A DNA stretch of 64,000 bases from Methanoregula sp. SKADARSKE-2 (lineage in GTDB: Archaea; Halobacteriota; Methanomicrobia; Methanomicrobiales; Methanospirillaceae). Below the pieces are notes generated by a model that was given only the letters and a program-made list of their open reading frames with translations, ran no database searches and was not told the origin of the DNA. The position numbers were made by a program, and so were the translations under genes. Below, piece after piece: positions 1-64,000 of the stretch. Numbering within the stretch: the stretch's first letter is position 1; each line of letters begins with the position of its first letter. The DNA is taken from positions 1,178,001 through 1,242,000 of the forward strand of contig CP121470.1 of the NCBI GenBank assembly GCA_030919125.1, in the 5' to 3' direction.

Positions 1-2
1 AC

Positions 3-626
3 CGGGCCGGCGCTGACAGGACCGAGGAGATGCTTGACTGGGCATACGATCTCGGGATCAGCCACATTACCCTGTACACCTTCTCTACCGAGAACTTCTC
101 ACGAAAAAGAGACGAGGTCGATCATCTCTTTGCTCTCTTCAGGGAGAAATTTCTCCGGGTGGTTGAAGACGAACGGGTCAGACGATACAGGATCCGCGTG
201 CAGATGGTAGGCGATCGGGCCCTCCTTCCTGATGGTCTCAGGGCTGCGGTCGACTCTGCTGAAGAGGCGACAAAAAACAACGCTGGGTTCCATCTGAACA
301 TCGCCCTCGCGTACGGGGGGCGGAACGAGATCGTCCTTGCAGCCCGGGAGATTCTTGAAGCCGTCGCTCAGGGGCAGGTAAGACCGGGGGATATCGATAT
401 CCGGATGGTGGAGGAGCACCTCCACGGCGGCAAGGGCATCCCACCGGTCGATCTCATCATCAGGACCGGGAATGAATGGAGGACCTCCAATTTCCTGCCA
501 TGGCTTGCAAACGGCCACGAATCTGCGGTCTACTTCTGTGCCCCGTACTGGCCCCTCTTCCGGAAGATCGACCTCCTCCGCGCTATCCGTACGTACGAAC
601 AGCGGATGACCGCAAAAAACGGTTGA
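3..626 (+). CDS. uppS: Cis-prenyltransferase (undecaprenyl diphosphate synthase family), catalytic-type subunit, 5' truncated by window edge
   Basis: This family condenses isopentenyl diphosphate into Z-polyprenyl diphosphates, the precursors of the dolichyl-type glycan carrier lipids of archaeal membranes. The reading frame is open from the first bases of the window, so the N-terminus with the catalytic Asp (MDGN) motif lies upstream. Visible family features are the TLYTFSTENFSR segment and the C-terminal region with IRTGNE, SNFLPW and a RKIDLLRAIR helix. The protein ends in QRMTAKNG and lacks the C-terminal RxG motif that single-subunit or NgBR-like partners carry. A second, divergent family member lies convergently about 670 bases downstream and has the complementary features, suggesting a two-subunit enzyme. 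Confidence 0.9.
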   Translation, partial: RAGADRTEEMLDWAYDLGISHITLYTFSTENFSRKRDEVDHLFALFREKFLRVVEDERVRRYRIRVQMVGDRALLPDGLRAAVDSAEEATKNNAGFHLNIALAYGGRNEIVLAAREILEAVAQGQVRPGDIDIRMVEEHLHGGKGIPPVDLIIRTGNEWRTSNFLPWLANGHESAVYFCAPYWPLFRKIDLLRAIRTYEQRMTAKNG

Positions 627-697
627 TCGCCCTGATCTAAAAAAAACAGATCGCGTACTATATTTCCCTGCACGAGAAGAACATCAACTGATACCGC

Positions 698-1228
698 ATG
701 GTAAAAAAAGGGAACGAAGACGGGTGGCGGGAGGCAACGGTTCTCCTCCGGGCTGATATCCTCGATGAGATTGAACGGCAGGGCAGGGATCTTGCGGAAG
801 AATGCAATCTTGCCCTTGCCAAGACAGCAGATCCCCATCCGGTGATTATTGCACAAACTTCCGTGCCTCCGGTAACCAGGACGCTTCCCGGCAGACCATC
901 GGAACCTGCCACTTTCTCCACAACGCCGGTCCTGAACGCCGAAGATCCGCGGATCGCAAAGGCCTTGAAATCTGGGGAGATTTCCTGGCAGAGACCGCAG
1001 GAGGCTCCTCAATCCGCCAGGGCTTCACAGGTCTAGCCTGAGGCATCTTCCCTGGCCCCTGCAAAACCCGCGACGCCAAAACAGGCCGGAAAACAGCGGG
1101 AAGAAGCCACGCCTTCCCGAAGAAAGATGGAAGGCCCGATCAAGAAATTTGTCTCCTCCATGGTAATCCGCAATGCAGACCCCGCTGCCGTTATCATGAA
1201 AGATGCGATGTACGCCGCTTTCGAATGA
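698..1228 (+). pseudogene. Hypothetical protein with RHH/CcdA-like N-terminus, interrupted by an in-frame TAG at 1034-1036
   Basis: The frame opens at ATG 698. Residues about 10-45 (ATVLLRADILDEIERQGRDL onward, then ECNLALA) resemble a ribbon-helix-helix/CcdA-type antitoxin domain with a strand followed by two helices. A Pro/Ala-rich linker follows. A TAG stands at codon 113, but the same frame stays open for another 63 codons (Lys/Arg-rich, then KKFVSSMVIRNADPAAVIMK) to a TGA at 1226-1228, and this downstream part looks coding. Either the gene was nonsense-mutated, the base is wrong, or the short 112-residue form is the product. The RHH assignment is pattern-based and tentative. No toxin-like partner is adjacent. 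Confidence 0.5.
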
Positions 1229-1295
1229 TGGTGCCGGGATAAGAAATTCATCCCGGTCCCTGGAAAAATAACGAACGGTTGGAGGCCGAAACGGC

Positions 1296-1925
1296 TCACT
1301 TTCCAAACCGCCGGATTCGCGACTGGTAATCCCTGAGGATCCGGAGGAAATCGATCTTCCGCAGGTACTTCCAGTTCACATCCGAGAAGAAAAGTTCGGA
1401 ATAGACCGACTGCCAGATGAGGAAGTCAGTGAGGTGATCCCCGCCGCTCTTGATCACCACGTCAGGCGCATACTTGAACGTCAGGTACGACTCAAGCAGT
1501 CTCTCATCGATTTCAGAAGGACGGACCCCGGTCTCCGCCATCCTCCGGATGCAGGAGGTGATCTCCGCCCTCCCGCTCTTCCCGACCGCAACAACCACAT
1601 CCATGCCCTGACCGGAGATCTCTTCTTTGTCCCCGATATGAAGGATCAGGTGGGAGATGGAGCCGATCTTATCGATCTTCTTCCGATACCGGGTTATATC
1701 GTCAGGCCGGGTTGTCCCGATATGGAAGGTGACGCCCCGGATCCCATGAGAATTTACCGGCCGGGGCTTTCTGACCCGCTCCGAGATCTCTAAACACCAC
1801 CTGACGATAAGGAAGAGATTTTCCGGTGCCTCAGCCATATCCTGCCCGCTGATCATGAAACACACATGCCAGGGCAGTTCGGTGATCTGTCGCATGAGCA
1901 GGCGCTCGTAGAGCCAGTAAATCAT
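1296..1925 (-). CDS. Divergent cis-prenyltransferase homologue, NgBR-like non-catalytic subunit
   Basis: The 209-residue product starts MIYWLYERLL, the usual archaeal UppS opening, and keeps the C-terminal fold (PDVVIKSGGDHLTDFLIWQS, SELFFSDV, KYLRKIDFLRILRDYQSR). Where catalytic members have HVxxIMDGNRR, this protein reads HVCFMISGQD, so the metal-binding Asp and the Asn are replaced. It ends RRFGK, an RxG tail like that of the eukaryotic NgBR/Nus1 subunit. Such an Asp-less, RxG-bearing protein is known to pair with a catalytic subunit in Methanosarcina-type heteromeric cis-prenyltransferases. The neighbouring uppS lacks the RxG tail, so the two genes are complementary. An upstream start giving 18 more residues is open but lacks family support. 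Confidence 0.8.
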   Translation of the reverse strand: MIYWLYERLLMRQITELPWHVCFMISGQDMAEAPENLFLIVRWCLEISERVRKPRPVNSHGIRGVTFHIGTTRPDDITRYRKKIDKIGSISHLILHIGDKEEISGQGMDVVVAVGKSGRAEITSCIRRMAETGVRPSEIDERLLESYLTFKYAPDVVIKSGGDHLTDFLIWQSVYSELFFSDVNWKYLRKIDFLRILRDYQSRIRRFGK

Positions 1926-2037
1926 CGCTTTTATATAATTGCCCCTGCAACTTAAAATTCCTTGAGGCCCGGATACCAAGGCCGGTCAATCGGTAACCCA
2001 ATTAAGAGGTAAGGTACAAAGATAAGAGAAGAATACC

Positions 2038-2694
2038 ATGCAATCATCCCTGCGGGAAGACTACCTGGAAGCGATCCAGGTCTTTTCTGAAAAAAACCGG
2101 CATGCGCCAACCATAGCAGATCTGGGGACGATACTTGGAAAGGGCTCCCCGGAGGTAGAGGCCGATATCAACGAACTCGTCGCCCGGGGGGAGGTTGCGA
2201 TCGCGGCAGATAATGAGGTTACCCTGACTGCACGGGGAAGAACAATCAGTGCCTCGGTATTAAAAAAACACGAGACCCTCCAGTGTTTCCTCTTGGAGAT
2301 GCTCGGCATGGATGCCCTGGCGGCATCCAGCGAAGCGTGTACCCTTGAGCATACAGTTTCCGATGAGACGATCGACCTCCTGGGAGAGTACCTGAAAAAG
2401 CCACGACGGGTGGGACGGGATATTCCCCGGCGGGGATGTGAAGGCCCCGGATGCCCCTCCTCCTGCTCCCCGTACTCGCTCCTCGATTTCAATGAAGGCG
2501 ATGAAGTGGTCGTCCGCTGTATTCTCGGGCAGTCCTGTGCCAAACGGCTCCTCGATCTCGGGGTGGTCCCGGGAGAACAGGTGAAGATTCGGAGAAAACT
2601 GGGGAACCAGTCACTTGTCCTTCTGGTCAAAGGGTGCGATGTAGCCCTGAGCCCCGAGATTGCGGCAGCAGTTTCCGTGGAACGGTCTTTATGA
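2038..2694 (+). CDS. DtxR/MntR-type metal-dependent regulator fused to a FeoA domain
   Basis: The 218-residue protein begins with a winged-helix region (residues 1-65) typical of DtxR/MntR regulators, followed by a dimerisation helix region ending near residue 125. A Cys-containing linker (CEGPGCPSSC) joins it to a C-terminal SH3-like FeoA domain (FNEGDEVVVR, RLLDLGVVPGEQVKI, CDVALSPEIA). Its TGA overlaps the feoB start as ATGA, so the two are translationally coupled. This layout suggests iron- or manganese-responsive control of the downstream ferrous iron transporter, with the FeoA part acting as transporter accessory or regulatory domain. The fusion is recurrent in methanogens. Confidence 0.85.
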   Translation: MQSSLREDYLEAIQVFSEKNRHAPTIADLGTILGKGSPEVEADINELVARGEVAIAADNEVTLTARGRTISASVLKKHETLQCFLLEMLGMDALAASSEACTLEHTVSDETIDLLGEYLKKPRRVGRDIPRRGCEGPGCPSSCSPYSLLDFNEGDEVVVRCILGQSCAKRLLDLGVVPGEQVKIRRKLGNQSLVLLVKGCDVALSPEIAAAVSVERSL

Positions 2695-4541
2695 AGATAG
2701 CACTTCTCGGGAATCCCGGGGTCGGAAAATCCCTCATTTTTAATCAGCTCACCGGCCTCGGCGTGGAAGTCAACCGGTACCCTGGGTCATCGGTCGCGCT
2801 TGAGACCGGCAACGTCTGTTTCAGGAAAGACCGGATCGAGGTAGTCGATCTCCCGGGCATCTACTCGCTCGACGGGAATTCAGAGGAAGAGACGCTGGTC
2901 CGCAGTTTCCTCGAAGAAGGCGGTGCAGATGCAATAATCGGAGTGCTCGACGCATCGAAATTGGAAAGGAACCTCTATCTCTTTACCCAGGTTGCGGAGT
3001 TTTCTCCGCGGATGATTGTTGTCGTCAACATGGCCGATCTTGCCGAACGGGAAGGTCTTGTACTGGATACCTCAGCCCTTACCCGTCGTCTCGGAGTGCC
3101 CGTCCTTCTTACTGCAGCCTCGGAGGGAAGAAATATCGATCGTATCCTTCCCCTTGCCCTGAGCTCGGCTATGGTACCGGATCTCAGCGTACCCTACGAT
3201 CATCACATCGAGGCCGCTCTCCGGAGCCTTGAGAAGACGCTCGGGACGACCCGACCCAAGAACTTGCTGGCACTCCAGGGTACGGGAGATGACCCCCTTC
3301 TCCTCGGAGCTGCAGAAGGCATCGCGAGGGAGATCGAGCAGCGCCACATGATGTCGGTCCGCCAGATCATCGCTACCAACCGGCACAATTTTTCCCGGGA
3401 GATCGCAGAAACCGTTATCAGCAACCGGGATGGGAAGAAGTCATTCGATCTCGACAGTGTCTTGACCCGGGTCTTCCCGGGGGTGCCGATACTGTGTGCG
3501 ATCCTCTTTCTCCTGCTCCTCTCGGTATTTGTCATCGGGTCATCTATGGAGGAGATGATCGTCCAGGCATTCGCGAGCGGGATCATCGACCCGTTCAATG
3601 TGGCAGGGTTCTCGCCGTTTATCCAGAAAATCGGATTCTCTGTGCTGGTTGCCATCGAGGCGGGTCTTGGGATAGCGTTCCCGTTTGTCTTCACCTTCTA
3701 TATCGGCCTCTCCCTTCTCGAAGACACCGGATACATGACCCGGGCGGCATTCCTTGCGGACCGGGCAATGCACCGTCTCGGGCTGCACGGGGAGGCAATT
3801 ATCCCGATGGTCATCGGTTTTGGCTGCACGGTACCCGCAGTGATGAGCCTGCGGATCCTCAAGACCCGGCGGGAACAGACCATCGCCGCCTTCCTGATTA
3901 CCATGGTCCCCTGTTCGGCCCGGACCGTTGTCATCGCAGGTATCGTGGCAGCGTTTGTCGGGCTTGCCTGGGCCTTCTCGATCTACCTCCTCATCCTCGT
4001 CCTGATCGTGCTCACGGCGGTAATACTCAGCCGGATTACGCCGGGCGAGCAATTCGGCATGATCGTGGAGATGGCTCCGCTCCGGCGGCCTCAGGGGAGG
4101 CTGGTTCTCAAGAAATCCTGGCTCAGGATCAAGGAGTTCCTCTTCATCGCCATGCCGCTCCTCATAATCACCAGCATCGGCCTTGGTCTCTTCCAGTACT
4201 TCGGCCTGATTGATGCCTTCCAGGAGCTGGTTGCTCCGGTAACCGTCACGCTGCTGGGCCTCCCGGGTTATGCCTCGACCGCAATCTTATTCGGTATCTT
4301 CAGGAAGGAACTTGCATTCGAGACGCTTGCAGTCCTTGCCGGCACAGCAAACCTCGGATCGGTAATGAGTTCGGTCCAGCTCTATACATTTGCGATTGTC
4401 AGTGTCCTCTTTGTCCCGTGCATATCCACCATTGCCGTCCTGTACAAACAGCTCGGGGCAAGAATCGCCATCCTTACATCAGTTTACTCTGTAATTCTGG
4501 GCCTTTTAATAGGAGCAATTATAAACCTTCTCATTAAATGA
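2691..4541 (+). CDS. feoB: Ferrous iron transporter FeoB
   Basis: FeoB is a membrane protein with an N-terminal GTPase domain that drives Fe(II) uptake. The 616-residue product starts MKIALLGNPGVGKS, placing the G1 loop at residues 7-14; G3 (DLPG) is at 53-56 and a G4 NMAD motif near residue 118. The C-terminal half has the hydrophobic Gate segments with the conserved GFGCTVPAVM and MVPCSARTVV cysteine motifs. An in-frame ATG 57 bases further upstream lies inside the regulator gene and is not supported. The start overlaps the DtxR-FeoA stop (ATGA), indicating one operon. Slightly shorter than Escherichia coli FeoB. Confidence 0.95.
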   Translation: MKIALLGNPGVGKSLIFNQLTGLGVEVNRYPGSSVALETGNVCFRKDRIEVVDLPGIYSLDGNSEEETLVRSFLEEGGADAIIGVLDASKLERNLYLFTQVAEFSPRMIVVVNMADLAEREGLVLDTSALTRRLGVPVLLTAASEGRNIDRILPLALSSAMVPDLSVPYDHHIEAALRSLEKTLGTTRPKNLLALQGTGDDPLLLGAAEGIAREIEQRHMMSVRQIIATNRHNFSREIAETVISNRDGKKSFDLDSVLTRVFPGVPILCAILFLLLLSVFVIGSSMEEMIVQAFASGIIDPFNVAGFSPFIQKIGFSVLVAIEAGLGIAFPFVFTFYIGLSLLEDTGYMTRAAFLADRAMHRLGLHGEAIIPMVIGFGCTVPAVMSLRILKTRREQTIAAFLITMVPCSARTVVIAGIVAAFVGLAWAFSIYLLILVLIVLTAVILSRITPGEQFGMIVEMAPLRRPQGRLVLKKSWLRIKEFLFIAMPLLIITSIGLGLFQYFGLIDAFQELVAPVTVTLLGLPGYASTAILFGIFRKELAFETLAVLAGTANLGSVMSSVQLYTFAIVSVLFVPCISTIAVLYKQLGARIAILTSVYSVILGLLIGAIINLLIK

Positions 4542-4552
4542 TCTCACGATAG

Positions 4553-5297
4553 ATGTATTGGTATAAGACGGGAATTGCTCATATTGAAGCCGCAAGCGGT
4601 GGTCTTGAGGATGGGACAAATATCCTCGTTCCTGCCCCTGCCATGGGCGATCCCGATCAAGGGGTCTGTCCCCTGAGAAAACCGTCAACCGGGAAATATG
4701 CACCTCTTCACTCGGCAGACGAAGGTGCGGCAGATCTCCTCGAATCTTTCAGGATCGCCGGGACCGACGACTGGTTTAGGGGGGTTATCGACGCGCCAAC
4801 CAGGAGTTCCACCCCGGGGATAGCCGATATCTCCGTATCGAGCCCGACCGTTCTCCCCAGGATCGGCAGAAAATTCTCCAACAGGGTTCAGACCAGCTTC
4901 GAAGGGGTTTTTTCCGAGGGGGAGATGTCCCTTTCCCCCCCATCGGTCAGGTTCTGCGTGAACTCCATCTCCACGCTTCTTGGGTACCACAGGCTCGAAG
5001 TCCTGTACCAGTTCCTTTCATCCTCACCGCAAAGCTCAAGAAAATTGACGGGATCGGATACTCTCTTATCAACCGGGAATCATCTGATGAGAAGACGCCT
5101 TCCCTCCTCAGGCAGGTGCTGGCCGGGATGAGCGAGGTGAAAACCGGGGAGAATGCAAACTCCTTCCGCAGCTCCGGCATACGGGGTGGAGCAATGAGTG
5201 GCAGAAGTACAAGGTCTCCCGGGGTCAGGTTACTATCCTTCCTTCTAGCGGAGGGATCACCCGATCGCTGCTCATCGCCGATGCATCGGAACAATGA
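4553..5297 (+). pseudogene. Degraded RecA-superfamily (KaiC/RAD55-like) ATPase
   Basis: Three successive reading frames give one continuous protein-like sequence. Frame one runs from ATG 4553 (GGLEDGTNIL, a P-loop-like opening; later SPPSVRFCVNSISTLLGYHR) to about 5020. A second frame continues with LTAKLKKIDGIGYSLINRE and KTGENANSF to about 5190. A third gives [19 protein letters not shown] and stops at TGA 5295. This order matches the core and C-terminal part of archaeal RecA-like single-domain ATPases, in which SISTLL follows Walker B. The P-loop is degenerate (no GKT/S), and at least two frameshifts are needed to read it. It sits between feoB and dphB without a clear ribosome binding site. 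Family assignment is by pattern only. Confidence 0.6.
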
Positions 5298-5401
5298 GCA
5301 GGCGGGACGGGTTTTCTGCACCAAGGGAAGGGAGAGATCATGAGATCAACGAGTGTGGATCTGTATGCGAATTTATACGCGAGAAAGGGAGTTTTCCAGC
5401 G

Positions 5402-6151
5402 ATGCTGACCTTTGTCGGGCTCGGGCTCTTTGATAAGACGGATGTCTCTGTAAAAGGTCTCGACCGGATCCGGAACGCGGATTACGTCTATCTCGAATGC
5501 TATACCTCGCGGCTTATGGGAACCCCGGTCCCCGAACTCGAGGAGTATTACGGGAAGAAACTTGGACTTCTGTACCGTGAGGATGTGGAACAGCACCCCG
5601 ACGAAGTCCTGGACCGGGCGATCAATCATGACGTAGTCTTCCTGTGCGCTGGCGATCCGATGGTCTCCACAACGCATGCTGACCTGCGGATGCGGGCTGC
5701 GGAACGGGGGATCGGGGCCGCAATTGTTCATGCCGCTTCTATCGTGAGCGCCGTCTGCGGGCTCTCGGGGCTCCAGAACTACCGGTTCGGTAAGTCCTGT
5801 TCGGTCCCGTTCCCGCAGAAGAACTGGTCCCCCACGACACCGGTCGATGTCATCGCCCAGAACCTGACACTCCGCCTCCATACCCTCGTCTATCTCGATA
5901 TCCAGAACGAGCGGTATATGACGGTTTCGGAAGCCGTTGCCCTTATCGAAGAGATGGCTGCAGAGAAAAACGTGGATATTCCCCTGTATCTCGGCATCGC
6001 CCGGGCGGGATCTGATAACCCGGTCGTCCGGGCGGGAAGAGCTGAAGAGCTGAAAGCACAGGATTTCGGGCCCCCCCTGCATATCCTGGTCATTCCCGCG
6101 GATCTCCACGAGATGGAACGCGAGTACCTGGAGGTGTTTGCCGGGTTATGA
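5402..6151 (+). CDS. dphB: Diphthine synthase
   Basis: DphB methylates the modified histidine of elongation factor aEF2 with S-adenosylmethionine during diphthamide formation. The 249-residue product starts [20 protein letters not shown], the characteristic tetrapyrrole-methylase fold opening; [14 protein letters not shown] is the SAM-binding loop, and the [17 protein letters not shown] segment is typical of DphB. A longer open frame extends upstream to 5294, but that part overlaps the decayed gene and has no family match. The stop overlaps the next gene as ATGA. Confidence 0.93.
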
Positions 6152-6723
6152 GGATCATTGAATGCCAGCAACTCCTTGCATCGGGCCTCGCTGCGACCCG
6201 GTCTGCACCGGAGGAGGGATCAATTCTCGGCGAACTTGCACGGAAGGTTTACGGGATGGCTGCTGCCTATGAGAGCGATGGCCTCACCTTCTGCGCATCG
6301 GGTGATCCAATCAACGGTCACGCCGCATTTTTTTATGGCTTTGGCTGGCTTCACTTCGGGTATACTTTCGGGGTTCTCACATCCTGCGGGGAGGCTGGCT
6401 GCCCCTTCTCGGGGGCCGCTGAAATTCTTTCGGCGGAATACCGGGAGCGGCTCCGGGAGAAAACAACCCGCTACTGCCGTCTTCTCGACTTGGCGCGATC
6501 TTCCGTCACCAGGGGGGCGGATCCTGCAACAACGGCATCTGCATTCTCGGACCGTATCCTGTGCATCGTGGGATCGTATGCCCACCAGGGAAAAACTTTC
6601 CTTGATGCCGGAAAAGACGAAGATGCCCTTGCCTGTTTCAGTTACGGGCACGGCTGGCTTGACGCAGCGGTCACCTCAGGCCTCTTTTGTATTGTTTCAG
6701 AGCGCGACATTTTTACGGTCTGA
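6148..6723 (+). CDS. DUF357 protein with two tandem DUF357 repeats
   Basis: The 191-residue product contains two similar helical segments. Residues about 36-76 read [11 protein letters not shown], then [19 protein letters not shown]. Residues about 140-180 read [15 protein letters not shown], then [18 protein letters not shown]. Each resembles the archaeal DUF357 domain, which usually occurs once in a protein of about 80-90 residues. The gene overlaps dphB by ATGA and so should be co-translated with it. Function is unknown; the repeats look tetratricopeptide-like, with a conserved Phe/Tyr-Gly-x-Gly/Ala-Trp-Leu core. No signal peptide or membrane segment is visible. Confidence 0.75.
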
Positions 6724-6767
6724 TCTTTTTTTGGGGGAGGACCTGGCCCTCAAAATGAGTAATAAAG

Positions 6768-6779
6768 GTTTATAGTATG
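6768..6779 (+). promoter_or_regulatory. Candidate TATA box for the AglD-like gene
   Basis: An AT-rich box (TTTATAGTAT) lies about 60 bases before the ATG at 6840, which would give a leader of roughly 35 bases. Identification rests on position and composition only. Confidence 0.35.
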
Positions 6780-6839
6780 CCCAATAACGTTTAGGAAGAG
6801 CGAAGATCTCGCATAAGTGTACGGCCTTGAGGAAAGATA

Positions 6840-7859
6840 ATGGAACGATCTCAGTGGAAATGGCTCTATATATCGATCGGGTTCTCCCTCGCGGTCCTCA
6901 TCGTTATCCTCTACTTGACCATCAATGAAAAGACCATCCAGTGCATAAAAGAGATCAATATCGTTTTCCTCTTCCTCGCATTCTTAACCCATCTCCTGAC
7001 TATGTGTTTCTGGGCCATGCGGATCAAGAAGATGAGCTTCTCCCTCGGGTACAAAATACCGTTCCTTTACAGCCTCAACCTCGTCTTTGCAAACCTCCTT
7101 GCATCTGCCATAACACCGGCCCAGGCAGGGGGCGAGCCGGTCCGGGTCCATGAACTGTACCGGGCAGATGTTCCTATCGGGGATGCGACGGCGGTCGTCA
7201 TCATGGAGCGGGTTCTCGACGGCATTGCGCTCGCAGGGTTTGCGGCCTTTGCCATGATCGTACTTACCGACCAATGGAAGATGCTCGGGACCGCCTCGGA
7301 ATTTATAGTCTTTGTAATCTGGTTCTTTATCGCCGACAGTCTTCTCCTCTTCTACTTCTCGGTACGGCGGCCGGATATTATCAAGCGGGTTGTCAACAAG
7401 ATCACCCGCTTCTGCCTGAAGAAATGGGACCGGAGCAGGATCGACGAGTTCATCGAGCGGGCTGACAAGGAGATCGATAATTTCCACGATGCGGTCGGGC
7501 GGTTCATCCGGACCGGCAAGACCGGACTGCTGTGGGGCTTCCTCTTCACCCTACTCTACTGGGTTTCGGAGATCATGACTGCTTCGCTCATCCTTGTCGG
7601 GCTCGGGCAGCCCCCCCTCATCCTCGAATCATTCGTCATCCAGCTCATCCTTGCGATCCTGATGACGATGCCCCTGACCCCGGGGAGCTCGGGGATCGCC
7701 GAAGTGGGTGCGACTACGATGTACGCCCTCTTTATCCCCGCATCAGTTGTGGGCATATTCGTGGTTATCTGGAGGATCGTCCTCTATTACTTCAATATAG
7801 CCCTCGGCATCCTCTCAAGCATCATCATTGTCCGCAGGGAAGCGGAGATGCGTAAGTAG
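6840..7859 (+). CDS. Multi-pass membrane protein of the AglD C-terminal/LPG-synthase transmembrane (UPF0104) family
   Basis: The 339-residue protein has about eight hydrophobic segments, starting with a transmembrane helix at residues 10-28. It carries the family hallmarks: the ITPAQAGGEPVRVHELYRAD segment after the third helix, ERVLDGIALAGF, and a C-terminal MPLTPGSSGIAEVG loop. Members are flippase-like membrane proteins found alone or fused to glycosyltransferases such as AglD. No glycosyltransferase domain is present here, so a role in lipid-linked sugar or phospholipid handling is inference. It is preceded by its own promoter-like sequence and followed by about 355 bases without a clear gene. 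Confidence 0.85.
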   Translation: MERSQWKWLYISIGFSLAVLIVILYLTINEKTIQCIKEINIVFLFLAFLTHLLTMCFWAMRIKKMSFSLGYKIPFLYSLNLVFANLLASAITPAQAGGEPVRVHELYRADVPIGDATAVVIMERVLDGIALAGFAAFAMIVLTDQWKMLGTASEFIVFVIWFFIADSLLLFYFSVRRPDIIKRVVNKITRFCLKKWDRSRIDEFIERADKEIDNFHDAVGRFIRTGKTGLLWGFLFTLLYWVSEIMTASLILVGLGQPPLILESFVIQLILAILMTMPLTPGSSGIAEVGATTMYALFIPASVVGIFVVIWRIVLYYFNIALGILSSIIIVRREAEMRK

Positions 7860-8214
7860 TCTCCCCTCTTCCTCGGGCCCCGAAAAGCCGTCTCACTCAA
7901 CAGATGTAAAGAACCGGGAGGTACTCCCCCGCCCCTCCACGCACGATCTTTTCCTGGACCCTGATGCGAAGTTTGCGATAACATTCGGGTCGCTCCCTAT
8001 CGGGAGGATGATAGACAGCGTGTACCAGGCCGATCTTGTCCTACAGGATGAGACCCGGGAGGATTGCCCCTGCCTCCCTGCAGGCGTGCCGCTCTTTGTC
8101 GATAAAAGCGCACCCAAACCTTCAGCAGCCGGACGAGAGTCTCCCTCCGGGGGTGGGCCGGGCAACATTCCTCCGGAAATAGCATACCGTCGGGAAAAAG
8201 GAAAAGAAAAACCG
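7860..8214. other. Gene-poor stretch between the AglD-like gene and hisE
   Basis: No convincing gene is visible. One plus-strand frame is open across the stretch and reads a plausible fragment (FAITFGSLPIGRMIDSVYQA), but it has no start signal and runs on antisense into hisE. It may be a remnant of an unrecognised gene. Confidence 0.4.
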
Positions 8215-8517
8215 TTATTTCCGGCGGCGTTCGAGTTCGTGCATGACATCGGCGAGATCGATACCTGCCCCCCGGAGCGCAACCAGAAGGTGGAAGAGCA
8301 GGTCAGCTGTCTCTTCAACGGTACGCTCCTGCACCCCGTTTTTCACGGCAAGGATAAATTCCGTTGACTCTTCCCCGACCTTTTCAAGGACCTTATCGAT
8401 ACCTTTCTCGTCGTCCAGGAGCCGGCTCGTGTAGGACCTGGGATCCGGCGATTCGGCACGCTCTCCGATAATATCCCAGATCTCGGCAATCACCCGGGGG
8501 TCGATTGGCCCAGTCAT
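8215..8517 (-). CDS. hisE: Phosphoribosyl-ATP pyrophosphatase (histidine biosynthesis step 2)
   Basis: HisE hydrolyses phosphoribosyl-ATP to phosphoribosyl-AMP. The 100-residue product contains the MazG-like helical core, with KVGEESTEFILAVKNG and the EETADLLFHLLVALR metal-binding Glu/Asp pattern. The start MTGPIDPR overlaps the stop of the upstream NusA-like gene (ATGA), so translation is coupled. A 28-residue upstream extension lies inside the other gene and is rejected. HisI, the next enzyme, is a separate gene at 46124-46492 rather than a fusion. Confidence 0.92.
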   Translation of the reverse strand: MTGPIDPRVIAEIWDIIGERAESPDPRSYTSRLLDDEKGIDKVLEKVGEESTEFILAVKNGVQERTVEETADLLFHLLVALRGAGIDLADVMHELERRRK

Positions 8518-8957
8518 AGATTCTCCTCCTTCAGGAGGACCTCTCCCACATCGATGCCGAAGAACCGCTTGCAGAGGATGCGCGCCTTCTCGATATTGCA
8601 TCCTGCTTTTCCGATTGCAATCCCGAGATCACTCCTCTGCTTCACCCGTACATTCACCGGGCCGTTCTCCGGTCCCCGCTCGATGGTGACGATCTCGGCT
8701 GGCTTGAAGATGTTGACAATAAAAGCATCAGAAGAATCGGCATACTCTACCATCTCGATCCTTTTCCCCAGTACAGTCTGGAGCCTTCTGATATTCTCCC
8801 CTTTCTTCCCTATTGCAAGGCCCATGTCCCCCTGCTGGATCACGTAGATGACCCGGTCGAAACGGTCATCGATGACGCAGTCGAGTGCAGTGGATTTGGT
8901 AAGAATTCTCAGCTCCTCAATATACCTTCGCTCTTTAAAACCGATATTGCGCTCCAT
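8514..8957 (-). CDS. nusA: NusA-like transcription factor (two KH domains)
   Basis: The 147-residue protein consists of two KH RNA-binding domains and nothing else, the archaeal NusA form. The GxxG loops are AIGKKGENI (about residues 50-58) and AIGKAGCNI (about 115-123). Archaeal NusA-like genes usually sit near rpoA and rps12. Here the gene instead precedes hisE with a four-base overlap, so its context is unusual. It lacks the N-terminal RNA-polymerase-binding and S1 domains of bacterial NusA. Confidence 0.88.
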   Translation of the reverse strand: MERNIGFKERRYIEELRILTKSTALDCVIDDRFDRVIYVIQQGDMGLAIGKKGENIRRLQTVLGKRIEMVEYADSSDAFIVNIFKPAEIVTIERGPENGPVNVRVKQRSDLGIAIGKAGCNIEKARILCKRFFGIDVGEVLLKEENL

Positions 8958-9142
8958 ATCAAAATCAATCCTATGGTATCCGCTGTTTCTGGGATATTCG
9001 AAATTTACGGCCGGTTGCGGGCCAGGGTATTTAATAATGCAGTGCTCGTGTTGCCTGCAGGTTTTGATGAATACTCAGGTGATTCTTGGGTAAAAAAGTT
9101 GTGAAAGGGATCCTGAAGATCCCTGATCCCTTCCTGCTGTTT

Positions 9143-9871
9143 TCAACCGTAGGTGTAAGTGATCTCAACCTCCGCAGTTACGGTGATATCATCCGGCTGG
9201 ACGGGTGTTGGTGCAACTTCCCGCGCCCCCAATGCTAACGTTGCGTAATTATGAACGACCGGCATATACCCCCTGCTGATAACGAGATCTGAGGTTCCCG
9301 TAATATTTACGGCAAGTGCCCCTGCAACGGTATCCGCGTCGGCACGTGCCTTCGCAACTGCCTTCTTCAGTGCCTGGCTCCGGAGGAGTTGTGACTGGGC
9401 ATCGGAGAGCATGAACTCGATCGAGCTGATCTGGTTGATCCCGCTCGAGACCGCGATATCGATCACCGTACCGGACTGGCTGACATCGGTCAGGGTAACC
9501 TGCAGGGTGTTGGTTACTTCATAGGTCTGCATCTTCGATGCCAGGGGGCTCGTGGAGTCCTGGGGCTTCGGGTAGATGGTGTAACCTGTTGTCTTCATGG
9601 AGTCCTTTGGGATTCCCGCAGCTCCAAGGGCCGTGATGACCTGGTTCATCCGGGCAGCATTCTCCGTCTGGGAGGTCTTGACATCGGCATTCTCGGTCCT
9701 TACGGCGAACGAGATCTGGACCCGGTCAGGGGTACCCATGACCGATCCGCTTCCGGAGGCATGGATTACGTTCAAGTGTGGTGTCGTCTCCTGGGCGGAT
9801 GCAATCCCGCCAAACGCCATGACCGCACAGAGTGCGAGGGCGACTGTTAAGAGCAATAGTCTCTTCCGCAT
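9143..9871 (-). CDS. Secreted SIMPL-domain (DUF541) protein
   Basis: The 242-residue product starts MRKRLLLLTVALALCAVMAF and shows a typical signal peptide ending near ASAQE, so it is probably exported. The mature part has the SIMPL pattern: VIHASGSGSVMGTPDRVQIS, then TTGYTIYP, YEVTNTLQVTL, a helix with QALKKAVAKARADADTVAGAL, and a terminal VTAEVEITYTY strand. SIMPL proteins are periplasmic or cell-surface oligomers of ill-defined function. An upstream Met (11 residues earlier) would spoil the signal peptide. The gene is divergent from the hacA operon. Confidence 0.85.
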   Translation of the reverse strand: MRKRLLLLTVALALCAVMAFGGIASAQETTPHLNVIHASGSGSVMGTPDRVQISFAVRTENADVKTSQTENAARMNQVITALGAAGIPKDSMKTTGYTIYPKPQDSTSPLASKMQTYEVTNTLQVTLTDVSQSGTVIDIAVSSGINQISSIEFMLSDAQSQLLRSQALKKAVAKARADADTVAGALAVNITGTSDLVISRGYMPVVHNYATLALGAREVAPTPVQPDDITVTAEVEITYTYG

Positions 9872-9916
9872 AGTTAACGCATGAATCTTACCCTCCGGAA
9901 TCATTAAAGATTGCTT

Positions 9917-9940
9917 TAACTACGAAATAACCTGTAGTTA
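9917..9940. promoter_or_regulatory. Inverted repeat in the divergent SIMPL/hacA promoter region (operator candidate)
   Basis: TAACTAC and GTAGTTA form a perfect 7-base inverted repeat separated by ten bases, one helical turn. It lies about 46 bases upstream of the SIMPL start and 116 bases upstream of the hacA 5' end. The geometry suits binding of a dimeric HTH regulator. A second GC-rich hairpin (five C pairing with five G) follows at 9967-9981. Confidence 0.35.
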
Positions 9941-10108
9941 TCCGATCTCTCCCCCCATCGTCTTTTCCCCCCGGGAGGGGGTCTTTTCCTCCGGAAGAAT
10001 CCTGTATTCCCCAAACTACAATACGATCGAGCGAGAACAGCACAGACCATTGATCATGGGAACGACAATCGTAGAGAAGATATTTTCCAGGAGATCCGGG
10101 CTGGCGAA

Positions 10109-11293
10109 GTGGTCATGGCCCCCCTTGACGGGGCGATGATCCACGACATCACCGGACCTCTCGCCGTCCGGAAGTTCTACGAGATGGGTGGGAAGAAGGT
10201 CTTCGACCCTGAACGGGTCATCCTGCTCTTCGACCACCAGATCCCTGCAGACTCCATCGAAGCTGCAGAGAACCACATCTGCCTGCGAAAATTTGCGGCC
10301 GAGCAGAAGATCCACAATTATGATATAAACGAAGGGGTCTGCCACCAGGTTGTTCTCGAAAAGGGCCGGGCTGCACCCGGTGAGATCATTGTCGGCGCTG
10401 ACTCCCATACCTGCATGTACGGGGCGGTCGGGGCGTTTGCGACCGGCATCGGCTCGACCGACATGGGTTTTGCCCTGAAATCCGGGGCACTTTACTTCAA
10501 GGTTCCGGAGACGATCCAGGCAACCGTCACCGGGAAATTCCAGAGGCGGGTAGGAGCAAAGGATCTCATCCTCTCAATCGCTGCTGATATCGGTGCTGAC
10601 GGCGCGACCTACAAAGCGATCGAGTTCACCGGGAAGACCATCTCGAACCTCGATATGCCGGGCAGGATGACCTGCTGCAACATGGCGATCGAGATGGGCG
10701 CAAAAGCCGGAATCGTCGCTCCCGACAAGAGGACGTGGGAGTACATGAAAGGCCGGCGGAAGATGAAGCCCTTCGATCTCGAGAGCGACCCGGATGCGAA
10801 GTCTGCAGAGAAGAGATCGTACGATGTCTCGGGGCTGGAGCCGCAGGTCGCAGTCCCGCACAATGTCGATACCGGTCTTGCGGTAAGCAAGCTCACCGGC
10901 ACACATATCGACCAGGTCTTCATCGGTTCGTGTACCAATGGAAGATTTGAGGATCTCAAAGAGGCCGCCGAGGTGCTCGGCAGGAAGAAGTTCAGCCCGA
11001 AGGTCCGTACAATCATCATCCCGGCTTCGCGCGATGAATACATGAAAACCCTCAGGGCCGGGCTCATCGAGAAGTTCGTGAAGGCCGGGGCACTGGTTGA
11101 GGCACCGTGCTGCGGGCCCTGCATGGGCGGGGCATTCGGCCTGATCGCCCCCGGCGAGGTCTCTCTCTCGACATCAAACCGGAACTTCAAGGGGAGACAG
11201 GGAAGCACGGAGGGCAAGGTGTACCTCTCCTCGCCGGCCACTGCGGCGGCCAGCGCGATCAGAGGCGTGATCACCGATCCCCGGGAGGTGTGA
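10109..11293 (+). CDS. hacA: Aconitase-family large subunit: homoaconitase / 3-isopropylmalate dehydratase; N-terminus frameshifted
   Basis: The protein isomerises homocitrate-type or isopropylmalate-type tricarboxylates using a [4Fe-4S] cluster. The frame from GTG 10109 gives 394 residues with [20 protein letters not shown], the cluster cysteine in [11 protein letters not shown] and the CCGPCMGG pair near residues 332-335. Family members begin about 18 residues earlier. That N-terminus is encoded here from ATG 10056 ([12 protein letters not shown]) but in another frame, joined near 10090-10105. The intact protein may therefore need a correction, or translation may start late. It is followed by hacB after one base. 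In methanogens this enzyme serves coenzyme B side-chain elongation (AksD) and/or leucine and isoleucine synthesis (LeuC). Confidence 0.85.
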
Positions 11294-11294
11294 G

Positions 11295-11792
11295 ATGAGA
11301 GTCTGGAAGTTTGGCGACGATATCGATACCGATGCGATCATCCCGGGCCGGTTCCTTACTACCTATGATCCAAAGGAACTCGCGAAACACGCATTCGAAG
11401 GAACCCGCAACGAGTTTTTAAGAGAAGCACGGGACGGGGACATCATCGTTGGAGGGCGCAACTTCGGCTGCGGTTCGTCCCGGGAGCACGCCCCGCTTGC
11501 GCTTCTCGGTGCGGGGGTAAAAGTTGTTGTGGTCAGATCTTTTGCCCGGATCTTTTTCCGGAATGCGATCAATGTCGGTGTCCTGCCGGTGGTCTGTAAA
11601 GATGCGGAGAAGATCGCCGATGGTGTGGAGGTCAGGGTCAACCTCAAGGCGGGATATATCGAGTCCGGTGGGCGACAATTCACGATCGAACCGGCGCCGG
11701 AGTTCATGCAGGGCATAATCGATGCCGGCTGGCTTGTTGCCTACGCAAAGAATCTGAAGGAGGTGCCGGTATGTACAAGATCGCAACTATAG
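11295..11792 (+). CDS. hacB: Aconitase-family small subunit (homoaconitase / isopropylmalate dehydratase)
   Basis: The 165-residue swivel domain shows [17 protein letters not shown] and [12 protein letters not shown], standard for the LeuD/HacB family. The substrate-specificity loop after the IIPGR segment reads RFLTT. This is not the YLRT reported as the homoaconitase determinant in Methanocaldococcus, so substrate range cannot be fixed from sequence. The stop overlaps the start of the dehydrogenase gene by 22 bases, indicating one operon of three genes. Confidence 0.9.
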
Positions 11793-12889
11793 GCGGGGAC
11801 GGGATCGGCCCGGAGATCGTGGATGTGGGAAAGAAGGTGCTGGAAGCAGCGGGCGAAAAGTTCAGCTTCGAGATCGAATGGACGGATTTCGATATCGGTG
11901 CCGACCGCTACCTTGCAACCGGAGAACTCCTGACCGAAGACGATCTCACGGATCTCAAAGAGTTCAAGGCGCTCTACTTCGGCGCAATCGGGGACGAGCG
12001 GGTAAAGCCGGGGATCCTCGAGAAGGGTATCCTCCTTGCCCTCCGGTTCCATTTCGACCAGTACGTGAACCTCCGGCCTATCCGGCTCTTAGACGGGGTC
12101 GAGACCCCCCTTGCGGGAAAAGGCCCGGCAGAGATCGACTTTGTTGTGGTCCGCGAGAACACCGAGGACTTCTACGTCGGTATCGGCTCCCGGCTCCAAA
12201 AACACCAGAAGATCGATCTCACGGTCGGGCGCGACCTCTACAACGTGAAGTTCGGCCTCGATGTTGAGAGCGATGCGGAGGAGATCGCGTACCAGATAGG
12301 GGTCATAACCCGCGAGGGCTCGCGCCGGGTCCAGACGTACGCGTTCGATCTCGCAAAGCGGAGGGAGAGGATACTCACTTCTGTCGATAAGGCAAACGTT
12401 CTCTCGGACGTGTACGGGCTCTGGCGCGAAGTCTTTACCGAGACCGCGAAGAGATACCCGGATGTCAAGACCGAGTTCAACTACGTAGATGCCATCACGA
12501 TGTGGTTTGTCAAGAACCCGGAGTGGTTCGATGTCGTGGTCACGCCCAACATGTTCGGCGACATTATTACCGATCTCGGGGCGATGATCCAGGGTGGCCT
12601 AGGGCTTGCACCCGGCGGCAACATCAACCCCGGGGGCACCTCAATGTTCGAGCCGATCCATGGCTCCGCCCCGAAGTACAGGGGCATGGATGTCGCAAAC
12701 CCGATTGCAACCATCTGGGCCGGGTCACTCCTTCTCGATCATATCGGGGAAGATGAGGCTGCAACTGCGGTTGTCAGCGCTATCGAGAAGAGTATCAGAG
12801 ACGGGGTTGTGACAAAAGACATGGGCGGATCGGCAGGGACGGCAAAGGCCGGAGCCTATATTGCCGAGTGCGTGAAGAAGGGGAAGTAA
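11771..12889 (+). CDS. Isopropylmalate/homoisocitrate dehydrogenase family (LeuB/AksF)
   Basis: This NAD(P)-dependent beta-decarboxylating dehydrogenase oxidises the product of the preceding dehydratase. The 372-residue protein opens [13 protein letters not shown], has [13 protein letters not shown], a catalytic Tyr/Lys region (YAFDLAKRR) and the metal-binding [19 protein letters not shown] motif, then [13 protein letters not shown]. Asp residues of the FGDIITDL segment bind Mg. The gene overlaps hacB. Whether it acts on 3-isopropylmalate or homoisocitrate homologues (coenzyme B synthesis) cannot be decided here; both substrates are used by one set of enzymes in some methanogens. Confidence 0.9.
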
Positions 12890-13460
12890 ACCGCTGGCCG
12901 GAAGATCTCTTCCCCGATTTTTTCTGTTAAAAAAAAATTGCTGCCTTCATTACAAATTTGAGTGGTTTCCCGTACCCGGTTTTCGCGCTTGGGGACCTGC
13001 GGCCATTTCGTAAAGAGATCTTATTCAGATCTCAGGAATCAATGTTTTCGAGAAATTATTTTTGGGAAAAAATCGGTAATACTTGGGGGTTCGCCAAAAT
13101 TTCCGGGATGCATGCGTAGAACCCGGCTGTTAGCTGAATGAAACGGTGCAATCATGAGAATATAACATCAAAATTGCCTGACGCATGTACTCGCATGCAA
13201 GCTACTCTGAGAGCGCACTCAGCGCGGAAGTTTCCAGGGGCCGGTGGCCCGTTCCACAATGTTGGACGAATACGCGGGTTCGTCATGACCGGCATTGTGA
13301 AAGTGCTTCTGTTCCGGAAAAAATTTCGAACTGGTGCACGGCCGGATCTTCTGGTCCATAACCGGATGCAAAACAATCCGGAAGACGATCCGAGAACCTG
13401 CGGGAACAATTTCGTTATTGTGCGGTACAATCCGGGACCGGGTTGCAGAGGGTGTTTCGC
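12890..13460. other. 571-base stretch without a recognisable gene
   Basis: It begins with oligo-T tracts after the dehydrogenase gene (around 12919-12927), suitable as an archaeal terminator, followed by AT-rich sequence to about 13090. Minus-strand open frames crossing it are antisense to the next gene and show no family pattern. Confidence 0.4.
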
Positions 13461-13829
13461 ATGAAGGGCCGACCACTCCGGAGCACGCTTGACGAGGCAC
13501 TGGCCATCGCACAGCTCAGGGGAATAGTCCAGCGGACGATGAACGGACCCGAGCGACTGTACGACTTTGCGATTGTCGGGACGATCCCGCTTGCCTTCGT
13601 CCGGCTCCGGTTTGCAAACCGTCTTCTTATTGATCTCGCGATGATCGCACGGCTGTACCGGGAAGAGATCCGCCGGCTCAGGATGGTCTCCCGCGATCAG
13701 GGGAACTCGCTCGAACTCTGGCTCCGCTCTCGGTACGGGACATGGCTGTTCTTCCGTGTCGACACCGGAAGCATCTCGGAGATTGACCGGACAGGAACGA
13801 TACTCTCCATGCACCCACTCCCGGCTTAG
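13461..13829 (+). CDS. Conserved hypothetical protein
   Basis: The 122-residue product (start MKGRPLRSTL, preceded by a purine-rich GCAGAGGG about eight bases upstream) has no recognised domain. It has a plausible alpha/beta pattern: YDFAIVGTIPLAFVRLRF, a helix LLIDLAMIARLYREEIRRL, then LELWLRSRYGTWLFFRVDTG. This core (strand, helix, then LWLRSxxGTWxFFRV) recalls a small uncharacterised family scattered through Methanomicrobiales; that is from memory and unchecked. It lies isolated in a gene-poor, decayed region. An in-frame start 18 bases upstream is possible. Confidence 0.65.
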   Translation: MKGRPLRSTLDEALAIAQLRGIVQRTMNGPERLYDFAIVGTIPLAFVRLRFANRLLIDLAMIARLYREEIRRLRMVSRDQGNSLELWLRSRYGTWLFFRVDTGSISEIDRTGTILSMHPLPA

Positions 13830-14449
13830 TGGGCTCCGATACACCCTCATTTCCCCAGGTACCACAGTAATTGGCAAAAAAGCGACAGTGATTCGTGATT
13901 TTCCGACAGTATGTCCCCCATCCTCCGATGGCAGTAAATCAGTCGCAATCTGCAGTTGAAATCCTGCCAGAAGTCGGGGTCGGATGTGGTTTTGGACCAT
14001 CCCCGGGACATTGATCCGGATCCGGTCAATAGGAGCCCGGAACGGGCCAGATTTTTCAGAACTATGAGCCTGTACGACAGCAGTTTGCAGAAACGCGACA
14101 GTATGTCCTGCCGGATCGTGCCTCCCAACGACGTGTCCTGGATGACAGTAAATGGCAGCGATTTCACGGCCGGTATAGGGGGGTAAAATGATTTAGGGTT
14201 CTTACTCCACTGATTTGCGAGGGGGACCTCTCTCTCCCCCGGAGGGGGACGCGGCCCAGGGGCCAGGTCCCCTTGAGCTGGGCCTAAAAAAATATTTGTC
14301 CGAATTCACGAGCTACGGGTATGCTCCACGGGGCGAACTCCGATGTATCATGAGCGCCCGTGACCCGGATCGCAATGCACAAAAAAAATTCCGGAGATTT
14401 TTCCCGAAATATAAAAAATTTAAAGACGTGGGCTTTCGCTGCCGGATAG
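13830..14449. other. Gene-poor stretch with short repeats
   Basis: No gene is supported over about 620 bases. CGACAGTATGTCC occurs at 13904-13916 and at 14096-14108, each followed 10-30 bases later by a GATGRCAGTAAAT-like sequence. A further GCGACAGTG stands at 13882. The repeats may be the remains of a duplicated segment or protein-binding sites. Confidence 0.4.
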
Positions 14450-14670
14450 TTACGTTCGTTTCCCGGATCGCAATTCGGCCGGTCTCTTCTTCCATTGATC
14501 GATATTCTTGCAATCGTGGTTGAAGGGGAGGCGACGCGCTCCCCGGTAATAGTTGTTGCAGTACTCGTAACAGGGACGGGAGGTAGACCCGTTCACCGCA
14601 GACCGGACATCTCGCATAGACCGGATACTGTTTTTTCCGGAAAAGTTTCCTGAAGTGCCCGGTAATTTTT
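14450..14670 (-). pseudogene. Small zinc-ribbon-type protein, frameshifted
   Basis: One minus-strand frame reads HFRKLFRKKQYPVYARCPVC then GERVYLPS. One base further the next frame continues CYEYCNNYYRGARRLPFNHD then CKNIDQWKKR to a stop at 14450. Joined, they give a compact Cys-rich protein with C-x2-C, C-x3-C and a later Cys, suggesting a zinc ribbon. The frame change lies in CCCTCCC-type sequence near 14580. No start codon with a good binding site is visible upstream, so it may also be N-terminally truncated. Confidence 0.5.
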
Positions 14671-14681
14671 TTCGGGGAAAC

Positions 14682-15275
14682 TCAATCGGAATTTCCATCC
14701 TTCCCGAATATCCCTTTCAGGAACCCCAGTCCGGAATTTCCGGGAGGTGCAGCCTCTTTTCGCCGGGTCTCCGAGACCTTCATAAGTACCTCCGCCTCTG
14801 CCGCCCCGTCCTCTACCTGCATCCGCTCGGTGATGTCAACCATAGAGCCGACGATCGCGGTAACCTTCCCGGACTTCACGACCGGGATCTCGTTGACCTC
14901 GAACCAGATCCTCTTCCCGTTCACCCCGGCCATCTCCAGCCGGTACTGGGGTTCGCATTTGCCGATGGTGACCGCCCGGAGCGTACGTTCGAGCGCAGCC
15001 GCATTGACCGGGTTGTCCGGATCCATTGCTCCACCGTACAGGCAAACGGGGGCCGGAAGAGCTTGGTCATCTGCGTTGCGATCACATCGGAGTACCGTTC
15101 CGAAGTTACCGGCATGAAGACACCGCCCACCAGATCCTCTCTCTCCTTCCCCACTGTCTCGCAGTACGCCTTGTTTACGTACTGGAGGCGTCCTTCCGGA
15201 CTGAATCTGACGATAAGGTCCTGCTGGGACTCAACGAGATCCCGGTATCGTTCATCTGTGCAAACCGTGCTTGAT
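14682..15275 (-). pseudogene. PAS-domain signal-transduction protein fragment with a frameshift
   Basis: From 15275 downward the minus strand encodes a PAS start (ERYRDLVESQQDLIVRFSPE, then YVNKAYCETVGKEREDLVG). Near 15030 the frame changes and a second PAS C-terminal part follows (LRAVTIGKCEPQYRLEMAGV, then GKRIWFEVNEIPVVKSGKVT, GSMVDITERMQ). It ends in a short tail at 14682. No kinase or output domain follows and the start is missing, so this is probably a relic of a larger PAS sensor. Confidence 0.65.
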
Positions 15276-15391
15276 GCACCCCTTGGCAGATTCCGGATGA
15301 TTTGGCATTATAAGAAAAGATGCCGCCGGAACACTCTAGAAAGATCTGTTCCGGATCTATTAATCCCGAGCGGTCTGGGATTTAAATGGGA

Positions 15392-15808
15392 TCATCCCGC
15401 GGCCGGTATCTGTTGCTGGTCCTGCGCCAGCCTGCGCATCTTCATGAACTGGGCCGTGTGATCCGGTATCTTTGCAATGGCTGCATTCCGGTCCCGCCCG
15501 TACAGGACACCGCGGAGCGCCCTCAGGGAGATCGTGAAGATACCCTTCTGGAAGATCTCGATGTTTAAGGCTTTGCCGGAAGCGGAGACCTGTGCAAGGC
15601 CGCAGGTATTTCCGAGGTAATAGTTCCAGTTCCTTGTTACGTCCTCGACCTGTACAAAGACCTTTCCCGTGACTGCCGCAGCAAGGCTCCGTGTGCGGAT
15701 TGCGTATCTCGCTCCCTGAATGTGGACTTCGATCACTTCGTGGGGAATCCCTTCGCTGTCGAGCGCACTGGCGCCGGACTTCTGGAAATATCCTGCTTTT
15801 TCCATCAT
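15392..15808 (-). CDS. Conserved hypothetical protein
   Basis: The 138-residue product starts MMEKAGYFQKSG and contains predicted beta-strand-rich sequence (EVIEVHIQGARYAIRTRSLA, GKVFVQVEDVTRNW, LNIEIFQKGIFTISLRALRG) and a Gln-rich C-terminus. I recognise no domain. The strand pattern and a YAIRTRSL/ LRGVLYGRD pair suggest a small regulatory or ligand-binding barrel, but that is speculation. It has its own TATA-like box, 112 bases downstream of the nitrogenase-like operon and on the same strand. Confidence 0.6.
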   Translation of the reverse strand: MMEKAGYFQKSGASALDSEGIPHEVIEVHIQGARYAIRTRSLAAAVTGKVFVQVEDVTRNWNYYLGNTCGLAQVSASGKALNIEIFQKGIFTISLRALRGVLYGRDRNAAIAKIPDHTAQFMKMRRLAQDQQQIPAAG

Positions 15809-15849
15809 ACACGACCACCTTCTGTCGTACAACGGAGTCAGCAGGAGAG

Positions 15850-15857
15850 TTATATAA
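15850..15857 (-). promoter_or_regulatory. TATA box for the hypothetical gene at 15392-15808
   Basis: A perfect TTATATAA palindrome lies 42 bases upstream of the start, between that gene and the end of the nitrogenase-like operon. Confidence 0.5.
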
Positions 15858-15919
15858 CGCGGGGGCGTGCGCAGGGTGAAAGTGAAGGAGATGGCCGCGG
15901 GACCTGCCCGTCTCCCGGC

Positions 15920-17080
15920 TCAGAAGAGTTTCTGAGGGTGGTTCTTCTTCCTATCCCTGCACTCGTTGAGCAGGTCCTCAATGAAGGAGAGCGATCCGCT
16001 GATCCCCGCGATCGTATGGGGAGCGAGCTGTACCCTCCCCCGTATCGGAGGGATCAGGCCGTAAAATCCACGGCCACGGCTTACGGATTGCTCAAACGAT
16101 GACCCGAGTACGAGATCGGGGCGGTAGGTATCGATGAGGCTTTTCACGCGGTTCATGCCGGGTGCATGCACGACAGGAAATCCCGTTCCGGCTGGAGACA
16201 CTACCGCGTCAGGTTCATTCCGCGTACCGATGCAGAGGATCTCTGCATCGAGATAGTTCTTCAGGGTGCGGGCCGCAAAGAGCGCGTAAGAACAACCGCT
16301 GAAGATTGCGACCGTCGGGGGATCCGATCTCCGGAGGAACTTATCGCAGGCAGCCATTACCCGCTCCTCCTCGCCTTCAGCTTCTCTGATGACCGGATCG
16401 ATATCTGAGTCCTCAAACTTCCGTCCGATAATCTCAAATGTCCGTACGATTTCATCGAACCCGAGTGTCCCGCCAAGATACTCTCCGACCCCGCTTCTGA
16501 AGTCGCCATTTGTCCCGATGGTATGCAGAGCCGCATCGCTCACATTGTCTGCCCTGTCTGCACAGAAGACGGTTCCCACCGGAACCGCTGCCATGGCAAG
16601 AAGCCGCCGGATCTCCCGGACGTTTCCCCGGTAAAACGGATCGAAGAGACAGGCACCATCGATGTTGATCCCGGGGGTCTCCGGGTTGACGGAGGGGGTC
16701 AGGCACTCAAGGGCCTTCCGGTACCCGGCCTCGGCATCCCCGGAGAAACCGGGGCTGTCAACGAGAAGGACATCTTGGGATGCCAGCATCGACGGGATAT
16801 CTTCCCCGAGAAGAGCGGGAATGCAGGTGGTTATGATCGCAATCCGGTTGGAGGTCCCTTCGAGTCCGTCAATGACCTCACGGATCCGTTCGTCGGAGCC
16901 GAAGATCACCTCATTCTCGAGAATAAACGTCCCTTCGAGGGGCGCATGGAGGAAGGTTGTTGGGTAATAGTAGCAGCCGCTTGAACCGTGAATCACGACC
17001 GTGATGCCTTCGAACCCCGCGAGACACGCTGCAGCGCCCGTCATCGCACAGGGCCAGATTGGTTTGTCGCACTCAGGCAT
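15920..17080 (-). CDS. Nitrogenase component 1-like subunit B (NifK-like), group IV type
   Basis: The 386-residue product aligns by eye with the N-terminal and central parts of NifK. Cys11 (WPCAMTGAAACLAGFEG) corresponds to the NifK Cys70 region, Cys36 to the GSQGC motif (here HGSSGCYYYP) and Cys86 to the TTC motif (ITTCIPALLGED), so P-cluster-type ligands are kept. The C-terminal Rossmann region is shortened compared with NifK (about 520 residues). The start MPEC overlaps the preceding stop (ATGCCTGA); a 15-residue longer start is possible. It is the last gene of a NifH-like / subunit A / subunit B operon. Substrate unknown; it could reduce a tetrapyrrole, a sulfur compound or something else. 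Confidence 0.8.
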   Translation of the reverse strand: MPECDKPIWPCAMTGAAACLAGFEGITVVIHGSSGCYYYPTTFLHAPLEGTFILENEVIFGSDERIREVIDGLEGTSNRIAIITTCIPALLGEDIPSMLASQDVLLVDSPGFSGDAEAGYRKALECLTPSVNPETPGINIDGACLFDPFYRGNVREIRRLLAMAAVPVGTVFCADRADNVSDAALHTIGTNGDFRSGVGEYLGGTLGFDEIVRTFEIIGRKFEDSDIDPVIREAEGEEERVMAACDKFLRRSDPPTVAIFSGCSYALFAARTLKNYLDAEILCIGTRNEPDAVVSPAGTGFPVVHAPGMNRVKSLIDTYRPDLVLGSSFEQSVSRGRGFYGLIPPIRGRVQLAPHTIAGISGSLSFIEDLLNECRDRKKNHPQKLF

Positions 17081-18137
17081 GAATAGTACACCTCCACCGG
17101 TGGAGGAGACGCCGCACTCCCGCACTCCCTACAGGGGGAGAGATCGGCAGCGGGACCCTGATCCCTCCGGCTCCCGGTTTCAGCGCGAGGCGCCGGACAA
17201 GTTCTCCGGCAACGAGAAGGGCTTCCGGGCTTCCGGGGCTGCTCTCCATGAGGATCTCCGAGCCTGCAATATCCTGGAACCCTGCGAGGATCTCCCGCTG
17301 GATCTCCTCCTCCCGGTCTATGGCACCCTCACCGGGAACCCCGCACCCGTCTGCAACGCTCTGCAGGAACCCGATCGTCCCTTCAAGGCCGGCCGGGTAA
17401 GAGATGACGTAAGGAGTCCCGAACCGCTCTTTGAGGAAGTCACCGACCGGGCGGAGTTCCTCATCCCGGAGGATGTTCAGCCGGGCCATTCCAAGGCGGG
17501 AGAGATCCTGAAGCGTACAGTTCCGGATACATCGGACATTGACCCGGAGATCCAGCCCGTCAAGCAACCGGCAGACCTCGGCATAATTCTCCTCAACCTC
17601 GAATTCGAGATTTTTTTCACCGATAATATTGACGCAGGGACCCATTGCGCGGGAGGCAGCCGAATCGGCACGGCGGGACGGGACAGTGGCTGCGATCGCA
17701 CAGAGAGCCCTGTTCATGCCGTCCTGGAACGTTCCCCCGAGAAAACCTGCGGTGGGAACGCGGATGATCGGTACCCCGTAGTCCCGTCCGCAGACCTCCT
17801 GGACATCATCTCCTATCGTATCGACAATGCAGGTGGTAAGGACAAACACCGCTGCCGGGTCCTGCCGAGCAACGGAGGTGAGCACCCCTGCCAGCGCTTC
17901 CTCACCGCCAAAGATGATCTCCGTCTCGGCAAGACCGGTCGAGATGATCTCCGGCAGGATCAGCTCGCCGTTGTCGAGGCCTGTTGTATGCAGAAGGGAA
18001 AAGTTGTGGTGGGCACAGCCCTTCGGGCCGTGCACGACCGTTACCGCATCCCGCACATGCGTTGTTGCGGAGAGGGCCCCGGTGAGAGTACAGCCGCCGT
18101 GCCTACATGAATTCGATTGCAAGGGCCTCAAGTTCAT
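17073..18137 (-). CDS. Nitrogenase component 1-like subunit A (NifD/CfbD-like), group IV type
   Basis: The 354-residue product has three positions expected for cluster ligands: Cys16 ([10 protein letters not shown]), Cys41 (HGPKGC) and Cys103 ([11 protein letters not shown]). The FeMo-cofactor ligand Cys275 of NifD (NILHC) is replaced: the matching segment reads LNILRD, Asp225. The protein ends about 100 residues before the usual NifD C-terminus, so no counterpart of His442 is present. It therefore cannot bind a nitrogenase cofactor in the known way. The ends overlap both neighbours (35 bases with the NifH-like gene, 8 with subunit B), so start choice is uncertain but co-translation is clear. 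Distinct in motif detail from CfbD, which is normally single. Confidence 0.8.
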
Positions 18138-18915
18138 CGTACTCGATCGGGGTCGGGACCGTAAGATGGGTATTCTCCATGACGCGCTGTGCGAGCGACC
18201 GGTAGCAGTCGGCCTGCGAGGATCCGAACTCGTACTCGATCACGGTCTTCCGGTTGAGCTCCGCCATCTGGACGGTCCGGCTCCGGGGGATGAACTGCAC
18301 CATCTCGCTGTTCACCCTTCGCGCAAACTCGGCAACGAGTTCCTCTTCCCGGCTCTGGCCTTTCGCATTGCAGATAACGCCGGCAAGCCGGCACCTGCTC
18401 TTCGGCCGTATGGAGAGGCGCTGGATGGCCTTGCAGATATTGTTCGCTGCATAGAGCGACATGAGCTCTCCCGAGGTCACGAGATAGATCTCCTCTGCGT
18501 ACCCTTCCCGCATCGGCATCGCAAACCCGCCACATACGACGTCGCCGAGGACATCGTAGACGATCACATCCCCTTCGAGAGCGCCGTGCTTCTGGAGGAT
18601 CTGGAAGGTCGCGATGATCCCGCGTCCCGCACACCCGACCCCCGGTTCAGGCCCGCCGGCCTCGACGCACCGCACACCGTTGAATCCGGTAAAAACAATA
18701 TCCGCACGCGAGATCTTCGCTTCGCCCTGATTTCGGAGGAGATCCATCACGGTCGGGATGAGCTTCCCGTGCATCAGCATCCGGGTACTGTCGCGTTTGG
18801 GATCGCACCCGATCTGGAGTATATCAAGTCCCCTGGCCGAGAGAGCTGCAGAGAGGTTTGCCGATGTCGTGGATTTTCCGATCCCTCCCTTGCCGTACAG
18901 GGCGATCTGTTTCAT
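18103..18915 (-). CDS. NifH-like ATP-dependent reductase (nitrogenase iron protein family; CfbC-like)
   Basis: The 270-residue product carries the P-loop [10 protein letters not shown] (8-17), [10 protein letters not shown], the cluster ligands Cys95 ([13 protein letters not shown]) and Cys128 ([14 protein letters not shown]), and [10 protein letters not shown], all as in NifH and CfbC. Such homodimers pass low-potential electrons with ATP hydrolysis to a component 1 partner; the two downstream NifD/K-like proteins are the evident partners. Three consecutive ATG codons follow AAGGT; the third (18915) has the best spacing and matches the family start [11 protein letters not shown]. If the genome has no other cfbC, this protein could also serve coenzyme F430 synthesis. 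Confidence 0.88.
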
Positions 18916-18936
18916 CATCATACCTTGGGTGCCCAA

Positions 18937-18945
18937 TTTATATTA
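18937..18945 (-). promoter_or_regulatory. TATA box of the nitrogenase-like operon
   Basis: TAATATAAA (read on the minus strand) lies 22-30 bases upstream of the chosen NifH-like start, implying a very short leader. Only 87 bases separate this operon from the end of trkH. Confidence 0.4.
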
Positions 18946-19001
18946 GGTCTCCTGAAGTTAAGGAAAGTAAAATTGCGTTCTTCCGGATCCGGAGAAGAAT
19001 A

Positions 19002-20459
19002 CTAATCGGGCCGACGGAGCAGGGCCATGATCAGCATGATGACCGGTATGACTTCGAGCCTCCCGAGCCACATCACCCCGATGAGGATCCCTTTCGAGAC
19101 ATCCGGCATATCCGGAGAGACAAAACCCGTATTGAGACCCACGGTCGAGAAGGCCGAGACCACACTGAAGACAACCTTGGTCATCGAGAAGGAGGTGTTG
19201 CTGAACTGGAAGATGCAGAGCGTGGCAATGAAGATGGTAAGAACCGAGAGAATTACGACGAGCATGTTCTTTGCGGCTTCGAGTTCTGCGGTCGCTTTCG
19301 GGATAACCCGGCCTTCAATTTTGAAGGGGATGAGGACTTTTCCCGTGACGTAAAGCCGCTGGAACCACCAGTACAGGGCCCGGAACGAGAGGGCAACACG
19401 GCTGAGTTTGATCCCGCCGGCCGTGCTCCACGAAGCCCCCCCGATAAACGCAAGCATAGCGAGGAAAAGGATCGTTACGCTCGCCCAATTGCCGAGATTG
19501 GTTGTCTGGAATCCGGTCGTGGTGAGGGTGGAGACCGCCGTGAAGACTCCCTGCTGGAGAGCAGGCAGCACATCGAGATTTGCAAAAAAGAACAAGTCGT
19601 AGCTGAGAACCGCGATGCCGATCGCGAGGAAGAGGAAGAAAAGCCGGATCTGTTCATCGCCAAAGAGACTCAGTTTCTTGTTGTCGATGATAAGGAAGTA
19701 CAATTTGAAGGGGAGGGCGCCGGCTATCATGATGGGGATGAGAAGAAGTTCCAGCAGGAAGTTGTGGTAGAACGGTATCCCCCCCTGGTGGATGACAAAA
19801 CCCCCGGTAGAGATTGCTGAAAGCCCGAGATTGACCGATTCCCAGAGCGGGAGCCCGGTAAAGAGGATCAGCCCGATTGCCATGAAGGTGAGCAATCCAT
19901 AGATCTTCCAGAGAGCGCGGCCGGTGGCGATGGCCCCCGGCATCAGGGACTCTTCCCGGCTCTCGGTCCGGAACATTTTGGACCGGGAGAGTCCGGTACT
20001 GCTCCCCAGCGTTATCGCAAAAGCAATTATCCCGATCCCGCCGATCCATTGCATGAAGGTCCGCCAGAAGAGAAGCGTGTGCGGGGCGGTATCCACCGAC
20101 GGGATCAGGGTAAATGCGGTCCCTGTCCACCCGGCCATTCCTTCGAAGAGTGCATCGGTCATCCCCATATGCAGGCCGAGCATGAACGGGAAGCTGCTCA
20201 CAACTGCACAGGTGAGCCAGAAGAGTGCGACGGAACACATCGCGGTCGAGAGCCGGCTTCCCCGCTCGCTTCGCGGAATATTTTCAAGAAGGGTACCGAG
20301 GACAAAGAGGGAGACCGGCACGGTCGCCATCGGGATGAACATATCCCACTCACCGGAGATGAGGGAGACGAGGAGCGGGATGCAGGTGACCGGTGCGGTT
20401 AAGGTGAATATGTCGCCGAGATCGGCGATGATGGTGAAGAGGTGCTCGCGCCGGTACAT
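19002..20459 (-). CDS. trkH: TrkH/KtrB-type potassium transporter membrane subunit
   Basis: The 485-residue protein is highly hydrophobic and has the four pore-loop pattern of TrkH: GWTGTAF, LSAISTGGF, STLTTTGFQTT and SAFSTVGLNTG near the pore helices, with FMQWIGGIGIIAFAI following the first. TrkH forms the K+ pathway and is usually gated by a TrkA/KtrA-type RCK protein; no trkA is adjacent, so the partner is elsewhere. The protein ends in LLRRPD, and the gene stands alone on the strand after fprA. Confidence 0.92.
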   Translation of the reverse strand: MYRREHLFTIIADLGDIFTLTAPVTCIPLLVSLISGEWDMFIPMATVPVSLFVLGTLLENIPRSERGSRLSTAMCSVALFWLTCAVVSSFPFMLGLHMGMTDALFEGMAGWTGTAFTLIPSVDTAPHTLLFWRTFMQWIGGIGIIAFAITLGSSTGLSRSKMFRTESREESLMPGAIATGRALWKIYGLLTFMAIGLILFTGLPLWESVNLGLSAISTGGFVIHQGGIPFYHNFLLELLLIPIMIAGALPFKLYFLIIDNKKLSLFGDEQIRLFFLFLAIGIAVLSYDLFFFANLDVLPALQQGVFTAVSTLTTTGFQTTNLGNWASVTILFLAMLAFIGGASWSTAGGIKLSRVALSFRALYWWFQRLYVTGKVLIPFKIEGRVIPKATAELEAAKNMLVVILSVLTIFIATLCIFQFSNTSFSMTKVVFSVVSAFSTVGLNTGFVSPDMPDVSKGILIGVMWLGRLEVIPVIMLIMALLRRPD

Positions 20460-20575
20460 GGGTAAAGGGTTACCGCTCGTCCTCTATTAGTGTTTGCCAG
20501 AATGCAAACGATCTTGTAAATTCGTGCAGCAGAAAAAAGGGGGATAAGGTCTCCTCAGGATATTTTTTTTTAGGT

Positions 20576-21760
20576 TCAGGTGATGTTGATCGACTTGTGC
20601 CTTGCGAGGATATCATCGGCGAGCCGCTCGATCGCCTGCAGAGCCACCTCATCCGGGGCCCCCCTCACGGTTACCGGTTCAAGTACCTCGACCTTGACAT
20701 GATCGAGCATCTTTACAAGCGTCTCCGCGGTCTTACCCCCCCAGCCATAGGAACCGATGACGGCAGCGAACTTTACCTTTGGTTTGAGGAGGTTGGTCAG
20801 GTAGGTGGCGTACAGGGCCGAAGGATGCGGGCCAAATAAGACGGTAGGGGTTGCAACCACGATGGTGGCGCAATCGACAAGCGCAATCGCAAGTTCACCG
20901 ATGTCGGTCTTCGTGAGGTTGAACGGCCTCACGGTGATCCCCCGCTCGACGAGTGCGTTCGTGAGGTGTTCAACCATCCGGGCCGTGCTCCCGTGCATGG
21001 AGACGTAGGGTATTACAACTTCGTTCCTGACGGAGTTGGAGACCCAGTCTGCATAGGCATCGAGCATAAGTGCCGGCCTCCGGTGAACTGGCCCGTGGCT
21101 GGGGGCGATCATGTCGAGAGGAAGCGCACCGACTCTCTCCAGGTATCCCTTGATGCTGGACCGGAATGGCATCATTATCTCTGCGTAATACCGCTTCGCA
21201 GACCGGTAAACTTCCGCCTCTTCCCCGACAAAGAGATCGCTCTGCGCAAGATGGGCGCCGAAGAGATCGCAGGGGAAGAGGATCTTATCCTCGCGGAGAT
21301 AGGTGAGCTGAGTCTCAGGCCAGTGTGTCCAGGGCGTGATCAGGAATTCAAGGGTCCGATCGCCAAGAGAGAGAGTCTCGCGATCCTTGATGCTCTTCAC
21401 CCGCTCGAGGGGGATGTGGAGGAGATCGGAGAGGAAATCCCTGCATTTTTCATTGGTCACGACCGTGGCATCCGGGAAGAGTTCGAGGACCATCGGGAGG
21501 GATCCCGAGTGATCCTGTTCGGCGTGGTTGATGATGATGTAGTCAATCCGGGTGATGCCGAGCTTGACGAGGTTCGAGATGAGTTCAAACTCCTTGGTCG
21601 GATCGACAGTATAGATAAGGGCGGTCTTCTCGCTGCCCTGGATAAGGTACGAATTGTAGCTCGTCCCGTTCGGGAGGGGGATCAATTCATCGAACATTCT
21701 CCGGTCAAAATCGACTGCACCGACCCACGAGACTCCGGACTTTAATTCCTGTGTCACCAT
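20576..21760 (-). CDS. fprA: F420H2 oxidase / A-type flavoprotein
   Basis: FprA in methanogens reduces O2 to water with coenzyme F420H2, a cytosolic oxygen defence. The 394-residue protein has an N-terminal metallo-beta-lactamase domain with the di-iron motif HAEQDHSGSLP (about residues 79-89), PWTHWPETQLTY, and FPCDLFGAH. The C-terminal flavodoxin domain opens VIPYVSMHGSTARMVEHL and contains VIGSYGWGGKTAETL. The ATG at 21760 is preceded by AAAGGAG at ideal spacing, so a GTG nine bases upstream is rejected. Confidence 0.93.
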   Translation of the reverse strand: MVTQELKSGVSWVGAVDFDRRMFDELIPLPNGTSYNSYLIQGSEKTALIYTVDPTKEFELISNLVKLGITRIDYIIINHAEQDHSGSLPMVLELFPDATVVTNEKCRDFLSDLLHIPLERVKSIKDRETLSLGDRTLEFLITPWTHWPETQLTYLREDKILFPCDLFGAHLAQSDLFVGEEAEVYRSAKRYYAEIMMPFRSSIKGYLERVGALPLDMIAPSHGPVHRRPALMLDAYADWVSNSVRNEVVIPYVSMHGSTARMVEHLTNALVERGITVRPFNLTKTDIGELAIALVDCATIVVATPTVLFGPHPSALYATYLTNLLKPKVKFAAVIGSYGWGGKTAETLVKMLDHVKVEVLEPVTVRGAPDEVALQAIERLADDILARHKSINIT

Positions 21761-21839
21761 CTTTAGCACTCCTTTTTGAGGAAAATTACGGATAAATCGT
21801 ACCAGAATCGCAGGATGAGTTAAAATAAGTATTCAAAAA

Positions 21840-22430
21840 TTATCGGGCGTAAGTACCCGCTGCATGGGTTGGTTCCCGCTCCGAATGTCTGCCTTCTTCT
21901 CCGGATTCTTTCAACCGGAAACGGTCGGAGAAGTACCGGAACGACCGGTTCTTCATCTCCGCGGTCAGAAGGGAGAAGTACTTGAGGATCTCGAACATGA
22001 AATCGATCCTCGAGTCAAACTTTCCGGGTATGAGCCGGTTAAAATCCTCCTTGCTCAGGCCGTTGGTTGAAGGAAGTACGGGGGCCCCGAGGGCTTCGAG
22101 GGCCGCATCCGGCAGCCCCGCATAATACCAGCTCTCGATCTCTTTGATGACGATAACGGCACTCCCCCCGTCAATGTTGGGGAACCGGTAATACAGGATC
22201 TGCTTCTTGTCCCGGACGGAATGTTCCTCATCGATATCCGCAACGAAGAGGTAATCGTTGCCCATCTGGACAACACTTTTCAGGAAATTGTTCACCTTGA
22301 CCCGCTTGATGCAGGCATACGGGAGGATCTCCACGGAATCATAGCGTGAGACAAAGAGAGGTTTAATGATCCTCCCGAAAAACCGCACATCGTCTTCCCC
22401 TTCGACCAGGATAAAGAGCCGTTTTTTCAT
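21840..22430 (-). CDS. TOPRIM-domain protein, nuclease partner of an OLD-like ATPase
   Basis: The 196-residue product starts MKKRLFILVEGEDD; Glu10 and the DxD of VADIDEE (Asp65, Asp67) form the metal-binding TOPRIM pattern. Further on are GGSAVIVIKEIESWYYAGL and a helical C-terminus. Small TOPRIM proteins of this kind commonly follow an AAA/ABC-type ATPase in OLD-like or RloB-like defence pairs. The upstream gene is exactly such an ATPase, but broken, and ends one base before this start. The TOPRIM gene itself appears intact. Defence function is inference. Confidence 0.65.
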   Translation of the reverse strand: MKKRLFILVEGEDDVRFFGRIIKPLFVSRYDSVEILPYACIKRVKVNNFLKSVVQMGNDYLFVADIDEEHSVRDKKQILYYRFPNIDGGSAVIVIKEIESWYYAGLPDAALEALGAPVLPSTNGLSKEDFNRLIPGKFDSRIDFMFEILKYFSLLTAEMKNRSFRYFSDRFRLKESGEEGRHSEREPTHAAGTYAR

Positions 22431-22431
22431 T

Positions 22432-23523
22432 TCAGAGGCCCAGGAGGTTCTGTATATAGATCTCTTCAATACCGATCTCGTTCTCAAGGAATGTCCGGAC
22501 CTCTTCCTTATCCTCAGGTAGGCTTATGATGGAGAACCCTTCGCTGTCCCGGGAGATGAGGAGGATGTCTGAGAGGCAGGTATGTTTTACCACTTCGGGA
22601 CATGGGTCGAGAGGGATCACCTGTTTCTTGCCGGAAGCCTCCTTCATCATTGCCATCAGGCGCCCGATAAGGAACGGGTGGATGTGGCTCACCGGTTCCT
22701 CGATAATGATGAAGGATTTCTCCTCGAAGTAGAGTGCGATAATAAGGGCGAAGATCGTGATCGTGCCATCGGAGAGGGATGACGCGGGGAGTGACTGCTC
22801 CTTTGCGTACCGTTACCGCAGGGTAAGGATAAACGAGACGTCCATGAACTTCTGGACCGAAAAGTCTTCGACAAACGGAAGGATATCCCGGGGGAGGTTT
22901 GCGAATTTCCTCTTCTTTTCAGGATCCTCAGTGATCATCTTCATCGCGAGGGCGAGATTGCTCCCGTCCTCCTCGAGCTCGCGTTTCCCGGTAATGACGG
23001 CACCCTTCTTGGGCAGCTTCGGATCGATGTCATACACGGCGATCCGCTCGAAAAACTTCTCCAGGTGCGGGAGCGGATATGCGTACGGTGTCTCGAGAAG
23101 CAGGGTCCTCTCCGGCAGGTGTTTCCCCCGGAAAAAGAGCGGTATGACCTCCCGTTCGGTGAGGGGGCATCCATCCGGGAGACTGACCGCATAGTTCACC
23201 TCCCCGTTTACCGAGGTGACAGCGATCTCCCCGCGCCCGATCGTCTCTCTCTCTTCTGCCGTCTCCTTGCATGCCGATAGAGTGCAGCCGATGACGAGCC
23301 GGTCTTGGGTGATCGTAAACCCGTCACCGATTGCATCGAACCTCATGGCGAACTCGTACGAGGAGTCGCATGCTTCCATGCAGAGGGGTGGTCCATCGGC
23401 CCGGGGCCGGTCCAGGATCTCCGCGGTGGGATCCGGCTGGTAGACAACCCTGATGCTCAGTTTCCGGGAAGCTGACAAAAAGAAGGTATTGGTCGGGAGA
23501 ACCGAAAGACCGGAGATACACTC
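22432..23523 (-). pseudogene. OLD/RecF-like ABC-type ATPase, N-terminally truncated and with an in-frame stop
   Basis: The frame is open from 23523 but lacks a start and the Walker A region. It encodes a central domain (NTFFLSASRKLSIRVVYQPD ... PHLEKFFERIAVYDIDPKLP) down to a TAA at 22813-22815. Beyond it the same frame continues with KEQSLPASSLSDGTITIFAL, then SFIIIEEPVSHIHPFL. That is the ABC signature-like LSDG and a Walker B with Glu-Glu-Pro typical of OLD and SMC-like ATPases. It ends one base before the TOPRIM gene. Loss of Walker A plus a nonsense codon makes this a clear pseudogene. Confidence 0.7.
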
Positions 23524-23923
23524 TCAGCCCTCTTCCCTGCCAGACCTGGATTATGCTCCCGGGTAACCTGCAAGAAGAGAGATTCCGATCGAGACTATGA
23601 GCACGAGAATCTTCTTCCCGCCGGTCTTCCGGTCAAAATAGTCCCCTCAATCTTATACATCCCCTACAGGGAGGGATAAATGGTCATTGGCAGGTGCCGA
23701 TCAGAGAGAGGGGAGATCAGCGGGTTAGTCCGGAAAAGATCGTGTACGCTCCGGTAACTGTGATCAGCAGTCGGCAAACGTTGCGGGATTGCCCCAGAAA
23801 ACGCTCAGCACCAGCCGCGCGAAGTTTGAAGAATCCGCACGCGATTGCGCAATCCTGCCCGTTACCGCGAGCCTGAGGACAACGGGACTCCCGCCGTTTT
23901 GCCAAAGTTAACAAAACTGCACG
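23524..23923. other. 400-base stretch without a supported gene
   Basis: A minus-strand fragment around 23540-23640 reads FDRKTGGKKILVLIVSIGIS and LLAGYPGA before a stop, which looks like a short membrane segment. Its ATG at about 23660 is in another frame. The rest shows nothing recognisable. Confidence 0.35.
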
Positions 23924-26900
23924 CTAATCCCGGGGTAATTTTGACTCGTCCCGGAACCTGAGAATAAACCGCGTTCCTCCGCTCCTGTCGATCTCGATCT
24001 TTGCCTGAAGCTGGTGCCGGGAAAGGAAGCTGACCAGTTTCAAACCAAGGGTCTTCGTGGACGTGATATCGAGATCATCCGGAATCCCGATGCCGTTATC
24101 CTCTATCGTTAGGGCATACGCATCCCCCTCTTTCGCGAGACGGACTGCAATCGTGCTGGTGGCCCCCCTGACCTTCTCGCAGTCGAACGACGGTGGGAAT
24201 GCGTACTTGAGCGAGTTGGTGATAAGCTCGTTGATGATCAGGCCGCAGGGTGTAGCCCGGGCGATGTCGAGAAGCGTTCCGTCTGCTTCAACGATGGTCT
24301 TTACCGGTCCCCCCGCGGGGTACAGGACCGCAATCTGGTCGACAAGGCTCCTGAGATAGACCCCCATATCCACGTCGGCATAGGTATTTGTCTTGTACAG
24401 GGTCTCATGGATGAGCGCCATGCTCCGTGCCCGGTTCTGGAGATCATTCCGGAGCATGACACCGGCCGGCGACTCCTCGTACGAACCATCGAGACTCAAT
24501 AGAGAGATAAAGGCGGTCAGGTTGTTCTTTACCCGGTGGTGAATCTCGGATAACAGGATATCTTTCTCTTTCAGGGCCTGTTTCAGCCCGCGTTCGTGCC
24601 TGTTGAGAGCTTCAACAGTACTCTGGAGTTCTTCGTGGGTGGCCGAGATCTCCTCGTAGGCCGCGTTAAGATCCTCGTTCTTCCTGACAAGCGCAGCCTC
24701 CATCTGTATTCGTCCGGTAATATCCTGCCCCACTGCAAGAGGTCCGGTAAAGTTTCCCTGTGCATCCCGAATCCCCCGGTTCCTCCAGGATACCCAGACA
24801 CGGTTACCGTTCTTGAGGACATTCTCGTTGATGTTCAGCTCGTAATCATCGGGAGCACGGATAACCCCATCCATCATCTTCCACAAATCTCTCCCGGTGT
24901 AGGACTCCACCGGGGGGATAAGGATCGTGACACTCTGCCCGAGAATCTCTTCTGAAGTATAGCCGAAGAATTTTTCAGCATACTCATTAAAGTACGTAAT
25001 CTTTCCTTCACGGTCCATTTTGACGATGAAACTGTTGGCTTTCTCCAAGAGTTCACGGTACCTGGCCTCGCTTTCGGCAAGGGCATCCTGCGCCTGCTTC
25101 ATCTCCTCTATATCGGTACAGGTACCGATCCACTTCGCAATCGCTCCCCCCTTGCCATACACCGGCACCCCATGGACCAGCCAGCGGCGGTACGAGCCGT
25201 CGGCAGCCCGGAGGCGGGCTTCGAGCGAATAGGTCCCATTCCTGTGAAGGGCATTCTGCCACGCGTCCCATGCCCGCTGCCGGTCATCCGGATGGAACGG
25301 GATGCTCCAACCATGTCCGTAACTCTCATCGAGCGTGAGCCCCGTGTAATCCATCCAGTTCTGGTTGAAATAGATGTTCCAGCCATCGGGGCGGGTAGCC
25401 CAGACGATATGGGGCATCGCCTCGGCAATCTCGCGGAACTCTTTCTCACTTGCCTTCAGGGCCTCTTCGGCACGTTTGCGGTCGGTAACATCCTGGCCGA
25501 AGACCGCAATCCCGTCTTCCATGGGATAGGAACGTAACTCAAACTCTTTCCCAGATGCAATTGCACTGCTGTTGGTATACGTAAGCATCTGCCGGGATGC
25601 CATAGCCCCCCGGTAAAACGTTTCCAGCGGTGTCCCGGTAATCGCCGGGAAGACCTCCCAGAGTACCTTTCCCATGACATCGCCCGGGTTTTTTTCCCCG
25701 TAACCGGCAGCTTTCTGGTTGATATACGAGATGTGCCAATCTTTATCGAAGGCAATGAAGCTGTCGCTGATGGATTCAAGGATCATTTCCGTCCTGCGGG
25801 ACGCTACACGTACGGCATTTTCGGCGCGTTTTTGCTCAGTGATATCGCGACTGAAGGATACGACGCCGGTCACTCTTCCGGACCTGTCAAAGACCGGGTA
25901 ATAGGTGTGCTGAAAGACTATCCCGTCCCATTCGTCCTCGAACTGGGTTGATGTGCGTGATTGTACGATCTTCTCAAATATCTCCCTGCGGCCCTTTGCC
26001 AGTTCAGAGTTCAGCCACTCCTCAAAACTCCGGCCAACAACCTCTTCTTCGCTCTTCCCGAGCTGTTTGAACGCTATTGGATTCCCCAGGAGGATGGTGC
26101 CGTGCAGGTCAAGCAGCCAGATCGATTCGGTGGATGCCGACAGGATTGCGCGGGTCGTTTCACCGGTGCTGAAGAGATCGCTGATCTCATCCTGGAGTGG
26201 GATGCCATCTTTCGATGCCCGCTGATGTACCGCAAGGAACGCAACAAAGGCAACGCAGGCACCGAGGTACTGAGCGATTCTTCCTGCCCATCCGAGCAGG
26301 CTCCCCACCGATGGTTGGATTAAGTGCGCGGCAAGGCCGATTGCAATCAGGGCAAGGCTCAACCCGAACCAGAAGAAAAATGCATCTCTCTTCTGGATAT
26401 ACACGGAAAAGAACAGCAGGGAGGTCAGCGCGTACAAGACGGTTGCATTGCTGAGGATGACCTGCCGCACATCGGTCGGACCGTGGCCTTGGATTAAAAA
26501 CGGGGGAACGAGCCCCTGGACCGTGACGAGACTAAAGAGTATGACAGAAGCAACAATTCCGCCGTAAAGAAAGAGCGGGACGGACGCACTGTGCCGTCTG
26601 CTTTCCCGTTGTGGGCCGGTAAGAACGAGAATTACCGCGGCAAGAGAGAAGATCGATCCGATGCACACCGAGCTATTGTGAAGTGTCGCGGTGATATTCG
26701 CTCCGGAAGGAAGATTGTTGAGCCAGCCGGCAGCGATCGATCCGAGGCCGAAGATGAGCATGCCGGCCCCGAGAAGGAGCACGTTTTCCGACCCATTAGT
26801 CCGGTAACTTTGGTACGCGATAGAGGCGATAAAGAGCGGGATCAGTCCGAGGAAGACCGTGTTCAGGATTGCAAGCAAAAACGGCGGTTCGAATACGGTG

Positions 26901-26989
26901 CGCTCGTTGAGGTAGAAGAGGATGACGATGAGAGCAATCATACCCGGAATGATGAGCAGACTTACAGATTTGCGGCGGTCAGGATCCAT
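23924..26989 (-). CDS. Membrane-anchored multi-PAS sensor histidine kinase (HisKA_2/HWE type)
   Basis: The 1021-residue protein starts MDPDRRKSVS and has about eight transmembrane helices in its first 260 residues. Four PAS/PAC units follow (DLHGTILLGNPIAFKQLGKS; FDKDWHISYINQKAAGYGEK; PDGWNIYFNQNWMDYTGLTL; REGKITYFNEYAEKFFGYTS), then a short coiled coil. The kinase core has LLSEIHHRVKNNL with the phospho-accepting His, NELITNSLKYAFP (N box) and DNGIGIPDD (G box). An upstream extension of 108 codons is open but lacks protein character. No response regulator is adjacent, so this is an orphan kinase. Confidence 0.92.
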   Translation of the reverse strand: MDPDRRKSVSLLIIPGMIALIVILFYLNERTVFEPPFLLAILNTVFLGLIPLFIASIAYQSYRTNGSENVLLLGAGMLIFGLGSIAAGWLNNLPSGANITATLHNSSVCIGSIFSLAAVILVLTGPQRESRRHSASVPLFLYGGIVASVILFSLVTVQGLVPPFLIQGHGPTDVRQVILSNATVLYALTSLLFFSVYIQKRDAFFFWFGLSLALIAIGLAAHLIQPSVGSLLGWAGRIAQYLGACVAFVAFLAVHQRASKDGIPLQDEISDLFSTGETTRAILSASTESIWLLDLHGTILLGNPIAFKQLGKSEEEVVGRSFEEWLNSELAKGRREIFEKIVQSRTSTQFEDEWDGIVFQHTYYPVFDRSGRVTGVVSFSRDITEQKRAENAVRVASRRTEMILESISDSFIAFDKDWHISYINQKAAGYGEKNPGDVMGKVLWEVFPAITGTPLETFYRGAMASRQMLTYTNSSAIASGKEFELRSYPMEDGIAVFGQDVTDRKRAEEALKASEKEFREIAEAMPHIVWATRPDGWNIYFNQNWMDYTGLTLDESYGHGWSIPFHPDDRQRAWDAWQNALHRNGTYSLEARLRAADGSYRRWLVHGVPVYGKGGAIAKWIGTCTDIEEMKQAQDALAESEARYRELLEKANSFIVKMDREGKITYFNEYAEKFFGYTSEEILGQSVTILIPPVESYTGRDLWKMMDGVIRAPDDYELNINENVLKNGNRVWVSWRNRGIRDAQGNFTGPLAVGQDITGRIQMEAALVRKNEDLNAAYEEISATHEELQSTVEALNRHERGLKQALKEKDILLSEIHHRVKNNLTAFISLLSLDGSYEESPAGVMLRNDLQNRARSMALIHETLYKTNTYADVDMGVYLRSLVDQIAVLYPAGGPVKTIVEADGTLLDIARATPCGLIINELITNSLKYAFPPSFDCEKVRGATSTIAVRLAKEGDAYALTIEDNGIGIPDDLDITSTKTLGLKLVSFLSRHQLQAKIEIDRSGGTRFILRFRDESKLPRD

Positions 26990-27044
26990 TGCTCGGTTCT
27001 CCGGTGAGAATTCTTTGTCCTTGGACCGGTCTATTCCCTTGGGA

Positions 27045-27056
27045 CTATAATAAAAG
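27045..27056 (-). promoter_or_regulatory. TATA box of the PAS histidine kinase gene
   Basis: CTTTTATTATAG (minus strand) lies about 56-67 bases upstream of the ATG, giving a leader of roughly 30 bases. The remaining bases up to 27439 hold no gene. Confidence 0.45.
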
Positions 27057-27439
27057 TATGGATCTTGTTCCGGAATCGATATCCCGGGAATGATTGACGG
27101 CCCCCCTCTTTTACCCTCCCGATATCCTGCTGAGTTTTCCTGTACCTGTCCGGGGTGGTGAAGAGTTCCGGCAGTTCCGGGTAACTGTGTGCCATGGCTG
27201 AAAATTTCCCCCGCGCTTCCCCGCTTGGGCCCCCCAGAAAAACAGAAAACACGGGGGAACAATTTACTTACGTTTCGGCAGATAAAATGGTGGGTATTTT
27301 CTGCAGTTCTCAATCGGTTTTACTTTAGGTCTGCTCACTTTCCCTTCCGGTAAAAACGGAGCGAATCGATCCAGCTGAAGGCCCCGCGGGAGGGCCGCTC
27401 GGGAAAGACTCCCTCTGCCACCGATTTAACTTCCTCGAC

Positions 27440-27934
27440 CTAATAGAATGCTGTCGGGTGGAACTGCTTGATGATCCCAATCACGTGCGGGAGATCCTGT
27501 CGTTTTATGATGGTGAAGATCATCTTCACCGAGCCGGTTGCCCCTTCCCCATCCACGCTCGTCACCCCGTAATCGTGGGATCGCAGGAACGCGAGGAGTT
27601 CTCCCGGATCTTCCCGGGTGATGGCGCGGACGCTCGTGAGGCCAAGGGATATCTTCTCTTCGATCAGCATCCCGACAAATGTCCCGGATGCAAAGCCGGC
27701 CCCGTACGCGAGATACGCAACAAAGTTGGTCAGGTTGTTCATCAGCTACCCGATGGCAAGGAGCCAGATGATGACCTCGAAAAAACCGATCATCGGCGCG
27801 ATGTATCTTATCCCCTTCGATATGAAGATGACCCGGATGGTCCCAAGGGTCACATCGCAGATGCGGGCGCAGAAGATCAGACACGGCAGGACGATGTAGG
27901 CAAAGATTACTGGAGATAAGAGCATGTCCACCAT
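27440..27934 (-). pseudogene. UPF0316/DUF2179 membrane protein split by an in-frame TAG
   Basis: From ATG 27934 the frame encodes three hydrophobic segments (LLSPVIFAYIVLPCLIFCAR, IGFFEVIIWLLAIG) and meets TAG at 27746-27748. The same frame continues with LMNNLTNFVAYLAYGAGFAS, then FVGMLIEEKISLG and the DUF2179-like tail to 27440. Intact UPF0316 proteins read LLAIGQIMxN at this place, so the stop replaces a Gln codon (CAG to TAG). A start at ATG 27742 could produce the soluble C-terminal part. It may be an authentic nonsense mutation or a base error. Confidence 0.7.
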
Positions 27935-27960
27935 TGCAACTAATGTCCCCTCAAATCTGG

Positions 27961-27970
27961 TTAATATTTT
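27961..27970 (-). promoter_or_regulatory. TATA box of the UPF0316 gene
   Basis: AAAATATTAA lies 27-36 bases upstream of the ATG at 27934, a regular spacing for a near-leaderless archaeal transcript. Confidence 0.4.
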
Positions 27971-28154
27971 GCGGTACCGGACTGTGTAACGCGCTGATAA
28001 ACGTGATCCGGACTTCGCCGAAAGGGCCGGTCAGAACAAGAGGCTGCCCATCCAATGGCGGGAGGGGGCCGTGTTCGGACCTTATCATGTTCTCACGGAT
28101 CCCGCGGGGAATGCCCGGGTATATCAGACATTTCTTGCCTGTCGGATCGGTCGT

Positions 28155-29006
28155 TCACGTTCGCGAGGCCAGGAAGTCCCTCACCGCTTCTTCCCGGGCC
28201 GGCTGGGCAATGGGGGAAGAGGCCCCCCTCTCTCCGAGCGTGGGGAGGGTTTCCTGGTAAAATACCCCGAGGGCAATCTTTGCGTCACTGTTATAATCCC
28301 ACTCCCTTCCTTTTACGCACGCCGATTCGAAGTCTCCCGTTTCGGTCTCAGGGAGATCGTACACCCGGGGGGTATAGTAATCCGTGGCGGGAAAGAAGAT
28401 CGCACAGATCTGGAGCGTGTCGATGAATGCAAATCCCTTGTGACCAACCCCCCCCAATACCAGTTTTTTCAGCTGGTCCATCTTCTTCGTATATCCCCGC
28501 GCAACATACGTTGCCCCGCTCGCGAGCATAAGCTCGACCGGGTTGAACGGGTACTCGATCGTGCCCTTCGGTGTCGATTTTCCCCTGAACCCAAGGGGTG
28601 ATGTCGGGGTGTACTGCCCAGTCGTGAGACCGTAGACCCGGTTGTTGTGGACGATCATGGTGATATCGATATTCCGTTTTGCCGCGAAGATCAGGTGGTC
28701 GAGCCCCTCAGCGTACGAGTCCCCGTCGCCCGAGCAGCAGATGACCGTCAGATCCGGGTTCGCAAGCTTGATCGCCGTTGCCGCAGGGATCGCCCTACCG
28801 TGAAGAGAGGAGAAGGTATTGATGTTCAGATAGTCGGACATCTTCCCGTGGCAGCCGATCCCGGTCACGAGGACGACCTCATCAAGGGACTTCCCCTCCT
28901 TCTCCATCGTTTCGAGGACGCCCTTGAGGGCAAACTGGATCGAGAAGTTGCCGCATCCCGGGCACCACGTGTTCTGCGTCTCAGTTATGAGCTGGCGTCC
29001 GGTCAT
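28155..29006 (-). CDS. korB: 2-oxoacid:ferredoxin oxidoreductase, beta subunit (TPP-binding)
   Basis: This enzyme oxidatively decarboxylates a 2-oxoacid, or runs in reverse in methanogens to carboxylate an acyl-CoA, using ferredoxin. The 283-residue protein has the cluster cysteines Cys15 and Cys18 (WCPGCGN), Cys52 (GIGCHGK) and Cys201 (QICAIFFP), and the TPP/Mg motif GDGDSYAEG followed by a downstream HNNRVYGLTTGQ. The set matches the two-subunit 2-oxoacid oxidoreductases. It overlaps the alpha subunit gene by four bases. Confidence 0.92.
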   Translation of the reverse strand: MTGRQLITETQNTWCPGCGNFSIQFALKGVLETMEKEGKSLDEVVLVTGIGCHGKMSDYLNINTFSSLHGRAIPAATAIKLANPDLTVICCSGDGDSYAEGLDHLIFAAKRNIDITMIVHNNRVYGLTTGQYTPTSPLGFRGKSTPKGTIEYPFNPVELMLASGATYVARGYTKKMDQLKKLVLGGVGHKGFAFIDTLQICAIFFPATDYYTPRVYDLPETETGDFESACVKGREWDYNSDAKIALGVFYQETLPTLGERGASSPIAQPAREEAVRDFLASRT

Positions 29007-30655
29007 GCTATGGCCTCCTGTACTTTTTCCAGGAGATCGTCCTGGGTGAAGGGACGGCCGTCGAACCGGAGGATCTTCTTCTCCGCAGCGATCCCGTGCA
29101 GCAACGCAAGGGATGCGAGCTGGGCGGTCGCGTTCTCCTCAACGACAATGAGATGGTCTGCGCCTTCGAGTGATCTCTTCAGCTGGTCCGCGGGGAAGGG
29201 GGTGAGGACCACCGGCCGGACCACCCGGAGCCCGAGCCGGGCTCCGACCTCGTCGCAGGCGCCTTTTGTCGATCCCCAGCAGAGGAGTGCGGTGCCGGAT
29301 TCCGGATCCCCGGAGACAACGACCGTTGCATAGCCTTCCATCTCCCGGGCAAGCATCTCTCCTTTCCGGAGCCGTTTCCCTGCCATCATCTCCACGATCT
29401 CCGCCTCCTCCGTAGTGTTACCGCTCTCATCGTGGGCATAGCTGTCGACCTTGATTACCGCGCCCTGCCGGCCGGGAAATGCAAGGGGCGAGACTCCCGA
29501 GGGGGTATCGGTATACCGCCCGTATGTCCCGGCTCCGTCCCACATCGGAGAAGTCTCGCAGGGGACTTCCGGAACGGCAGAAGTATCGACGCTGTATGTC
29601 CCCTCCGAGAGCGTCTTGTCGGGAAGGATGAAGGCGGGGAGCTGGAACTTCCAGGCCATGTTCATCGCCACCGCAGACCAGTACAGCGCTTCCTGCGCAT
29701 CGCTGGGGGCGACAATGAACCGGGGGAACTCGCCCTGCCCGGCGCTCCGGACAAAATCCAGTTCCGACTGCCCGGTGTAGGTGGGAAGCCCAGTAGAGGG
29801 CCCGGTCCGCTGGGAGACTACGAAAACAACCGGCAGTTCGGCCATGCCGGCAAAGGAGAGCCCTTCGGTCATCAGGCAGAACCCCCCTCCCGACGTGCCG
29901 ACCGCAACACGTTTCCCGGCATAGGTAAACCCGAGCGCCATGATGACGACGCCGATCTCGTTCTCAGGGTGCACGACCATGAGCCCGAACCGGTCTTCCT
30001 GTTCGGCAAGGAAATGGAGGAGGCTCGATGACGGCGTCATGGGGTACGAGAGATATGTTTCGAGCCCGCCCCTGACCAGCCCGAGGCCGATCGCTTCGTT
30101 CCCGGTCAGCAGGGCCACCGGCCGGTTATCGCCCCGCCCGATCGCCCGGATCTGCACCTGAACGTCGTACCCCTTCCGGGCGACACGCAGGTTCAGGTCC
30201 GGTGCCTTTGGCATATGGACCCGGAATACCTCTTCGACCTTACTCCATTCGATCCCGGCCGCCTTTGCAAACGCCCCGATCATCGCGGAATTCCCCATGA
30301 TCTCCGGGGCCTTCTCTTCCGAAAGGATTGCCTTGACCGAAATCCCGTTACCGGGTAACTTCATCTGGTCGGCGTTGAAGATGATCACGGTCTCGTGCGA
30401 GTATTTCTCCCGATGACGATCGATCGTCTCCTTATTGAGCGCGAGCACGAAATCTGCCCGGTTCCGGTGACCCGCAATGTACTGGTCCGATCCACGGACG
30501 ATCGCAAAGTTATGCCCCCCACGGATAAGCGACGGGTAGTCGAAGTACAGATATATCCGGTAGCCCATGCGGTTGAGCAGCTGGGCAACCATCGCTCCGG
30601 CGTTATTGATGCCGTCACCGGCCTTTCCTCCTATCAGCACGGAAATCTCATCCAT
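29003..30655 (-). CDS. korA: 2-oxoacid:ferredoxin oxidoreductase, fused gamma-alpha subunit
   Basis: The 550-residue product is a fusion. Residues 1-180 form the gamma domain (ISVLIGGKAGDGINNAGAMV, YPSLIRGGHN); residues 190-550 form the alpha (pyrimidine-binding) domain with GNEAIGLGLVRGGLETYLSY, PMTPSSS, ENEIGVVIMALGFTYAGKR and TSGGGFCLMTEGLS. YPMTPSS and the GGLE segment resemble 2-oxoglutarate-type enzymes, but substrate is not certain. Start with strong GGAGGGAAGAGG binding site. Forms an operon with korB. Confidence 0.92.
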   Translation of the reverse strand: MDEISVLIGGKAGDGINNAGAMVAQLLNRMGYRIYLYFDYPSLIRGGHNFAIVRGSDQYIAGHRNRADFVLALNKETIDRHREKYSHETVIIFNADQMKLPGNGISVKAILSEEKAPEIMGNSAMIGAFAKAAGIEWSKVEEVFRVHMPKAPDLNLRVARKGYDVQVQIRAIGRGDNRPVALLTGNEAIGLGLVRGGLETYLSYPMTPSSSLLHFLAEQEDRFGLMVVHPENEIGVVIMALGFTYAGKRVAVGTSGGGFCLMTEGLSFAGMAELPVVFVVSQRTGPSTGLPTYTGQSELDFVRSAGQGEFPRFIVAPSDAQEALYWSAVAMNMAWKFQLPAFILPDKTLSEGTYSVDTSAVPEVPCETSPMWDGAGTYGRYTDTPSGVSPLAFPGRQGAVIKVDSYAHDESGNTTEEAEIVEMMAGKRLRKGEMLAREMEGYATVVVSGDPESGTALLCWGSTKGACDEVGARLGLRVVRPVVLTPFPADQLKRSLEGADHLIVVEENATAQLASLALLHGIAAEKKILRFDGRPFTQDDLLEKVQEAIA

Positions 30656-30678
30656 CCTCTTCCCTCCGATCTCATTGG

Positions 30679-30686
30679 TTTATAAT
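30679..30686 (-). promoter_or_regulatory. TATA box of korAB
   Basis: ATTATAAA on the minus strand lies 24-31 bases before the korA start, consistent with a short leader that still contains the ribosome binding site. Confidence 0.45.
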
Positions 30687-30865
30687 AGTGCCACATATTT
30701 CCGGTAACGTTAAATAGGTTGGCATGCTTCAGGAAGCCGTCTCGCAGAGGAAGGCTTTGCAGGCTCACCTTCTCTCCTGGCATTTCAGGGAAAAAGACGC
30801 CGGGAAGAGATGGGGCCATATCGGAAGAGGGATCTCCCAGAAAAACGAGTGGTAAAGGGGAGAGT

Positions 30866-31123
30866 TTACTTTTTGAGAGCCCGGAGCCGGGTTGCCTCCT
30901 CCCCGTCTTCAACCCGGAGGAGGAACGTCCCATGGCAGGGTTTTGTGTAAGGGAAGACCACGAAGTTCCCCTCGAGCCCTATCGCTATGGGCGGCAGGCC
31001 GATGACATGAACATCGAAGACCTTGAACCCCGGCGGGACATCGATAAACTCCCTGAAATGCTCTCTGATGTAGTCACGTGACTCCTTGAACGTGGCATCC
31101 CGCAGGAGGATCTCGTAGTTCAT
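30866..31123 (-). CDS. DUF1894 protein
   Basis: The 85-residue product starts MNYEILLRDATFKESRDYIR and contains PPGFKVFDVHVIGLPPIAIG followed by FVVFPYTKPCHGTFLLRVE. This matches my recollection of DUF1894, a small family confined to methanogens and typically adjacent to DUF1890. It begins five bases after the DUF1890 stop, so both are one transcript. A single conserved Cys (KPCHGTF) is notable. Function unknown. Confidence 0.8.
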   Translation of the reverse strand: MNYEILLRDATFKESRDYIREHFREFIDVPPGFKVFDVHVIGLPPIAIGLEGNFVVFPYTKPCHGTFLLRVEDGEEATRLRALKK

Positions 31124-31128
31124 CGACT

Positions 31129-31611
31129 CTACGCAGCCCATGGTGCAGCCTCCTCGATCGCTTTCCTGAGCGGCATGGGGTTATGCACGGCTTTTGCAGC
31201 TATGGTCGTGCAGGGGAAATCGATCTGCTTCATCAGCTCATCGTAGTGCTCCCCGTACACAAGCGCATAGAGCTTCGCTCTGGAGATCGCGCCCATCGTT
31301 GCAGCATAGCTCACGCCCGCATCGTTGTGGATGAAGACAAAACAGCGGTCGAAGTCGCGCTGCTTATCCGAGATCATCGCAACCGCCCGGTCGAGGTCCA
31401 TGACCTCGCCGAGATAGTGCCGCTCGGGGTCTGCAGTGAGAAGGAGGGTGTTTGCCGCCTTGTTGCCGGCAACGATCGGTGCAATCCCCGCTCTCTCGAG
31501 CCGGTGGATCAGGTACAGCGCGATGCTCGTCTGCACGGGGACCTGGGGGCACCCGAGCACGAGGAGCGCGGTCCGGGGGGGGTTCTCTGAGGTAATGGTT
31601 ATCGCGTCCAC
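31129..31611 (-). CDS. DUF1890 protein
   Basis: The 160-residue product has a Rossmann-like pattern: ALLVLGCPQVPVQTSIALYL, then GIAPIVAGNKAANTLLLTAD, DLDRAVAMISDK, CFVFIHNDAGVSYAATM, and LYALVYGEHYDELM. This is the DUF1890 family, for which a Methanothermobacter member has a known structure but no known role. Conserved Cys in VLGCPQVP and the invariant HNDAGVSYAAT stretch suggest nucleotide or cofactor binding. It is followed by DUF1894. Restriction to methanogens makes a link to methanogenesis or its cofactors plausible. Confidence 0.82.
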   Translation of the reverse strand: MDAITITSENPPRTALLVLGCPQVPVQTSIALYLIHRLERAGIAPIVAGNKAANTLLLTADPERHYLGEVMDLDRAVAMISDKQRDFDRCFVFIHNDAGVSYAATMGAISRAKLYALVYGEHYDELMKQIDFPCTTIAAKAVHNPMPLRKAIEEAAPWAA

Positions 31612-31710
31612 GGTTTTTCCGTCCCTGGGGTTTTATAAAATCCGGTACTTCTCATTATCGGTTGCAGGCAATAACTTTGCCCTGCGCTGCCTGCGATACC
31701 GTCCCGCTCT

Positions 31711-32544
31711 TTACGATCCGGCACTTCGGAAACCCGAAAGATCCGCGATCCGGTGAGGATGGGTGTAAACCGTGAACCGGGCGCCCCGGGAGAAGGAGAC
31801 GAGGGTGATCCCCGCCGCCTCTGCAGTCGCAATCCCCTTATCCGTCGTTGCGGCCCGGGATATGATGATCGGGATGCCAGCGTTCGCGCACTTCCTCACC
31901 ATGCCCGAGGGCTGCCGCCCGGTGCAGCCGAGCGCGCACCGGGAGAGTTCGATCCCGTTCAGGGCCGCATAACCAACCACCTTGTCGATGGTATTGTGCC
32001 TCCCGAGATCACTGCTCTTTACAAGGCATCTCCCCTCGCAGACCAGCATCGAGCAGTGGACCCCCCCGGTCCTCCTCCCGATCTCGGTCTCGATCTCCCG
32101 GGTCGTGGAGATAACCTCCTCCCGGGTTATCCGGATACCGGACGCCCAGAGATCAGCCGACCGGAGTCCGGGCGACAATGGATCCGGTGACGGGACACCC
32201 GGCAGGGCACCAGTGGGGGATACCGGGCGATCCCTGTCCCTGCTCACGCAGGTCGTCCCGCCGGAGGAGCCGGTCACTCTCCTGCCCGCTCCGGTCTCGC
32301 AGCCCAGATCGGAAGTGACCAGGATCCGGTCGCCATCGAGCCTGACCGTGTCGACATTCCGGGCGAGGCCTTCGGTGATAACGAAACCCGCCCCGTGTTC
32401 GCGGAGCATCTCCCGGCTTGCGATCATCTCCGTGACGGGCTTGTTATTGAGGACGAGCTCGAACCGGTCCTCAACAGCAACAGCATCCTCAATCTCTGCC
32501 GCTTCGGGATCATTGACCTGAATGCCCCGGTGGTGATCAAGCAT
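31711..32544 (-). CDS. fdhD: FdhD-family sulfurtransferase for formate dehydrogenase maturation
   Basis: FdhD transfers sulfur to the molybdenum/tungsten cofactor of formate dehydrogenase. The 277-residue product has VNDPEAAEIEDAVAVEDRFE, LVLNNKPVTEMIAS, a GIRITREEVISTT helix, GGVHCSMLV, KSSDLGRHNTIDKVVG and GRQPSGMVRKC with SRAATTDKGIATAE, all FdhD landmarks. The flexible loop expected to hold a CxxC pair contains one Cys (GSSGGTTC), as in some archaeal members. The start MLDHHRGI overlaps the end of cutA by eight bases. Confidence 0.9.
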   Translation of the reverse strand: MLDHHRGIQVNDPEAAEIEDAVAVEDRFELVLNNKPVTEMIASREMLREHGAGFVITEGLARNVDTVRLDGDRILVTSDLGCETGAGRRVTGSSGGTTCVSRDRDRPVSPTGALPGVPSPDPLSPGLRSADLWASGIRITREEVISTTREIETEIGRRTGGVHCSMLVCEGRCLVKSSDLGRHNTIDKVVGYAALNGIELSRCALGCTGRQPSGMVRKCANAGIPIIISRAATTDKGIATAEAAGITLVSFSRGARFTVYTHPHRIADLSGFRSAGS

Positions 32545-32866
32545 CGCCCGTTGTCTCCCGGCGGACCCATTCGAGATAGGGGAGGTACCCTGCAAGGACC
32601 GGCAGAGCGATGATCTCCGGTACGAGATACGGGTGGTCCGCCTTGATCGCAACAATAAGTTCATCCTTCCGGTCCTGCGTTGTCTTCAGGACCAGCAGGT
32701 GCTCTTCCTCATCGCGGACCTCCCCGTTCCACCGGTAACAGGACCTGACTGAAACCGTATTCACGCAGGCGGCAAGCCGCTCTTCAACCAGCATCCGCAC
32801 AAGCCCGGGGGACTCTTTCGGGGGGACGGTGCAGAAGATGACGATGACATCCGTGACAGCGCTCAT
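32537..32866 (-). CDS. cutA: CutA1-type divalent ion tolerance protein
   Basis: CutA1 is a trimeric ferredoxin-like protein that binds copper. The 109-residue product starts MSAVTDVIVIFCTVPPKES and shows RMLVEERLAACVNTV, SCYRWNGEVRDEEEHLLVLK and HPYLVPEIIALPVLAGYLPY. The much longer open frame upstream (68 codons) lacks family character. It precedes and overlaps fdhD; the pairing is probably operonic but without obvious functional logic. Confidence 0.93.
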   Translation of the reverse strand: MSAVTDVIVIFCTVPPKESPGLVRMLVEERLAACVNTVSVRSCYRWNGEVRDEEEHLLVLKTTQDRKDELIVAIKADHPYLVPEIIALPVLAGYLPYLEWVRRETTGDA

Positions 32867-33082
32867 GTTCCTATGCACTCCATAGTGCTGAAGAGTATAC
32901 CTTTTACCAATATGAGCGTGGCGAAAAAATGCAACACCAGATCCCAGGTATAAACCGGTGTCTGACCCGCGACCGTTCCGCTGCCATCGTTTGACCGGCC
33001 GGTGGCAGCTGAGAGCTGAGAGAACCCGGTGCTTGGGATGAGCGGTAATTTCTATAGAGTACAAGACCAAAATATACTACCA

Positions 33083-34231
33083 ATGTACGCAAGCCGAATG
33101 AAAAATCTCCTGCCGTATCTTTTTGCACGGATTGACGAGATGAAAGCGGAGCAGCAGAAAAAAGGCGTCGATATCATCGACCTCGGGGTCGGAGACCCTG
33201 ACCTCCCCACCCCCCCACATATCGTCGACGCGCTCTGCAAGGCTGCGAAGGATCCGGCCAACCACCACTACCCCTCCTACCTGGGGATGCCTGCGTACCG
33301 GAGCGCGGTTGCCGACTGGTACAAGACCCGGTTCGGGGTCTCTCTCGATGCCGGAAAGGAGGTTGTCACGCTGATGGGCTCGAAGGATGGGATCGCCCAC
33401 GTCGGCGAGGCATTCGTCAACCCGGGCGATTACGTCCTCTCCCCGAGCCCGGGCTATCCGGTCTACCGGACCGGAACCCTCTTTGCGGAAGGGCGGGTCC
33501 ACGAGATGCCGCTCACACGAGAGAACGGCTTTGTCCCGGTGCTTGCGGACATCCCGAAGAAGATTGCGAAAGCGGCGAAGCTCATCTACATCAATTACCC
33601 GAACAACCCGACCGCTGCCATTGCCCCGGCAGGGTTCTACAGCGAGGTCGTGGACTTCGCCCGGGAGAACGATCTCGTCGTCGTCTCCGATAATGCGTAC
33701 TCGGAGATCGCGTACGACGGGTACCGTGCCCCCTCCTTCCTTGAGACCAGAGGGGCGATGGAAGTCGGTATCGAGATGCACTCGTTCTCGAAGACCTACA
33801 ACATGACCGGCTGGCGGATCGGGATGGCGGTTGGCAACGCGGAGATCCTCGCCGGACTCGGCCGGGTCAAGACCAACGTGGACTCCGGGGTCTTCAACGC
33901 GGTGCAGTACGCCGCAATAGCCGCGCTCAGCGGACCGCAGGACTGCGTGAATCAGGCATGCGAGATCTACCAGGAGCGCAGGGACGTCCTCGTAGCCGGG
34001 CTCCGCAGCCTCGGCTTTGCTGTCCCGGCCCCGAAGGCGACCTTCTACGTCTGGGTCCCGGTCAATGACTGCATGGCCTTTGCGGCAAAACTCTTAAACG
34101 AGGCAGGCATTGTCGCAACCCCGGGGGTGGGGTTCGGGTCGAGCGGCGAGGGCTATGTCCGGTTCGCCATCACCCGCCCGGTTGGACGGATACGCGAGGC
34201 GATCGAGCGCATGAGGAGACTCTCCCCATGA
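33083..34231 (+). CDS. dapL: LL-diaminopimelate aminotransferase
   Basis: The PLP enzyme converts tetrahydrodipicolinate directly to LL-diaminopimelate in lysine synthesis. The 382-residue protein starts MYASRMKNLLPYLFARIDEM and shows DLGVGDPDLPTPPHI, PSYLGMPAYR, YPNNPTAAIA, DNAYSEIAYDG and the catalytic lysine in HSFSKTYNMTGWRIGMAVG. The next gene encodes diaminopimelate decarboxylase and overlaps by ATGA, supporting the assignment over a generic aminotransferase. TATA-like TTCTATAG lies about 35 bases upstream. Confidence 0.9.
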   Translation: MYASRMKNLLPYLFARIDEMKAEQQKKGVDIIDLGVGDPDLPTPPHIVDALCKAAKDPANHHYPSYLGMPAYRSAVADWYKTRFGVSLDAGKEVVTLMGSKDGIAHVGEAFVNPGDYVLSPSPGYPVYRTGTLFAEGRVHEMPLTRENGFVPVLADIPKKIAKAAKLIYINYPNNPTAAIAPAGFYSEVVDFARENDLVVVSDNAYSEIAYDGYRAPSFLETRGAMEVGIEMHSFSKTYNMTGWRIGMAVGNAEILAGLGRVKTNVDSGVFNAVQYAAIAALSGPQDCVNQACEIYQERRDVLVAGLRSLGFAVPAPKATFYVWVPVNDCMAFAAKLLNEAGIVATPGVGFGSSGEGYVRFAITRPVGRIREAIERMRRLSP

Positions 34232-35517
34232 GGCTCCCCGCCCACCTCACGGTCAGGAGCGGTCACCTCCACATCGAGGGGCACGACTGCGTCGGGCTCG
34301 CTTCGCAGTACGGCACCCCGCTCTACGTGACGAGCGAGGACCGGGTCTGCGGATGGTTCCGGAGCTACGAGGAGGCGCTTGGCAGCCGCTATCCCAGAGT
34401 ACGGGTCCTCTTCGCTGCAAAAGCGAACGGGAATCTCGCCGTGATGCGTGCCCTCGCAAAACTCGGGGCGGGGGCGGACGTCTTCTCTTCCGGAGAACTC
34501 CAGCTTGCGCTCGAAGCCGGCATGCAGCCGGGCAGGCTCCTCTTCAATGGCAGTTCCAAAACCCCAAAAGATCTGCGGCTTGCAGTGGAAGAGGGGGTGA
34601 AGATATCCGTCGACTCGCTCGACGAACTCCACCAGCTCGAGGCGGCGGCACGGGCAGCCGGGAAGACCGCGGAGATCGCGTTCCGGGTCAACCCCGCGCT
34701 CGAAGTACCGACCCACCCGAAGATCGCCACCGGCCTCGCGACCAGCAAGTTCGGTATCCCGCACGGTGAGATTCCCGCTGCGTACCGGGAAGCTCTCGCA
34801 TGCACAAACATAAAACCGGTCGGGATCCACTGCCACATCGGCTCCCAGATCCTTGACACAGAACCCTTTGCCCGGGCAGCCGAAGTGATGGTGCGGATCG
34901 CAAAGGAACTCACGAACATGGGTGTGAAACTGGAGTTTATCGATCTTGGCGGCGGGCTTGGCATCCCGTACCACCACGATTCCGACCCGGCCCTCACCCC
35001 CGAGGACTACGCGGCGAAAGTTGTTCCGATTTTCAGAGCCGGCGTCGAGGCCTGCGGGATTGCGCCCGAGCTCTGGGTCGAACCCGGCCGGTCGCTGGTC
35101 GCAGATTCGACCGTGCTCCTGACCCGGGTCAACTCCACGAAATCGGCGCACAGGAGGTTTGCGAATGTCGATGCAGGCTTCAACCTCCTCATCCGGCCAG
35201 CGATGTATGATGCCTACCATGAGGTCATCGCCGCGAACAAGGCGGATGCTCCGCTGGACATTGAATACACCGTAACCGGGCCGATCTGCGAGACCGGGGA
35301 TATCCTTGCACCGGAACGCAGGCTCCCCGAGCTTACGGCCGGGGACATTATCGCGGTCCTCGACGCAGGGGCGTACGGGTTTGCCATGTCGTCCCAGTAC
35401 AACAGCCGGCCCCGCTGCCCCGAGGTGCTCGTCACCGGATCGAGGGCCGCTCTGATGCGGAGAGGGGAGACGATTGCCGATCTTACCGCCACCATGCAGT
35501 GCCCCCCCTGGCAGTAG
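34228..35517 (+). CDS. lysA: Diaminopimelate decarboxylase
   Basis: LysA makes lysine from meso-diaminopimelate. The 429-residue PLP protein has the Schiff-base lysine in RVLFAAKANGNLAVMRAL, the GADVFSSGELQLALEAG segment, HCHIGSQILD, FIDLGGGLGIPY, EPGRSLVADS, and CETGDILA followed by GAYGFAMSSQYNSRPR. It overlaps dapL and is followed ten bases later by the RPA gene, so all three may be cotranscribed. Confidence 0.94.
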   Translation: MRLPAHLTVRSGHLHIEGHDCVGLASQYGTPLYVTSEDRVCGWFRSYEEALGSRYPRVRVLFAAKANGNLAVMRALAKLGAGADVFSSGELQLALEAGMQPGRLLFNGSSKTPKDLRLAVEEGVKISVDSLDELHQLEAAARAAGKTAEIAFRVNPALEVPTHPKIATGLATSKFGIPHGEIPAAYREALACTNIKPVGIHCHIGSQILDTEPFARAAEVMVRIAKELTNMGVKLEFIDLGGGLGIPYHHDSDPALTPEDYAAKVVPIFRAGVEACGIAPELWVEPGRSLVADSTVLLTRVNSTKSAHRRFANVDAGFNLLIRPAMYDAYHEVIAANKADAPLDIEYTVTGPICETGDILAPERRLPELTAGDIIAVLDAGAYGFAMSSQYNSRPRCPEVLVTGSRAALMRRGETIADLTATMQCPPWQ

Positions 35518-35526
35518 GAGGGATGT

Positions 35527-36825
35527 GTGCTCTTCCACCACGCGCTCGTCGACGATCTCATACCCCGTGAAGAGTTCGAACGGCGCGTAGATGCGAAGAT
35601 CGAGGAGTGCGGCGACCTTGTTGACGAACCGACCGCAGCGATGCTCGTGGTCGGGGAACTCGGCCGCCAGCACGTCAAGATCAAGGGGCTTTCGGCCAGG
35701 TCAAGCCTCTTCTCGTTTTTCGGGAAAGTCGTCGACAAGACCGAGCCGAAGGAGTTCGACCGGGCGGACGGCGAGAAGGGCTGGGTCGCCACCCTGCTTC
35801 TTAGTGACGAGACCGGGACTACCCGGGTCGTGCTCTGGGACGAGAAGGCCGGGGCAGCGATCGAGATCGCGATTGGCGATGTGCTGGAGATCATCGGGCG
35901 GCACCCGGGCAAGAGCACGAAGGAGATCTACGCACTTGCTCTCCGGAAGACGAGCTGCGAGATCAGCTGCCCCCAGCCCGCCAGCGGGCTTCCGGGTGAG
36001 AACCTCTCCATGGAACCTGTGGACCTCGATGCGGTGCTTATCGGTGCCGGCGAGGCCAGGATCTTCAGCAAGAGAGACGGGTCGACCGGGGAGATGATTG
36101 AGGCTGTAATCGGGGATGCACAGGGGACCGCACGGCTTGTCGTATGGGCCCCGGAGCTTATCCGGGAGATCCCGCCCGGGACGTCCATCCGGGTCAACGG
36201 TGCAAAGCCCGACCACCGCAGCGAGGGGCGGGCGTACAGTATCGATGACAACTGCTCGGTCAGGGTCACCGAGAAGGAGATCGCGGTCCCCTTCACCCCG
36301 CTCACATCGGTCGCTGACCAGGGCATCTTCTCAGTGAAGGGAAAGGCGAGGGACGTGAAGGAGGCGCGGTCGTTTGTGACCCGGAGCGGGACCTCTTCCT
36401 GGGTCAGGAACATCGTGATAACTGATGGGCAGGAGAAGCTCCGTATCGTTCTCTGGGGCGACCACGCTCTCATACCGGTGGTTCCCGGGGACGATGTAAC
36501 GGTGTATCACGCAACGGCAAAGCCGGGCCGGTTTGGGGGGATCGAGCTCGGCGCGGGCAGGGGCACCATCTTCTCCGTGCCCCGGGAAGAGGCACACCCG
36601 GTCACGTTCACCGGTACCATCATCGCAGGTCAGGGGTGCATCTTCATCGACAACGGGAAGGAGCGGTATATTATTGACGGGGAGTACCCGCACGGGTGCG
36701 AGATGCGGGTTACCGGGGTTCTCTCCGGCAGCCGGATAACTCCCGGCCATGTCGAACCGGTTGTTCTCCGGCCGGAGGATGTAGCGGAACATCTCCGCAG
36801 GTTCCGGGAACTGGATCGGGAATGA
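35527..36825 (+). CDS. rpa: Replication protein A-like single-stranded DNA-binding protein, multiple OB folds
   Basis: The 432-residue protein has several OB folds in tandem. Typical openings are LSARSSLFSFFGKVVDKTEP, VVLWDEKAG (first), IGAGEARIFSKRDGSTGEMI with VVWAPELI (second), and SVKGKARDVKEARSFVTRSG with IVLWGDHA (third). A small C-terminal OB-like domain follows (VTFTGTIIAGQGCIFIDNG). It lacks the zinc finger of RPA41-type proteins. It begins with GTG after AGTAGGAGG and should protect single-stranded DNA at forks. RadA is the next gene. Confidence 0.88.
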   Translation: MLFHHALVDDLIPREEFERRVDAKIEECGDLVDEPTAAMLVVGELGRQHVKIKGLSARSSLFSFFGKVVDKTEPKEFDRADGEKGWVATLLLSDETGTTRVVLWDEKAGAAIEIAIGDVLEIIGRHPGKSTKEIYALALRKTSCEISCPQPASGLPGENLSMEPVDLDAVLIGAGEARIFSKRDGSTGEMIEAVIGDAQGTARLVVWAPELIREIPPGTSIRVNGAKPDHRSEGRAYSIDDNCSVRVTEKEIAVPFTPLTSVADQGIFSVKGKARDVKEARSFVTRSGTSSWVRNIVITDGQEKLRIVLWGDHALIPVVPGDDVTVYHATAKPGRFGGIELGAGRGTIFSVPREEAHPVTFTGTIIAGQGCIFIDNGKERYIIDGEYPHGCEMRVTGVLSGSRITPGHVEPVVLRPEDVAEHLRRFRELDRE

Positions 36826-36859
36826 TCGGCCTGACACTTTCACAGAGCGCACTCTAACG

Positions 36860-36867
36860 GGTTATAT
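36860..36867 (+). promoter_or_regulatory. TATA box of radA
   Basis: TTATATGT lies 44-51 bases before the radA start. A purine-rich AGGAG lies near 36897-36901. Confidence 0.4.
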
Positions 36868-36910
36868 GTGAGCGTTTATGATGTTGTTATGCCATAGGAG
36901 TGTATAAGAA

Positions 36911-37885
36911 ATGGCTGAAGGACCATTAGAGATTGAAGATTTACCGGGCGTAGGCCCGAGCACTGCAGACAAGCTCCGCGAAGCCGGATACCTGTCGGTG
37001 GAGAGCATTGCAACCGCATCGCCCGCAGAACTCTCCGAGGTCTCGGAGATCTCCGAGTCTGTCGCGAAGAAGATCATCAAGGCAGCACGTGAGGTCGCGG
37101 ATGTTGGGGGGTTTAAGACCGGCAAAGACATCTTCGAGCAGCGGAAAGATGTGCGGAAACTCTCATTCCGGGTCCCCGAGCTCGATGCCCTGCTCGGCGG
37201 CGGGATGGAGAGCCAGGCCATCACCGAGATGTACGGAGAGTTCGGTTCGGGTAAGAGCCAGATCGTCCACCAGATGGCGGTCAATGTCCAGCTCCCTGTT
37301 GATGAGGGGGGGCTTGACGGTAGTGCCATCTACATCGATACCGAGAATACCTTCCGCCCCGAGCGTATCGAGCAGATGGTAAACGGTCTGGGCATCGATG
37401 ACCTCGATCCCCAGGATTTCTTAAACAATATCCATATCGCCCGGGCCCACACCTCCGATCACCAGATGCTCCTGATAGACAACTCCCGCGAGCTCGCAAA
37501 CGAGCTCAAGACAAGCGACAAGCCGGTCAAGCTCTTCATCATCGACTCCCTGACCGCCCACTTCCGGGCCGAGTATGCAGGACGCGGGACGCTCGCCGCA
37601 CGCCAGCAGAAACTGAACCGGCACATGCACGAACTCTTCAAGCTCATCGACGAGCACAATGCGATCGGGCTCGTGACCAACCAGGTCATGTCCAACCCGG
37701 CAGTCTTCTTCGGAGACCCGACAAAGCCCATCGGTGGCAACATCGTCGGACACACCGCGACCTTCCGGCTCTACCTCCGGAAGAGCAAGGCCGGCAAGCG
37801 TATCGCCCGGCTCGTGGACAGCCCGAACCTGCCGGAGGGCGAGGCACCGTTCATTGTGGAAGAGGGTGGTCTCAAGCCGTGCTGA
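36911..37885 (+). CDS. radA: DNA repair and recombination protein RadA
   Basis: RadA is the archaeal Rad51/RecA recombinase. The 324-residue protein has the N-terminal helix-hairpin-helix domain ([20 protein letters not shown]), the linker motif [11 protein letters not shown], Walker A GEFGSGKS at 109-116, and Walker [16 protein letters not shown]. Loop regions [19 protein letters not shown] and [20 protein letters not shown] are intact. No intein is present. The last bases overlap the phosphatase start. Confidence 0.96.
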
Positions 37886-38577
37886 AAGCCCTCCTCACGG
37901 ACATCGACGGAACGCTGACGGATCGGACGCGGAGGCTGAATACCGCATCCATAGAGGCGATCCGGTCTCTGGTCGATGGGGGGGTGCAGGTGGTGCTTGC
38001 GAGCGGGAACGCCTCCTGCTTCATGGAATCACTCTGCAGGATGATCGGGACACAGGGGTCATTCATTGCAGAGAACGGGGGAGTCTTCCGGGTCGGGTAT
38101 ACCGACCCCCTCCGGATCAAGGGAGACCAGGCAGTGTGCCGGAAAGCCCTCGAGATATTGCAGGCCCATTACCGGGAAGTGGGGGTTGAACTTACCCTCC
38201 TCAGCCCCGGCTACCGGTTTGCGGACCTCGCATTCGCCCGGACCGTGCCTGCCGGTGAGGTAAACGAGATCCTCCGGGATCACCCGGTCCAGGTTATCGA
38301 TACCGGATATGCGATCCACCTCCAATCCCTTGGGATCAACAAGGGGACCGCCATGGTCGCACTCGCCCGGGAGATGGACCTTCCATCATCTGATTTTGCC
38401 GCGATCGGCGATTCAGTCAATGATATCCAGATGCTCAAAAATGCCGGAATGGCGTTAACCGTAGCAAATGCCCATCCGGATACAAAAGCAGTAGCACACT
38501 ACGTTGCAGAAAAAGATTATGGGGATGGATTTGTCGAAGCGGTCGAGAGATACTTTCCTTATTTTCTCGCGAGATAG
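37879..38577 (+). CDS. pgp: Phosphoglycolate phosphatase (archaeal HAD, TA0175 type)
   Basis: The 232-residue HAD hydrolase shows motif I DIDGTLTD (residues 8-15), motif II ASGN, a capping domain, the lysine of [15 protein letters not shown] and motif [14 protein letters not shown]. It is in the Cof-type subfamily that includes archaeal phosphoglycolate phosphatase, which clears 2-phosphoglycolate from damaged DNA ends; sucrose-phosphate phosphatase-like activity is an alternative. The GTG start lies inside radA's last codons, so translation is coupled. Confidence 0.88.
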
Positions 38578-38813
38578 CGATCGACGACGATATAGTCCTT
38601 GATGTCCTTTACGGATTCGAACGGGATGACGAGGAGCTTGTCATCTTCGAGATTGTAGCTCGAGGTGTCGAATGTCTGGTCCGGGTGAACGATCATCTCG
38701 ATGACCTGGCCGGAGTCAAAATCCACCCTAATATTTTTGAGCATGCCGATGAGCTTTCCGTCATTGCTCATGATCTTTTTTCGGGAGAGGCTGCGGGCAA
38801 ATACACGAGTCAT
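38559..38813 (-). CDS. PRC-barrel domain protein
   Basis: The 84-residue product is a single PRC-barrel: ARSLSRKKIMSNDGKLIGML, then VDFDSGQVIEMIVHP, LEDDKLLVIPFESVKDIKDY. Such proteins occur in pairs or singly in Archaea, with proposed RNA or division-linked roles (related to CdpB). Its 3' end overlaps the phosphatase gene convergently by 19 bases. Promoter: see the AT-rich box upstream. Confidence 0.87.
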   Translation of the reverse strand: MTRVFARSLSRKKIMSNDGKLIGMLKNIRVDFDSGQVIEMIVHPDQTFDTSSYNLEDDKLLVIPFESVKDIKDYIVVDRYLARK

Positions 38814-38830
38814 GAAAAAATTATAACGCG

Positions 38831-38844
38831 TATAAATATTTAAA
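38831..38844 (-). promoter_or_regulatory. TATA box of the PRC-barrel gene
   Basis: TTTAAATATTTATA lies 18-31 bases upstream of the ATG, a strong AT box with a very short expected leader. Confidence 0.5.
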
Positions 38845-38919
38845 GTGTTCTAAAAAGGTGCGAAAAGAATGTATTTTTCCGAAAATATACCCGTTTGGGG
38901 CGGTTTTTCGGGCCTGGAT

Positions 38920-39129
38920 TCACTTGAACATCTCTGCAGCCATGCGGATATCAGAACCGCGGATGGTCTTCCGTCCCGCGTGATCCGACATCTTCTTGGC
39001 CTCTTTGGCGAGAAATGCCCCGTATTCTTCCATCAGTTCGGTCAAGGTCTCGGTTGCATCGGCGCTGACACGTTCGCCACCGGATTTCTTGATGATGCGC
39101 TCGACAGCGGCCTGCGATAACTCGGTCAC
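38920..39129 (-). CDS. Archaeal histone
   Basis: The 69-residue protein contains the complete histone fold: LSQAAVERIIKKSGGERVSA, then ETLTELMEEYGAFLAKEAKK, DHAGRKTIRGSDIRMAAEMF, with the RKTI and the Arg of GGERVS that contact DNA. GTG at 39129 follows GAGG with six-base spacing and gives the standard length; another GTG at 39141 is farther from a binding site. Forms nucleosome-like polymers around DNA. Monocistronic. Confidence 0.92.
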   Translation of the reverse strand: MTELSQAAVERIIKKSGGERVSADATETLTELMEEYGAFLAKEAKKMSDHAGRKTIRGSDIRMAAEMFK

Positions 39130-39162
39130 AATAATCCTCACATAAAATTTGCCTTGGACTAT

Positions 39163-40058
39163 CTAAAGATATTCTCCATCAAAGCAGGATGAGCAGGACT
39201 CCCGGACGCGGGGAAGGGTAAGAAATCTGAACAAAGCCGGAAAATGCGGGGTAAAATGGGAGGGGAGGACCCGGAGGATGTCAGACTGGGTAAGGATCCC
39301 GACCAGTCTCCCGTTCTCGACAACGATCAGGCCGTGGGTCATGATCTCCGAGACTTTCGTGGTTCGTGAGCGATCCTCTTCAAGGGCGTTTGCAAGATCG
39401 CTCAGCGTAAAGATCCCTGCAAGATACCCATCATCAATGACCGGTGCGCCGTGGATATGGTTGTGGTTAAAGAGATGGAGGGCATCAAAGATCGTATCAG
39501 AGCTTTTCAGCGTCATGAGCGGGGTGCTCATGTAGGAGCTGATCGGACGCTTGGGAAGGGAGATCATCTCCGAGATTGCAATGAGAAGGGACTGCTTTGC
39601 CTCGTCCTTCCCGAAAATCTCCCCGCGGAGGAGGAGCTTGTTGACCGGTGTCGGTCCGATCGTGATCTTGTCGCCAATCTCAAAAAGTTCTGCACTCCCG
39701 ACAAGTTTGATGATAGCGTGACAGATATCCGGGTGGCAGAGCGTGGTAAAATCGATCTCCTGGACATTTGCACCCTTGACGACTTCCCCGTCCCGGCTGA
39801 TCCGGACATCGTAATCCCCTTCCGATGAGTTGAGATTGAGTTCCTTGTAGGCGAGGGCTGTCGGGATGTACCCCCTTTTGGGCCGGGAACACTGTCGACC
39901 AGCCCGACCGCTTTTAACGATTGCATCTGGTTGCGCACGGTCCCCGGGTTACGCTGGATCATCTCTGCTATCTCTTCTCCTTTGATCGAATGTGACTGGC
40001 TGTGGTAGAGGGTAATCAAAGTGATGAGAATATCCTTCTGGATCAGGGAGAGGTCCAT
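39163..40058 (-). pseudogene. HTH-CBS domain transcriptional regulator with a single-base frameshift
   Basis: From ATG 40058 the protein begins MDLSLIQKDILITLITLYHS with a winged-helix domain through RNPGTVRNQMQSLKAVGLVD. At the C-run 39871-39875 the frame ends; adding one base continues YIPTALAYKELNLNSSEGDY, then DFTTLCHPDICHAIIKLVGS, and two CBS domains (MSTPLMTLKSSDTIFDALHL; EIMTHGLIVVENGRLVGIL) to a stop at 39163. Total would be about 297 residues. Such regulators sense adenylates. The GTPase gene is divergent 45 bases away. The shift is in a homopolymer, so sequence error or slippage is possible. Confidence 0.75.
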
Positions 40059-40103
40059 AACGATAAACCGTATGACCTTCCATAAATATATGGTAGGCGA
40101 ACT

Positions 40104-41192
40104 GTGGAATTTGAGAAGATGCCGACGGTGCCAACAGCAGACGAGATCCTTGACCGGAGCTTCCGCCGTGCGGCAAAGAAGATGAAAGAGAAGGACAATA
40201 AGGAGCGCGCCAATGTTGAGTTCGTGCGTGCGGTCGGGGCAGCGGTCCACGACCGGCTGGTCTCTATCATACGGGGCTTTCCCGAATTTGACGAGATCCC
40301 CCCGTTTTACCGGGAGCTTGCCGATATCCTGTACGGGATCGATACCATCAAGCAGTCCCTGGGAGCGGTAGGATGGGCGGCAAAGCATACCAAGATGGTT
40401 GGGAACCAGCTCGCTTTCCAGACCCGGAAGGCAGAGGACACAACCATCGTGCGGAAGCGGACGGTCGCCAGGCTCGCCTCCATGGTCCACCAGATCGAGA
40501 AGGATCTCCTCTTCTTGAACGAAGTCCGCAATACCCTGCGGAAGCTGCCCAATGTGGAAGATACCTATACCATCGTCATCGCGGGGTACCCGAATGTCGG
40601 GAAGTCCTCGTTCATCCGGCGGGTCTCCTCTGCCGAGCCCCAGGTGGCATCGTACCCGTTCACGACCAAGGGGATCATCGTGGGGCACCGGGAAGCAGGA
40701 AGGGAACGAGTCCAGTTCGTGGATACACCCGGCATTCTCGACCGCCCGGCGGAGGAGAGGAACCAGATCGAGCGTCAGGCGCTCGCAGCGATGATGAACG
40801 CTGCGGACCTCATCCTCTTCATCCTCGACCCGTCAGAGCACTGCGGCTTTCCCCTGGATCTCCAGCTCCGGCTGCTCGATGAGGTGAAAGGCATGGTCGA
40901 TGTACCGCTTATCATTGTGGCAAATAAGTCCGATCTCTCTGTTGCCTCCGGCTATCATACCATGTCCACGCAGAACGGGGAAGGGATCAGTGAGGTGCTT
41001 GCTGAAATCCTCTCGCACAAGCCGGAGAGGGTGGAGCCGAAGCGGGTCGTGGATATCCGTTCCCCCCTCCCGCAGCCCGCAGAAGAGCCGTCAGGCAATG
41101 AGTTTACCGGCACGGGTGAGGAAACCCGGCGAAGGGCAAGACCAAAGCGGGTCAGGAAGCCCCGGACGCCGGTAGCCCGGGAAGAATTCTAA
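40104..41192 (+). CDS. NOG1-like GTPase (Obg-HflX superfamily)
   Basis: The 362-residue protein has an N-terminal helical region (residues 1-160, EKMPTVPTADEILDRSFRRA) followed by a G domain: G1 AGYPNVGKSSF, G2 T in PFTTKGI, G3 DTPGILDRP, G4 NKSD and a basic C-terminal tail rich in Arg/Lys (RRRARPKRVRKPRTP). This arrangement is that of archaeal NOG1-type proteins, expected in large ribosomal subunit assembly. GTG start at 40104; an internal ATG (40119) is an alternative. Confidence 0.88.
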   Translation: MEFEKMPTVPTADEILDRSFRRAAKKMKEKDNKERANVEFVRAVGAAVHDRLVSIIRGFPEFDEIPPFYRELADILYGIDTIKQSLGAVGWAAKHTKMVGNQLAFQTRKAEDTTIVRKRTVARLASMVHQIEKDLLFLNEVRNTLRKLPNVEDTYTIVIAGYPNVGKSSFIRRVSSAEPQVASYPFTTKGIIVGHREAGRERVQFVDTPGILDRPAEERNQIERQALAAMMNAADLILFILDPSEHCGFPLDLQLRLLDEVKGMVDVPLIIVANKSDLSVASGYHTMSTQNGEGISEVLAEILSHKPERVEPKRVVDIRSPLPQPAEEPSGNEFTGTGEETRRRARPKRVRKPRTPVAREEF

Positions 41193-41306
41193 AAATACTT
41201 TTCTGGCCGGGTAGCTCCGGAACATTTCCGGTCTGAATCCACGGTACCTTTTGCTCCTCGTTCCCTCTCGGTGCAGAGTTCGGGAACACCCCTCCTTGAA
41301 AAAAGA

Positions 41307-42203
41307 TCAGATGAAGCCGAGAAGGGCCCATCCCGCGAGGAACCCAAGGATGGTCCCGCCGTTAAGTGGTGGGAGGCCTGCCTGTGGCTTCCCCGTCTTT
41401 ACAAAGTGGAGGAGGACCGCAAGGCCGGCAAGCGAGCCGATGACTGCGCCAAGGGCAGGCAGGTTGAGAGAGCCGAGAAGCCGGGGGCCTCCGGAGATGA
41501 AGACGTTTGCCGATACCACCAGTATGGAGGGCATGATCATGTCACCCATGCCGATGATGAACGCCGCCCGCTCTCCCCCGGCGCCGAGATTCCCGATCCC
41601 TTCCCGGATGAACGAGTAGTCGCGCCGCTTCGGCACAACGAAGAGGATGGGTGTCTTCAAGTCGATGACCCCCTCGGCAAGGGTGATCATGTGCCTGGTC
41701 TTGTACACCGAGATCGCATCGTAGACCGCGAGCAGGATGAGGAGGATGAGGACCGGCAGGATCTCGAGCGATACCCCGAAGATCGAGGCTACCCCGGCGC
41801 CGATCAGGACCCCAAGGACGTCGATAACATACCATTCCGGGTACTTGTAGAGAAGGAGGGTCGCGATGACGGCAAGGACGATGATGGCGATGGGTGAGAT
41901 GACGGGGTCGGAGGTCAGCATCGGAACGAAGGCTGCGAAGATATACCCGAAGGTCAGGAAGATCGATATGCCGATGACGAGTGCTATCACCTTCCGGAGA
42001 TCGAATTTTATCAGGATAAGCAGAAAGGCTGTGAATACGAGCAGGATCGCGATGAAGATGAAGGGGTTTGCGATCGACCCGGGGTCCTGGAACGCCACGA
42101 GCCCGGCTGCCTGCACCGGCAGCGCGATCAGAAGCGCACCGAATTCGACCGCAAGGAGGAGGAGCGGCATCGCGAGGAAGGGGATGATACGTTTTATGTC
42201 CAT
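41307..42203 (-). CDS. Presenilin/signal-peptide-peptidase homologue (PSH, intramembrane aspartyl protease)
   Basis: The 298-residue protein has nine predicted transmembrane helices and both catalytic motifs: YD (Tyr161-Asp162 in LLAVYDAISVYKTRHM) and GxGD (Asp221 in IIGMGDMIMPS), plus the C-terminal LPPLN equivalent of the PAL motif. Positions agree closely with the Methanoculleus PSH whose structure is known. It cleaves membrane-embedded peptides; native substrate unknown. The gene stands alone and convergent to the GTPase gene. Confidence 0.93.
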   Translation of the reverse strand: MDIKRIIPFLAMPLLLLAVEFGALLIALPVQAAGLVAFQDPGSIANPFIFIAILLVFTAFLLILIKFDLRKVIALVIGISIFLTFGYIFAAFVPMLTSDPVISPIAIIVLAVIATLLLYKYPEWYVIDVLGVLIGAGVASIFGVSLEILPVLILLILLAVYDAISVYKTRHMITLAEGVIDLKTPILFVVPKRRDYSFIREGIGNLGAGGERAAFIIGMGDMIMPSILVVSANVFISGGPRLLGSLNLPALGAVIGSLAGLAVLLHFVKTGKPQAGLPPLNGGTILGFLAGWALLGFI

Positions 42204-42263
42204 TGTCTCTAGTCTCTCTGGATATCGTTAGATTAATATCTGTGCCTTTCATCAACTAAAAGC

Positions 42264-42578
42264 ATGGAGTTCCGTGAATATGCTGTCGATATCCTGCTTA
42301 CCACCATCCTTCTCATCTCCACCCTCTTCCTTGCACTCCGGTTCTGGCAGGACCGCCTGATCGCGATCGCGACGGCCGCAATGATCCTCTCGCTTTGGGG
42401 CCTCCTCCTCTCGCTCCACATGAGGATGCTGGCGCTGGAACAGGACGCGGTGGCCCGGGAACGGACCCTCCGGGCAAGCCTTGAGGAGATCTCCTCTAGG
42501 ACGGTCCGGAAGCACGATATGGCTCTTACGCATCTCGACGAACTGATCGCAGAGTTTTCACGGCGGGCCTACCGCTGA
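42264..42578 (+). CDS. Small membrane protein with two transmembrane helices and a C-terminal coiled coil
   Basis: The 104-residue product has hydrophobic segments at about residues 8-27 (VDILLTTILLISTLFLALRF) and 32-52 (IAIATAAMILSLWGLLLSLH), then a charged helix with heptad-like spacing to the end. No known family is recognised. It is preceded divergently by the PSH gene and followed 16 bases later by fen, so it may be cotranscribed with fen. Confidence 0.7.
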   Translation: MEFREYAVDILLTTILLISTLFLALRFWQDRLIAIATAAMILSLWGLLLSLHMRMLALEQDAVARERTLRASLEEISSRTVRKHDMALTHLDELIAEFSRRAYR

Positions 42579-42594
42579 TTTTTGGAGTCTTGCC

Positions 42595-43596
42595 ATGGGT
42601 GTTGCACTTCGGGATATTGTCGCTGAATACAAGACGCCGGTCAGCTGGGGATCCCTCTCGGGCATCGCCGCCGTGGATGCGAACAACGCCCTGTATCAGT
42701 TCCTGACGATCATCCTGCAGCCGGACGGGACACCCCTGATGGACGGGAGAGGCCGGGTGACCTCCCACCTCTCCGGTATCCTCTTCCGGGTCTCGAACTT
42801 CATGGAAAAAGGGATCAGGCCGGTCTTTGTTTTCGACGGGAAGCCGGCCGTCCTCAAGCAAGCTACAGTTGACGAACGCCGGAAGATCCGGGACACCGCC
42901 GGGGTGAAATGGCAGGAGGCGGTTGACCGGGAGGATGAGGCGGAGGCGTACAAACAGGCCCGGTCCGCTACCCGGGTCGACACCACCATCATCGAGTCCT
43001 CAAAGGAACTGCTCCGGCTCATGGGCCTTCCCACAGTGCAGGCCCCCGGTGAGGGGGAGGCGCAGGCAAGCCACATGGTTGCAAAGGGGGATGCCCGGTA
43101 CGTGGTCTCGCAGGATTACGACACCCTCCTCTTCGGTGCGCCCAACCTTGTCCGGAACCTGACGGTCAGCGGCAAGCGAAAGATCCGGGGCAGGCAGATC
43201 ACGGTGAACCCGGAGAGGATCCTTCTTGAAGATCTCCTTGCCGGGCAGAAGCTCACCCGGGAGCAGCTGATCGAGATCGGGATCCTCATCGGCACGGACT
43301 TCAACCCGGGGGTCGAGGGCGTGGGAGCAAAGACCGGCCTGAAGATCGTCCAGCGCGGGGGGTTTGCGGCGAAGCTTAAGGAGAAGATACCTGAATTTGA
43401 TCCTGCACCGGTCAAGGAGATCTTCCTCCACCCTGAGGTTACTGACGGGTACACGCTCGAATGGAACCCCCCGGATATTCCGGGCATCAAGGAGATGCTC
43501 TGCGAGGGGTACGCTTTCTCGGAGGAGCGTGTCGAGAAGGCGATGGAGACCTTCTGCGTAAAGGCCGGCCAGAAGACGCTCGAGAGCTGGTTCTGA
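42595..43596 (+). CDS. fen: Flap endonuclease 1
   Basis: FEN-1 removes 5' flaps in Okazaki fragment maturation and repair. The 333-residue protein starts MGVALRDIVAEY and has the N-terminal nuclease region (DANNALYQFLTIILQPDG, HLSGILFRVSNFMEKGIRPV) and the internal region with metal-binding acids (QAPGEGEAQASHMV, VSQDYDTLLFGA). It also has the helix-hairpin-helix (IEIGILIGTDFNPGVEGVGA). The C-terminal QKTLESWF is the PCNA-interacting peptide. All landmarks are intact. Confidence 0.95.
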   Translation: MGVALRDIVAEYKTPVSWGSLSGIAAVDANNALYQFLTIILQPDGTPLMDGRGRVTSHLSGILFRVSNFMEKGIRPVFVFDGKPAVLKQATVDERRKIRDTAGVKWQEAVDREDEAEAYKQARSATRVDTTIIESSKELLRLMGLPTVQAPGEGEAQASHMVAKGDARYVVSQDYDTLLFGAPNLVRNLTVSGKRKIRGRQITVNPERILLEDLLAGQKLTREQLIEIGILIGTDFNPGVEGVGAKTGLKIVQRGGFAAKLKEKIPEFDPAPVKEIFLHPEVTDGYTLEWNPPDIPGIKEMLCEGYAFSEERVEKAMETFCVKAGQKTLESWF

Positions 43597-43863
43597 AAGG
43601 AACGTACTACAGGGATAAATTTTACCATTGTTAAAATCTCCGGTGACTTTTCGGTCTCCCTCCTGAATGAGGGTACAAGGTTACCGGATTTGATCACTCG
43701 ACCATGATCGTCTTTACGCTGATCTCTCCCGTATCCCGTCAGGGAAGAGTCGAGCCGGGAACGGTCCTCTCCGGTCTTATCGCGCCCAGACTGGTCCAGG
43801 AGAGCCAATAACAACCGGCAGTTCAAGGAGAAAAAAGTAATTCTTCTGGTTTTTTCAGTTTTA

Positions 43864-44022
43864 TCAGACATTCGCAGTGATAATTTTTACCATCTCCTGA
43901 ACCGTCCCCGGATCAAATACCTGTGTCATCACGAGCCCGACGACTGCAACAAACAAGGCCCGGAAAAAGTCTTCAACCGCCCGGCTCTGGCCCCGCTCAC
44001 CAGGATACCCTGTCACTTTCAC
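43864..44022 (-). CDS. Small single-transmembrane protein (52 residues)
   Basis: The minus strand reads a 52-codon frame from GTG 44022 (VKVTGYPGERGQSRAVEDFF, then RALFVAVVGLVMTQVFDPGT, then VQEMVKIITANV) to TGA. It has a hydrophobic core (ALFVAVVGLVMTQVF) flanked by charged residues, with an amphipathic C-terminal helix. Codon third positions are GC-rich as in nearby genes. It is too short for usual gene finders. A second GTG six bases inside the frame is an alternative start. The 267 bases between fen and this gene hold no supported gene. Confidence 0.5.
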   Translation of the reverse strand: MKVTGYPGERGQSRAVEDFFRALFVAVVGLVMTQVFDPGTVQEMVKIITANV

Positions 44023-44079
44023 GCTCCGTAAGCCGGATCCTCAATACCGTCTCTTTGCAGATACTCCTGGGGTGACCGA

Positions 44080-44376
44080 ATGCGAAAGTTACAGCTCAAT
44101 GAAGTTATCCTGCGGTGGAAGAAGACCACCCGGGCCCTGAAGCTCCCCGAACAGGAGTACGGCAGGTACATTACGGATATTCTGGAGAGGCGGACAGATG
44201 CGGAGCTGGTCCACTTCTCCGATACGGTGGAGGCCGCCACTTTCTTCTGCCTGCTTGAACTGGTAAAAGAGATGGAGGGGGTCAGGGACGGGTGTGAACT
44301 CCCCCTTCCTTCCCGGAATCCGCGATGGGAAGAGGATCGGGGAACCGGGCACCTGCAGGCAGCGTTCCGTGCCTAA
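44080..44376 (+). CDS. Hypothetical small protein
   Basis: The 98-residue product begins MRKLQLNEVILRWKKTTRAL and is predicted mostly helical in the first 70 residues (EYGRYITDILERRTDAELVH, AATFFCLLELVKEMEGV). The last 25 residues are Arg/Pro/Gly-rich and may be shifted or non-native. No family recognised. It is divergent from the 52-residue gene, with only 57 bases between them. Confidence 0.5.
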   Translation: MRKLQLNEVILRWKKTTRALKLPEQEYGRYITDILERRTDAELVHFSDTVEAATFFCLLELVKEMEGVRDGCELPLPSRNPRWEEDRGTGHLQAAFRA

Positions 44377-44598
44377 ATCGGGGGAGGAACTCCCGCCCGG
44401 GACCCGCAAGCGGAAGAGCAGCGGCAGAATGCGACAGGCAGCCCGGCCAACTTCCCGCAGGCCGCCGGGATTGCGAAAAAAAGAGCGCGGAATGGTGAAC
44501 TCATGAACGGGGCCGGTCAGCCCTCTCTCCCAGGCGATTATATCACATAACCAACACCGGAACAAAAAGGATAATGAAGAGGGGCATAATGGACTTTT

Positions 44599-44817
44599 TC
44601 AGCACTCATCGATCATCTTTCTGAGCAGTCTCATGGTCTCGATCTTGTGCTCGAGATGCTGGATCATCCCCTCCTTCATCATGATCTTCCCGTCAAGCAT
44701 CCGCTTCAGGAGGATCTTTTTCTGGTCATCAGCGAGCCATTCCCACATCTTCAGCAGAGCCATATCATGGGGCGATGGTGTCATGCCCATACCGGGCCTT
44801 CCGTCTCCTTCCATCAT
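44599..44817 (-). CDS. Hypothetical small Met-rich helical protein
   Basis: The 72-residue product has a Gly/Met-rich start and a helical core (DMALLKMWEWLADDQKKILL, then KRMLDGKIMMKEGMIQHLEH, then KIETMRLLRKMIDEC). It contains ten methionines and one Cys and is likely a helical hairpin. Family unknown. The stretch 44377-44598 before it has no gene. Confidence 0.55.
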   Translation of the reverse strand: MMEGDGRPGMGMTPSPHDMALLKMWEWLADDQKKILLKRMLDGKIMMKEGMIQHLEHKIETMRLLRKMIDEC

Positions 44818-44976
44818 GGTATCATCTCGGTAAGGTGCTGTTCGGATGACCCGAACGGATCTCCGCTTTCAACGTCCCGCTATTTATTGATATGTACGAA
44901 TATTCCGGACCGGAGGGACCGGTCGGGAACAACCTGAGAGAAACGTATAACTGATGATCGTCACTCTCACAGAACG

Positions 44977-45462
44977 ATGCAGGTGAGCGTTCGGGCTGAG
45001 TGGGACCGGTTAAAGACCGTTGCCCTCCACCGGCCGGGGATGGAGATCTTCTTTGGGCTGCTTGTGCTCTATGCTTCGCTCTACGAGCGTCCGTTCTCCC
45101 GGGAAGGTGCCGTGGCCGAACACCGCAGGCTCGAAGAGATTCTCCGGGATGAGTTCCATGTCCGGGCCATCTCCGTGCGCGAGACGATCACCGCTGCCGC
45201 TGATACAAGCCCTGCGTTCCGGGACCGGCTCGTGCAGCAGTCCCGGGAAGATATCGCGTTCACCGGTAATGGGGTGGAACGGGGGCTTGCCGCCCTCGAA
45301 TTTGAGAAAACACTCCGTGCCCACGATCCGGGACACTTTTTTGATATCCTGATGACCAATCCGGCGATATATGTGGGGGGAGGCCCCGGCGGGAGAGAGA
45401 TCGATCGTGCGATCACCGCACGACAGCCGCTCTCGAACCTGTACTTCCTGCGCGATCAGCAG
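44977..45462 (+). pseudogene. arcA: Arginine deiminase N-terminal remnant
   Basis: The frame reads MQVSVRAEWDRLKTVALHRP, then MEIFFGLLVLYASLYERPFS, LTARQPLSNLYFLRDQQA-like sequence, which are the first half of the arginine deiminase (guanidino-hydrolase) family, including the NLYFLRD active-site segment. The C-terminal half with the catalytic His and Cys is missing: after about 45460 the sequence becomes carbamate kinase-like. The gene is therefore inactive. Confidence 0.75.
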
Positions 45463-46034
45463 GCATCTGGCCGTTCTACACCGCGCTGGAAGCGGCAAAA
45501 TACCGGGCGGAACGGGGGTGGGTGATAAGAAGACGACAGCGGTGGCGGGTTTCGCCGGCTCGTCCCTTTCCCCTATCCCCGGATGCTTGTCGAGGCCGGC
45601 ACCATACGCTAGCTCGTTGATGCAGGGATCATTGTTATTGCCGGTGGCGGGGAGGAATTCCGGTTGTCCGCACGACAACGGGGGCGATCCGGGGGGTCGA
45701 GGCGGTCATCGAAAGGACCAGTCCACCGCTCTCCTCGCCTCGGCCACGGGTGCTGACATCCTCCTTATTCTGGACCGATGTTAAGAAGATCTCCCTGCAT
45801 TACGGTACAAAGAACCAGGTGGATCTCGATCGAGTGACCCTCAGCCAGCTCAGCCGGTACATGCATGACGGCCCTTTTGCGCCGGGGAGCATGAGGCCGA
45901 AAGTCGAGGCAGCGATTGCGTTTATCCGGTCCGGGGGCTTGCGGGTCATCGTTACTCGGCCGGATCTCGGGTTTGCGGCAATCGAGGGAGAAACCGGAAC
46001 AGAGATCGTCCCGGATCCGGGTTCCCCGGGGTGA
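45463..46034 (+). pseudogene. arcC: Carbamate kinase C-terminal remnant with several frameshifts and an in-frame TAG
   Basis: Reading across frames gives WPFYTALEAAKYRAERGWVI, then GGGFRRLVPFPYPRMLVEAG, TIR-TAG-LVDAGIIVIAGGG, IPVVRTTTGAIRGVEAVIE, QSTALLASATGADILLIL, TDVKKISLHYGTKNQVDLDR, FAPGSMRPKVEAAIAFIRSG and a final strand to TGA 46034. This is the order of the carbamate kinase C-terminal two thirds. At least three frameshifts and the TAG (45610-45612) break it. Its position directly behind the truncated arcA indicates decay of a former arginine deiminase operon by deletion. Confidence 0.78.
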
Positions 46035-46044
46035 GAGATCCTGA

Positions 46045-46098
46045 ATTCCCTGGTGGCCCGGAGATGCAGGACCAAAAATGCGGGAAGAACCAGGGAAT
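46045..46098. terminator. Inverted repeat downstream of hisI
   Basis: ATTCCCTGG (46045-46053) and CCAGGGAAT (46090-46098) form a perfect 9-base inverted repeat with a 36-base spacer between the ends of the arcC remnant and hisI. An oligo-T tract follows hisI on its own strand. It may act as a terminator or be an insertion scar. Confidence 0.35.
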
Positions 46099-46123
46099 GC
46101 TCCCGGTTCCCGTCCTTTTTTTG

Positions 46124-46492
46124 TTAATGGCCCGGCTTCTTGTACACCTTCTCCGGGTCGAAGACTCTCGATCCGACAACTTCGCCGTCAAGGGTCCGGT
46201 AGAAGCAGGAGATGTACCCGGTGTGGCAGGCAGCGCCGGTCTGTTCGACTTCGTAGAGGAGGCAGTCCTCATCACAATCGGTAAGGATCCGTACCACCCT
46301 CTGGAAGTGACCGCTCTCCTCCCCTTTCTTCCAGAGTTTCTTCCTGCTCCTGCTGTAATAGTGGGCAAAACCGGTCTTTCGGGTGAGCCGGACTGCCTCT
46401 TCATTCGCGTACGCCATCATCAGGAGATCCAGGGACTTTGCATCCTGGACAATGACCGGGATCAAACCATCGACAAATTTCAGGTTCAGCAT
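46124..46492 (-). CDS. hisI: Phosphoribosyl-AMP cyclohydrolase (histidine biosynthesis step 3)
   Basis: The 122-residue product starts [20 protein letters not shown] and has [40 protein letters not shown] and the metal-binding [19 protein letters not shown] with three Cys. It is the monofunctional HisI. HisE is encoded separately 38 kb away in this window. The start lies two bases from the stop of the peptidase gene upstream on the same strand. Confidence 0.93.
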
Positions 46493-46493
46493 A

Positions 46494-47657
46494 TTATGTA
46501 CCCCGAATGAAGAGAGTGGTGATCGCAAGGAGGAGGTCCCCAAAGACGATCGCGGTGACAAGGCCTGCGGTTATCGGGACGATGAACGGGACCGCGTAGG
46601 AGATCCAGACGGTCCCGGCCTTTTTGTACATCGCCAGTTCGTGCGTATGGTCCTCGGGATGTTCGCGGAGATCCTTGGTATAGACCCGGCCCACCCCAAT
46701 AACCATCCTGCGGAGCGAATCGGAAAAGCCGATGAACTTCCGGCTGATCGTGCCCTTGTTCTCCTCGAAATCCTCCATGACAAACCCCCACGACTCCTGG
46801 ATCCTGTCTCCTCTGACCGGGAACCCGGAGAACAGGTACATCAGCGGGGCCCGGTTCCCCTTCACGATATTGATGATGAAGAGGGCAACCGGAGCAACGA
46901 GGTTGAGGATCAGGGCATTGATCAGTACCGAGAACGGGAGGAACCCAAGCGGGGGCATATACAGGAGGGGCGTGATGGGAAAGACCGGGACGCAGAACGC
47001 GAGGAGGATGAGCGCCCATGCGTCTGCCCCGCCAAAGAGGTGCATCTTCCCGAAGATGGAGAATACCCCGCAGAAGACTGAGGAGAAAAGGATAACAAAC
47101 GCCGCTGTTCCCCATCCCCCGGAAAAGAGCATAATTACCGAGGTTATGGCAAAGATGATGATGATGATGATGATTAAGACAAAGTACCATCTGCCCAGGG
47201 TATCGGCAATGGTTGCCTCCCGCGGTCTCCGTCCTGGTTTTGTTCTCCCTTCCGGTTTTTTTGTGTACTCGATATAGGTGACATAGCCGAAGAGGCCGGC
47301 AAACATAGCATACCACGGGAGTATCGCGAGATTGAACTTCGAAAGGATGATCCATGCAAGATCAGGGAGGATAAGGACGATGGCGAGCCACGCGAAGTTG
47401 AAACGGTCGGTCACTTCGCGGCAATCGAGGTAGTTGACGTAGAGGAAAGTGGCAACGAGGGCAAGAAACCCTGCGATAAGACTGGGGTTCGAGGTCTTCT
47501 CGTACAGAAACCACGCAGTAGCGGGGATCCCGACAATGAGCATGGGGTACCAGGTCCGGAACGGAACCCTGCGGTCTTTGACATCGAGAGAGGATGCATA
47601 GATCAGGGTGGCAAGGACCGCTACCGCCGAGATCACCATCGGGTATAAGATCTCCAT
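46494..47657 (-). CDS. A24-family prepilin/preflagellin peptidase (large form)
   Basis: The 387-residue membrane protein has two catalytic aspartate regions: [11 protein letters not shown] (Asp25/Asp28 at the end of helix one) and the [10 protein letters not shown] motif (Asp212, GxGD-like). About ten hydrophobic segments are present. It processes signal peptides of type IV pilin-like proteins. A run of seven isoleucines (162-168) is encoded by perfect ATC repeats. It lies immediately upstream of an IS element and the pilus ATPase genes, which supports a pilus role. Confidence 0.85.
47154..47174 (-). repeat. Seven-copy trinucleotide repeat inside the peptidase gene
   Basis: GAT occurs seven times in tandem on the plus strand, read as ATC (Ile) codons within a transmembrane helix. 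Such a run is prone to whole-codon length change without frameshift. Confidence 0.8.
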
Positions 47658-47726
47658 GAATCCAATAGTTTTTTCTGGACGCCCTTAAGTAAGTGGCTGT
47701 AAAGAACCCGGCTAAAAAAAGTTGGA

Positions 47727-47750
47727 CTCCGGACATTTTAATGTCCGGAG
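47727..47750. repeat. Perfect 11-base palindrome overlapping the transposase start
   Basis: CTCCGGACATT and AATGTCCGGAG are separated by two T. The ATG at 47741 is in the right arm. It may be an end of the mobile element, a translational regulator hairpin, or a terminator; no copy is seen at the other side of the element. Confidence 0.45.
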
Positions 47751-48707
47751 AGAATACTGTCCTATCCCGAAATCATTTGACATCAGATGTAAATACCGAT
47801 TTGAGCAACTTATCGAATGGGGCTATCCAGAGGATCATTCAGCAATGTGTCAATGATAAACCCGTTGTTGAGATTGCCCGGTATTTCCAGATTACCCGTC
47901 AACGAGTGTATCAGTTCATCAACCCGTTCAGAGAATCGGGGGAATATCCGGTACTCAGGCAATCTGGAAGAAAGCCCCAAGCCATCGATGATCGAGCAGA
48001 AGAGTTGATCCTCGCAACCTATCAATCCAACAACATTGGTCCAATCCATCTGGAGAAGAAGAGTGAGGAAACACACGGGATCCATATCCCGCATAATCGA
48101 ATCTATCGGGTATTGTTGAACCACGGTCTGGTGGAGATCAACATGAAAAAACGGCAACAGCGGAAATATGTTCGGTATGAACATACTCATTCCATGTCGA
48201 TGGGGCAGGGAGACTGGAAAGAGTTCGAACTTAAAGGATCGAAGAAATGGCTGATCGCATTCATGGATGATTCATCCCGCCTCATCACCTGCTACGGGGT
48301 ATTCGATTCTCCAACTACCGAGAACACTCTCACGGTGCTGAATCAGGGATTCCAGATGTACGGTACGCCCCGCAAGATCCTCACTGACAACAGTACACAA
48401 TTCGTTTCAGCTCGGAACCGTGAACAGGCCCATCATAAATTCGGAGAGTTCCTTGTTCATCACAACATAAAACCCATCCCAACCAGGATAAAACACCCTC
48501 AAACGAACGGCAAAATTGAACGGTTCTTCGGAGAAGTCGAACGAAGGATCGCGAAGTTCGGTTCTGTCGATAAAATTCTTCACTGGCACAATGTCATCAA
48601 ACCTCACATGAGTGAGTCTCGATTTCGATGAGCCTTATAACGCATTCTGGTACCGTCTACCCCAGGAGAGGATTCTGAAATATGCGCAGAAATGGTTATA
48701 TGTGTAA
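47741..48707 (+). mobile_element. IS481-type element with transposase inactivated by a 4-base tandem duplication
   Basis: The transposase has an N-terminal HTH (DKPVVEIARYFQITRQRVYQ) and the DDE core: GDWKEFELKG (D1), ILTDNSTQFVSARN (D2) and KIERFFGEVERR (E). From ATG 47741 the frame ends at TGA 48631, after HMSESRFR. In the frame shifted by one, LDFDEPYNAFWYRLPQERIL, then KYAQKWLYV continues to TAA 48707. GAGT is repeated at 48610-48617 and removing one copy restores the family C-terminus. It stands between the prepilin peptidase and the pilus ATPase. Exact element ends are not clear; an ATCACAAAA/TTTTGTGAT inverted repeat lies at 48722-48772. Confidence 0.8.
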
Positions 48708-48822
48708 AATCAATTCGGGATATCACAAAAAAAGTATTTTACAAATACGAACCGGAACTGGATTTTGTGATGTTTCAGCGGTGTGACGTCTGAAAGACGA
48801 GGAAGACGGCTCGCAGGACGAG

Positions 48823-50980
48823 ATGGACTCGATCCTGAAGGGGATCAAAAAACCCGAAAAAAGAGCCGAGCCGGAGAGGATGTCCGACTCTGCCAATGAA
48901 CAGGAGGGATCATCCCTCCCGGTGGCGAATCCGGAGCAGCCTCATCAGTCGGGAGATCTCTGCGAGCTTATCAAAAAACTCGGCCAGACCAGTAAGCGAA
49001 AGAGATTCCGCAGCGTACAGGTGGTCCTCGCTGGTACAGATGAACCTCCCCCCCCTGTATCACACGAAATCCCGGTTTCTGCCGATTTTGACGATCTTCT
49101 CGAGGAAATAACCGTTGCTCCGGAAGGTGCGGGGGACGGGGGGATGGCATTAGTTGAACTGCCCGCGATCCGAAACGAGCCTCAGATCGAGTCTGGCAAC
49201 CCCGATGCCACCAGGATTGTTGGAATCCCCAACGAGGATCCCAAGGCTGCAATCCGCAAAAACGGGTTATTCGAAAAAGCTGCGGTCCAGCCGGATCCAG
49301 TCCCTGATGACGATGGGAGTGGGAGGATCATCCCGAAAGACCAGATATCCGATCTCTCCGGTCTGATCCCTCAGGGGGCGACGTCCAAGTTCGATGAGAT
49401 CCAGCTTCCCGGGAGGGTGAAGGCGTTCGGGACGATGGGTCCTGAATCCCTTCATCAGGACCTGGATGAGATTTTCCGGCGGGAGTTCCCGACTGCCGGG
49501 TTCAAGGATCTCGAGATGGAGGACGGGGTTGGTGAGACGAAAGAGAAAACCCTTGCCGCACCCTGGCGGTTCAGCCTCTCCTCGTTTTTCAGGGTAGTCC
49601 ATCAGGAGACTGAGGAATATTCCCCCGCAGAACACGGCCCCCTTCTCGATCTCTCGTTCGATCCCAAACCCGGCCTCGAAGAGAGGGAGCTGTATCCTGT
49701 CAACGAGCCCTATGCGTACGTTCGGATAACCTACGATCACTCCTCCCACGAATACACGTACCATCTCCTCGAACCGATCCTCACCGACCCCGAAAAAGAT
49801 CTGTTAAAAGAGGTCAAGGAACGACTTTTCGAAACGCTCGATATCAATACCAGGGATCTCTCCAGAGAAGAGGCAGAGCAGAAACTCCGGAACGCGGCCG
49901 ACGAGATTATGCGTGATTTCGGGATCCGCCTCACCCCCTCCCAGCGCGAGAGGGTCCTCTATACACTGCATAAGGATTTTTTGGGAAACGGGCTGATCGA
50001 TGCGATCATGCAGGACAAATATATCGAGGATATCTCCTGCGACGGGGTCAACACCCCGATATTTGCCTTCCATGCCAGTTATGAATCGATGAAGACGACG
50101 CTTTCCTACTGGAATGCGGAAGAGCTCGATTCGTTTGTCACAAAACTCGCCCAGCGGGCAGGAAAATACATCTCGATTGCTGAACCCATCCTCGATGCAA
50201 CCATGCAGGATGGCTCCCGTATCCAGATGACCCTGGGCAAGGAGGTGACAGCTCACGGTTCAACCTTCACCATCCGTAAGTTCAAGAATGAACCGATCAC
50301 CCCCACCAACCTTATCGAATGGCGTACGTTTGCCCCGTTATCGATCGCATACATCTGGCTCTGTGTCGAGAACGGGAGATCCGTGATCTTCGCTGGAGGA
50401 ACGGCTTCCGGAAAGACGACAGCGCTGAATGCCATCTCACTCTTCATACCCCCGATGGCAAAGGTGGTCTCGCTCGAAGACACCCGTGAGCTGAAGCTCC
50501 CGCACCCGAACTGGATCCCCAGTATTACCCGGGATTCTTTCGATACCGCCGGAAGAGGGGAGATCGCCATGAACGACCTCCTCCGGGCGGCGATGCGGCA
50601 GAGGCCGGAATATATCATCGTAGGTGAGGTTCGTGGTAAGGAGTGCCAGACGCTCTTCCAGGCGATGAGCACCGGCCATGTCACGTACTCAACAACCCAC
50701 GCCGATTCGGTTGCAAGTGTTGTCCACCGTATCGAGAACCCCCCATGGACGTCCCGCGGAATATGCTCTCCGCTCTCGATTTCATCTGCATCCAGGTCCA
50801 GGCAAGGGTCGGGGGCAAACGGATCCGGAGGAACAAGCAGATCGTCGAGATTCTCGATATCGACCCACGGACGAACGAACACATTACCGACGAGGTCTTC
50901 GGGTGGCGTTCAGCAACGGATGAGATCAATTATTCCGGCAAATCCTACCTCCTTGAAGGGATCATGGAGGCAAAGGAGGA
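48823..50980 (+). pseudogene. Type IV pilus/type II secretion ATPase (GspE/TadA family) with a frameshift
   Basis: The protein has a long variable N-terminus (residues about 1-280, low complexity) followed by the GspE core: PYAYVRITYDHSSHEYTYHL, DISCDGVNTPIFAFHASYES, Walker A FAGGTASGKTTALN, VVSLEDTRELKLPH, the Walker B region PEYIIVGEVRGKE and STTHADSVASVVHRIENP. At the C-run 50739-50744 the frame changes; the next frame continues MDVPRNMLSALDFICIQVQA, then NKQIVEILDIDPRTNEHITD, FLLE-like SYLLEGIMEAK. The normal C-terminal tail is lost and a TadC fragment begins at about 50980. The upstream frame is open to 48787, but the IS interrupts the region, so the true start is uncertain. Confidence 0.75.
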
Positions 50981-51516
50981 TCGATGCGAGTCTCCCGTAT
51001 GCGATACATTACATCACCTCCATGTCTACTGCCGGGATCACTCCTGAGGAGATCTTCCGCCTTCTGGGGGATAGCCCCGTTTACGGGAAGAGTTCGGTGG
51101 AGGCCCGGTACATTGCGCGGGAGATCGATCTCTTTGGAAGGGACCTGATCGATGCCCTCCGGCTGGTCTCGGCAAGCACCCCGAGCAGGCGGATGAAGGA
51201 GTTCCTTCAGGGTGCGATGGCCAGTATCTCCAGCGGGGGGAACCTCACGGAATACTTCCGGTCGAAGGCCTCCCAGTACGCAATCGAGAACCGGCAGGCC
51301 CAGAAGTTATTCCTGGATACCCTTGGTTTCATCGCTGAATCCTATGTAACGGCAATGGTTGCAGGAACGCTCTTTTTCATTATCCTCCAGTCGATCATGT
51401 CGGTCCTTTCCGGGGCTAACCGGCCCATCTTCCTCTGTGCGATCGTGTACATCCTGATCCCGCTGGGGAGTGTCATCTTTATCATCCTGATCCGTTCCAT
51501 GACCCCGGAGGCCTGA
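50981..51516 (+). pseudogene. TadC/GspF-like pilus assembly membrane protein, N-terminally truncated and fused to the ATPase
   Basis: The frame of the first half of the ATPase resumes at RRIDASLPYAIHYITSMSTA, then PEEIFRLLGDSPVYGKSSVE, REIDLFGRDLIDALRLVSAS, and two terminal helices (YVTAMVAGTLFFIILQSIMS; IFLCAIVYILIPLGSVIFII). This is the second half of a TadC-type protein. Its first 100 or so residues and start codon are absent, so a deletion has joined it to the ATPase C-terminus near 50965-50982. Functional assembly machinery is unlikely from this copy. Confidence 0.7.
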
Positions 51517-51526
51517 AGATGGCTTT

Positions 51527-52531
51527 TTGGGAACGGTTCCGCGGGATACTCAACCGGGGGGACCCGAGAGCCCGGGGCTCTTAAAGCCTCCCGGGATGAC
51601 CGGGGCCGAGGAGGAGGCTTTCGAGATCACCCGTAAACTGGAACGGGAGCGCCAGATCCGAGAGGGGATCGGCCGGTTCCTAAAACATCCGGTACTGGTC
51701 CTCACAGAAAGGCCTGCCCATATCCTGATCGTCTGTATACCCCTCTCGCTGATCGTTTTCGTCGGGGGGTTCGTTGCCATGATAAGATCGTACGGGATCC
51801 AGGTCCTCTTCAATTCAACCGTGGTTGATGATTTTGCGGTTTTTGCGGTCCTGATATCCATTGTCCTGGTTGCAATCCTCGAACTGCAGGAGAACCGGCG
51901 GGTCAAACACCTGGAGAATGCCCTCCCCAACTTCTTCCGCGATCTCGCCGGCATGAACGCTTCCGGCCTGACGCTTCCTCATGCGGTCCATCTTGTTGCC
52001 GGTGCAGAATACGGGACACTCACCCCGCACATCAGGAGACTGGATAATGAGATATCATGGGGCGTTGGTTTTGGAGAGGCGATCTACCGATTCGGTAGAG
52101 GTCTTGGAACTCCGCTTGCGGACCGGAGCGTGGATCTCATTGCAAAAGCAAGCAAGGCCGGCGGGGATATCAGCCTCGTCCTCCGTGCTGCAGCCGATGC
52201 CACCTTCGAGGTCGTGAGCCTTGGATCCGAACGAGAGAAGAACATGATCATTTACGTCGTCATCGTTCTCGTATCGTTTGGAGTCTTCCTCTTCGTTATC
52301 GCGATTCTCGTATCCACATTCCTGATATCCATGGCCACTGCCGGGGCTGCGGCCTCGGCATCGGGTGCCCAGGGTTTTATGGGAGAGATCGATATCAACA
52401 CCTATAAACGGTTATTTACCCACGTCGCACTGCTCCAGGGGCTCTTCTCCGGTCTCGTTGCCGGCCAGATGGGTGATGCCCGGTTCATTGCAGGGCTGAA
52501 GTACTCGGCGTTGATGCTCCTCACCGCATGA
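51527..52531 (+). CDS. Second TadC/GspF-like pilus assembly membrane protein
   Basis: The protein carries the membrane anchor (two helices near residues 60-120: HILIVCIPLSLIVFVGGFVA; VDDFAVFAVLISIVLVAILE), the cytoplasmic GspF bundle (ENALPNFFRDLAGMNASGLT, GVGFGEAIYRFGRG, DLIAKASKAGGDISLVLRAA) and terminal helices. A clean ATG at 51519 opens MAFWERFRGILNRGDPRARG in another frame, which then stops; the long frame starts only with TTG 51527. One base difference near 51560-51590 would join them. The rest of the gene appears intact. Confidence 0.75.
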   Translation: MGTVPRDTQPGGPESPGLLKPPGMTGAEEEAFEITRKLERERQIREGIGRFLKHPVLVLTERPAHILIVCIPLSLIVFVGGFVAMIRSYGIQVLFNSTVVDDFAVFAVLISIVLVAILELQENRRVKHLENALPNFFRDLAGMNASGLTLPHAVHLVAGAEYGTLTPHIRRLDNEISWGVGFGEAIYRFGRGLGTPLADRSVDLIAKASKAGGDISLVLRAAADATFEVVSLGSEREKNMIIYVVIVLVSFGVFLFVIAILVSTFLISMATAGAAASASGAQGFMGEIDINTYKRLFTHVALLQGLFSGLVAGQMGDARFIAGLKYSALMLLTA

Positions 52532-52616
52532 GTGGCATTCAGGTTCTTCATTTAAAAGAGCCGGTCAAAACAGAACAAAAACAGAATTTATGAAGAGATC
52601 AAAACCTGAAATCTTC

Positions 52617-52922
52617 TCAGGAGATATTTTCAATATTATACCCTTTCAACGAGAGGAGTTCCTTGACTCTTTCGCGGTGGTTGCCCTGAAGTTCTATGGA
52701 GTTTCCCTTAACGGTTCCGCCACAGGCAAGTTTGCTTTTCATAAATTTTGAGAGATCTTCAAGATCGATATCAGTCGGATCGAGCCCTTCGATGACGGTA
52801 ACCTCTTTTCCGTACCGCCGTTTGTTCACCTTAACATTGATCCGCTGCTGTTCTTTTGCAACTTCCTCACAAATACATAATTCCTTTGGAAGTCCACACG
52901 TCGGGCAAATCCCACCAATCAT
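52617..52922 (-). CDS. Translation initiation factor aIF1 (SUI1)
   Basis: The 101-residue protein has an N-terminal zinc-ribbon-like [13 protein letters not shown] followed by the SUI1 fold ([20 protein letters not shown], then [20 protein letters not shown]). It is the archaeal homologue of eIF1, acting in start-codon selection on the small ribosomal subunit. Confidence 0.95.
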
Positions 52923-53109
52923 TACATGTATTTTTACGGTTCTGTTTATTTATTACTTGGCATGGAATGGGAAGATTTCACGTTTTTTCTCAAATTTCAG
53001 CGAATTTTAAAATACGCTGGATCGTTTTTCCCCGGAATTTGCAGAGATTATTTTTATGATGAGCAGAAGAGAACCTGTTTTTAGTATCTGCGCATATCAG
53101 TACACGAAT

Positions 53110-54552
53110 ATGTCCGTTCTGGTCCTTGGTACTGCCTCTCATGTAGGAAAGAGCACTACGGTTGCAGCCATCTGTCGCTGCCTGGTCCGGAGAGGAATCT
53201 GTGTTGCGCCGTTCAAATCCCAGAATATGAGCCTCAACTCCTATGTGACGCCGGAGGGGGGGGAGATGGGGATTGCCCAGGCAATGCAGGCGAGGGCTGC
53301 AAAGATCCCTCCCCATACCGATATGAATCCGGTCCTCCTGAAGCCTAAGGGGGAGAGTACCTCCCAGATTGTCCTCTGCGGCAGGCCCTACAAGGACGTT
53401 CACATTACCGGATATTACCAGGAGACGCCGGAACTCCTCGCCCGGGCCCTTCAGTCATATCAGAGACTCGTCTCCCGCTATGGCCACGTGGTTTCCGAAG
53501 GGGCCGGGGGTGCTGCCGAGATCAACCTCTACGACCGTGATATTGCCAATACCGGGCTCGCCCGTTCCCTGAAAGTACCGGTGATTCTGGTTGCTGATAT
53601 CGAACGGGGCGGGGTGTTTGGACAGCTCGTTGGTACGATATCCCTCCTGCCGGAAGACATCCGCCCTCTGGTAAAAGGGATCATTATCAATAAGTTTCGG
53701 GGCGATCCCTCGATCTTTCTTCCGGGAATCCGGCAAATTGAAGAGCTTACCGGGGTGCCGGTCCTTGGGGTACTGCCCCACTTCTCCCTTCCTCTCCCCA
53801 GTGAGGATTCGCTCTCAATCGGCGATAAAAGAACCCGTCTGGAGGGAGTAAGGATCGCAGTCATTCGCCTTCCCCGGATATCCAATTTTACCGATTTTGA
53901 ACTGCTCGAACAGTACGCCTCCGTGGAATATGTCCCGCCTGGACAACCGTTAGGGGAGTACGATTGCATCATCATCCCCGGGACAAAGAACACGATCGAG
54001 GATCTGGCAGCAGTACAGGAGACCGGGACCGGCCGGATGATCTGCGAGGCCTATGCCCGGGGAATTCCGGTTATCGGCATCTGCGGCGGGTACCAGATGC
54101 TGGGAAAACGCCTGATCGATGACGGCTTTGAGTCGGTCGCCGGCGTTTACAGGGGTCTTGGATTACTCGATGGCGTCACCCGGTTCGTTTCCTATGAAAA
54201 GAGAACCACCCAGGTGACCCGGAACGCATCTCCGGTAGAACCCATCCTTTCGGGAATGGGCGAAGTCTCCGGCTACGAAATTCACATGGGGGTAACTGAT
54301 CCGGGGAAGGACCGGGAAGCCCTGTGGGGGGATGGGCAGGTGACGGATGACGGCCTTGTTTTCGGCACGTATATGCATGGCATCTTCCTCAACCCTTCTG
54401 CGGTAAATGCCCTTCTCTTGTATCTTTACGGGAAAAAAGGGCGGAATTTTGAACCGATTCCGATGACCGTATCCGATCCCTACGAAGAGCTGGCCGATCT
54501 CTTCGAACAACACATCGATATGGACGCCATCGAGAGGCTCGTGAGTTCGTAG
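53110..54552 (+). CDS. cobQ: Cobyric acid synthase (glutamine-hydrolysing)
   Basis: CobQ/CbiP amidates four carboxyls of adenosyl-cobyrinic acid a,c-diamide during B12 synthesis. The 480-residue protein starts [16 protein letters not shown] (P-loop-like, DTBS fold) and has [35 protein letters not shown], and a class I amidotransferase domain with the nucleophile in [11 protein letters not shown] and the His of TYMHGIF. An upstream extension of 18 residues is open but not conserved. No other cobalamin gene is adjacent. Confidence 0.94.
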
Positions 54553-54597
54553 GGTATATCCCCCACCATCCATCAGGGTAAGTGATCTTTCGCGCTC

Positions 54598-54864
54598 TTA
54601 ACCGATAATACTGGTAATGCTGTGGAAGCCCTCGCCCTGACGATCGGCGCATCGTACCGACTCCACCCGGGCGAGATCCACCCTCTCCGTCACCCTGCAT
54701 CTTGAACAGTAGGCAAGGGAGGGGGATTTTACCCATTTTCCCTGCACGGAGAACTCCCGGCAATGGATGCAGAGAGCGCAGTGATCGACTGGTTCCTTCT
54801 TCTCCGGCCTGCACTGCACTCTCCCTTTTGTCAGAGGCAGGACTCTGATATCTTCGTCGCTCAT
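54598..54864 (-). CDS. Small Cys-rich putative zinc-binding protein
   Basis: The 88-residue product has DHCALCIHCREFSVQG and LAYCSRCRVTERVDLARVES. The pairs C-x2-C and C-x2-C are separated by about 20 residues, a zinc-ribbon arrangement, with a further Cys between. No family is recognised. It is convergent with cobQ and about 45 bases from its end. Confidence 0.6.
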   Translation of the reverse strand: MSDEDIRVLPLTKGRVQCRPEKKEPVDHCALCIHCREFSVQGKWVKSPSLAYCSRCRVTERVDLARVESVRCADRQGEGFHSITSIIG

Positions 54865-55062
54865 AGGAATTCCCGGTTTATCTCATATCGTCCTCCGGTA
54901 TTAAATTTCTGCCGCAAGGGGTGAGATCCAGGAGATCACGGTTCATACCCTCATCAAAAGGATTTTGTTTTGAGAAAAAACATGAAGATAACCTTCCGGT
55001 CGTATCCGCACGTGGAAAAAAGAGCACTATGGTTAAAACGATCGAGCGCCTAAACTCCTGCC

Positions 55063-56241
55063 ATGAAGGTGTGTATCATGTGCGGCGGGGAGGGGACCCG
55101 TCTCCGGCCGCTCACATTCGAACGGCCGAAGCCCTGCATCCCCATTGTCAACCGACCATCCATCCAGCACCTCGTCTCACACCTGTCGAACCTTGGTTTC
55201 CGGGAAGTGGTCCTCACTCTGGGGTATATGGGAGATGCCATCGAGGAGGCACTGGGTGACGGGTCGCTCTTTGGCATAGATATCACCTATGTCCACGAGA
55301 GAGTGAAGCTCGGTACTGCGGGCAGCGTCAAAAACGCGCAACAATTTCTTGACGGGCAGGACTTTCTCGTTGTCGGCGGGGACCACATCACCGACCTCAA
55401 TGTCCTTGAATTCTACCGGACCCATAAAACCGGGGGAGCTGCGGTAACGATAGGCCTCATATCAATCGATGACCCGGGCGAGTACGGGATCGCCGAGATC
55501 GATGTCTCGTACGAGATCAAGCGGTTCAAGGAGAAACCGGCTCCGGGGGAGATCTTCTCCAACCTCGCAAGCACCGGGATGTACGTCTGCAGCCCGGAGA
55601 TCTTCGATCACATCCCCGCCGGGACAAAATATGACTTCGCACGTGATCTCTTTCCCAAGCTGATGGATGAGGGGCATGTCCTGAAAGGCTGGCTTGCCCG
55701 GGGCAACTGGACCGATGTCGGCAGCCCGCACTCCCTCCGCCAGGCCGAGCGGTGGAAACTCCAGGATATCTCGTTTACCGATATCATCGGGGATCTCTCC
55801 ATGGATGGCGCGCAGGTTCAGGGCCCCGTGCGGCTCGGGAACTCGATCACGCTCGGGAAGAATACAAAAGTCATCGGGCCTGTCGCTATCGGTCCCGGCG
55901 CAATTATCGGGGACAATGTTCTCATCGGCCCGTACACCAGCATCGGGGACAAGTGCATCATCAGGAACAATGTGAAGATCTTCTCCTCTTCACTTTACAA
56001 CCGGGTGATTGTCGGCGCGAACAGCACCATCTCCGGAAGCATCATTGACAATGATACGCATATCGGTGAGACGTGCAGTATCGAGAATGATACCGTGATC
56101 GGCCCCCGGGTGGTGCTCCGGGATCACGTGATTGTCCATTCGAAGACACGGCTCTGGCCCGAAGTTGTCATTCCGGATGGCACCATCGTTAAGGAACATG
56201 TGCTCAATGAGAAATTCGACCTTCGCTGCGAGGGCTCGTAA
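55063..56241 (+). CDS. Sugar-phosphate nucleotidyltransferase with left-handed beta-helix domain
   Basis: The 392-residue protein has the nucleotide-binding start CIMCGGEGTRLRPLTFERPK, the GDHITDLNV metal/sugar-phosphate region and a C-terminal hexapeptide-repeat domain (VIGPVAIGPGAIIGDNVLIG, then SIGDKCIIRNNVKIF). The arrangement fits archaeal mannose-1-phosphate guanylyltransferase or glucose-1-phosphate thymidylyl/uridylyltransferase. The substrate cannot be fixed from sequence. Likely supplies nucleotide sugars for surface glycans. Confidence 0.9.
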   Translation: MKVCIMCGGEGTRLRPLTFERPKPCIPIVNRPSIQHLVSHLSNLGFREVVLTLGYMGDAIEEALGDGSLFGIDITYVHERVKLGTAGSVKNAQQFLDGQDFLVVGGDHITDLNVLEFYRTHKTGGAAVTIGLISIDDPGEYGIAEIDVSYEIKRFKEKPAPGEIFSNLASTGMYVCSPEIFDHIPAGTKYDFARDLFPKLMDEGHVLKGWLARGNWTDVGSPHSLRQAERWKLQDISFTDIIGDLSMDGAQVQGPVRLGNSITLGKNTKVIGPVAIGPGAIIGDNVLIGPYTSIGDKCIIRNNVKIFSSSLYNRVIVGANSTISGSIIDNDTHIGETCSIENDTVIGPRVVLRDHVIVHSKTRLWPEVVIPDGTIVKEHVLNEKFDLRCEGS

Positions 56242-56273
56242 ACTTTTGCATTATTCAATCGATCTCCAATGAG

Positions 56274-56302
56274 GAGGCCTCCTATTCAAAAATGGAGGTC
56301 TC
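56274..56302. terminator. Bidirectional hairpin between convergent genes
   Basis: GAGGCCTCC and GGAGGTCTC form a 9-base stem with one G-T pair around an 11-base AT-rich loop. It lies between the 3' ends of the nucleotidyltransferase and CBS-ParB genes. The left arm itself contains the palindrome GGAGGCCTCC. Confidence 0.5.
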
Positions 56303-56315
56303 CCCGCAAAAGCGC

Positions 56316-57101
56316 TTACACCCTCCGGACGAGGCGGTGGGTGATTGCAACCAACGGATGCCGTGCGTAATCGAGGACCTGGATATCGTCCAGTGTCTTT
56401 AAGTTCATGGCCTTGGCGGTCCGTTCCATCCCGAGCTCGATATCTTCCCGGATCTCGATGATATATGCATCGAGGGCCGTTATGCCCAGTCGTTTTGCGG
56501 CAAGCGCCCGGTGATGGCCGTCGACAAGAATCGTCCGGCCCGGACGCTTGACCACGATGATCGGCTCTGCAAGCCTTTTTTTAATCTCGTATATCCGGCC
56601 TTCCAGCTCGTCTTCGTAAATCTTCGATTGGGTTGGGAGAAGGTCAGCGACCGGAATTGTCCCGCGGTCCAGACTCGGATCAACCCCGTAGAGTTTTTTC
56701 AGGGTCGTGATAAAATTAAAGACCTTCTCCGGTGAGACGTGCTCGATCTGGGACCGGATGACATCCGAATTTGAGATGATGCCAAGGAGGCAGTTCTTCT
56801 CATCGACAACGGGAAGCTTCTGGATCCCGCTCCGGAAGATCACCCGTGCTGCATCGTTGATATCCATATCCGGATCGGCGACGATAAGATTTGATGACAT
56901 AACCTGTTCAACCGGGGTCGTTGGCTGGACAAAAAGGAGATCCCGGGCCGAAATATATCCCATTACTTCATTCCCGTCGATCACCGGGAAGCCGTCATGG
57001 TGGGTCTTCTGTATCTTCTCGATGACGTCCTTGGCTGTGCCATGAAAATCGACACTGACCACGTCGTAGGTCATATAATCCTTGACCTTTTTCTTATCCA
57101 T
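56316..57101 (-). CDS. CBS-pair protein with a C-terminal ParB-like (sulfiredoxin-fold) domain
   Basis: The 261-residue product has two CBS motifs in residues 1-125 (YMTYDVVSVDFHGTAKDVIE, VMSSNLIVADPDMDINDAAR). A linker follows, then a ParB/Srx-like nuclease domain with RPGRTILVDGHHRALAAKRL near residues 200-220. The pair suggests adenylate-sensing control of a ParB-type NTP-binding or nuclease activity. No parA or partition locus is nearby. Start MDKKKVKDYM preferred over the preceding Met. Confidence 0.87.
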   Translation of the reverse strand: MDKKKVKDYMTYDVVSVDFHGTAKDVIEKIQKTHHDGFPVIDGNEVMGYISARDLLFVQPTTPVEQVMSSNLIVADPDMDINDAARVIFRSGIQKLPVVDEKNCLLGIISNSDVIRSQIEHVSPEKVFNFITTLKKLYGVDPSLDRGTIPVADLLPTQSKIYEDELEGRIYEIKKRLAEPIIVVKRPGRTILVDGHHRALAAKRLGITALDAYIIEIREDIELGMERTAKAMNLKTLDDIQVLDYARHPLVAITHRLVRRV

Positions 57102-57238
57102 CAATACTCCTTCCTTTGCCGAATACTAAAAGTCATCGGTAAAAGAGTGCAAATAAAATATTCCCACTCAATGCAGGATTTCCGGGAGATTTGTCCTCAT
57201 GAGCCTGAGTTTCAGGGCACCCCGCTCTTACAGGTGGC

Positions 57239-57439
57239 TTAACCTCCCTCTTTTAGAAGATCGGCGGGAAGCTCCGATACGATGCATCCCTCCCCCACCC
57301 GCTCATGGACGCAGTATCCCTCTTTCCCAACCTCGTTCACTCGCGCCTGCAGGATACCCGAGTGCCTGTGGAGAAGGAGGTGTAGTGACAGATCTTCTCT
57401 GTTCAGCTCCCATGCGGAATAGTTATTTCGGTTGGGCAA
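57239..57439 (-). CDS. Possible small hypothetical protein
   Basis: A 66-codon frame from TTG 57439 contains LNREDLSLHLLLHRHSGILQ, then ARVNEVGKEGYCVHERVGEG and ends LPADLLKEGG. It reads as a compact alpha/beta protein, with third-position GC typical of the neighbours, but no domain is recognised and no ATG is available. It lies in the 360-base space between the CBS-ParB and FKBP-like genes. Confidence 0.35.
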   Translation of the reverse strand: MPNRNNYSAWELNREDLSLHLLLHRHSGILQARVNEVGKEGYCVHERVGEGCIVSELPADLLKEGG

Positions 57440-57466
57440 CGATCTTATAAGGAGGATTGTATTAGA

Positions 57467-58153
57467 ATGGGCGAAAAAAAGAGAAAGGAAGAAACAAGGA
57501 AGAGATGGACCAAGGTACTCGCGGTTTTTGCAGGAGTGCTCTTTGTCGTGCTCATGGTTGTATCATCTCTTGGGACCGGCTGGATCACCGGCCTTGCGGG
57601 AATCAAGGATGGGCAGGCCGTGGTAATTGATTACACAATCTATGGAGCCTCCGGTGAACCCGTCGTATCCACCAACTCCCAGCTCTGTCAGGAGGCAGCG
57701 GCAAAGGGAGGGGGCATCATCCTGGGGAAACAGATCCAGGTAACTGCGAACATGAGCCAGGGCCAGGGAATTGTACCGGTCCCGTTCTATACCCAGAGTA
57801 CCGGCTGGTCAAAGGAGTACGCGCTCTTTAACCCGGAATATACTGCAATCTCCTCGGGCATTGTCGGTATGAAACTGCATGATACGAAGAAGATCCTCAT
57901 CCCTTCGAGTTCATCCATGACACAGGCCTGGAGTTCCGCCCAGCTCACCCGAAAAGGGGTCAATATGACTGAACTCACTATCGGGGACAAGCTTGCGATG
58001 GGTGTATCAGATAATCCTTCTCTTCTGGAAAATTCCACGGAACCAACCTATGTGCGGATGGGAGAAGTGATAAAGAAGAATCCGGAGAGTGTTGAACTGA
58101 ATTTCGGGTACCCGTCCATCGATGTCACCATCGTTTCGATAGGTTCGCAATAA
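57467..58153 (+). CDS. Membrane-anchored FKBP-type peptidyl-prolyl isomerase-like protein
   Basis: The 228-residue protein has a basic N-terminus and one transmembrane helix (residues 17-38, VLAVFAGVLFVVLMVVSSLG). Its extracytoplasmic part opens GIKDGQAVVIDYTIYGASGE, as in FKBPs, and continues with YTAISSGIVGMKLHDTKKIL. Several typical FKBP active-site aromatics are not obvious, so catalytic activity is uncertain. Start has a strong AAGGAGG binding site 15 bases upstream and a TATA-like CTTATAA before it. Confidence 0.65.
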   Translation: MGEKKRKEETRKRWTKVLAVFAGVLFVVLMVVSSLGTGWITGLAGIKDGQAVVIDYTIYGASGEPVVSTNSQLCQEAAAKGGGIILGKQIQVTANMSQGQGIVPVPFYTQSTGWSKEYALFNPEYTAISSGIVGMKLHDTKKILIPSSSSMTQAWSSAQLTRKGVNMTELTIGDKLAMGVSDNPSLLENSTEPTYVRMGEVIKKNPESVELNFGYPSIDVTIVSIGSQ

Positions 58154-58835
58154 TCAGTGACCTTTTTTTTTAAAAAAAAAAATTCCCGGAAAACCATTAT
58201 CCCGAGACTGGTAGGAATCTGGAGGCAGCAGTTCCAGCCTTCCTCTCTTCTGATTGAAGAAACCTTTCGCGCCAGAACTCTCCGCTGGCGACCTCTGCCC
58301 CTTCAAAAGATGAAGGATCATTTTAGACCGGTTCTCCTCCTTTTTACCGGGTGGAGGCAGCAGTCATTTCCCATCAGGGGGTGCTCTGGACCGCAGGCAT
58401 TCCTGGGCCTCCAGTTGGTTCGTAAAATTAAAAAAAAGCTCCGGCCATCGCGACTGAAACTGTGCGGGCCAGGGATATCCGGAGGAGGACCCAAACCGAA
58501 AAAACCGGGCATCCATTGCCGGACAGGACTCAGGCGGGGGGACGAGGCCCTGAAAAATTTTGGAAAGTGTTTTCCTGAATTCTACCGTAAATTACGTTAC
58601 AATTTTTTTATTCCAACCCTGCAGAAAAACCTACTTAACGTCGAAGATCCTTCCGGTTTTATTGCCGACACCCCGTTTTCCCAAGAGGGAGTCAAGGGGG
58701 CCCACCAATTTTTTTTGCAAGGGCCGCAAGTCTCAAAAAAAGACCGGAAGGGGAGTCCGGCCTTCCCGAATGGATGCCACCCTTGGATTTGCTGCCTTCT
58801 CGATCAATTAAACGGATCTCAAAGAAAGGGGAGGT
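58154..58835. other. 680-base stretch without a supported gene
   Basis: A plus-strand frame is open throughout, but its product is Lys/Arg/Pro-rich and without domain character. TGGAGGCAGCAGT occurs twice (58220-58232 and 58352-58364). The first copy is part of a small hairpin, CTGGA..TCCAG. Several oligo-A and oligo-T tracts are present. A non-coding RNA is possible but unproven. Confidence 0.4.
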
Positions 58836-59411
58836 CTATCCGCGTACACCGTAAATCCGCTTCACTTTGTGCCCTACTGTTTTCCAGCCCTCTTTGCGCA
58901 TGAGGGGACCATCGCGAAGCTTGAGGTGGGAGATCGCAAACCGTTTTCCCGAGACAACGTATTTTTCCCCCACAACAAACGGCTGTTCGCCATCGCACTC
59001 CATGTACACGGGAATGGTCTTCCTGCCGTCATGAATGGAGATCTTGACAACAACCTGTTCAATTGCCCGGGACCAGAGGGCGGTTATATCAACAGCTTTT
59101 GCACGCTCGACCCGCTTCTCGCCGCTCTCGATCGAAGTCACTTCAACGCCGAAAGCATCATCGCCGCATTCAGCGACAAGGTGGTCCCCAACCGTACATT
59201 CATCGTCCCCGGCAAGCTCGATAGAGCAGACCTTTGAGGTCCCTTCCCGGGAGACGATAGTTTTGATCATCCGGGAGTCCGGTTCCCGTTCTTTCTGGAT
59301 CCTCTGGTGGTGGCCGCATACGGTACACCGGACGAGCGTATCGCGGGATTCGGAGATGATCTCGTGTTCGGTCTCATCGCTGCAGTCGGGGCAGTTGACG
59401 GTGATAAACAT
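58836..59411 (-). CDS. HVO_0476-family zinc finger protein
   Basis: The 191-residue protein begins with two zinc-binding Cys pairs, CPDC and CTVCGHHQRI, then a beta-rich region (IKTIVSREGTSKVCSIELAG, DECTVGDHLVAE, TSIESGEKRVERAKAVDITA, LWSRAIEQVVVKISIHDGRK). It ends in LMRKEGWKTVGHKVKRIYGV. This arrangement is that of the widespread archaeal HVO_0476 family of unknown function. Confidence 0.82.
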   Translation of the reverse strand: MFITVNCPDCSDETEHEIISESRDTLVRCTVCGHHQRIQKEREPDSRMIKTIVSREGTSKVCSIELAGDDECTVGDHLVAECGDDAFGVEVTSIESGEKRVERAKAVDITALWSRAIEQVVVKISIHDGRKTIPVYMECDGEQPFVVGEKYVVSGKRFAISHLKLRDGPLMRKEGWKTVGHKVKRIYGVRG

Positions 59412-59456
59412 TGATTATGCATGGAGACCCTCACATGATAAAGTACAGGATACCGC

Positions 59457-59885
59457 ATGATCATAACGGAAACCATCCGGTGCCGGGGGCACCCGCTCGT
59501 CCTTGGCACCCACCCTACAACGTTTGAGGTGACCATGGAAGATCAGCTCACCGAAACAGGCAACTGTATCATCGGGATTGCCGCTGATACAGGATGTGCG
59601 GGCTTATCCCCGGAATTCAAGAGAGCCCTTGCCCGCGATGGTGCCGTTCTCCGGACAACGCTTGGATGCGACGGTATCAGAACCGTGATTGGTTCAAAGG
59701 GGTCCTCAAAGATGACGCTCGATCACCCTACCGATCTGGTCTGGCGTCGGAGCCAGTTCGTCTGCGGAAGGACGATCGGCATCCTCTCGGATACTGTTTC
59801 GCGAACCCTGCCCAGGAGCCTCATCGCAAAACTTGCAGAGGGCTGCCCGATGGTAGTAACCCTTGAGGTCACTCGTCCCGACTGA
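59457..59885 (+). CDS. DUF371 protein
   Basis: The 142-residue product starts MIITETIRCRGHPLVLGTHP and contains TFEVTMEDQLTETGNCIIGI, ADTGCAGLSPEFKRAL, and LVWRRSQFVCGRTIGILSD, which match the archaeal DUF371 family. The protein is beta-rich. It is convergent with xseB and overlaps its end by 17 bases. Confidence 0.8.
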   Translation: MIITETIRCRGHPLVLGTHPTTFEVTMEDQLTETGNCIIGIAADTGCAGLSPEFKRALARDGAVLRTTLGCDGIRTVIGSKGSSKMTLDHPTDLVWRRSQFVCGRTIGILSDTVSRTLPRSLIAKLAEGCPMVVTLEVTRPD

Positions 59886-60054
59886 GCGTGATGATCCTGA
59901 GTTCAGCTTCTGCAAGCAGGCATTCACACTGCCGGACAAGGGCTGCACCCTGTTCGTAGAGCCGGATGCTCTCGTCAAGGCCGGTCTTCCCGTCTTCGAT
60001 CTTCTCAATAATCTCTCTCAGTTGTTCCACTTTTGTCTCATAGGTCTCTGTCAT
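59869..60054 (-). CDS. xseB: Exodeoxyribonuclease VII small subunit
   Basis: The 61-residue product shows the XseB helical pair: YETKVEQLREIIEKIEDGKT, LDESIRLYEQGAALVRQCEC. It overlaps xseA by ATGA at the start, so the two subunits are co-translated. Bacterial in origin; its presence in methanogens implies transfer. Confidence 0.9.
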   Translation of the reverse strand: MTETYETKVEQLREIIEKIEDGKTGLDESIRLYEQGAALVRQCECLLAEAELRIITLSRDE

Positions 60055-61301
60055 GATTCCCGGTCCACCTTTTCAACGATAACCTGACTGTTTCCGTCAT
60101 AAAACCGGATCCGCATCCTGTCATTCTGAAGGAGCTCGCCTGCACCTCGTACCACTCTGCCATCTTTTTCAGCTACACAGTACCCCCGGGCAAGAACGGC
60201 GAGGGGACTCCTCCCTTCAAGCGCAGTCTTCATCTCTGCGAGCAGGAGGCGTTCCCTTCCAACCCGGTTCTCCCATGCCCGGGTAAGCCGGTCCGAAAGA
60301 TCCGCTCCCACCTGTTTCTTCTCGTCCAGTCTTCTTGCAACCCTCTTGGGTCGGAGCCGGTTTTGGAGATCCGCAACCTCTTTTCGGCCTCTTCCCAGTC
60401 GTGCCTCAAGCGAGCACCCTAGTTGGATCCGCATCTCATCGAGGCGCAAAAGGAGGACATTTTGGTCCGGAACCGCAAGCTCCGCTGCTGCAGAGGGAGT
60501 CGGGGCTCGGATATCTGCGGCAAGATCGCTTAAGGTAACGTCAACCTCGTGACCAATAGCGCTCACGACCGGCACCGGGCTCTCAGCTATCGCCCGGACC
60601 ACCTCCGGATTATTGAACGGAAACAGGTCCTCAAAACTCCCGCCCCCCCGGGCGACAATGAGGAGATCGACCCGAGAGAAGAGGCGCCGGATTGCCCGGG
60701 CAATCTGCCGGTGTGCATCTTCTCCCTGTACGGCGGTCGGCGATATGAGGATCTCTACCGGATATCTCCGTTCCACTACCGTTGCAATGTCATGGATTAC
60801 CGCGCCGGTTTCGGATGTGACAACCCCGATCCTCTGGGGAAACCGGGGAAGCGGGCGTTTCCGTTCAGTGGCGAACAACCCTTCAGCGGCAAGGTCCTTT
60901 CTCCATTGCTCTACGAGCAGGCACTTCTCTCCACGACCTGCTTTCTGCATGGTCCTGATCTGCAGCTGGTAGGACCCGTGGGGGGCGTAGAGCCGGACTG
61001 TGCCGGTGACGGTGACCTCCATCCCTTCCGTGGGGGAGAATGAAAGCCTCTCAGCGTCGGACTTCCACAGCACACACCTGATAACGGCAGCATTATGCCC
61101 GCTTCCTTTTTCCGAGAGCGAGAAGTACCGGTGACCCCGGGCGTGATGGGTATAGTTTGTCACTTCGCCCTTCACGTAAATATCCTGAAGCCGGGAGTCG
61201 TCAAGCAGGTCCTCAATGATTGCAGAGAGCTCTGAAACCCGCAGGGGAGGAGCCATCCCCCCCGCCAAAGGTTCAGGCTGGTTGAACCAGTCCATCAACA
61301 T
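60051..61301 (-). CDS. xseA: Exodeoxyribonuclease VII large subunit
   Basis: XseA is the catalytic subunit that degrades single-stranded DNA from both ends. The 416-residue protein has the N-terminal OB fold (LRVSELSAIIEDLLDDSRLQ, EVTNYTHHARGHRYFSLSEK) and the core with FPQRIGVVTSETGAVIHDIA, then LIVARGGGSFEDLFPFNNPE, VVSAIGHEVDVTLSDLAADI and RAPTPSAAAELAVPD. All key motifs are intact. Bacterial-type enzyme, known from some Methanomicrobia and Halobacteria. Confidence 0.92.
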   Translation of the reverse strand: MLMDWFNQPEPLAGGMAPPLRVSELSAIIEDLLDDSRLQDIYVKGEVTNYTHHARGHRYFSLSEKGSGHNAAVIRCVLWKSDAERLSFSPTEGMEVTVTGTVRLYAPHGSYQLQIRTMQKAGRGEKCLLVEQWRKDLAAEGLFATERKRPLPRFPQRIGVVTSETGAVIHDIATVVERRYPVEILISPTAVQGEDAHRQIARAIRRLFSRVDLLIVARGGGSFEDLFPFNNPEVVRAIAESPVPVVSAIGHEVDVTLSDLAADIRAPTPSAAAELAVPDQNVLLLRLDEMRIQLGCSLEARLGRGRKEVADLQNRLRPKRVARRLDEKKQVGADLSDRLTRAWENRVGRERLLLAEMKTALEGRSPLAVLARGYCVAEKDGRVVRGAGELLQNDRMRIRFYDGNSQVIVEKVDRES

Positions 61302-61337
61302 CTATTTGCGGGAACGCTCATATGAAATAGTACTACC

Positions 61338-62159
61338 ATGGTCTCCTTCTCTGCTTCGAGCATGTTCTTCCATGAATATACCTGTTCTGAGATCTTCTCG
61401 TTCATTTCACGGGCAGGTCTCGATGCGATCGAGTTCTGGCATGAGACCCCGGATTTCTGGCTCCGCGGCCAGCAGGTTGACGAGCTCATACGCTGCAGGA
61501 AGGACCATCCCGAAGTCAGGACCGTAACTCTCCATGCCCCCATTCTGGATCTGAACCCGTGTTCATTCAACCCGACATTAGCCGAGGTTTCTGTCGAATA
61601 CGCTCTCCGCTCAATCCGGATTGCAGAGGAGATCGGAGGAGACCTCGTCACCGTCCATCCCGGCAGGAGGACTGCAAAACGCCCCCCGTCTCCTATGGAT
61701 CTTCTCCGGTTCGAACACTTCATCTCTGCACTTCAGGGAGCAACAGAGAGAAGTCCAGTCCGGGTTGCGATAGAGAACATGGAACCGGCGATCAATTCGA
61801 TGCTCTGCAACCCGGAGAGTCTGCGCGAGGTTCTCGATGACGCACCTTGGCTGATGTTCACCCTTGACGTTGCCCATGCACTGACAAAAGACAGCAGGGA
61901 GCCGGAACGGTATATCGAACTCTGCCACGACCGGCTTGTCAATGTCCACCTCAGCAGGCTGGGTTCGGGGAGACCCCACTTCCCCTTGGATCGGGACCCG
62001 GGAATGGCCGGGGTGATGAAGGCCCTTGCCGACCACGGTTTCTCCGGCACGCTCACCCTTGAGATCGAAGATCTCATCTTTGACCGCGTGCTCGCTGCGG
62101 ATGAGAAGATCGAAGTCCTTGCGCGTGATTGCGCATTCATGCACGACTGTATGGGGTAG
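61338..62159 (+). CDS. Sugar phosphate isomerase/epimerase or endonuclease IV-like TIM barrel
   Basis: The 273-residue product has the AP-endonuclease-2/xylose isomerase TIM-barrel pattern: FISRAGLDAIEFWHETPDFW, VTLHAPILDLNPCSFNPTL, LVTVHPGRR, VRVAIENMEP, LMFTLDVAHALTKD, LVNVHLSR, and LTLEIEDLIFD. Acid and His positions for metal binding (His, Glu in IENME, Asp/His in LDVAH, Glu in LEIED) are conserved. Substrate is not deducible. Confidence 0.8.
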   Translation: MVSFSASSMFFHEYTCSEIFSFISRAGLDAIEFWHETPDFWLRGQQVDELIRCRKDHPEVRTVTLHAPILDLNPCSFNPTLAEVSVEYALRSIRIAEEIGGDLVTVHPGRRTAKRPPSPMDLLRFEHFISALQGATERSPVRVAIENMEPAINSMLCNPESLREVLDDAPWLMFTLDVAHALTKDSREPERYIELCHDRLVNVHLSRLGSGRPHFPLDRDPGMAGVMKALADHGFSGTLTLEIEDLIFDRVLAADEKIEVLARDCAFMHDCMG

Positions 62160-62308
62160 AGCGCTGGTTTTATAAAACACGCTTCCGAATAAGATACAGA
62201 AATCTTATTGGAAATACCCGTTATGCAGAAGAATACCCTCAACACAAAACACTCCACAAAAAGCAGATATCCAGTATGTGTTCGTGCGACCGCACGGTGT
62301 GAAACAGA

Positions 62309-63580
62309 ATGATCCAGGACGCTCTTGAGATCTCCCTCTTTGTTATCTGTGTCCTCCTCTCCGCATTTTTTTCGAGCTCTGAAGTCGCTCTCATCTCGAT
62401 CACCAAGGCAAAGGCGAGAACACTTGTCAATGAGGGGAGACCGGGGTCATCTGCGGTGGCAGCACTGAAAGAATCCCCCGAACACCTCCTGATCACGATC
62501 CTTATCGGCAATACCGTTGCCAATATCGCAGCAGCATCCATAGCGACTGCAGTTGCCATTCAGACATTCGGGGATTATGGGGTCGGGATCGCCACCGGTT
62601 TTGTCACCCTCATCCTCCTTATCTTTGGGGAGATCGCCCCCAAGATCTATGCGGCGAGGGCATCCGAATCGTTTGCCCTGACCATCGCCCCGGTTATTCA
62701 CTTCCTCTCCCAGATCTTCTCACCGATAATCTGGCTTGTTGAACGGGTCAGCCCTACCTTTGGGATCGGTAAGGAAACAGCCGAGCCTGCGGTTACGGAA
62801 GAAGAGATCAAGGAATGGATCGATGTCGGGAAAGAAGACGGGAGTATCGAGCAGGGTGAGAAGGAGATGCTCTACTCCGTCCTTGAGTTTGCTGACACAA
62901 CCGCCCGCGAGATAATGACCCCGCGGATCGATGTTACTCTCATGGAAGACACTGTTACCTTCGAGGAAGCAATCAGCATCTTCAACGATACCGGCTTTTC
63001 CCGCATCCCTGTCTATCACGACCAGATCGATAACATTACCGGCATCCTGAATGTCAAGGAGATCTTCTCGGCAATGGTAACCCGGCGCAAGGAAACTACC
63101 ATCCGGGACGTCATGTACGACCCGATGTTTGTTCCCGAGACAAAGAAGATCGATGATCTCTTAAAAGAGCTCAATGTCCACCGGGTCCAGATGGCTATCA
63201 TCATCGATGAGTACAGCAGTTTTGTCGGGATCGTTACCGTTGAGGACATTCTCGAGGAACTTGTCGGAGACATCATGGATGAGCATGACAAGGAAGAGCC
63301 GGAAGTCCAGAAACTCGCCGAAGGGGTGTATGTTGTCGATGCACAGATGTGGGTTGAGGATCTCAATGATACCATGGGCCTCACTCTCCCGGTATCCGAA
63401 TCCTACGAGACGATCGGAGGGCTCATTATTGACCGGCTCGGCCATCTCCCCCAGCATCCGGGTGAGAAGGCAGAGATCGAAGAGGCTCATCTCACGCTTG
63501 TAGTCATGCAGATGCATGGCCGGCGGATTATAAAGGTAAAGATTGTCGTCCATCCGGGAAACGGTAAACCACAACCGTAG
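62309..63580 (+). CDS. CNNM/CorC-type transporter (DUF21, CBS pair, CorC domain)
   Basis: The 423-residue protein has a DUF21 transmembrane domain (LLSAFFSSSEVALISITKAK; the hydrophobic helices continue to about residue 145), a CBS pair (residues about 200-330: IMTPRIDVTLMEDTVTFEEA; VMYDPMFVPETKKIDDLLKE) and a C-terminal CorC_HlyC domain (MWVEDLNDTMGLTLPVSESY). DUF21-CBS proteins export or import divalent cations such as Mg. The nucleotide-binding CBS domains regulate transport. It is followed 30 bases later by purN. Confidence 0.9.
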   Translation: MIQDALEISLFVICVLLSAFFSSSEVALISITKAKARTLVNEGRPGSSAVAALKESPEHLLITILIGNTVANIAAASIATAVAIQTFGDYGVGIATGFVTLILLIFGEIAPKIYAARASESFALTIAPVIHFLSQIFSPIIWLVERVSPTFGIGKETAEPAVTEEEIKEWIDVGKEDGSIEQGEKEMLYSVLEFADTTAREIMTPRIDVTLMEDTVTFEEAISIFNDTGFSRIPVYHDQIDNITGILNVKEIFSAMVTRRKETTIRDVMYDPMFVPETKKIDDLLKELNVHRVQMAIIIDEYSSFVGIVTVEDILEELVGDIMDEHDKEEPEVQKLAEGVYVVDAQMWVEDLNDTMGLTLPVSESYETIGGLIIDRLGHLPQHPGEKAEIEEAHLTLVVMQMHGRRIIKVKIVVHPGNGKPQP

Positions 63581-63610
63581 ATCCCGGGATCTCCAATGGG
63601 GGAAGATATC

Positions 63611-64000
63611 ATGACCAAGAGAATTGCCGTAGTCGCATCGGGGAGGGGTTCGAATTTCCAGGCCGTGATCGACGCAATCGGAGACGGCCTGATACCCGCC
63701 CGATGCGTTGCCCTGATAACAGACAACCCGAAAGCGTTTGCGATCGAGCGTGCAAGAAGAGCCGATATCCCGGTGACCATTGTCGATTATACCTCGTTCC
63801 CCTCGCGGGAGGTCTACGAAAAAGCCCTGCTTGAAGTCATGAGGCAGGTGAATGCAGACCTGTTTGTGCTCGCGGGTTATATGCGGATCCTGGGAAAGGA
63901 TCTCGTCCGTGAATTTGCCGGAGAGATGGTGAACATCCACCCGGCTCTCCTTCCCAGTTTCACCGGTCTCCACGCTCAGCGACAGGCAATCCAGCACGGG
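63611..64000 (+). CDS. purN: Phosphoribosylglycinamide formyltransferase, 3' truncated by window edge
   Basis: PurN formylates glycinamide ribonucleotide in purine synthesis. The 130 visible residues open IAVVASGRGSNFQAVIDAIG and reach the catalytic VNIHPALLPSFTGLHAQRQA with conserved Asn and His. The rest of the gene lies outside the window. ATG 63611 follows GGGGGAAG; an in-frame ATG at 63596 is an alternative. Confidence 0.93.
   Translation, partial: MTKRIAVVASGRGSNFQAVIDAIGDGLIPARCVALITDNPKAFAIERARRADIPVTIVDYTSFPSREVYEKALLEVMRQVNADLFVLAGYMRILGKDLVREFAGEMVNIHPALLPSFTGLHAQRQAIQHG

Follow-up and report, generated by a model that had tools for sequence, protein, structure and literature searches.

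Cis-prenyltransferases of the DHDDS/NgBR type consist of two different chains, a catalytic subunit without the C-terminal RxG motif and an RxG-bearing partner without an active site (PMC7839719, as far as the accessible part of this source states), and the accessible part of a second source gives the same arrangement for plants (PMC13247534). According to the available portion of PMC8131916, MM_0618 and MM_1083 of M. mazei form a heteromeric enzyme with C45-50 products. In the same portion MM_0014 is described as an active homodimer that has no RxG, the C-terminus of one subunit covering the cavity of the other (PMC8131916). In the solved enzymes covered there, contact of the RxG arginine with Mg2+ is mediated by water, and the backbone nitrogen of the RxG glycine touches the β-phosphate of the acceptor in some structures (PMC8131916). 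Since MM_0014 is active without RxG, absence of this motif alone does not prove dependence on a partner.

The heteromer MM_0618/MM_1083 is said to stem from the work of Emi et al. 2019. In Archaeoglobus fulgidus both subunits, Af1219 and Af0707, are reportedly needed and likely form a heterotetramer. The eukaryotic partner (NgBR) has a membrane-spanning N-terminus, and both DHDDS and NUS1 are tied to human disease. The reason for which a catalytically dead partner is needed by dolichol synthases is thus of medical interest too.

Two complementary genes in one genome

The window analysed here (64,000 nucleotides of the genome of Methanoregula sp. SKADARSKE-2) begins with two convergent frames, the stop codons of which are separated by 669 bases. 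An earlier note, made from the letters alone, took both for cis-prenyltransferases, and both proteins do exceed the curated PF01255 cut-off of 27 bits: the catalytic one scores 196.3 bits (E 6.6e-58, positions 21–215 of the 219 of the profile) and its partner 76.7 bits (E 2.4e-21, positions 110–219 only, i.e. the C-half). Chance similarity and a frame artefact were rejected for both.

The catalytic subunit (255 aa, plus strand, 1..626 with the stop codon at 624–626; assigned from the open reading frame and PF01255) is open at the window start, its frame there running from 3 to 626. Reading of the contig beyond the window places the start of the gene at a TTG at G000:C1:1177859, 142 bases upstream, and the N-terminal DGN that had been proposed as a check is found there, in the form DGNRRYA, in PNHIAIIQDGNRRYARR. 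The full frame also contains FSTENFSR and RTGNEWRTSNF and ends with YEQRMTAKNG, in agreement with the earlier description of a protein that keeps the catalytic motifs and ends without RxG. The protein combines DGN and the IPP-binding motifs with the absence of terminal RxG, as is characteristic of the catalytic chain of a heteromeric enzyme. The terminal TLGG of the MM_0014 type was not found in it: the end is TAKNG, and the protein groups with the catalytic clade described below, not with the MM_0014-type protein L159. Of the proteins with a solved structure, human DHDDS matches it best (E 3.8e-46).

The putative non-catalytic, RxG-bearing partner subunit (209 aa, likewise assigned from the frame and PF01255) lies on the minus strand at 1296..1925 with an ATG at 1925; the longest frame starts at a TTG at 1979. 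When the partner HVCFMISGQDMAE is aligned to the catalytic HIAIIQDGNRRYA, ISGQD (1839..1853, minus strand) falls in register with (I/M/Q)DGNR of the active enzymes. The alignment thus puts Ser at the place of the catalytic Asp, the loss claimed from ISGQD standing for MDGNR, and most other active-site residues are gone as well. The C-terminus is QSRIRRFGK, and the RFG of its terminal RRFGK (1302..1310, minus strand) represents the RxG motif absent from the catalytic subunit. The suggestion that this end resembles NgBR holds for RxG itself and not beyond, as RRFG equally ends single-gene enzymes. The partner joins C-half homology, a lost catalytic Asp and terminal RxG, the features of the second chain of a heteromeric enzyme, and its profile matches human NUS1 over positions 12–197 of 197 (E 1.4e-8). 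Family models label it undecaprenyl or isoprenyl diphosphate synthase, an annotation that would change, as the protein is named after an activity for which it has no active site.

Structure prediction gave a model of the partner of no more than fair quality (mean pLDDT 76.9, pTM 0.74), which has the fold of the family and ends in a helix at residues 190–207. Among the best 50 rows of a Foldseek search UppS leads and the NUS1 chain 7pb1_B takes rank 14, with the highest target-normalised TM (0.65) of these rows; with VIA no NUS1 chain appears among the best 50 rows, which is uninformative either way. A fold singling out NUS1 had been expected and was not seen, the matches spanning the whole family. 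The alignment behind the model holds mostly single-gene enzymes, and for this reason the model gives NUS1 no preference among the enzymes with this fold.

The assembly (single contig, 1.95 Mb, 95% complete) contains exactly two PF01255 proteins. The earlier note held that a further homologue with both DGN and RxG, sufficient alone, would speak against a split enzyme; no third PF01255 homologue was found genome-wide, a copy in the missing part of the assembly being conceivable. The genes adjoin, as the words "still side by side" had it, but adjacency does not amount to co-transcription because they are convergent. The genome also encodes an STT3 oligosaccharyltransferase, with which a carrier lipid would find its use in this organism.

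Between the two genes lies a small gene (window 698–1228, plus strand) interrupted by an in-frame TAG at 1034–1036; reading of this codon as pyrrolysine is unlikely, the PylS N-terminal family having no match in the genome. By tblastn the small gene was found in 20 of 60 relatives, two of which show a sub-threshold CcdA-antitoxin-like N-terminus. On its other side the partner gene is adjoined by an iron-uptake unit (window 2038–4541, plus strand), in which a regulator with iron-dependent-repressor and FeoA domains is followed by FeoB.

The pair in the order and the phylum

The search of the order covered 100 genomes, and 60 of the 99 relatives were fetched, giving 61 loci together with our own. 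Exactly two PF01255 matches are present in 91 of the 100 genomes (both weak in G025), more than two in five, one in three and none in one; the four genomes with one or no match are 62–77% complete. Every one of the 61 loci carries the catalytic protein with DGNRR. The partner is found in the same stretch in 58, and all 58 partners end with RR[FY]G plus one residue. The genomes of the three loci without a partner in the fetched stretch (L034, L077 and L085 from G001, G071 and G079, respectively) have two PF01255 matches each, and the partner of G079 was read in L307. The order is presumably Methanomicrobiales, as the convergent pair also occurs in a named Methanomicrobiaceae genome, where its proteins are 57% and 51% identical to those of the window.

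A further sample comprised 24 genomes from 20 other families of the phylum, and both proteins were read in all 24. The phylum is called Halobacteriota here after named anchor relatives: by closest named relative the anchors are Methanosarcina (L158; Methanosarcina sp. KYL-1, 77% identity), Methanolobus (L145), Geoglobus (L147), Methanophagales (L148, L149) and Halobacteriales (L131, L134, L136, L138, L140, L141, L155). Over the order and these 24 genomes DGNRR is present in 85/85 catalytic proteins and DGN in 0/82 partners; terminal RxG is present in 81/82 partners, the remaining one having K-F-G. R-x-G is absent from the last six residues of 79/85 catalytic proteins, and in the other six it is out of register. 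These counts leave out L159, which is of the MM_0014 type, and L161, an additional copy in G111 that is degenerate and has no DGN. The profile of the partner alignment A1 (47 of the 58 partners) matches in 196/196 genomes of the phylum (families f1–f26), with a best E of ≤1.8e-31 in 195; in the last one, G106 (E 1.5e-12), the partner was read and its tail is RERRFGR. The complementary loss of motifs is a fixed trait, not a quirk of one genome.

The catalytic proteins were represented by alignment A2 (30 of 61). In a joint alignment all 31 catalytic rows keep D, N, R and R of DGNRR as well as S and N of FSTEN. The partner rows are devoid of the N and both R of DGNRR and, with few exceptions, of its D; the His and the residues of FSTEN are likewise missing. 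D stands in the column of the catalytic Asp in 4/31 of them, and the adjoining R is changed to D or E in 30/31. The Glu of YSEL and the Gly of RxG are retained in 31/31 partner rows.

A tree of 94 rows unites the 31 partner rows in one clade (100/100) and the 31 catalytic rows in a second (100/97), with the Asgard and the Thermoplasmatota rows in one clade each; it is supported by these groupings that each subunit probably had a single origin. The tree is midpoint-rooted and has no eukaryotic rows, and it does not fix the position that the partners take with respect to the single-gene enzymes. The partners are parted from all other rows by a branch of 0.93 changes per column. Such a long branch, together with the missing catalytic residues, would be expected of a functionless, decaying duplicate, but the chance that the second gene is one is practically negligible: the frames are intact, 36 columns are invariant among the 47 orthologues of A1, the profile finds the partner in every genome of the phylum searched, and the partners are one fully supported clade. 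The reading as a pseudogene was rejected on this conservation, phylum-wide presence and single clade, and the conservation indicates that the partner is most probably under purifying selection.

Additional copies occur beside the pair in some genomes. Third enzymes of the MM_0014 type with a T[LM]GG tail are present in a Methanosarcina-type genome (L159) and in the order genomes G056 and G066 (L305, L306). In three genomes of the same genus (G015, G004, G012) an extra diverged or incomplete catalytic copy lies near the intact gene (L302, L303, L304).

One may suppose that the first protein is a self-sufficient homodimer without RxG, as MM_0014 is stated to be in the accessible part of PMC8131916, and that the second has some other role, e.g. 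as a scaffold or regulator. We consider this unlikely. What the partner retains is exactly the C-half with its RxG tail, in all families of the phylum that were read; the third copies of the MM_0014 type are separate proteins; and the same part of that source describes the pair of M. mazei as a heteromer (PMC8131916).

The layout of the pair is recurrent too. Among the 58 pairs of the order 56 are convergent, one is tandem and one divergent, and the 3' ends overlap in 13. The genes are convergent and close in 9 of the 24 genomes of other families (f10, f11, f14, f15, f17, f19, f22, f23 and f26). In f21 they share a strand with 9 kb between them, and in the remaining ones they are unlinked. Recurrent adjacency in distant lineages fits an ancestral layout and does not imply a single transcript.

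A gene for a radical SAM protein (333 aa, plus strand, G000:C1:1176861-1177862, i.e. L003:6861-7862) overlaps the start of the catalytic gene. Its place in 61/61 loci of the order is immediately upstream and in the same orientation, at a distance of −1 to 53 bases from the chosen catalytic start in 59; in L091 and L092 the overlap is larger, a matter of start choice. In genomes of f7, f8, f12 and f25 (including Methanosarcinaceae- and Archaeoglobaceae-like ones) it is also upstream, with a small gene between, which is DUF2551 in both cases tested. The haloarchaeal loci read do not contain it, and among the matches listed it stands beside the enzyme of no named non-Halobacteriota genome (one match, L172, is named "Euryarchaeota archaeon", with the group unstated). 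A search for a solved relative of the protein found none. As a guess, it might act on the same carrier lipid.

Enzymes outside the phylum and descent of the split

A scan with the degenerate motif MDGNRRYA gave at least 117 loci of named genomes, to which 20 loci of an Asgard search were added; 127 catalytic-type frames were classed, five frames cut by the locus end and five loci without a match being left out. Among the matches listed, RxG ends 81/127 frames. No Halobacteriota name occurs among these 81, about ten of which are named in general terms only, e.g. "archaeon" or "Euryarchaeota archaeon". The 46/127 frames without terminal RxG, among the same matches, include 42 named as Halobacteriota lineages and four that are not, namely two Aenigmatarchaeota, one Thermoplasmata and one Endozoicomonas, with the tails NFG, TFG, KFG and NFG. 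As to the number of copies, 36 genomes were considered among the matches listed: all 24 taken as non-Halobacteriota (four of which, L173, L203, L225 and L226, carry only general names) have one PF01255 protein that extends to position 219 of the profile. Of the 12 inside the phylum 11 have two; the exception is an ANME-1 record.

In the Asgard phylum to which a Heimdallarchaeota genome belongs, 76 of 79 genomes have a PF01255 match, 71 exactly one and five two, and the PF01255 search found a C-half-only partner in none of the 79. All 20 Asgard loci read, as well as L182 and L241, have DGN and terminal RxG in one protein. In archaea outside Halobacteriota (Thermoplasmatota, Asgard and others) the enzyme is mostly a single protein with both motifs.

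These data bear on the relation to the eukaryotic enzyme. The division of labour is alike in both, and the nearly full-length match of the partner profile to NUS1 could be taken as a sign that the archaeal and eukaryotic heteromers share one split ancestor. Such common descent is, however, very unlikely in view of the Asgard genomes, with their predominance of single matches, their missing C-half-only partner and their undivided enzymes. As the Asgard relatives are unsplit, the archaeal split is probably independent of DHDDS/NgBR. The distribution of the subunits suggests that the gene was duplicated in the stem lineage of Halobacteriota. It seems rather likely that the split arose once in the Halobacteriota stem from a single-gene enzyme like those of Thermoplasmatota and Asgard, became the long-chain enzyme of nearly all members, and repeated the DHDDS/NgBR solution independently, with tail-to-tail adjacency, often with overlapping 3' ends, as the ancestral state.

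Proposed enzyme and comparison with described systems

Very probably the two proteins are subunits of one heteromeric cis-prenyltransferase, the only family member found in the genome, in which the partner lends its RxG to the active site of the catalytic chain and the product is a long polyprenyl diphosphate. Their binding, mutual dependence, product and use are what we infer from the motifs and their conservation. The first subunit would bind the allylic primer and IPP and perform the chemistry; the second, devoid of catalytic residues, would dock via the usual dimer face, so that its C-terminal RxG completes the active site of the first. The RxG arginine and the glycine backbone may help to hold Mg2+ and the diphosphate of IPP. 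The long polyprenyl diphosphate formed would be the precursor of a dolichol-type sugar carrier, which in turn may serve the STT3/AglB oligosaccharyltransferase. By analogy with MM_0618/MM_1083, the best reading is that the pair is the sole carrier-lipid synthase of the genome.

The earlier note had taken heteromeric cis-prenyltransferases as known from Methanosarcina and eukaryotes, which for Methanosarcina agrees with the statement on MM_0618/MM_1083 in the accessible part of PMC8131916, and had proposed that the same split operates here. The latter gains support, as an inference, from the counts of DGNRR and DGN, from RxG in nearly all partners and from the heteromeric M. mazei pair.

If the split did arise separately, it offers a second natural experiment on catalytically dead partners, with small subunits, hundreds of pairs for covariation analysis and single-gene sister lineages. 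A literature search returned no phylum-wide survey of archaeal heteromeric enzymes by title or abstract, a weak negative result with subscription journals mostly outside its reach; a search directed at Af1219/Af0707 listed unrelated papers only.

Among the described systems, homodimeric UppS and the single-gene archaeal enzymes share family and fold with the window pair but have DGN and RxG in one chain. Human DHDDS/NUS1 (NgBR) is alike in its catalytic and non-catalytic RxG-bearing subunits and in the sequence matches given above, and differs in that the Asgard relatives are unsplit, so that the archaeal split looks independent. The Archaeoglobus pair Af1219/Af0707 is close in that the Geoglobus-like catalytic and partner rows share the two clades of the window proteins, whereas its genes are unlinked in the f8 genomes read. 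As to the Methanosarcina pair, L158 and L160 of the Methanosarcina-type genome fall in the same two clades, but there the pair is unlinked and accompanied by a third enzyme of the MM_0014 type, while the window pair is convergent and a third was not found. The heteromeric kind of enzyme is thus already known from Methanosarcina and, reportedly, from Archaeoglobus; as far as our searches show, what is new is its phylum-wide breadth, the unsplit state of the Asgard genomes searched and the recurrent tail-to-tail linkage of the two genes.

Follow-up and report, generated by a model that had tools for sequence, protein, structure and literature searches.

An uncharacterised nitrogenase-like enzyme, real and conserved, is encoded by three genes, here called H, A and B, and this system is fixed across the archaeal order Methanomicrobiales, well beyond the genome analyzed here. 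H is a NifH-type ATP-dependent reductase, while A and B are component-1 subunits of the NifD/E-like and NifK/N-like types, respectively. Apparently, this is a case of one NifH-type reductase with two different catalytic partners, and A/B, rather than fixing nitrogen, is probably a second reductase that modifies a cofactor. A search of open-access papers turned up no account of this pair, which is specific to the order.

The locus lies in a window of 64 kb (C1:1178001-1242000; the whole stretch of DNA that was analyzed) from a genome of 1.95 Mb in one contig that is ~95% complete and whose nearest named relatives are Methanoregula and other Methanomicrobiales. All three genes are on the reverse strand and run head to tail: H at 18103..18915 (PF00142, 358 bits; 18918 and 18921 are further ATG starts in frame), A, of 354 aa, at 17073..18137 (PF00148, 172 bits) and B, of 386 aa, at 15920..17080 (PF00148, 119 bits), with overlaps of 35 bp between H and A and 8 bp between A and B. 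An earlier, sequence-only reading of this DNA had described three overlapping genes with no nifI, nifB, nifE or nifN in sight; its coordinates are exact and the window holds zero nif genes. Downstream of B, at a conserved position, lies c7 (15392..15832, reverse strand), which encodes an uncharacterised protein of 146 aa with no match in Pfam or NCBIfam. Upstream of H, on the same strand, are genes for a TrkH-type potassium uptake protein (19002..20459; PF02386, 170 bits) and an FprA-type flavodiiron protein (20576..21769; PF19583 and PRK11921). Each of these is a neighbor in 18 of 30 loci, FprA being accompanied in some by a desulfoferrodoxin, and TrkH is a conserved neighbor that stands outside the enzyme itself. 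In four genomes of one family the gene directly after B, encoded on the other strand, is of the NifX type (PF02579; L098:8843-9415, with a corresponding place in L099, L100 and L105). The H-A-B order is contiguous in 28 of the 29 other loci drawn across Methanomicrobiales, the exception (L094) having B inverted and ~2 kb away, and across genera A and B are ~40-67% and H ~67-83% identical to the proteins of the window. This conservation of the proteins together with the contiguity of their genes establishes the locus as real and no chance find.

Our genome-wide statements are based on family searches with PF00148 and PF00142. The latter recovered H and three weak matches, all three under the family cut-off, and H is the only NifH-family protein of the genome. 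It scores 410 bits against the NF033200 model for F430_CfbC, over the cut-off of 402, and 383 bits against the nifH model, under the cut-off of 394. Besides A and B, the PF00148 search recovered a single gene, that of CfbD (498 bits; TIGR03282 cut-off 268), which resides elsewhere in the genome in a cfbA-cfbE-cfbD-cfbB operon, with all four genes over their cut-offs but without cfbC. Thus, the search for separate cfbC and cfbD genes that had been proposed with the sequence-only reading has a clear outcome: cfbD is found in that operon and no separate cfbC is found in the genome by the PF00142 family search. Since F430 synthesis requires CfbC (PMC7242693) and H is the sole protein of its family, H would, by elimination, also have to serve as CfbC, a conclusion that is well supported by these sequence comparisons. 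In 11 other Methanomicrobiales genomes that are at least 95% complete the single NifH-type match is in each case the H ortholog. The earlier notion of a self-contained three-gene enzyme has, accordingly, to be given up: as the sole NifH-type protein, with a score over the CfbC cut-off, H is held in common with CfbD. Near the cfbA-E-D-B operon of this genome there are also transposase-like reading frames, IS630-type by eye (L112:4227-5329, reverse strand).

In the free tree H forms a clade (support 100/99) that lies near NifH and is separated from the CfbC encoded next to cfbD in other orders, and its identity is 51-60% to NifH of nif operons and 46-51% to CfbC. H also illustrates that such a gene can resemble nifH in a genome without a nitrogenase. 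In AU tests neither the grouping of H with the cfbD-adjacent CfbC (p 0.087) nor that with NifH is rejected. These relationships suggest that H may have displaced an older CfbC in the order, which we word as a suggestion because the AU test leaves H with CfbC unrejected.

B orthologs, taken as matches of at least 373 bits (the next best match has 107 bits), occur in 81 of 394 genomes of the phylum, all of them Methanomicrobiales and from six families, and among the euryarchaea sampled in this set none was found outside the order; for bacteria, coverage consisted of plasmids and of a scan by peptide pattern that recovers close relatives. In the family of the window A is present in 82 of 100 genomes, and the 18 without it are mostly from a Methanospirillum-like genus (g12), which we infer to be Methanospirillum, with the remainder from genera g2 and g6 and three others (two poorly complete). 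In g12 and g6 the locus runs from FprA through TrkH or a phosphoribulokinase-like gene to H and then c7, such that exactly A and B are absent between H and c7 and the rest is in the same order. Such retention of H upon loss of A/B is what is expected if H is CfbC and A/B a separate, dispensable partner. The lineages without A/B still carry the genes for F430 and methyl-coenzyme M reductase (MCR), and NifB and McrC are present both with and without A/B. We therefore set aside a necessary role of A/B in NifB- or MCR-dependent processes. A role in oxygen defense, for which the association with FprA and desulfoferrodoxin might speak, was likewise rejected: this synteny is real but stays with H after the loss of A/B, leaving nothing that is A/B-specific. 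Genus g2 (L160, G001) lacks A/B and has a NifH-type protein that is 52% identical to H and outside the H clade, with no cfbD within its short locus.

To compare the functional sites of the subunits, the A and B proteins of 30 loci, one of each from every locus, were aligned with Nif, Mar and further nitrogenase-like sequences. C16, C41 and C103 of A and C11, C36 and C86 of B occupy the P-cluster columns in 30 of 30 loci, B having in addition a near-invariant Cys4. The sequence-only reading had thus rightly recognized three P-cluster-type cysteine positions in either subunit, as well as both cluster cysteines of H, and had proposed that Cys275 of NifD, the cofactor ligand, is replaced by Asp225. 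The loss of the ligand is confirmed, but the position was one residue off: the column, in which every NifD, NifE, Mar and X1 sequence used has Cys, is occupied by Arg224 in all 30 A proteins, with the acidic residue (D/E225) next to it, again in all 30. Its further claim, that A lacks the C-terminal part with His442, is borne out both by the length of A, which at ~350 aa ends before this region with most of domain III missing, and by its AlphaFold2 model (pLDDT 82.8), in which domain III is a short strand-helix remnant; A terminates in a conserved RRMLHRWRR tail. The model of B (pLDDT 83.5; both models are of single chains) has the complete three-domain fold. In Foldseek comparisons the two have as neighbors the NifEN, NifDK and DPOR folds, A being nearest to NifE, NifD and BchB (TM ~0.65) and B to VnfK, NifN and BchB (TM 0.74-0.84, with BchB at ~0.8). 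Judged by these features, an A2B2 complex could bind a cluster at its interface, but would lack the known means of ligating a FeMo- or L-cluster.

With median distances of 0.56 and 0.57, A and B evolve at about double the rate of H (0.28), and the distances of A and B correlate with an r of 0.81, more strongly than with any other gene tested. The rapid evolution, along with the truncation of A and the sharing of H with CfbD, would be compatible with an A/B pair that has no substrate of its own and acts as an accessory of CfbCD or as a CfbC-binding regulator that senses redox state or nitrogen. However, none of the 30 loci has lost any of the six cluster cysteines, A and B co-vary and the pair persists in six families; as together these indicate a working electron-transfer site, we consider a non-catalytic function improbable.

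Phylogenetic trees, a quick one of 121 rows and a careful one of 55, agree in placing A and B in clades of their own outside NifD/E, NifK/N, MarD/K, Bch and CfbD, so that, on the phylogenetic check that had been proposed, neither falls inside a characterised clade. By AU tests the grouping of A with MarD is rejected (p 0.003), as is that of A+B with CfbD (p 0.017), whereas a sister relation to NifD/E is a borderline case for A (p 0.051) and one to NifK/N is not rejected for B (p 0.33). The best matches among known families are NifE for A and NifK/NifE for B, with scores far under every curated cut-off. With a NifH-type reductase and a component 1 that is without the full set of FeMo-cofactor ligands, the system falls in group IV (Nfl), and the ligands, trees and AU tests are in agreement with the heteromeric group IV component 1 lacking FeMo-cofactor ligands that had been read from the sequence; family searches also found no complete nif set elsewhere in the genome. 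In the careful tree A is the sister of F1 (100/99), a link that the quick tree leaves unresolved, and B that of F2, with weak support (80/84).

F1 and F2 are uncharacterised proteins of which Dos Santos et al. 2012 (PMC3464626) make mention, F1 being a NifH-NifE fusion and F2 its NifN-like partner. F1 is like A in missing Cys275 and having an adjoining Asp, whereas F2 has one interface cysteine against the three of B. The F1/F2 operon (L193:3484-6977, L199:4494-7945, L200:5820-9379 and L229:4167-7456) is accompanied by Btu/Fec-type (BtuF/FecCD/ABC) transporter genes in 4 of 4 genomes examined, and is flanked in three Methanospirillum-like genomes by CobN- and/or BchD/Cob-chelatase-type subunits and in one Methanosarcina-like genome by a CbiK-type chelatase. 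With such transporters and chelatases, F1/F2 looks like part of a tetrapyrrole or corrinoid system, and this nearest relative of A/B is most likely a tetrapyrrole enzyme. A/B itself is not a member of the F1/F2 clade, as its H gene is separate and B has three cysteines; the relation is that of sisters only.

Given an electron donor that is the reductase of F430 synthesis, a sister clade associated with chelatases and the loss of the cluster ligand as in known tetrapyrrole reductases, we posit, tentatively and at somewhat less than even confidence, that H/A/B is an ATP-driven two-component reductase acting on a tetrapyrrole, probably an F430-related one, with H being CfbC. In the mechanism that we envisage, the H homodimer with its single 4Fe-4S cluster would dock alternately on the CfbD homodimer, for F430, and on an A2B2 heterotetramer; hydrolyzing ATP, it would feed electrons to a P-cluster-like Fe-S cluster where A and B meet, to which either subunit contributes three cysteines, and from there the electrons might pass to a substrate in the vacated FeMo-cofactor site, A2B2 having no cysteine-ligated FeMo- or L-cluster. 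Here the A2B2 stoichiometry, the type of cluster and the substrate are what we infer; for the last, a tetrapyrrole is most likely, probably one that carries nickel and belongs to the F430 family. The step should be accessory or variant-forming, and dispensable in Methanospirillum, because lineages without A/B keep their F430 and MCR genes; as these lineages still make F430 and methane, the product would be other than F430 itself. Against a tetrapyrrole substrate speak the weakness of the B-F2 link and the difference in their interface cysteines, and also that DPOR and CfbCD have 4Fe-4S clusters only (PMC12552129) and not the 3+3 cysteine set; no tetrapyrrole genes adjoin the H-A-B locus itself. 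A bolder form of the proposal, for which we see rather little chance, is that A/B is a new CfbC-dependent tetrapyrrole reductase that makes F430, or a further nickel tetrapyrrole, in a variant or repaired form not recognised so far, and that its reductase displaced the ancestral CfbC.

Methanomicrobiales are major methane producers of wetlands, sediments and digesters. A nitrogenase-like enzyme that is present in nearly all of them and in no other sampled euryarchaeon, and that is linked to F430 via a shared reductase, is a concrete lead to a step, around F430 or MCR, that has yet to be described. In this context, modified F430s are known from methanogens, but the enzymes responsible for them have still to be found (PMC11411713).

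Finally, we compare the system with its characterised relatives. First, A/B resembles the NifEN maturase in being a heteromer whose A subunit is nearest to NifE in both sequence and fold, with B like NifN/VnfK. This likeness, together with the presence of NifB without nif genes, the 8Fe-9S-C-like clusters of the MCR activation complex (PMC12176620), the NifX-type gene just after B in the four genomes of one family and the oxygen-stress setting suggested by the upstream flavodiiron and desulfoferrodoxin genes, would be in keeping with a NifEN-like scaffold that passes the NifB product (the L-cluster) to that complex, or with an ATP-driven electron donor for MCR reactivation. Nevertheless, we regard this as unlikely: the cluster cysteine of NifE and NifD is Arg in all 30 A proteins and most of domain III is gone, NifB and McrC also occur in genomes without A/B, the oxygen-defense neighbors remain with H after A/B loss and methanogens outside this order activate their MCR without having A/B. 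Membership in NifEN proper was rejected, with A at 115 bits against a nifE cut-off of 505, the L-cluster cysteine of NifE absent and a separate clade in the trees. A solitary component-1 protein of ~400 aa, its partner absent, was also observed (L215:7930-9117, reverse strand; L232:6450-7700, forward strand; L206, L207, L218, L219 and L231); its best match is NifE (144 bits), and it has all three interface cysteines and a clade of its own (100/99) and is close to cfbD in two genomes.

Second, wetland methanogens encounter methylated sulfur compounds, and A/B could conceivably be a small-molecule reductase, either of the methylthio-alkane reductase type that cleaves C-S bonds or with another non-tetrapyrrole substrate. 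MarDK, which has a P-cluster, is likewise a heteromeric group IV component with 3+3 cysteines, but its ligands Cys270 and His429 (PMC12552129) are without equivalents in A. This absence and the rejected clade of A with MarD exclude A/B from MarDK; as the conserved neighbors include no recognised genes of sulfur metabolism and Mar-like operons are separate in relatives (L201, L234), a function of this kind appears quite unlikely. One of those loci, from the genus of the window (L234, G004:C1:2061500-2081000), has three Mar-like component-1 pairs and one MarH-like gene within 20 kb.

Third, the Mo, V and Fe nitrogenases (NifDK, VnfDK, AnfDK) share the P-cluster cysteines with A/B, but they were rejected in that Cys275 and His442 are missing, the clades are separate and nifEN is absent. 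DPOR (BchLNB) and COR (BchXYZ) are, like A/B, heteromeric and without FeMo-cofactor, but DPOR ligates its cluster by Cys/Asp rather than by 3+3 cysteines, and the best score of 67 bits against a Bch cut-off of 490 argues against membership. Fused NifH-NifE forms and heteromeric nitrogenase-like proteins without cofactor ligands had been noted before, among them Mlab_1039/1040 with a 2+1 cysteine pattern unlike the 3+3 of A/B (PMC3464626). As for CfbC/CfbD, H would have to serve as CfbC and CfbD is, like A, without the FeMo-cofactor ligand, but A (44 bits) and B (30 bits) are far below the TIGR03282 cut-off. The sequence-only reading had set the system apart from the usual single-gene CfbD: A/B is indeed distinct, a two-gene component as opposed to a single-gene homodimer, but it does not replace CfbD, since a genuine CfbD is encoded elsewhere in the same genome in the cfb operon.
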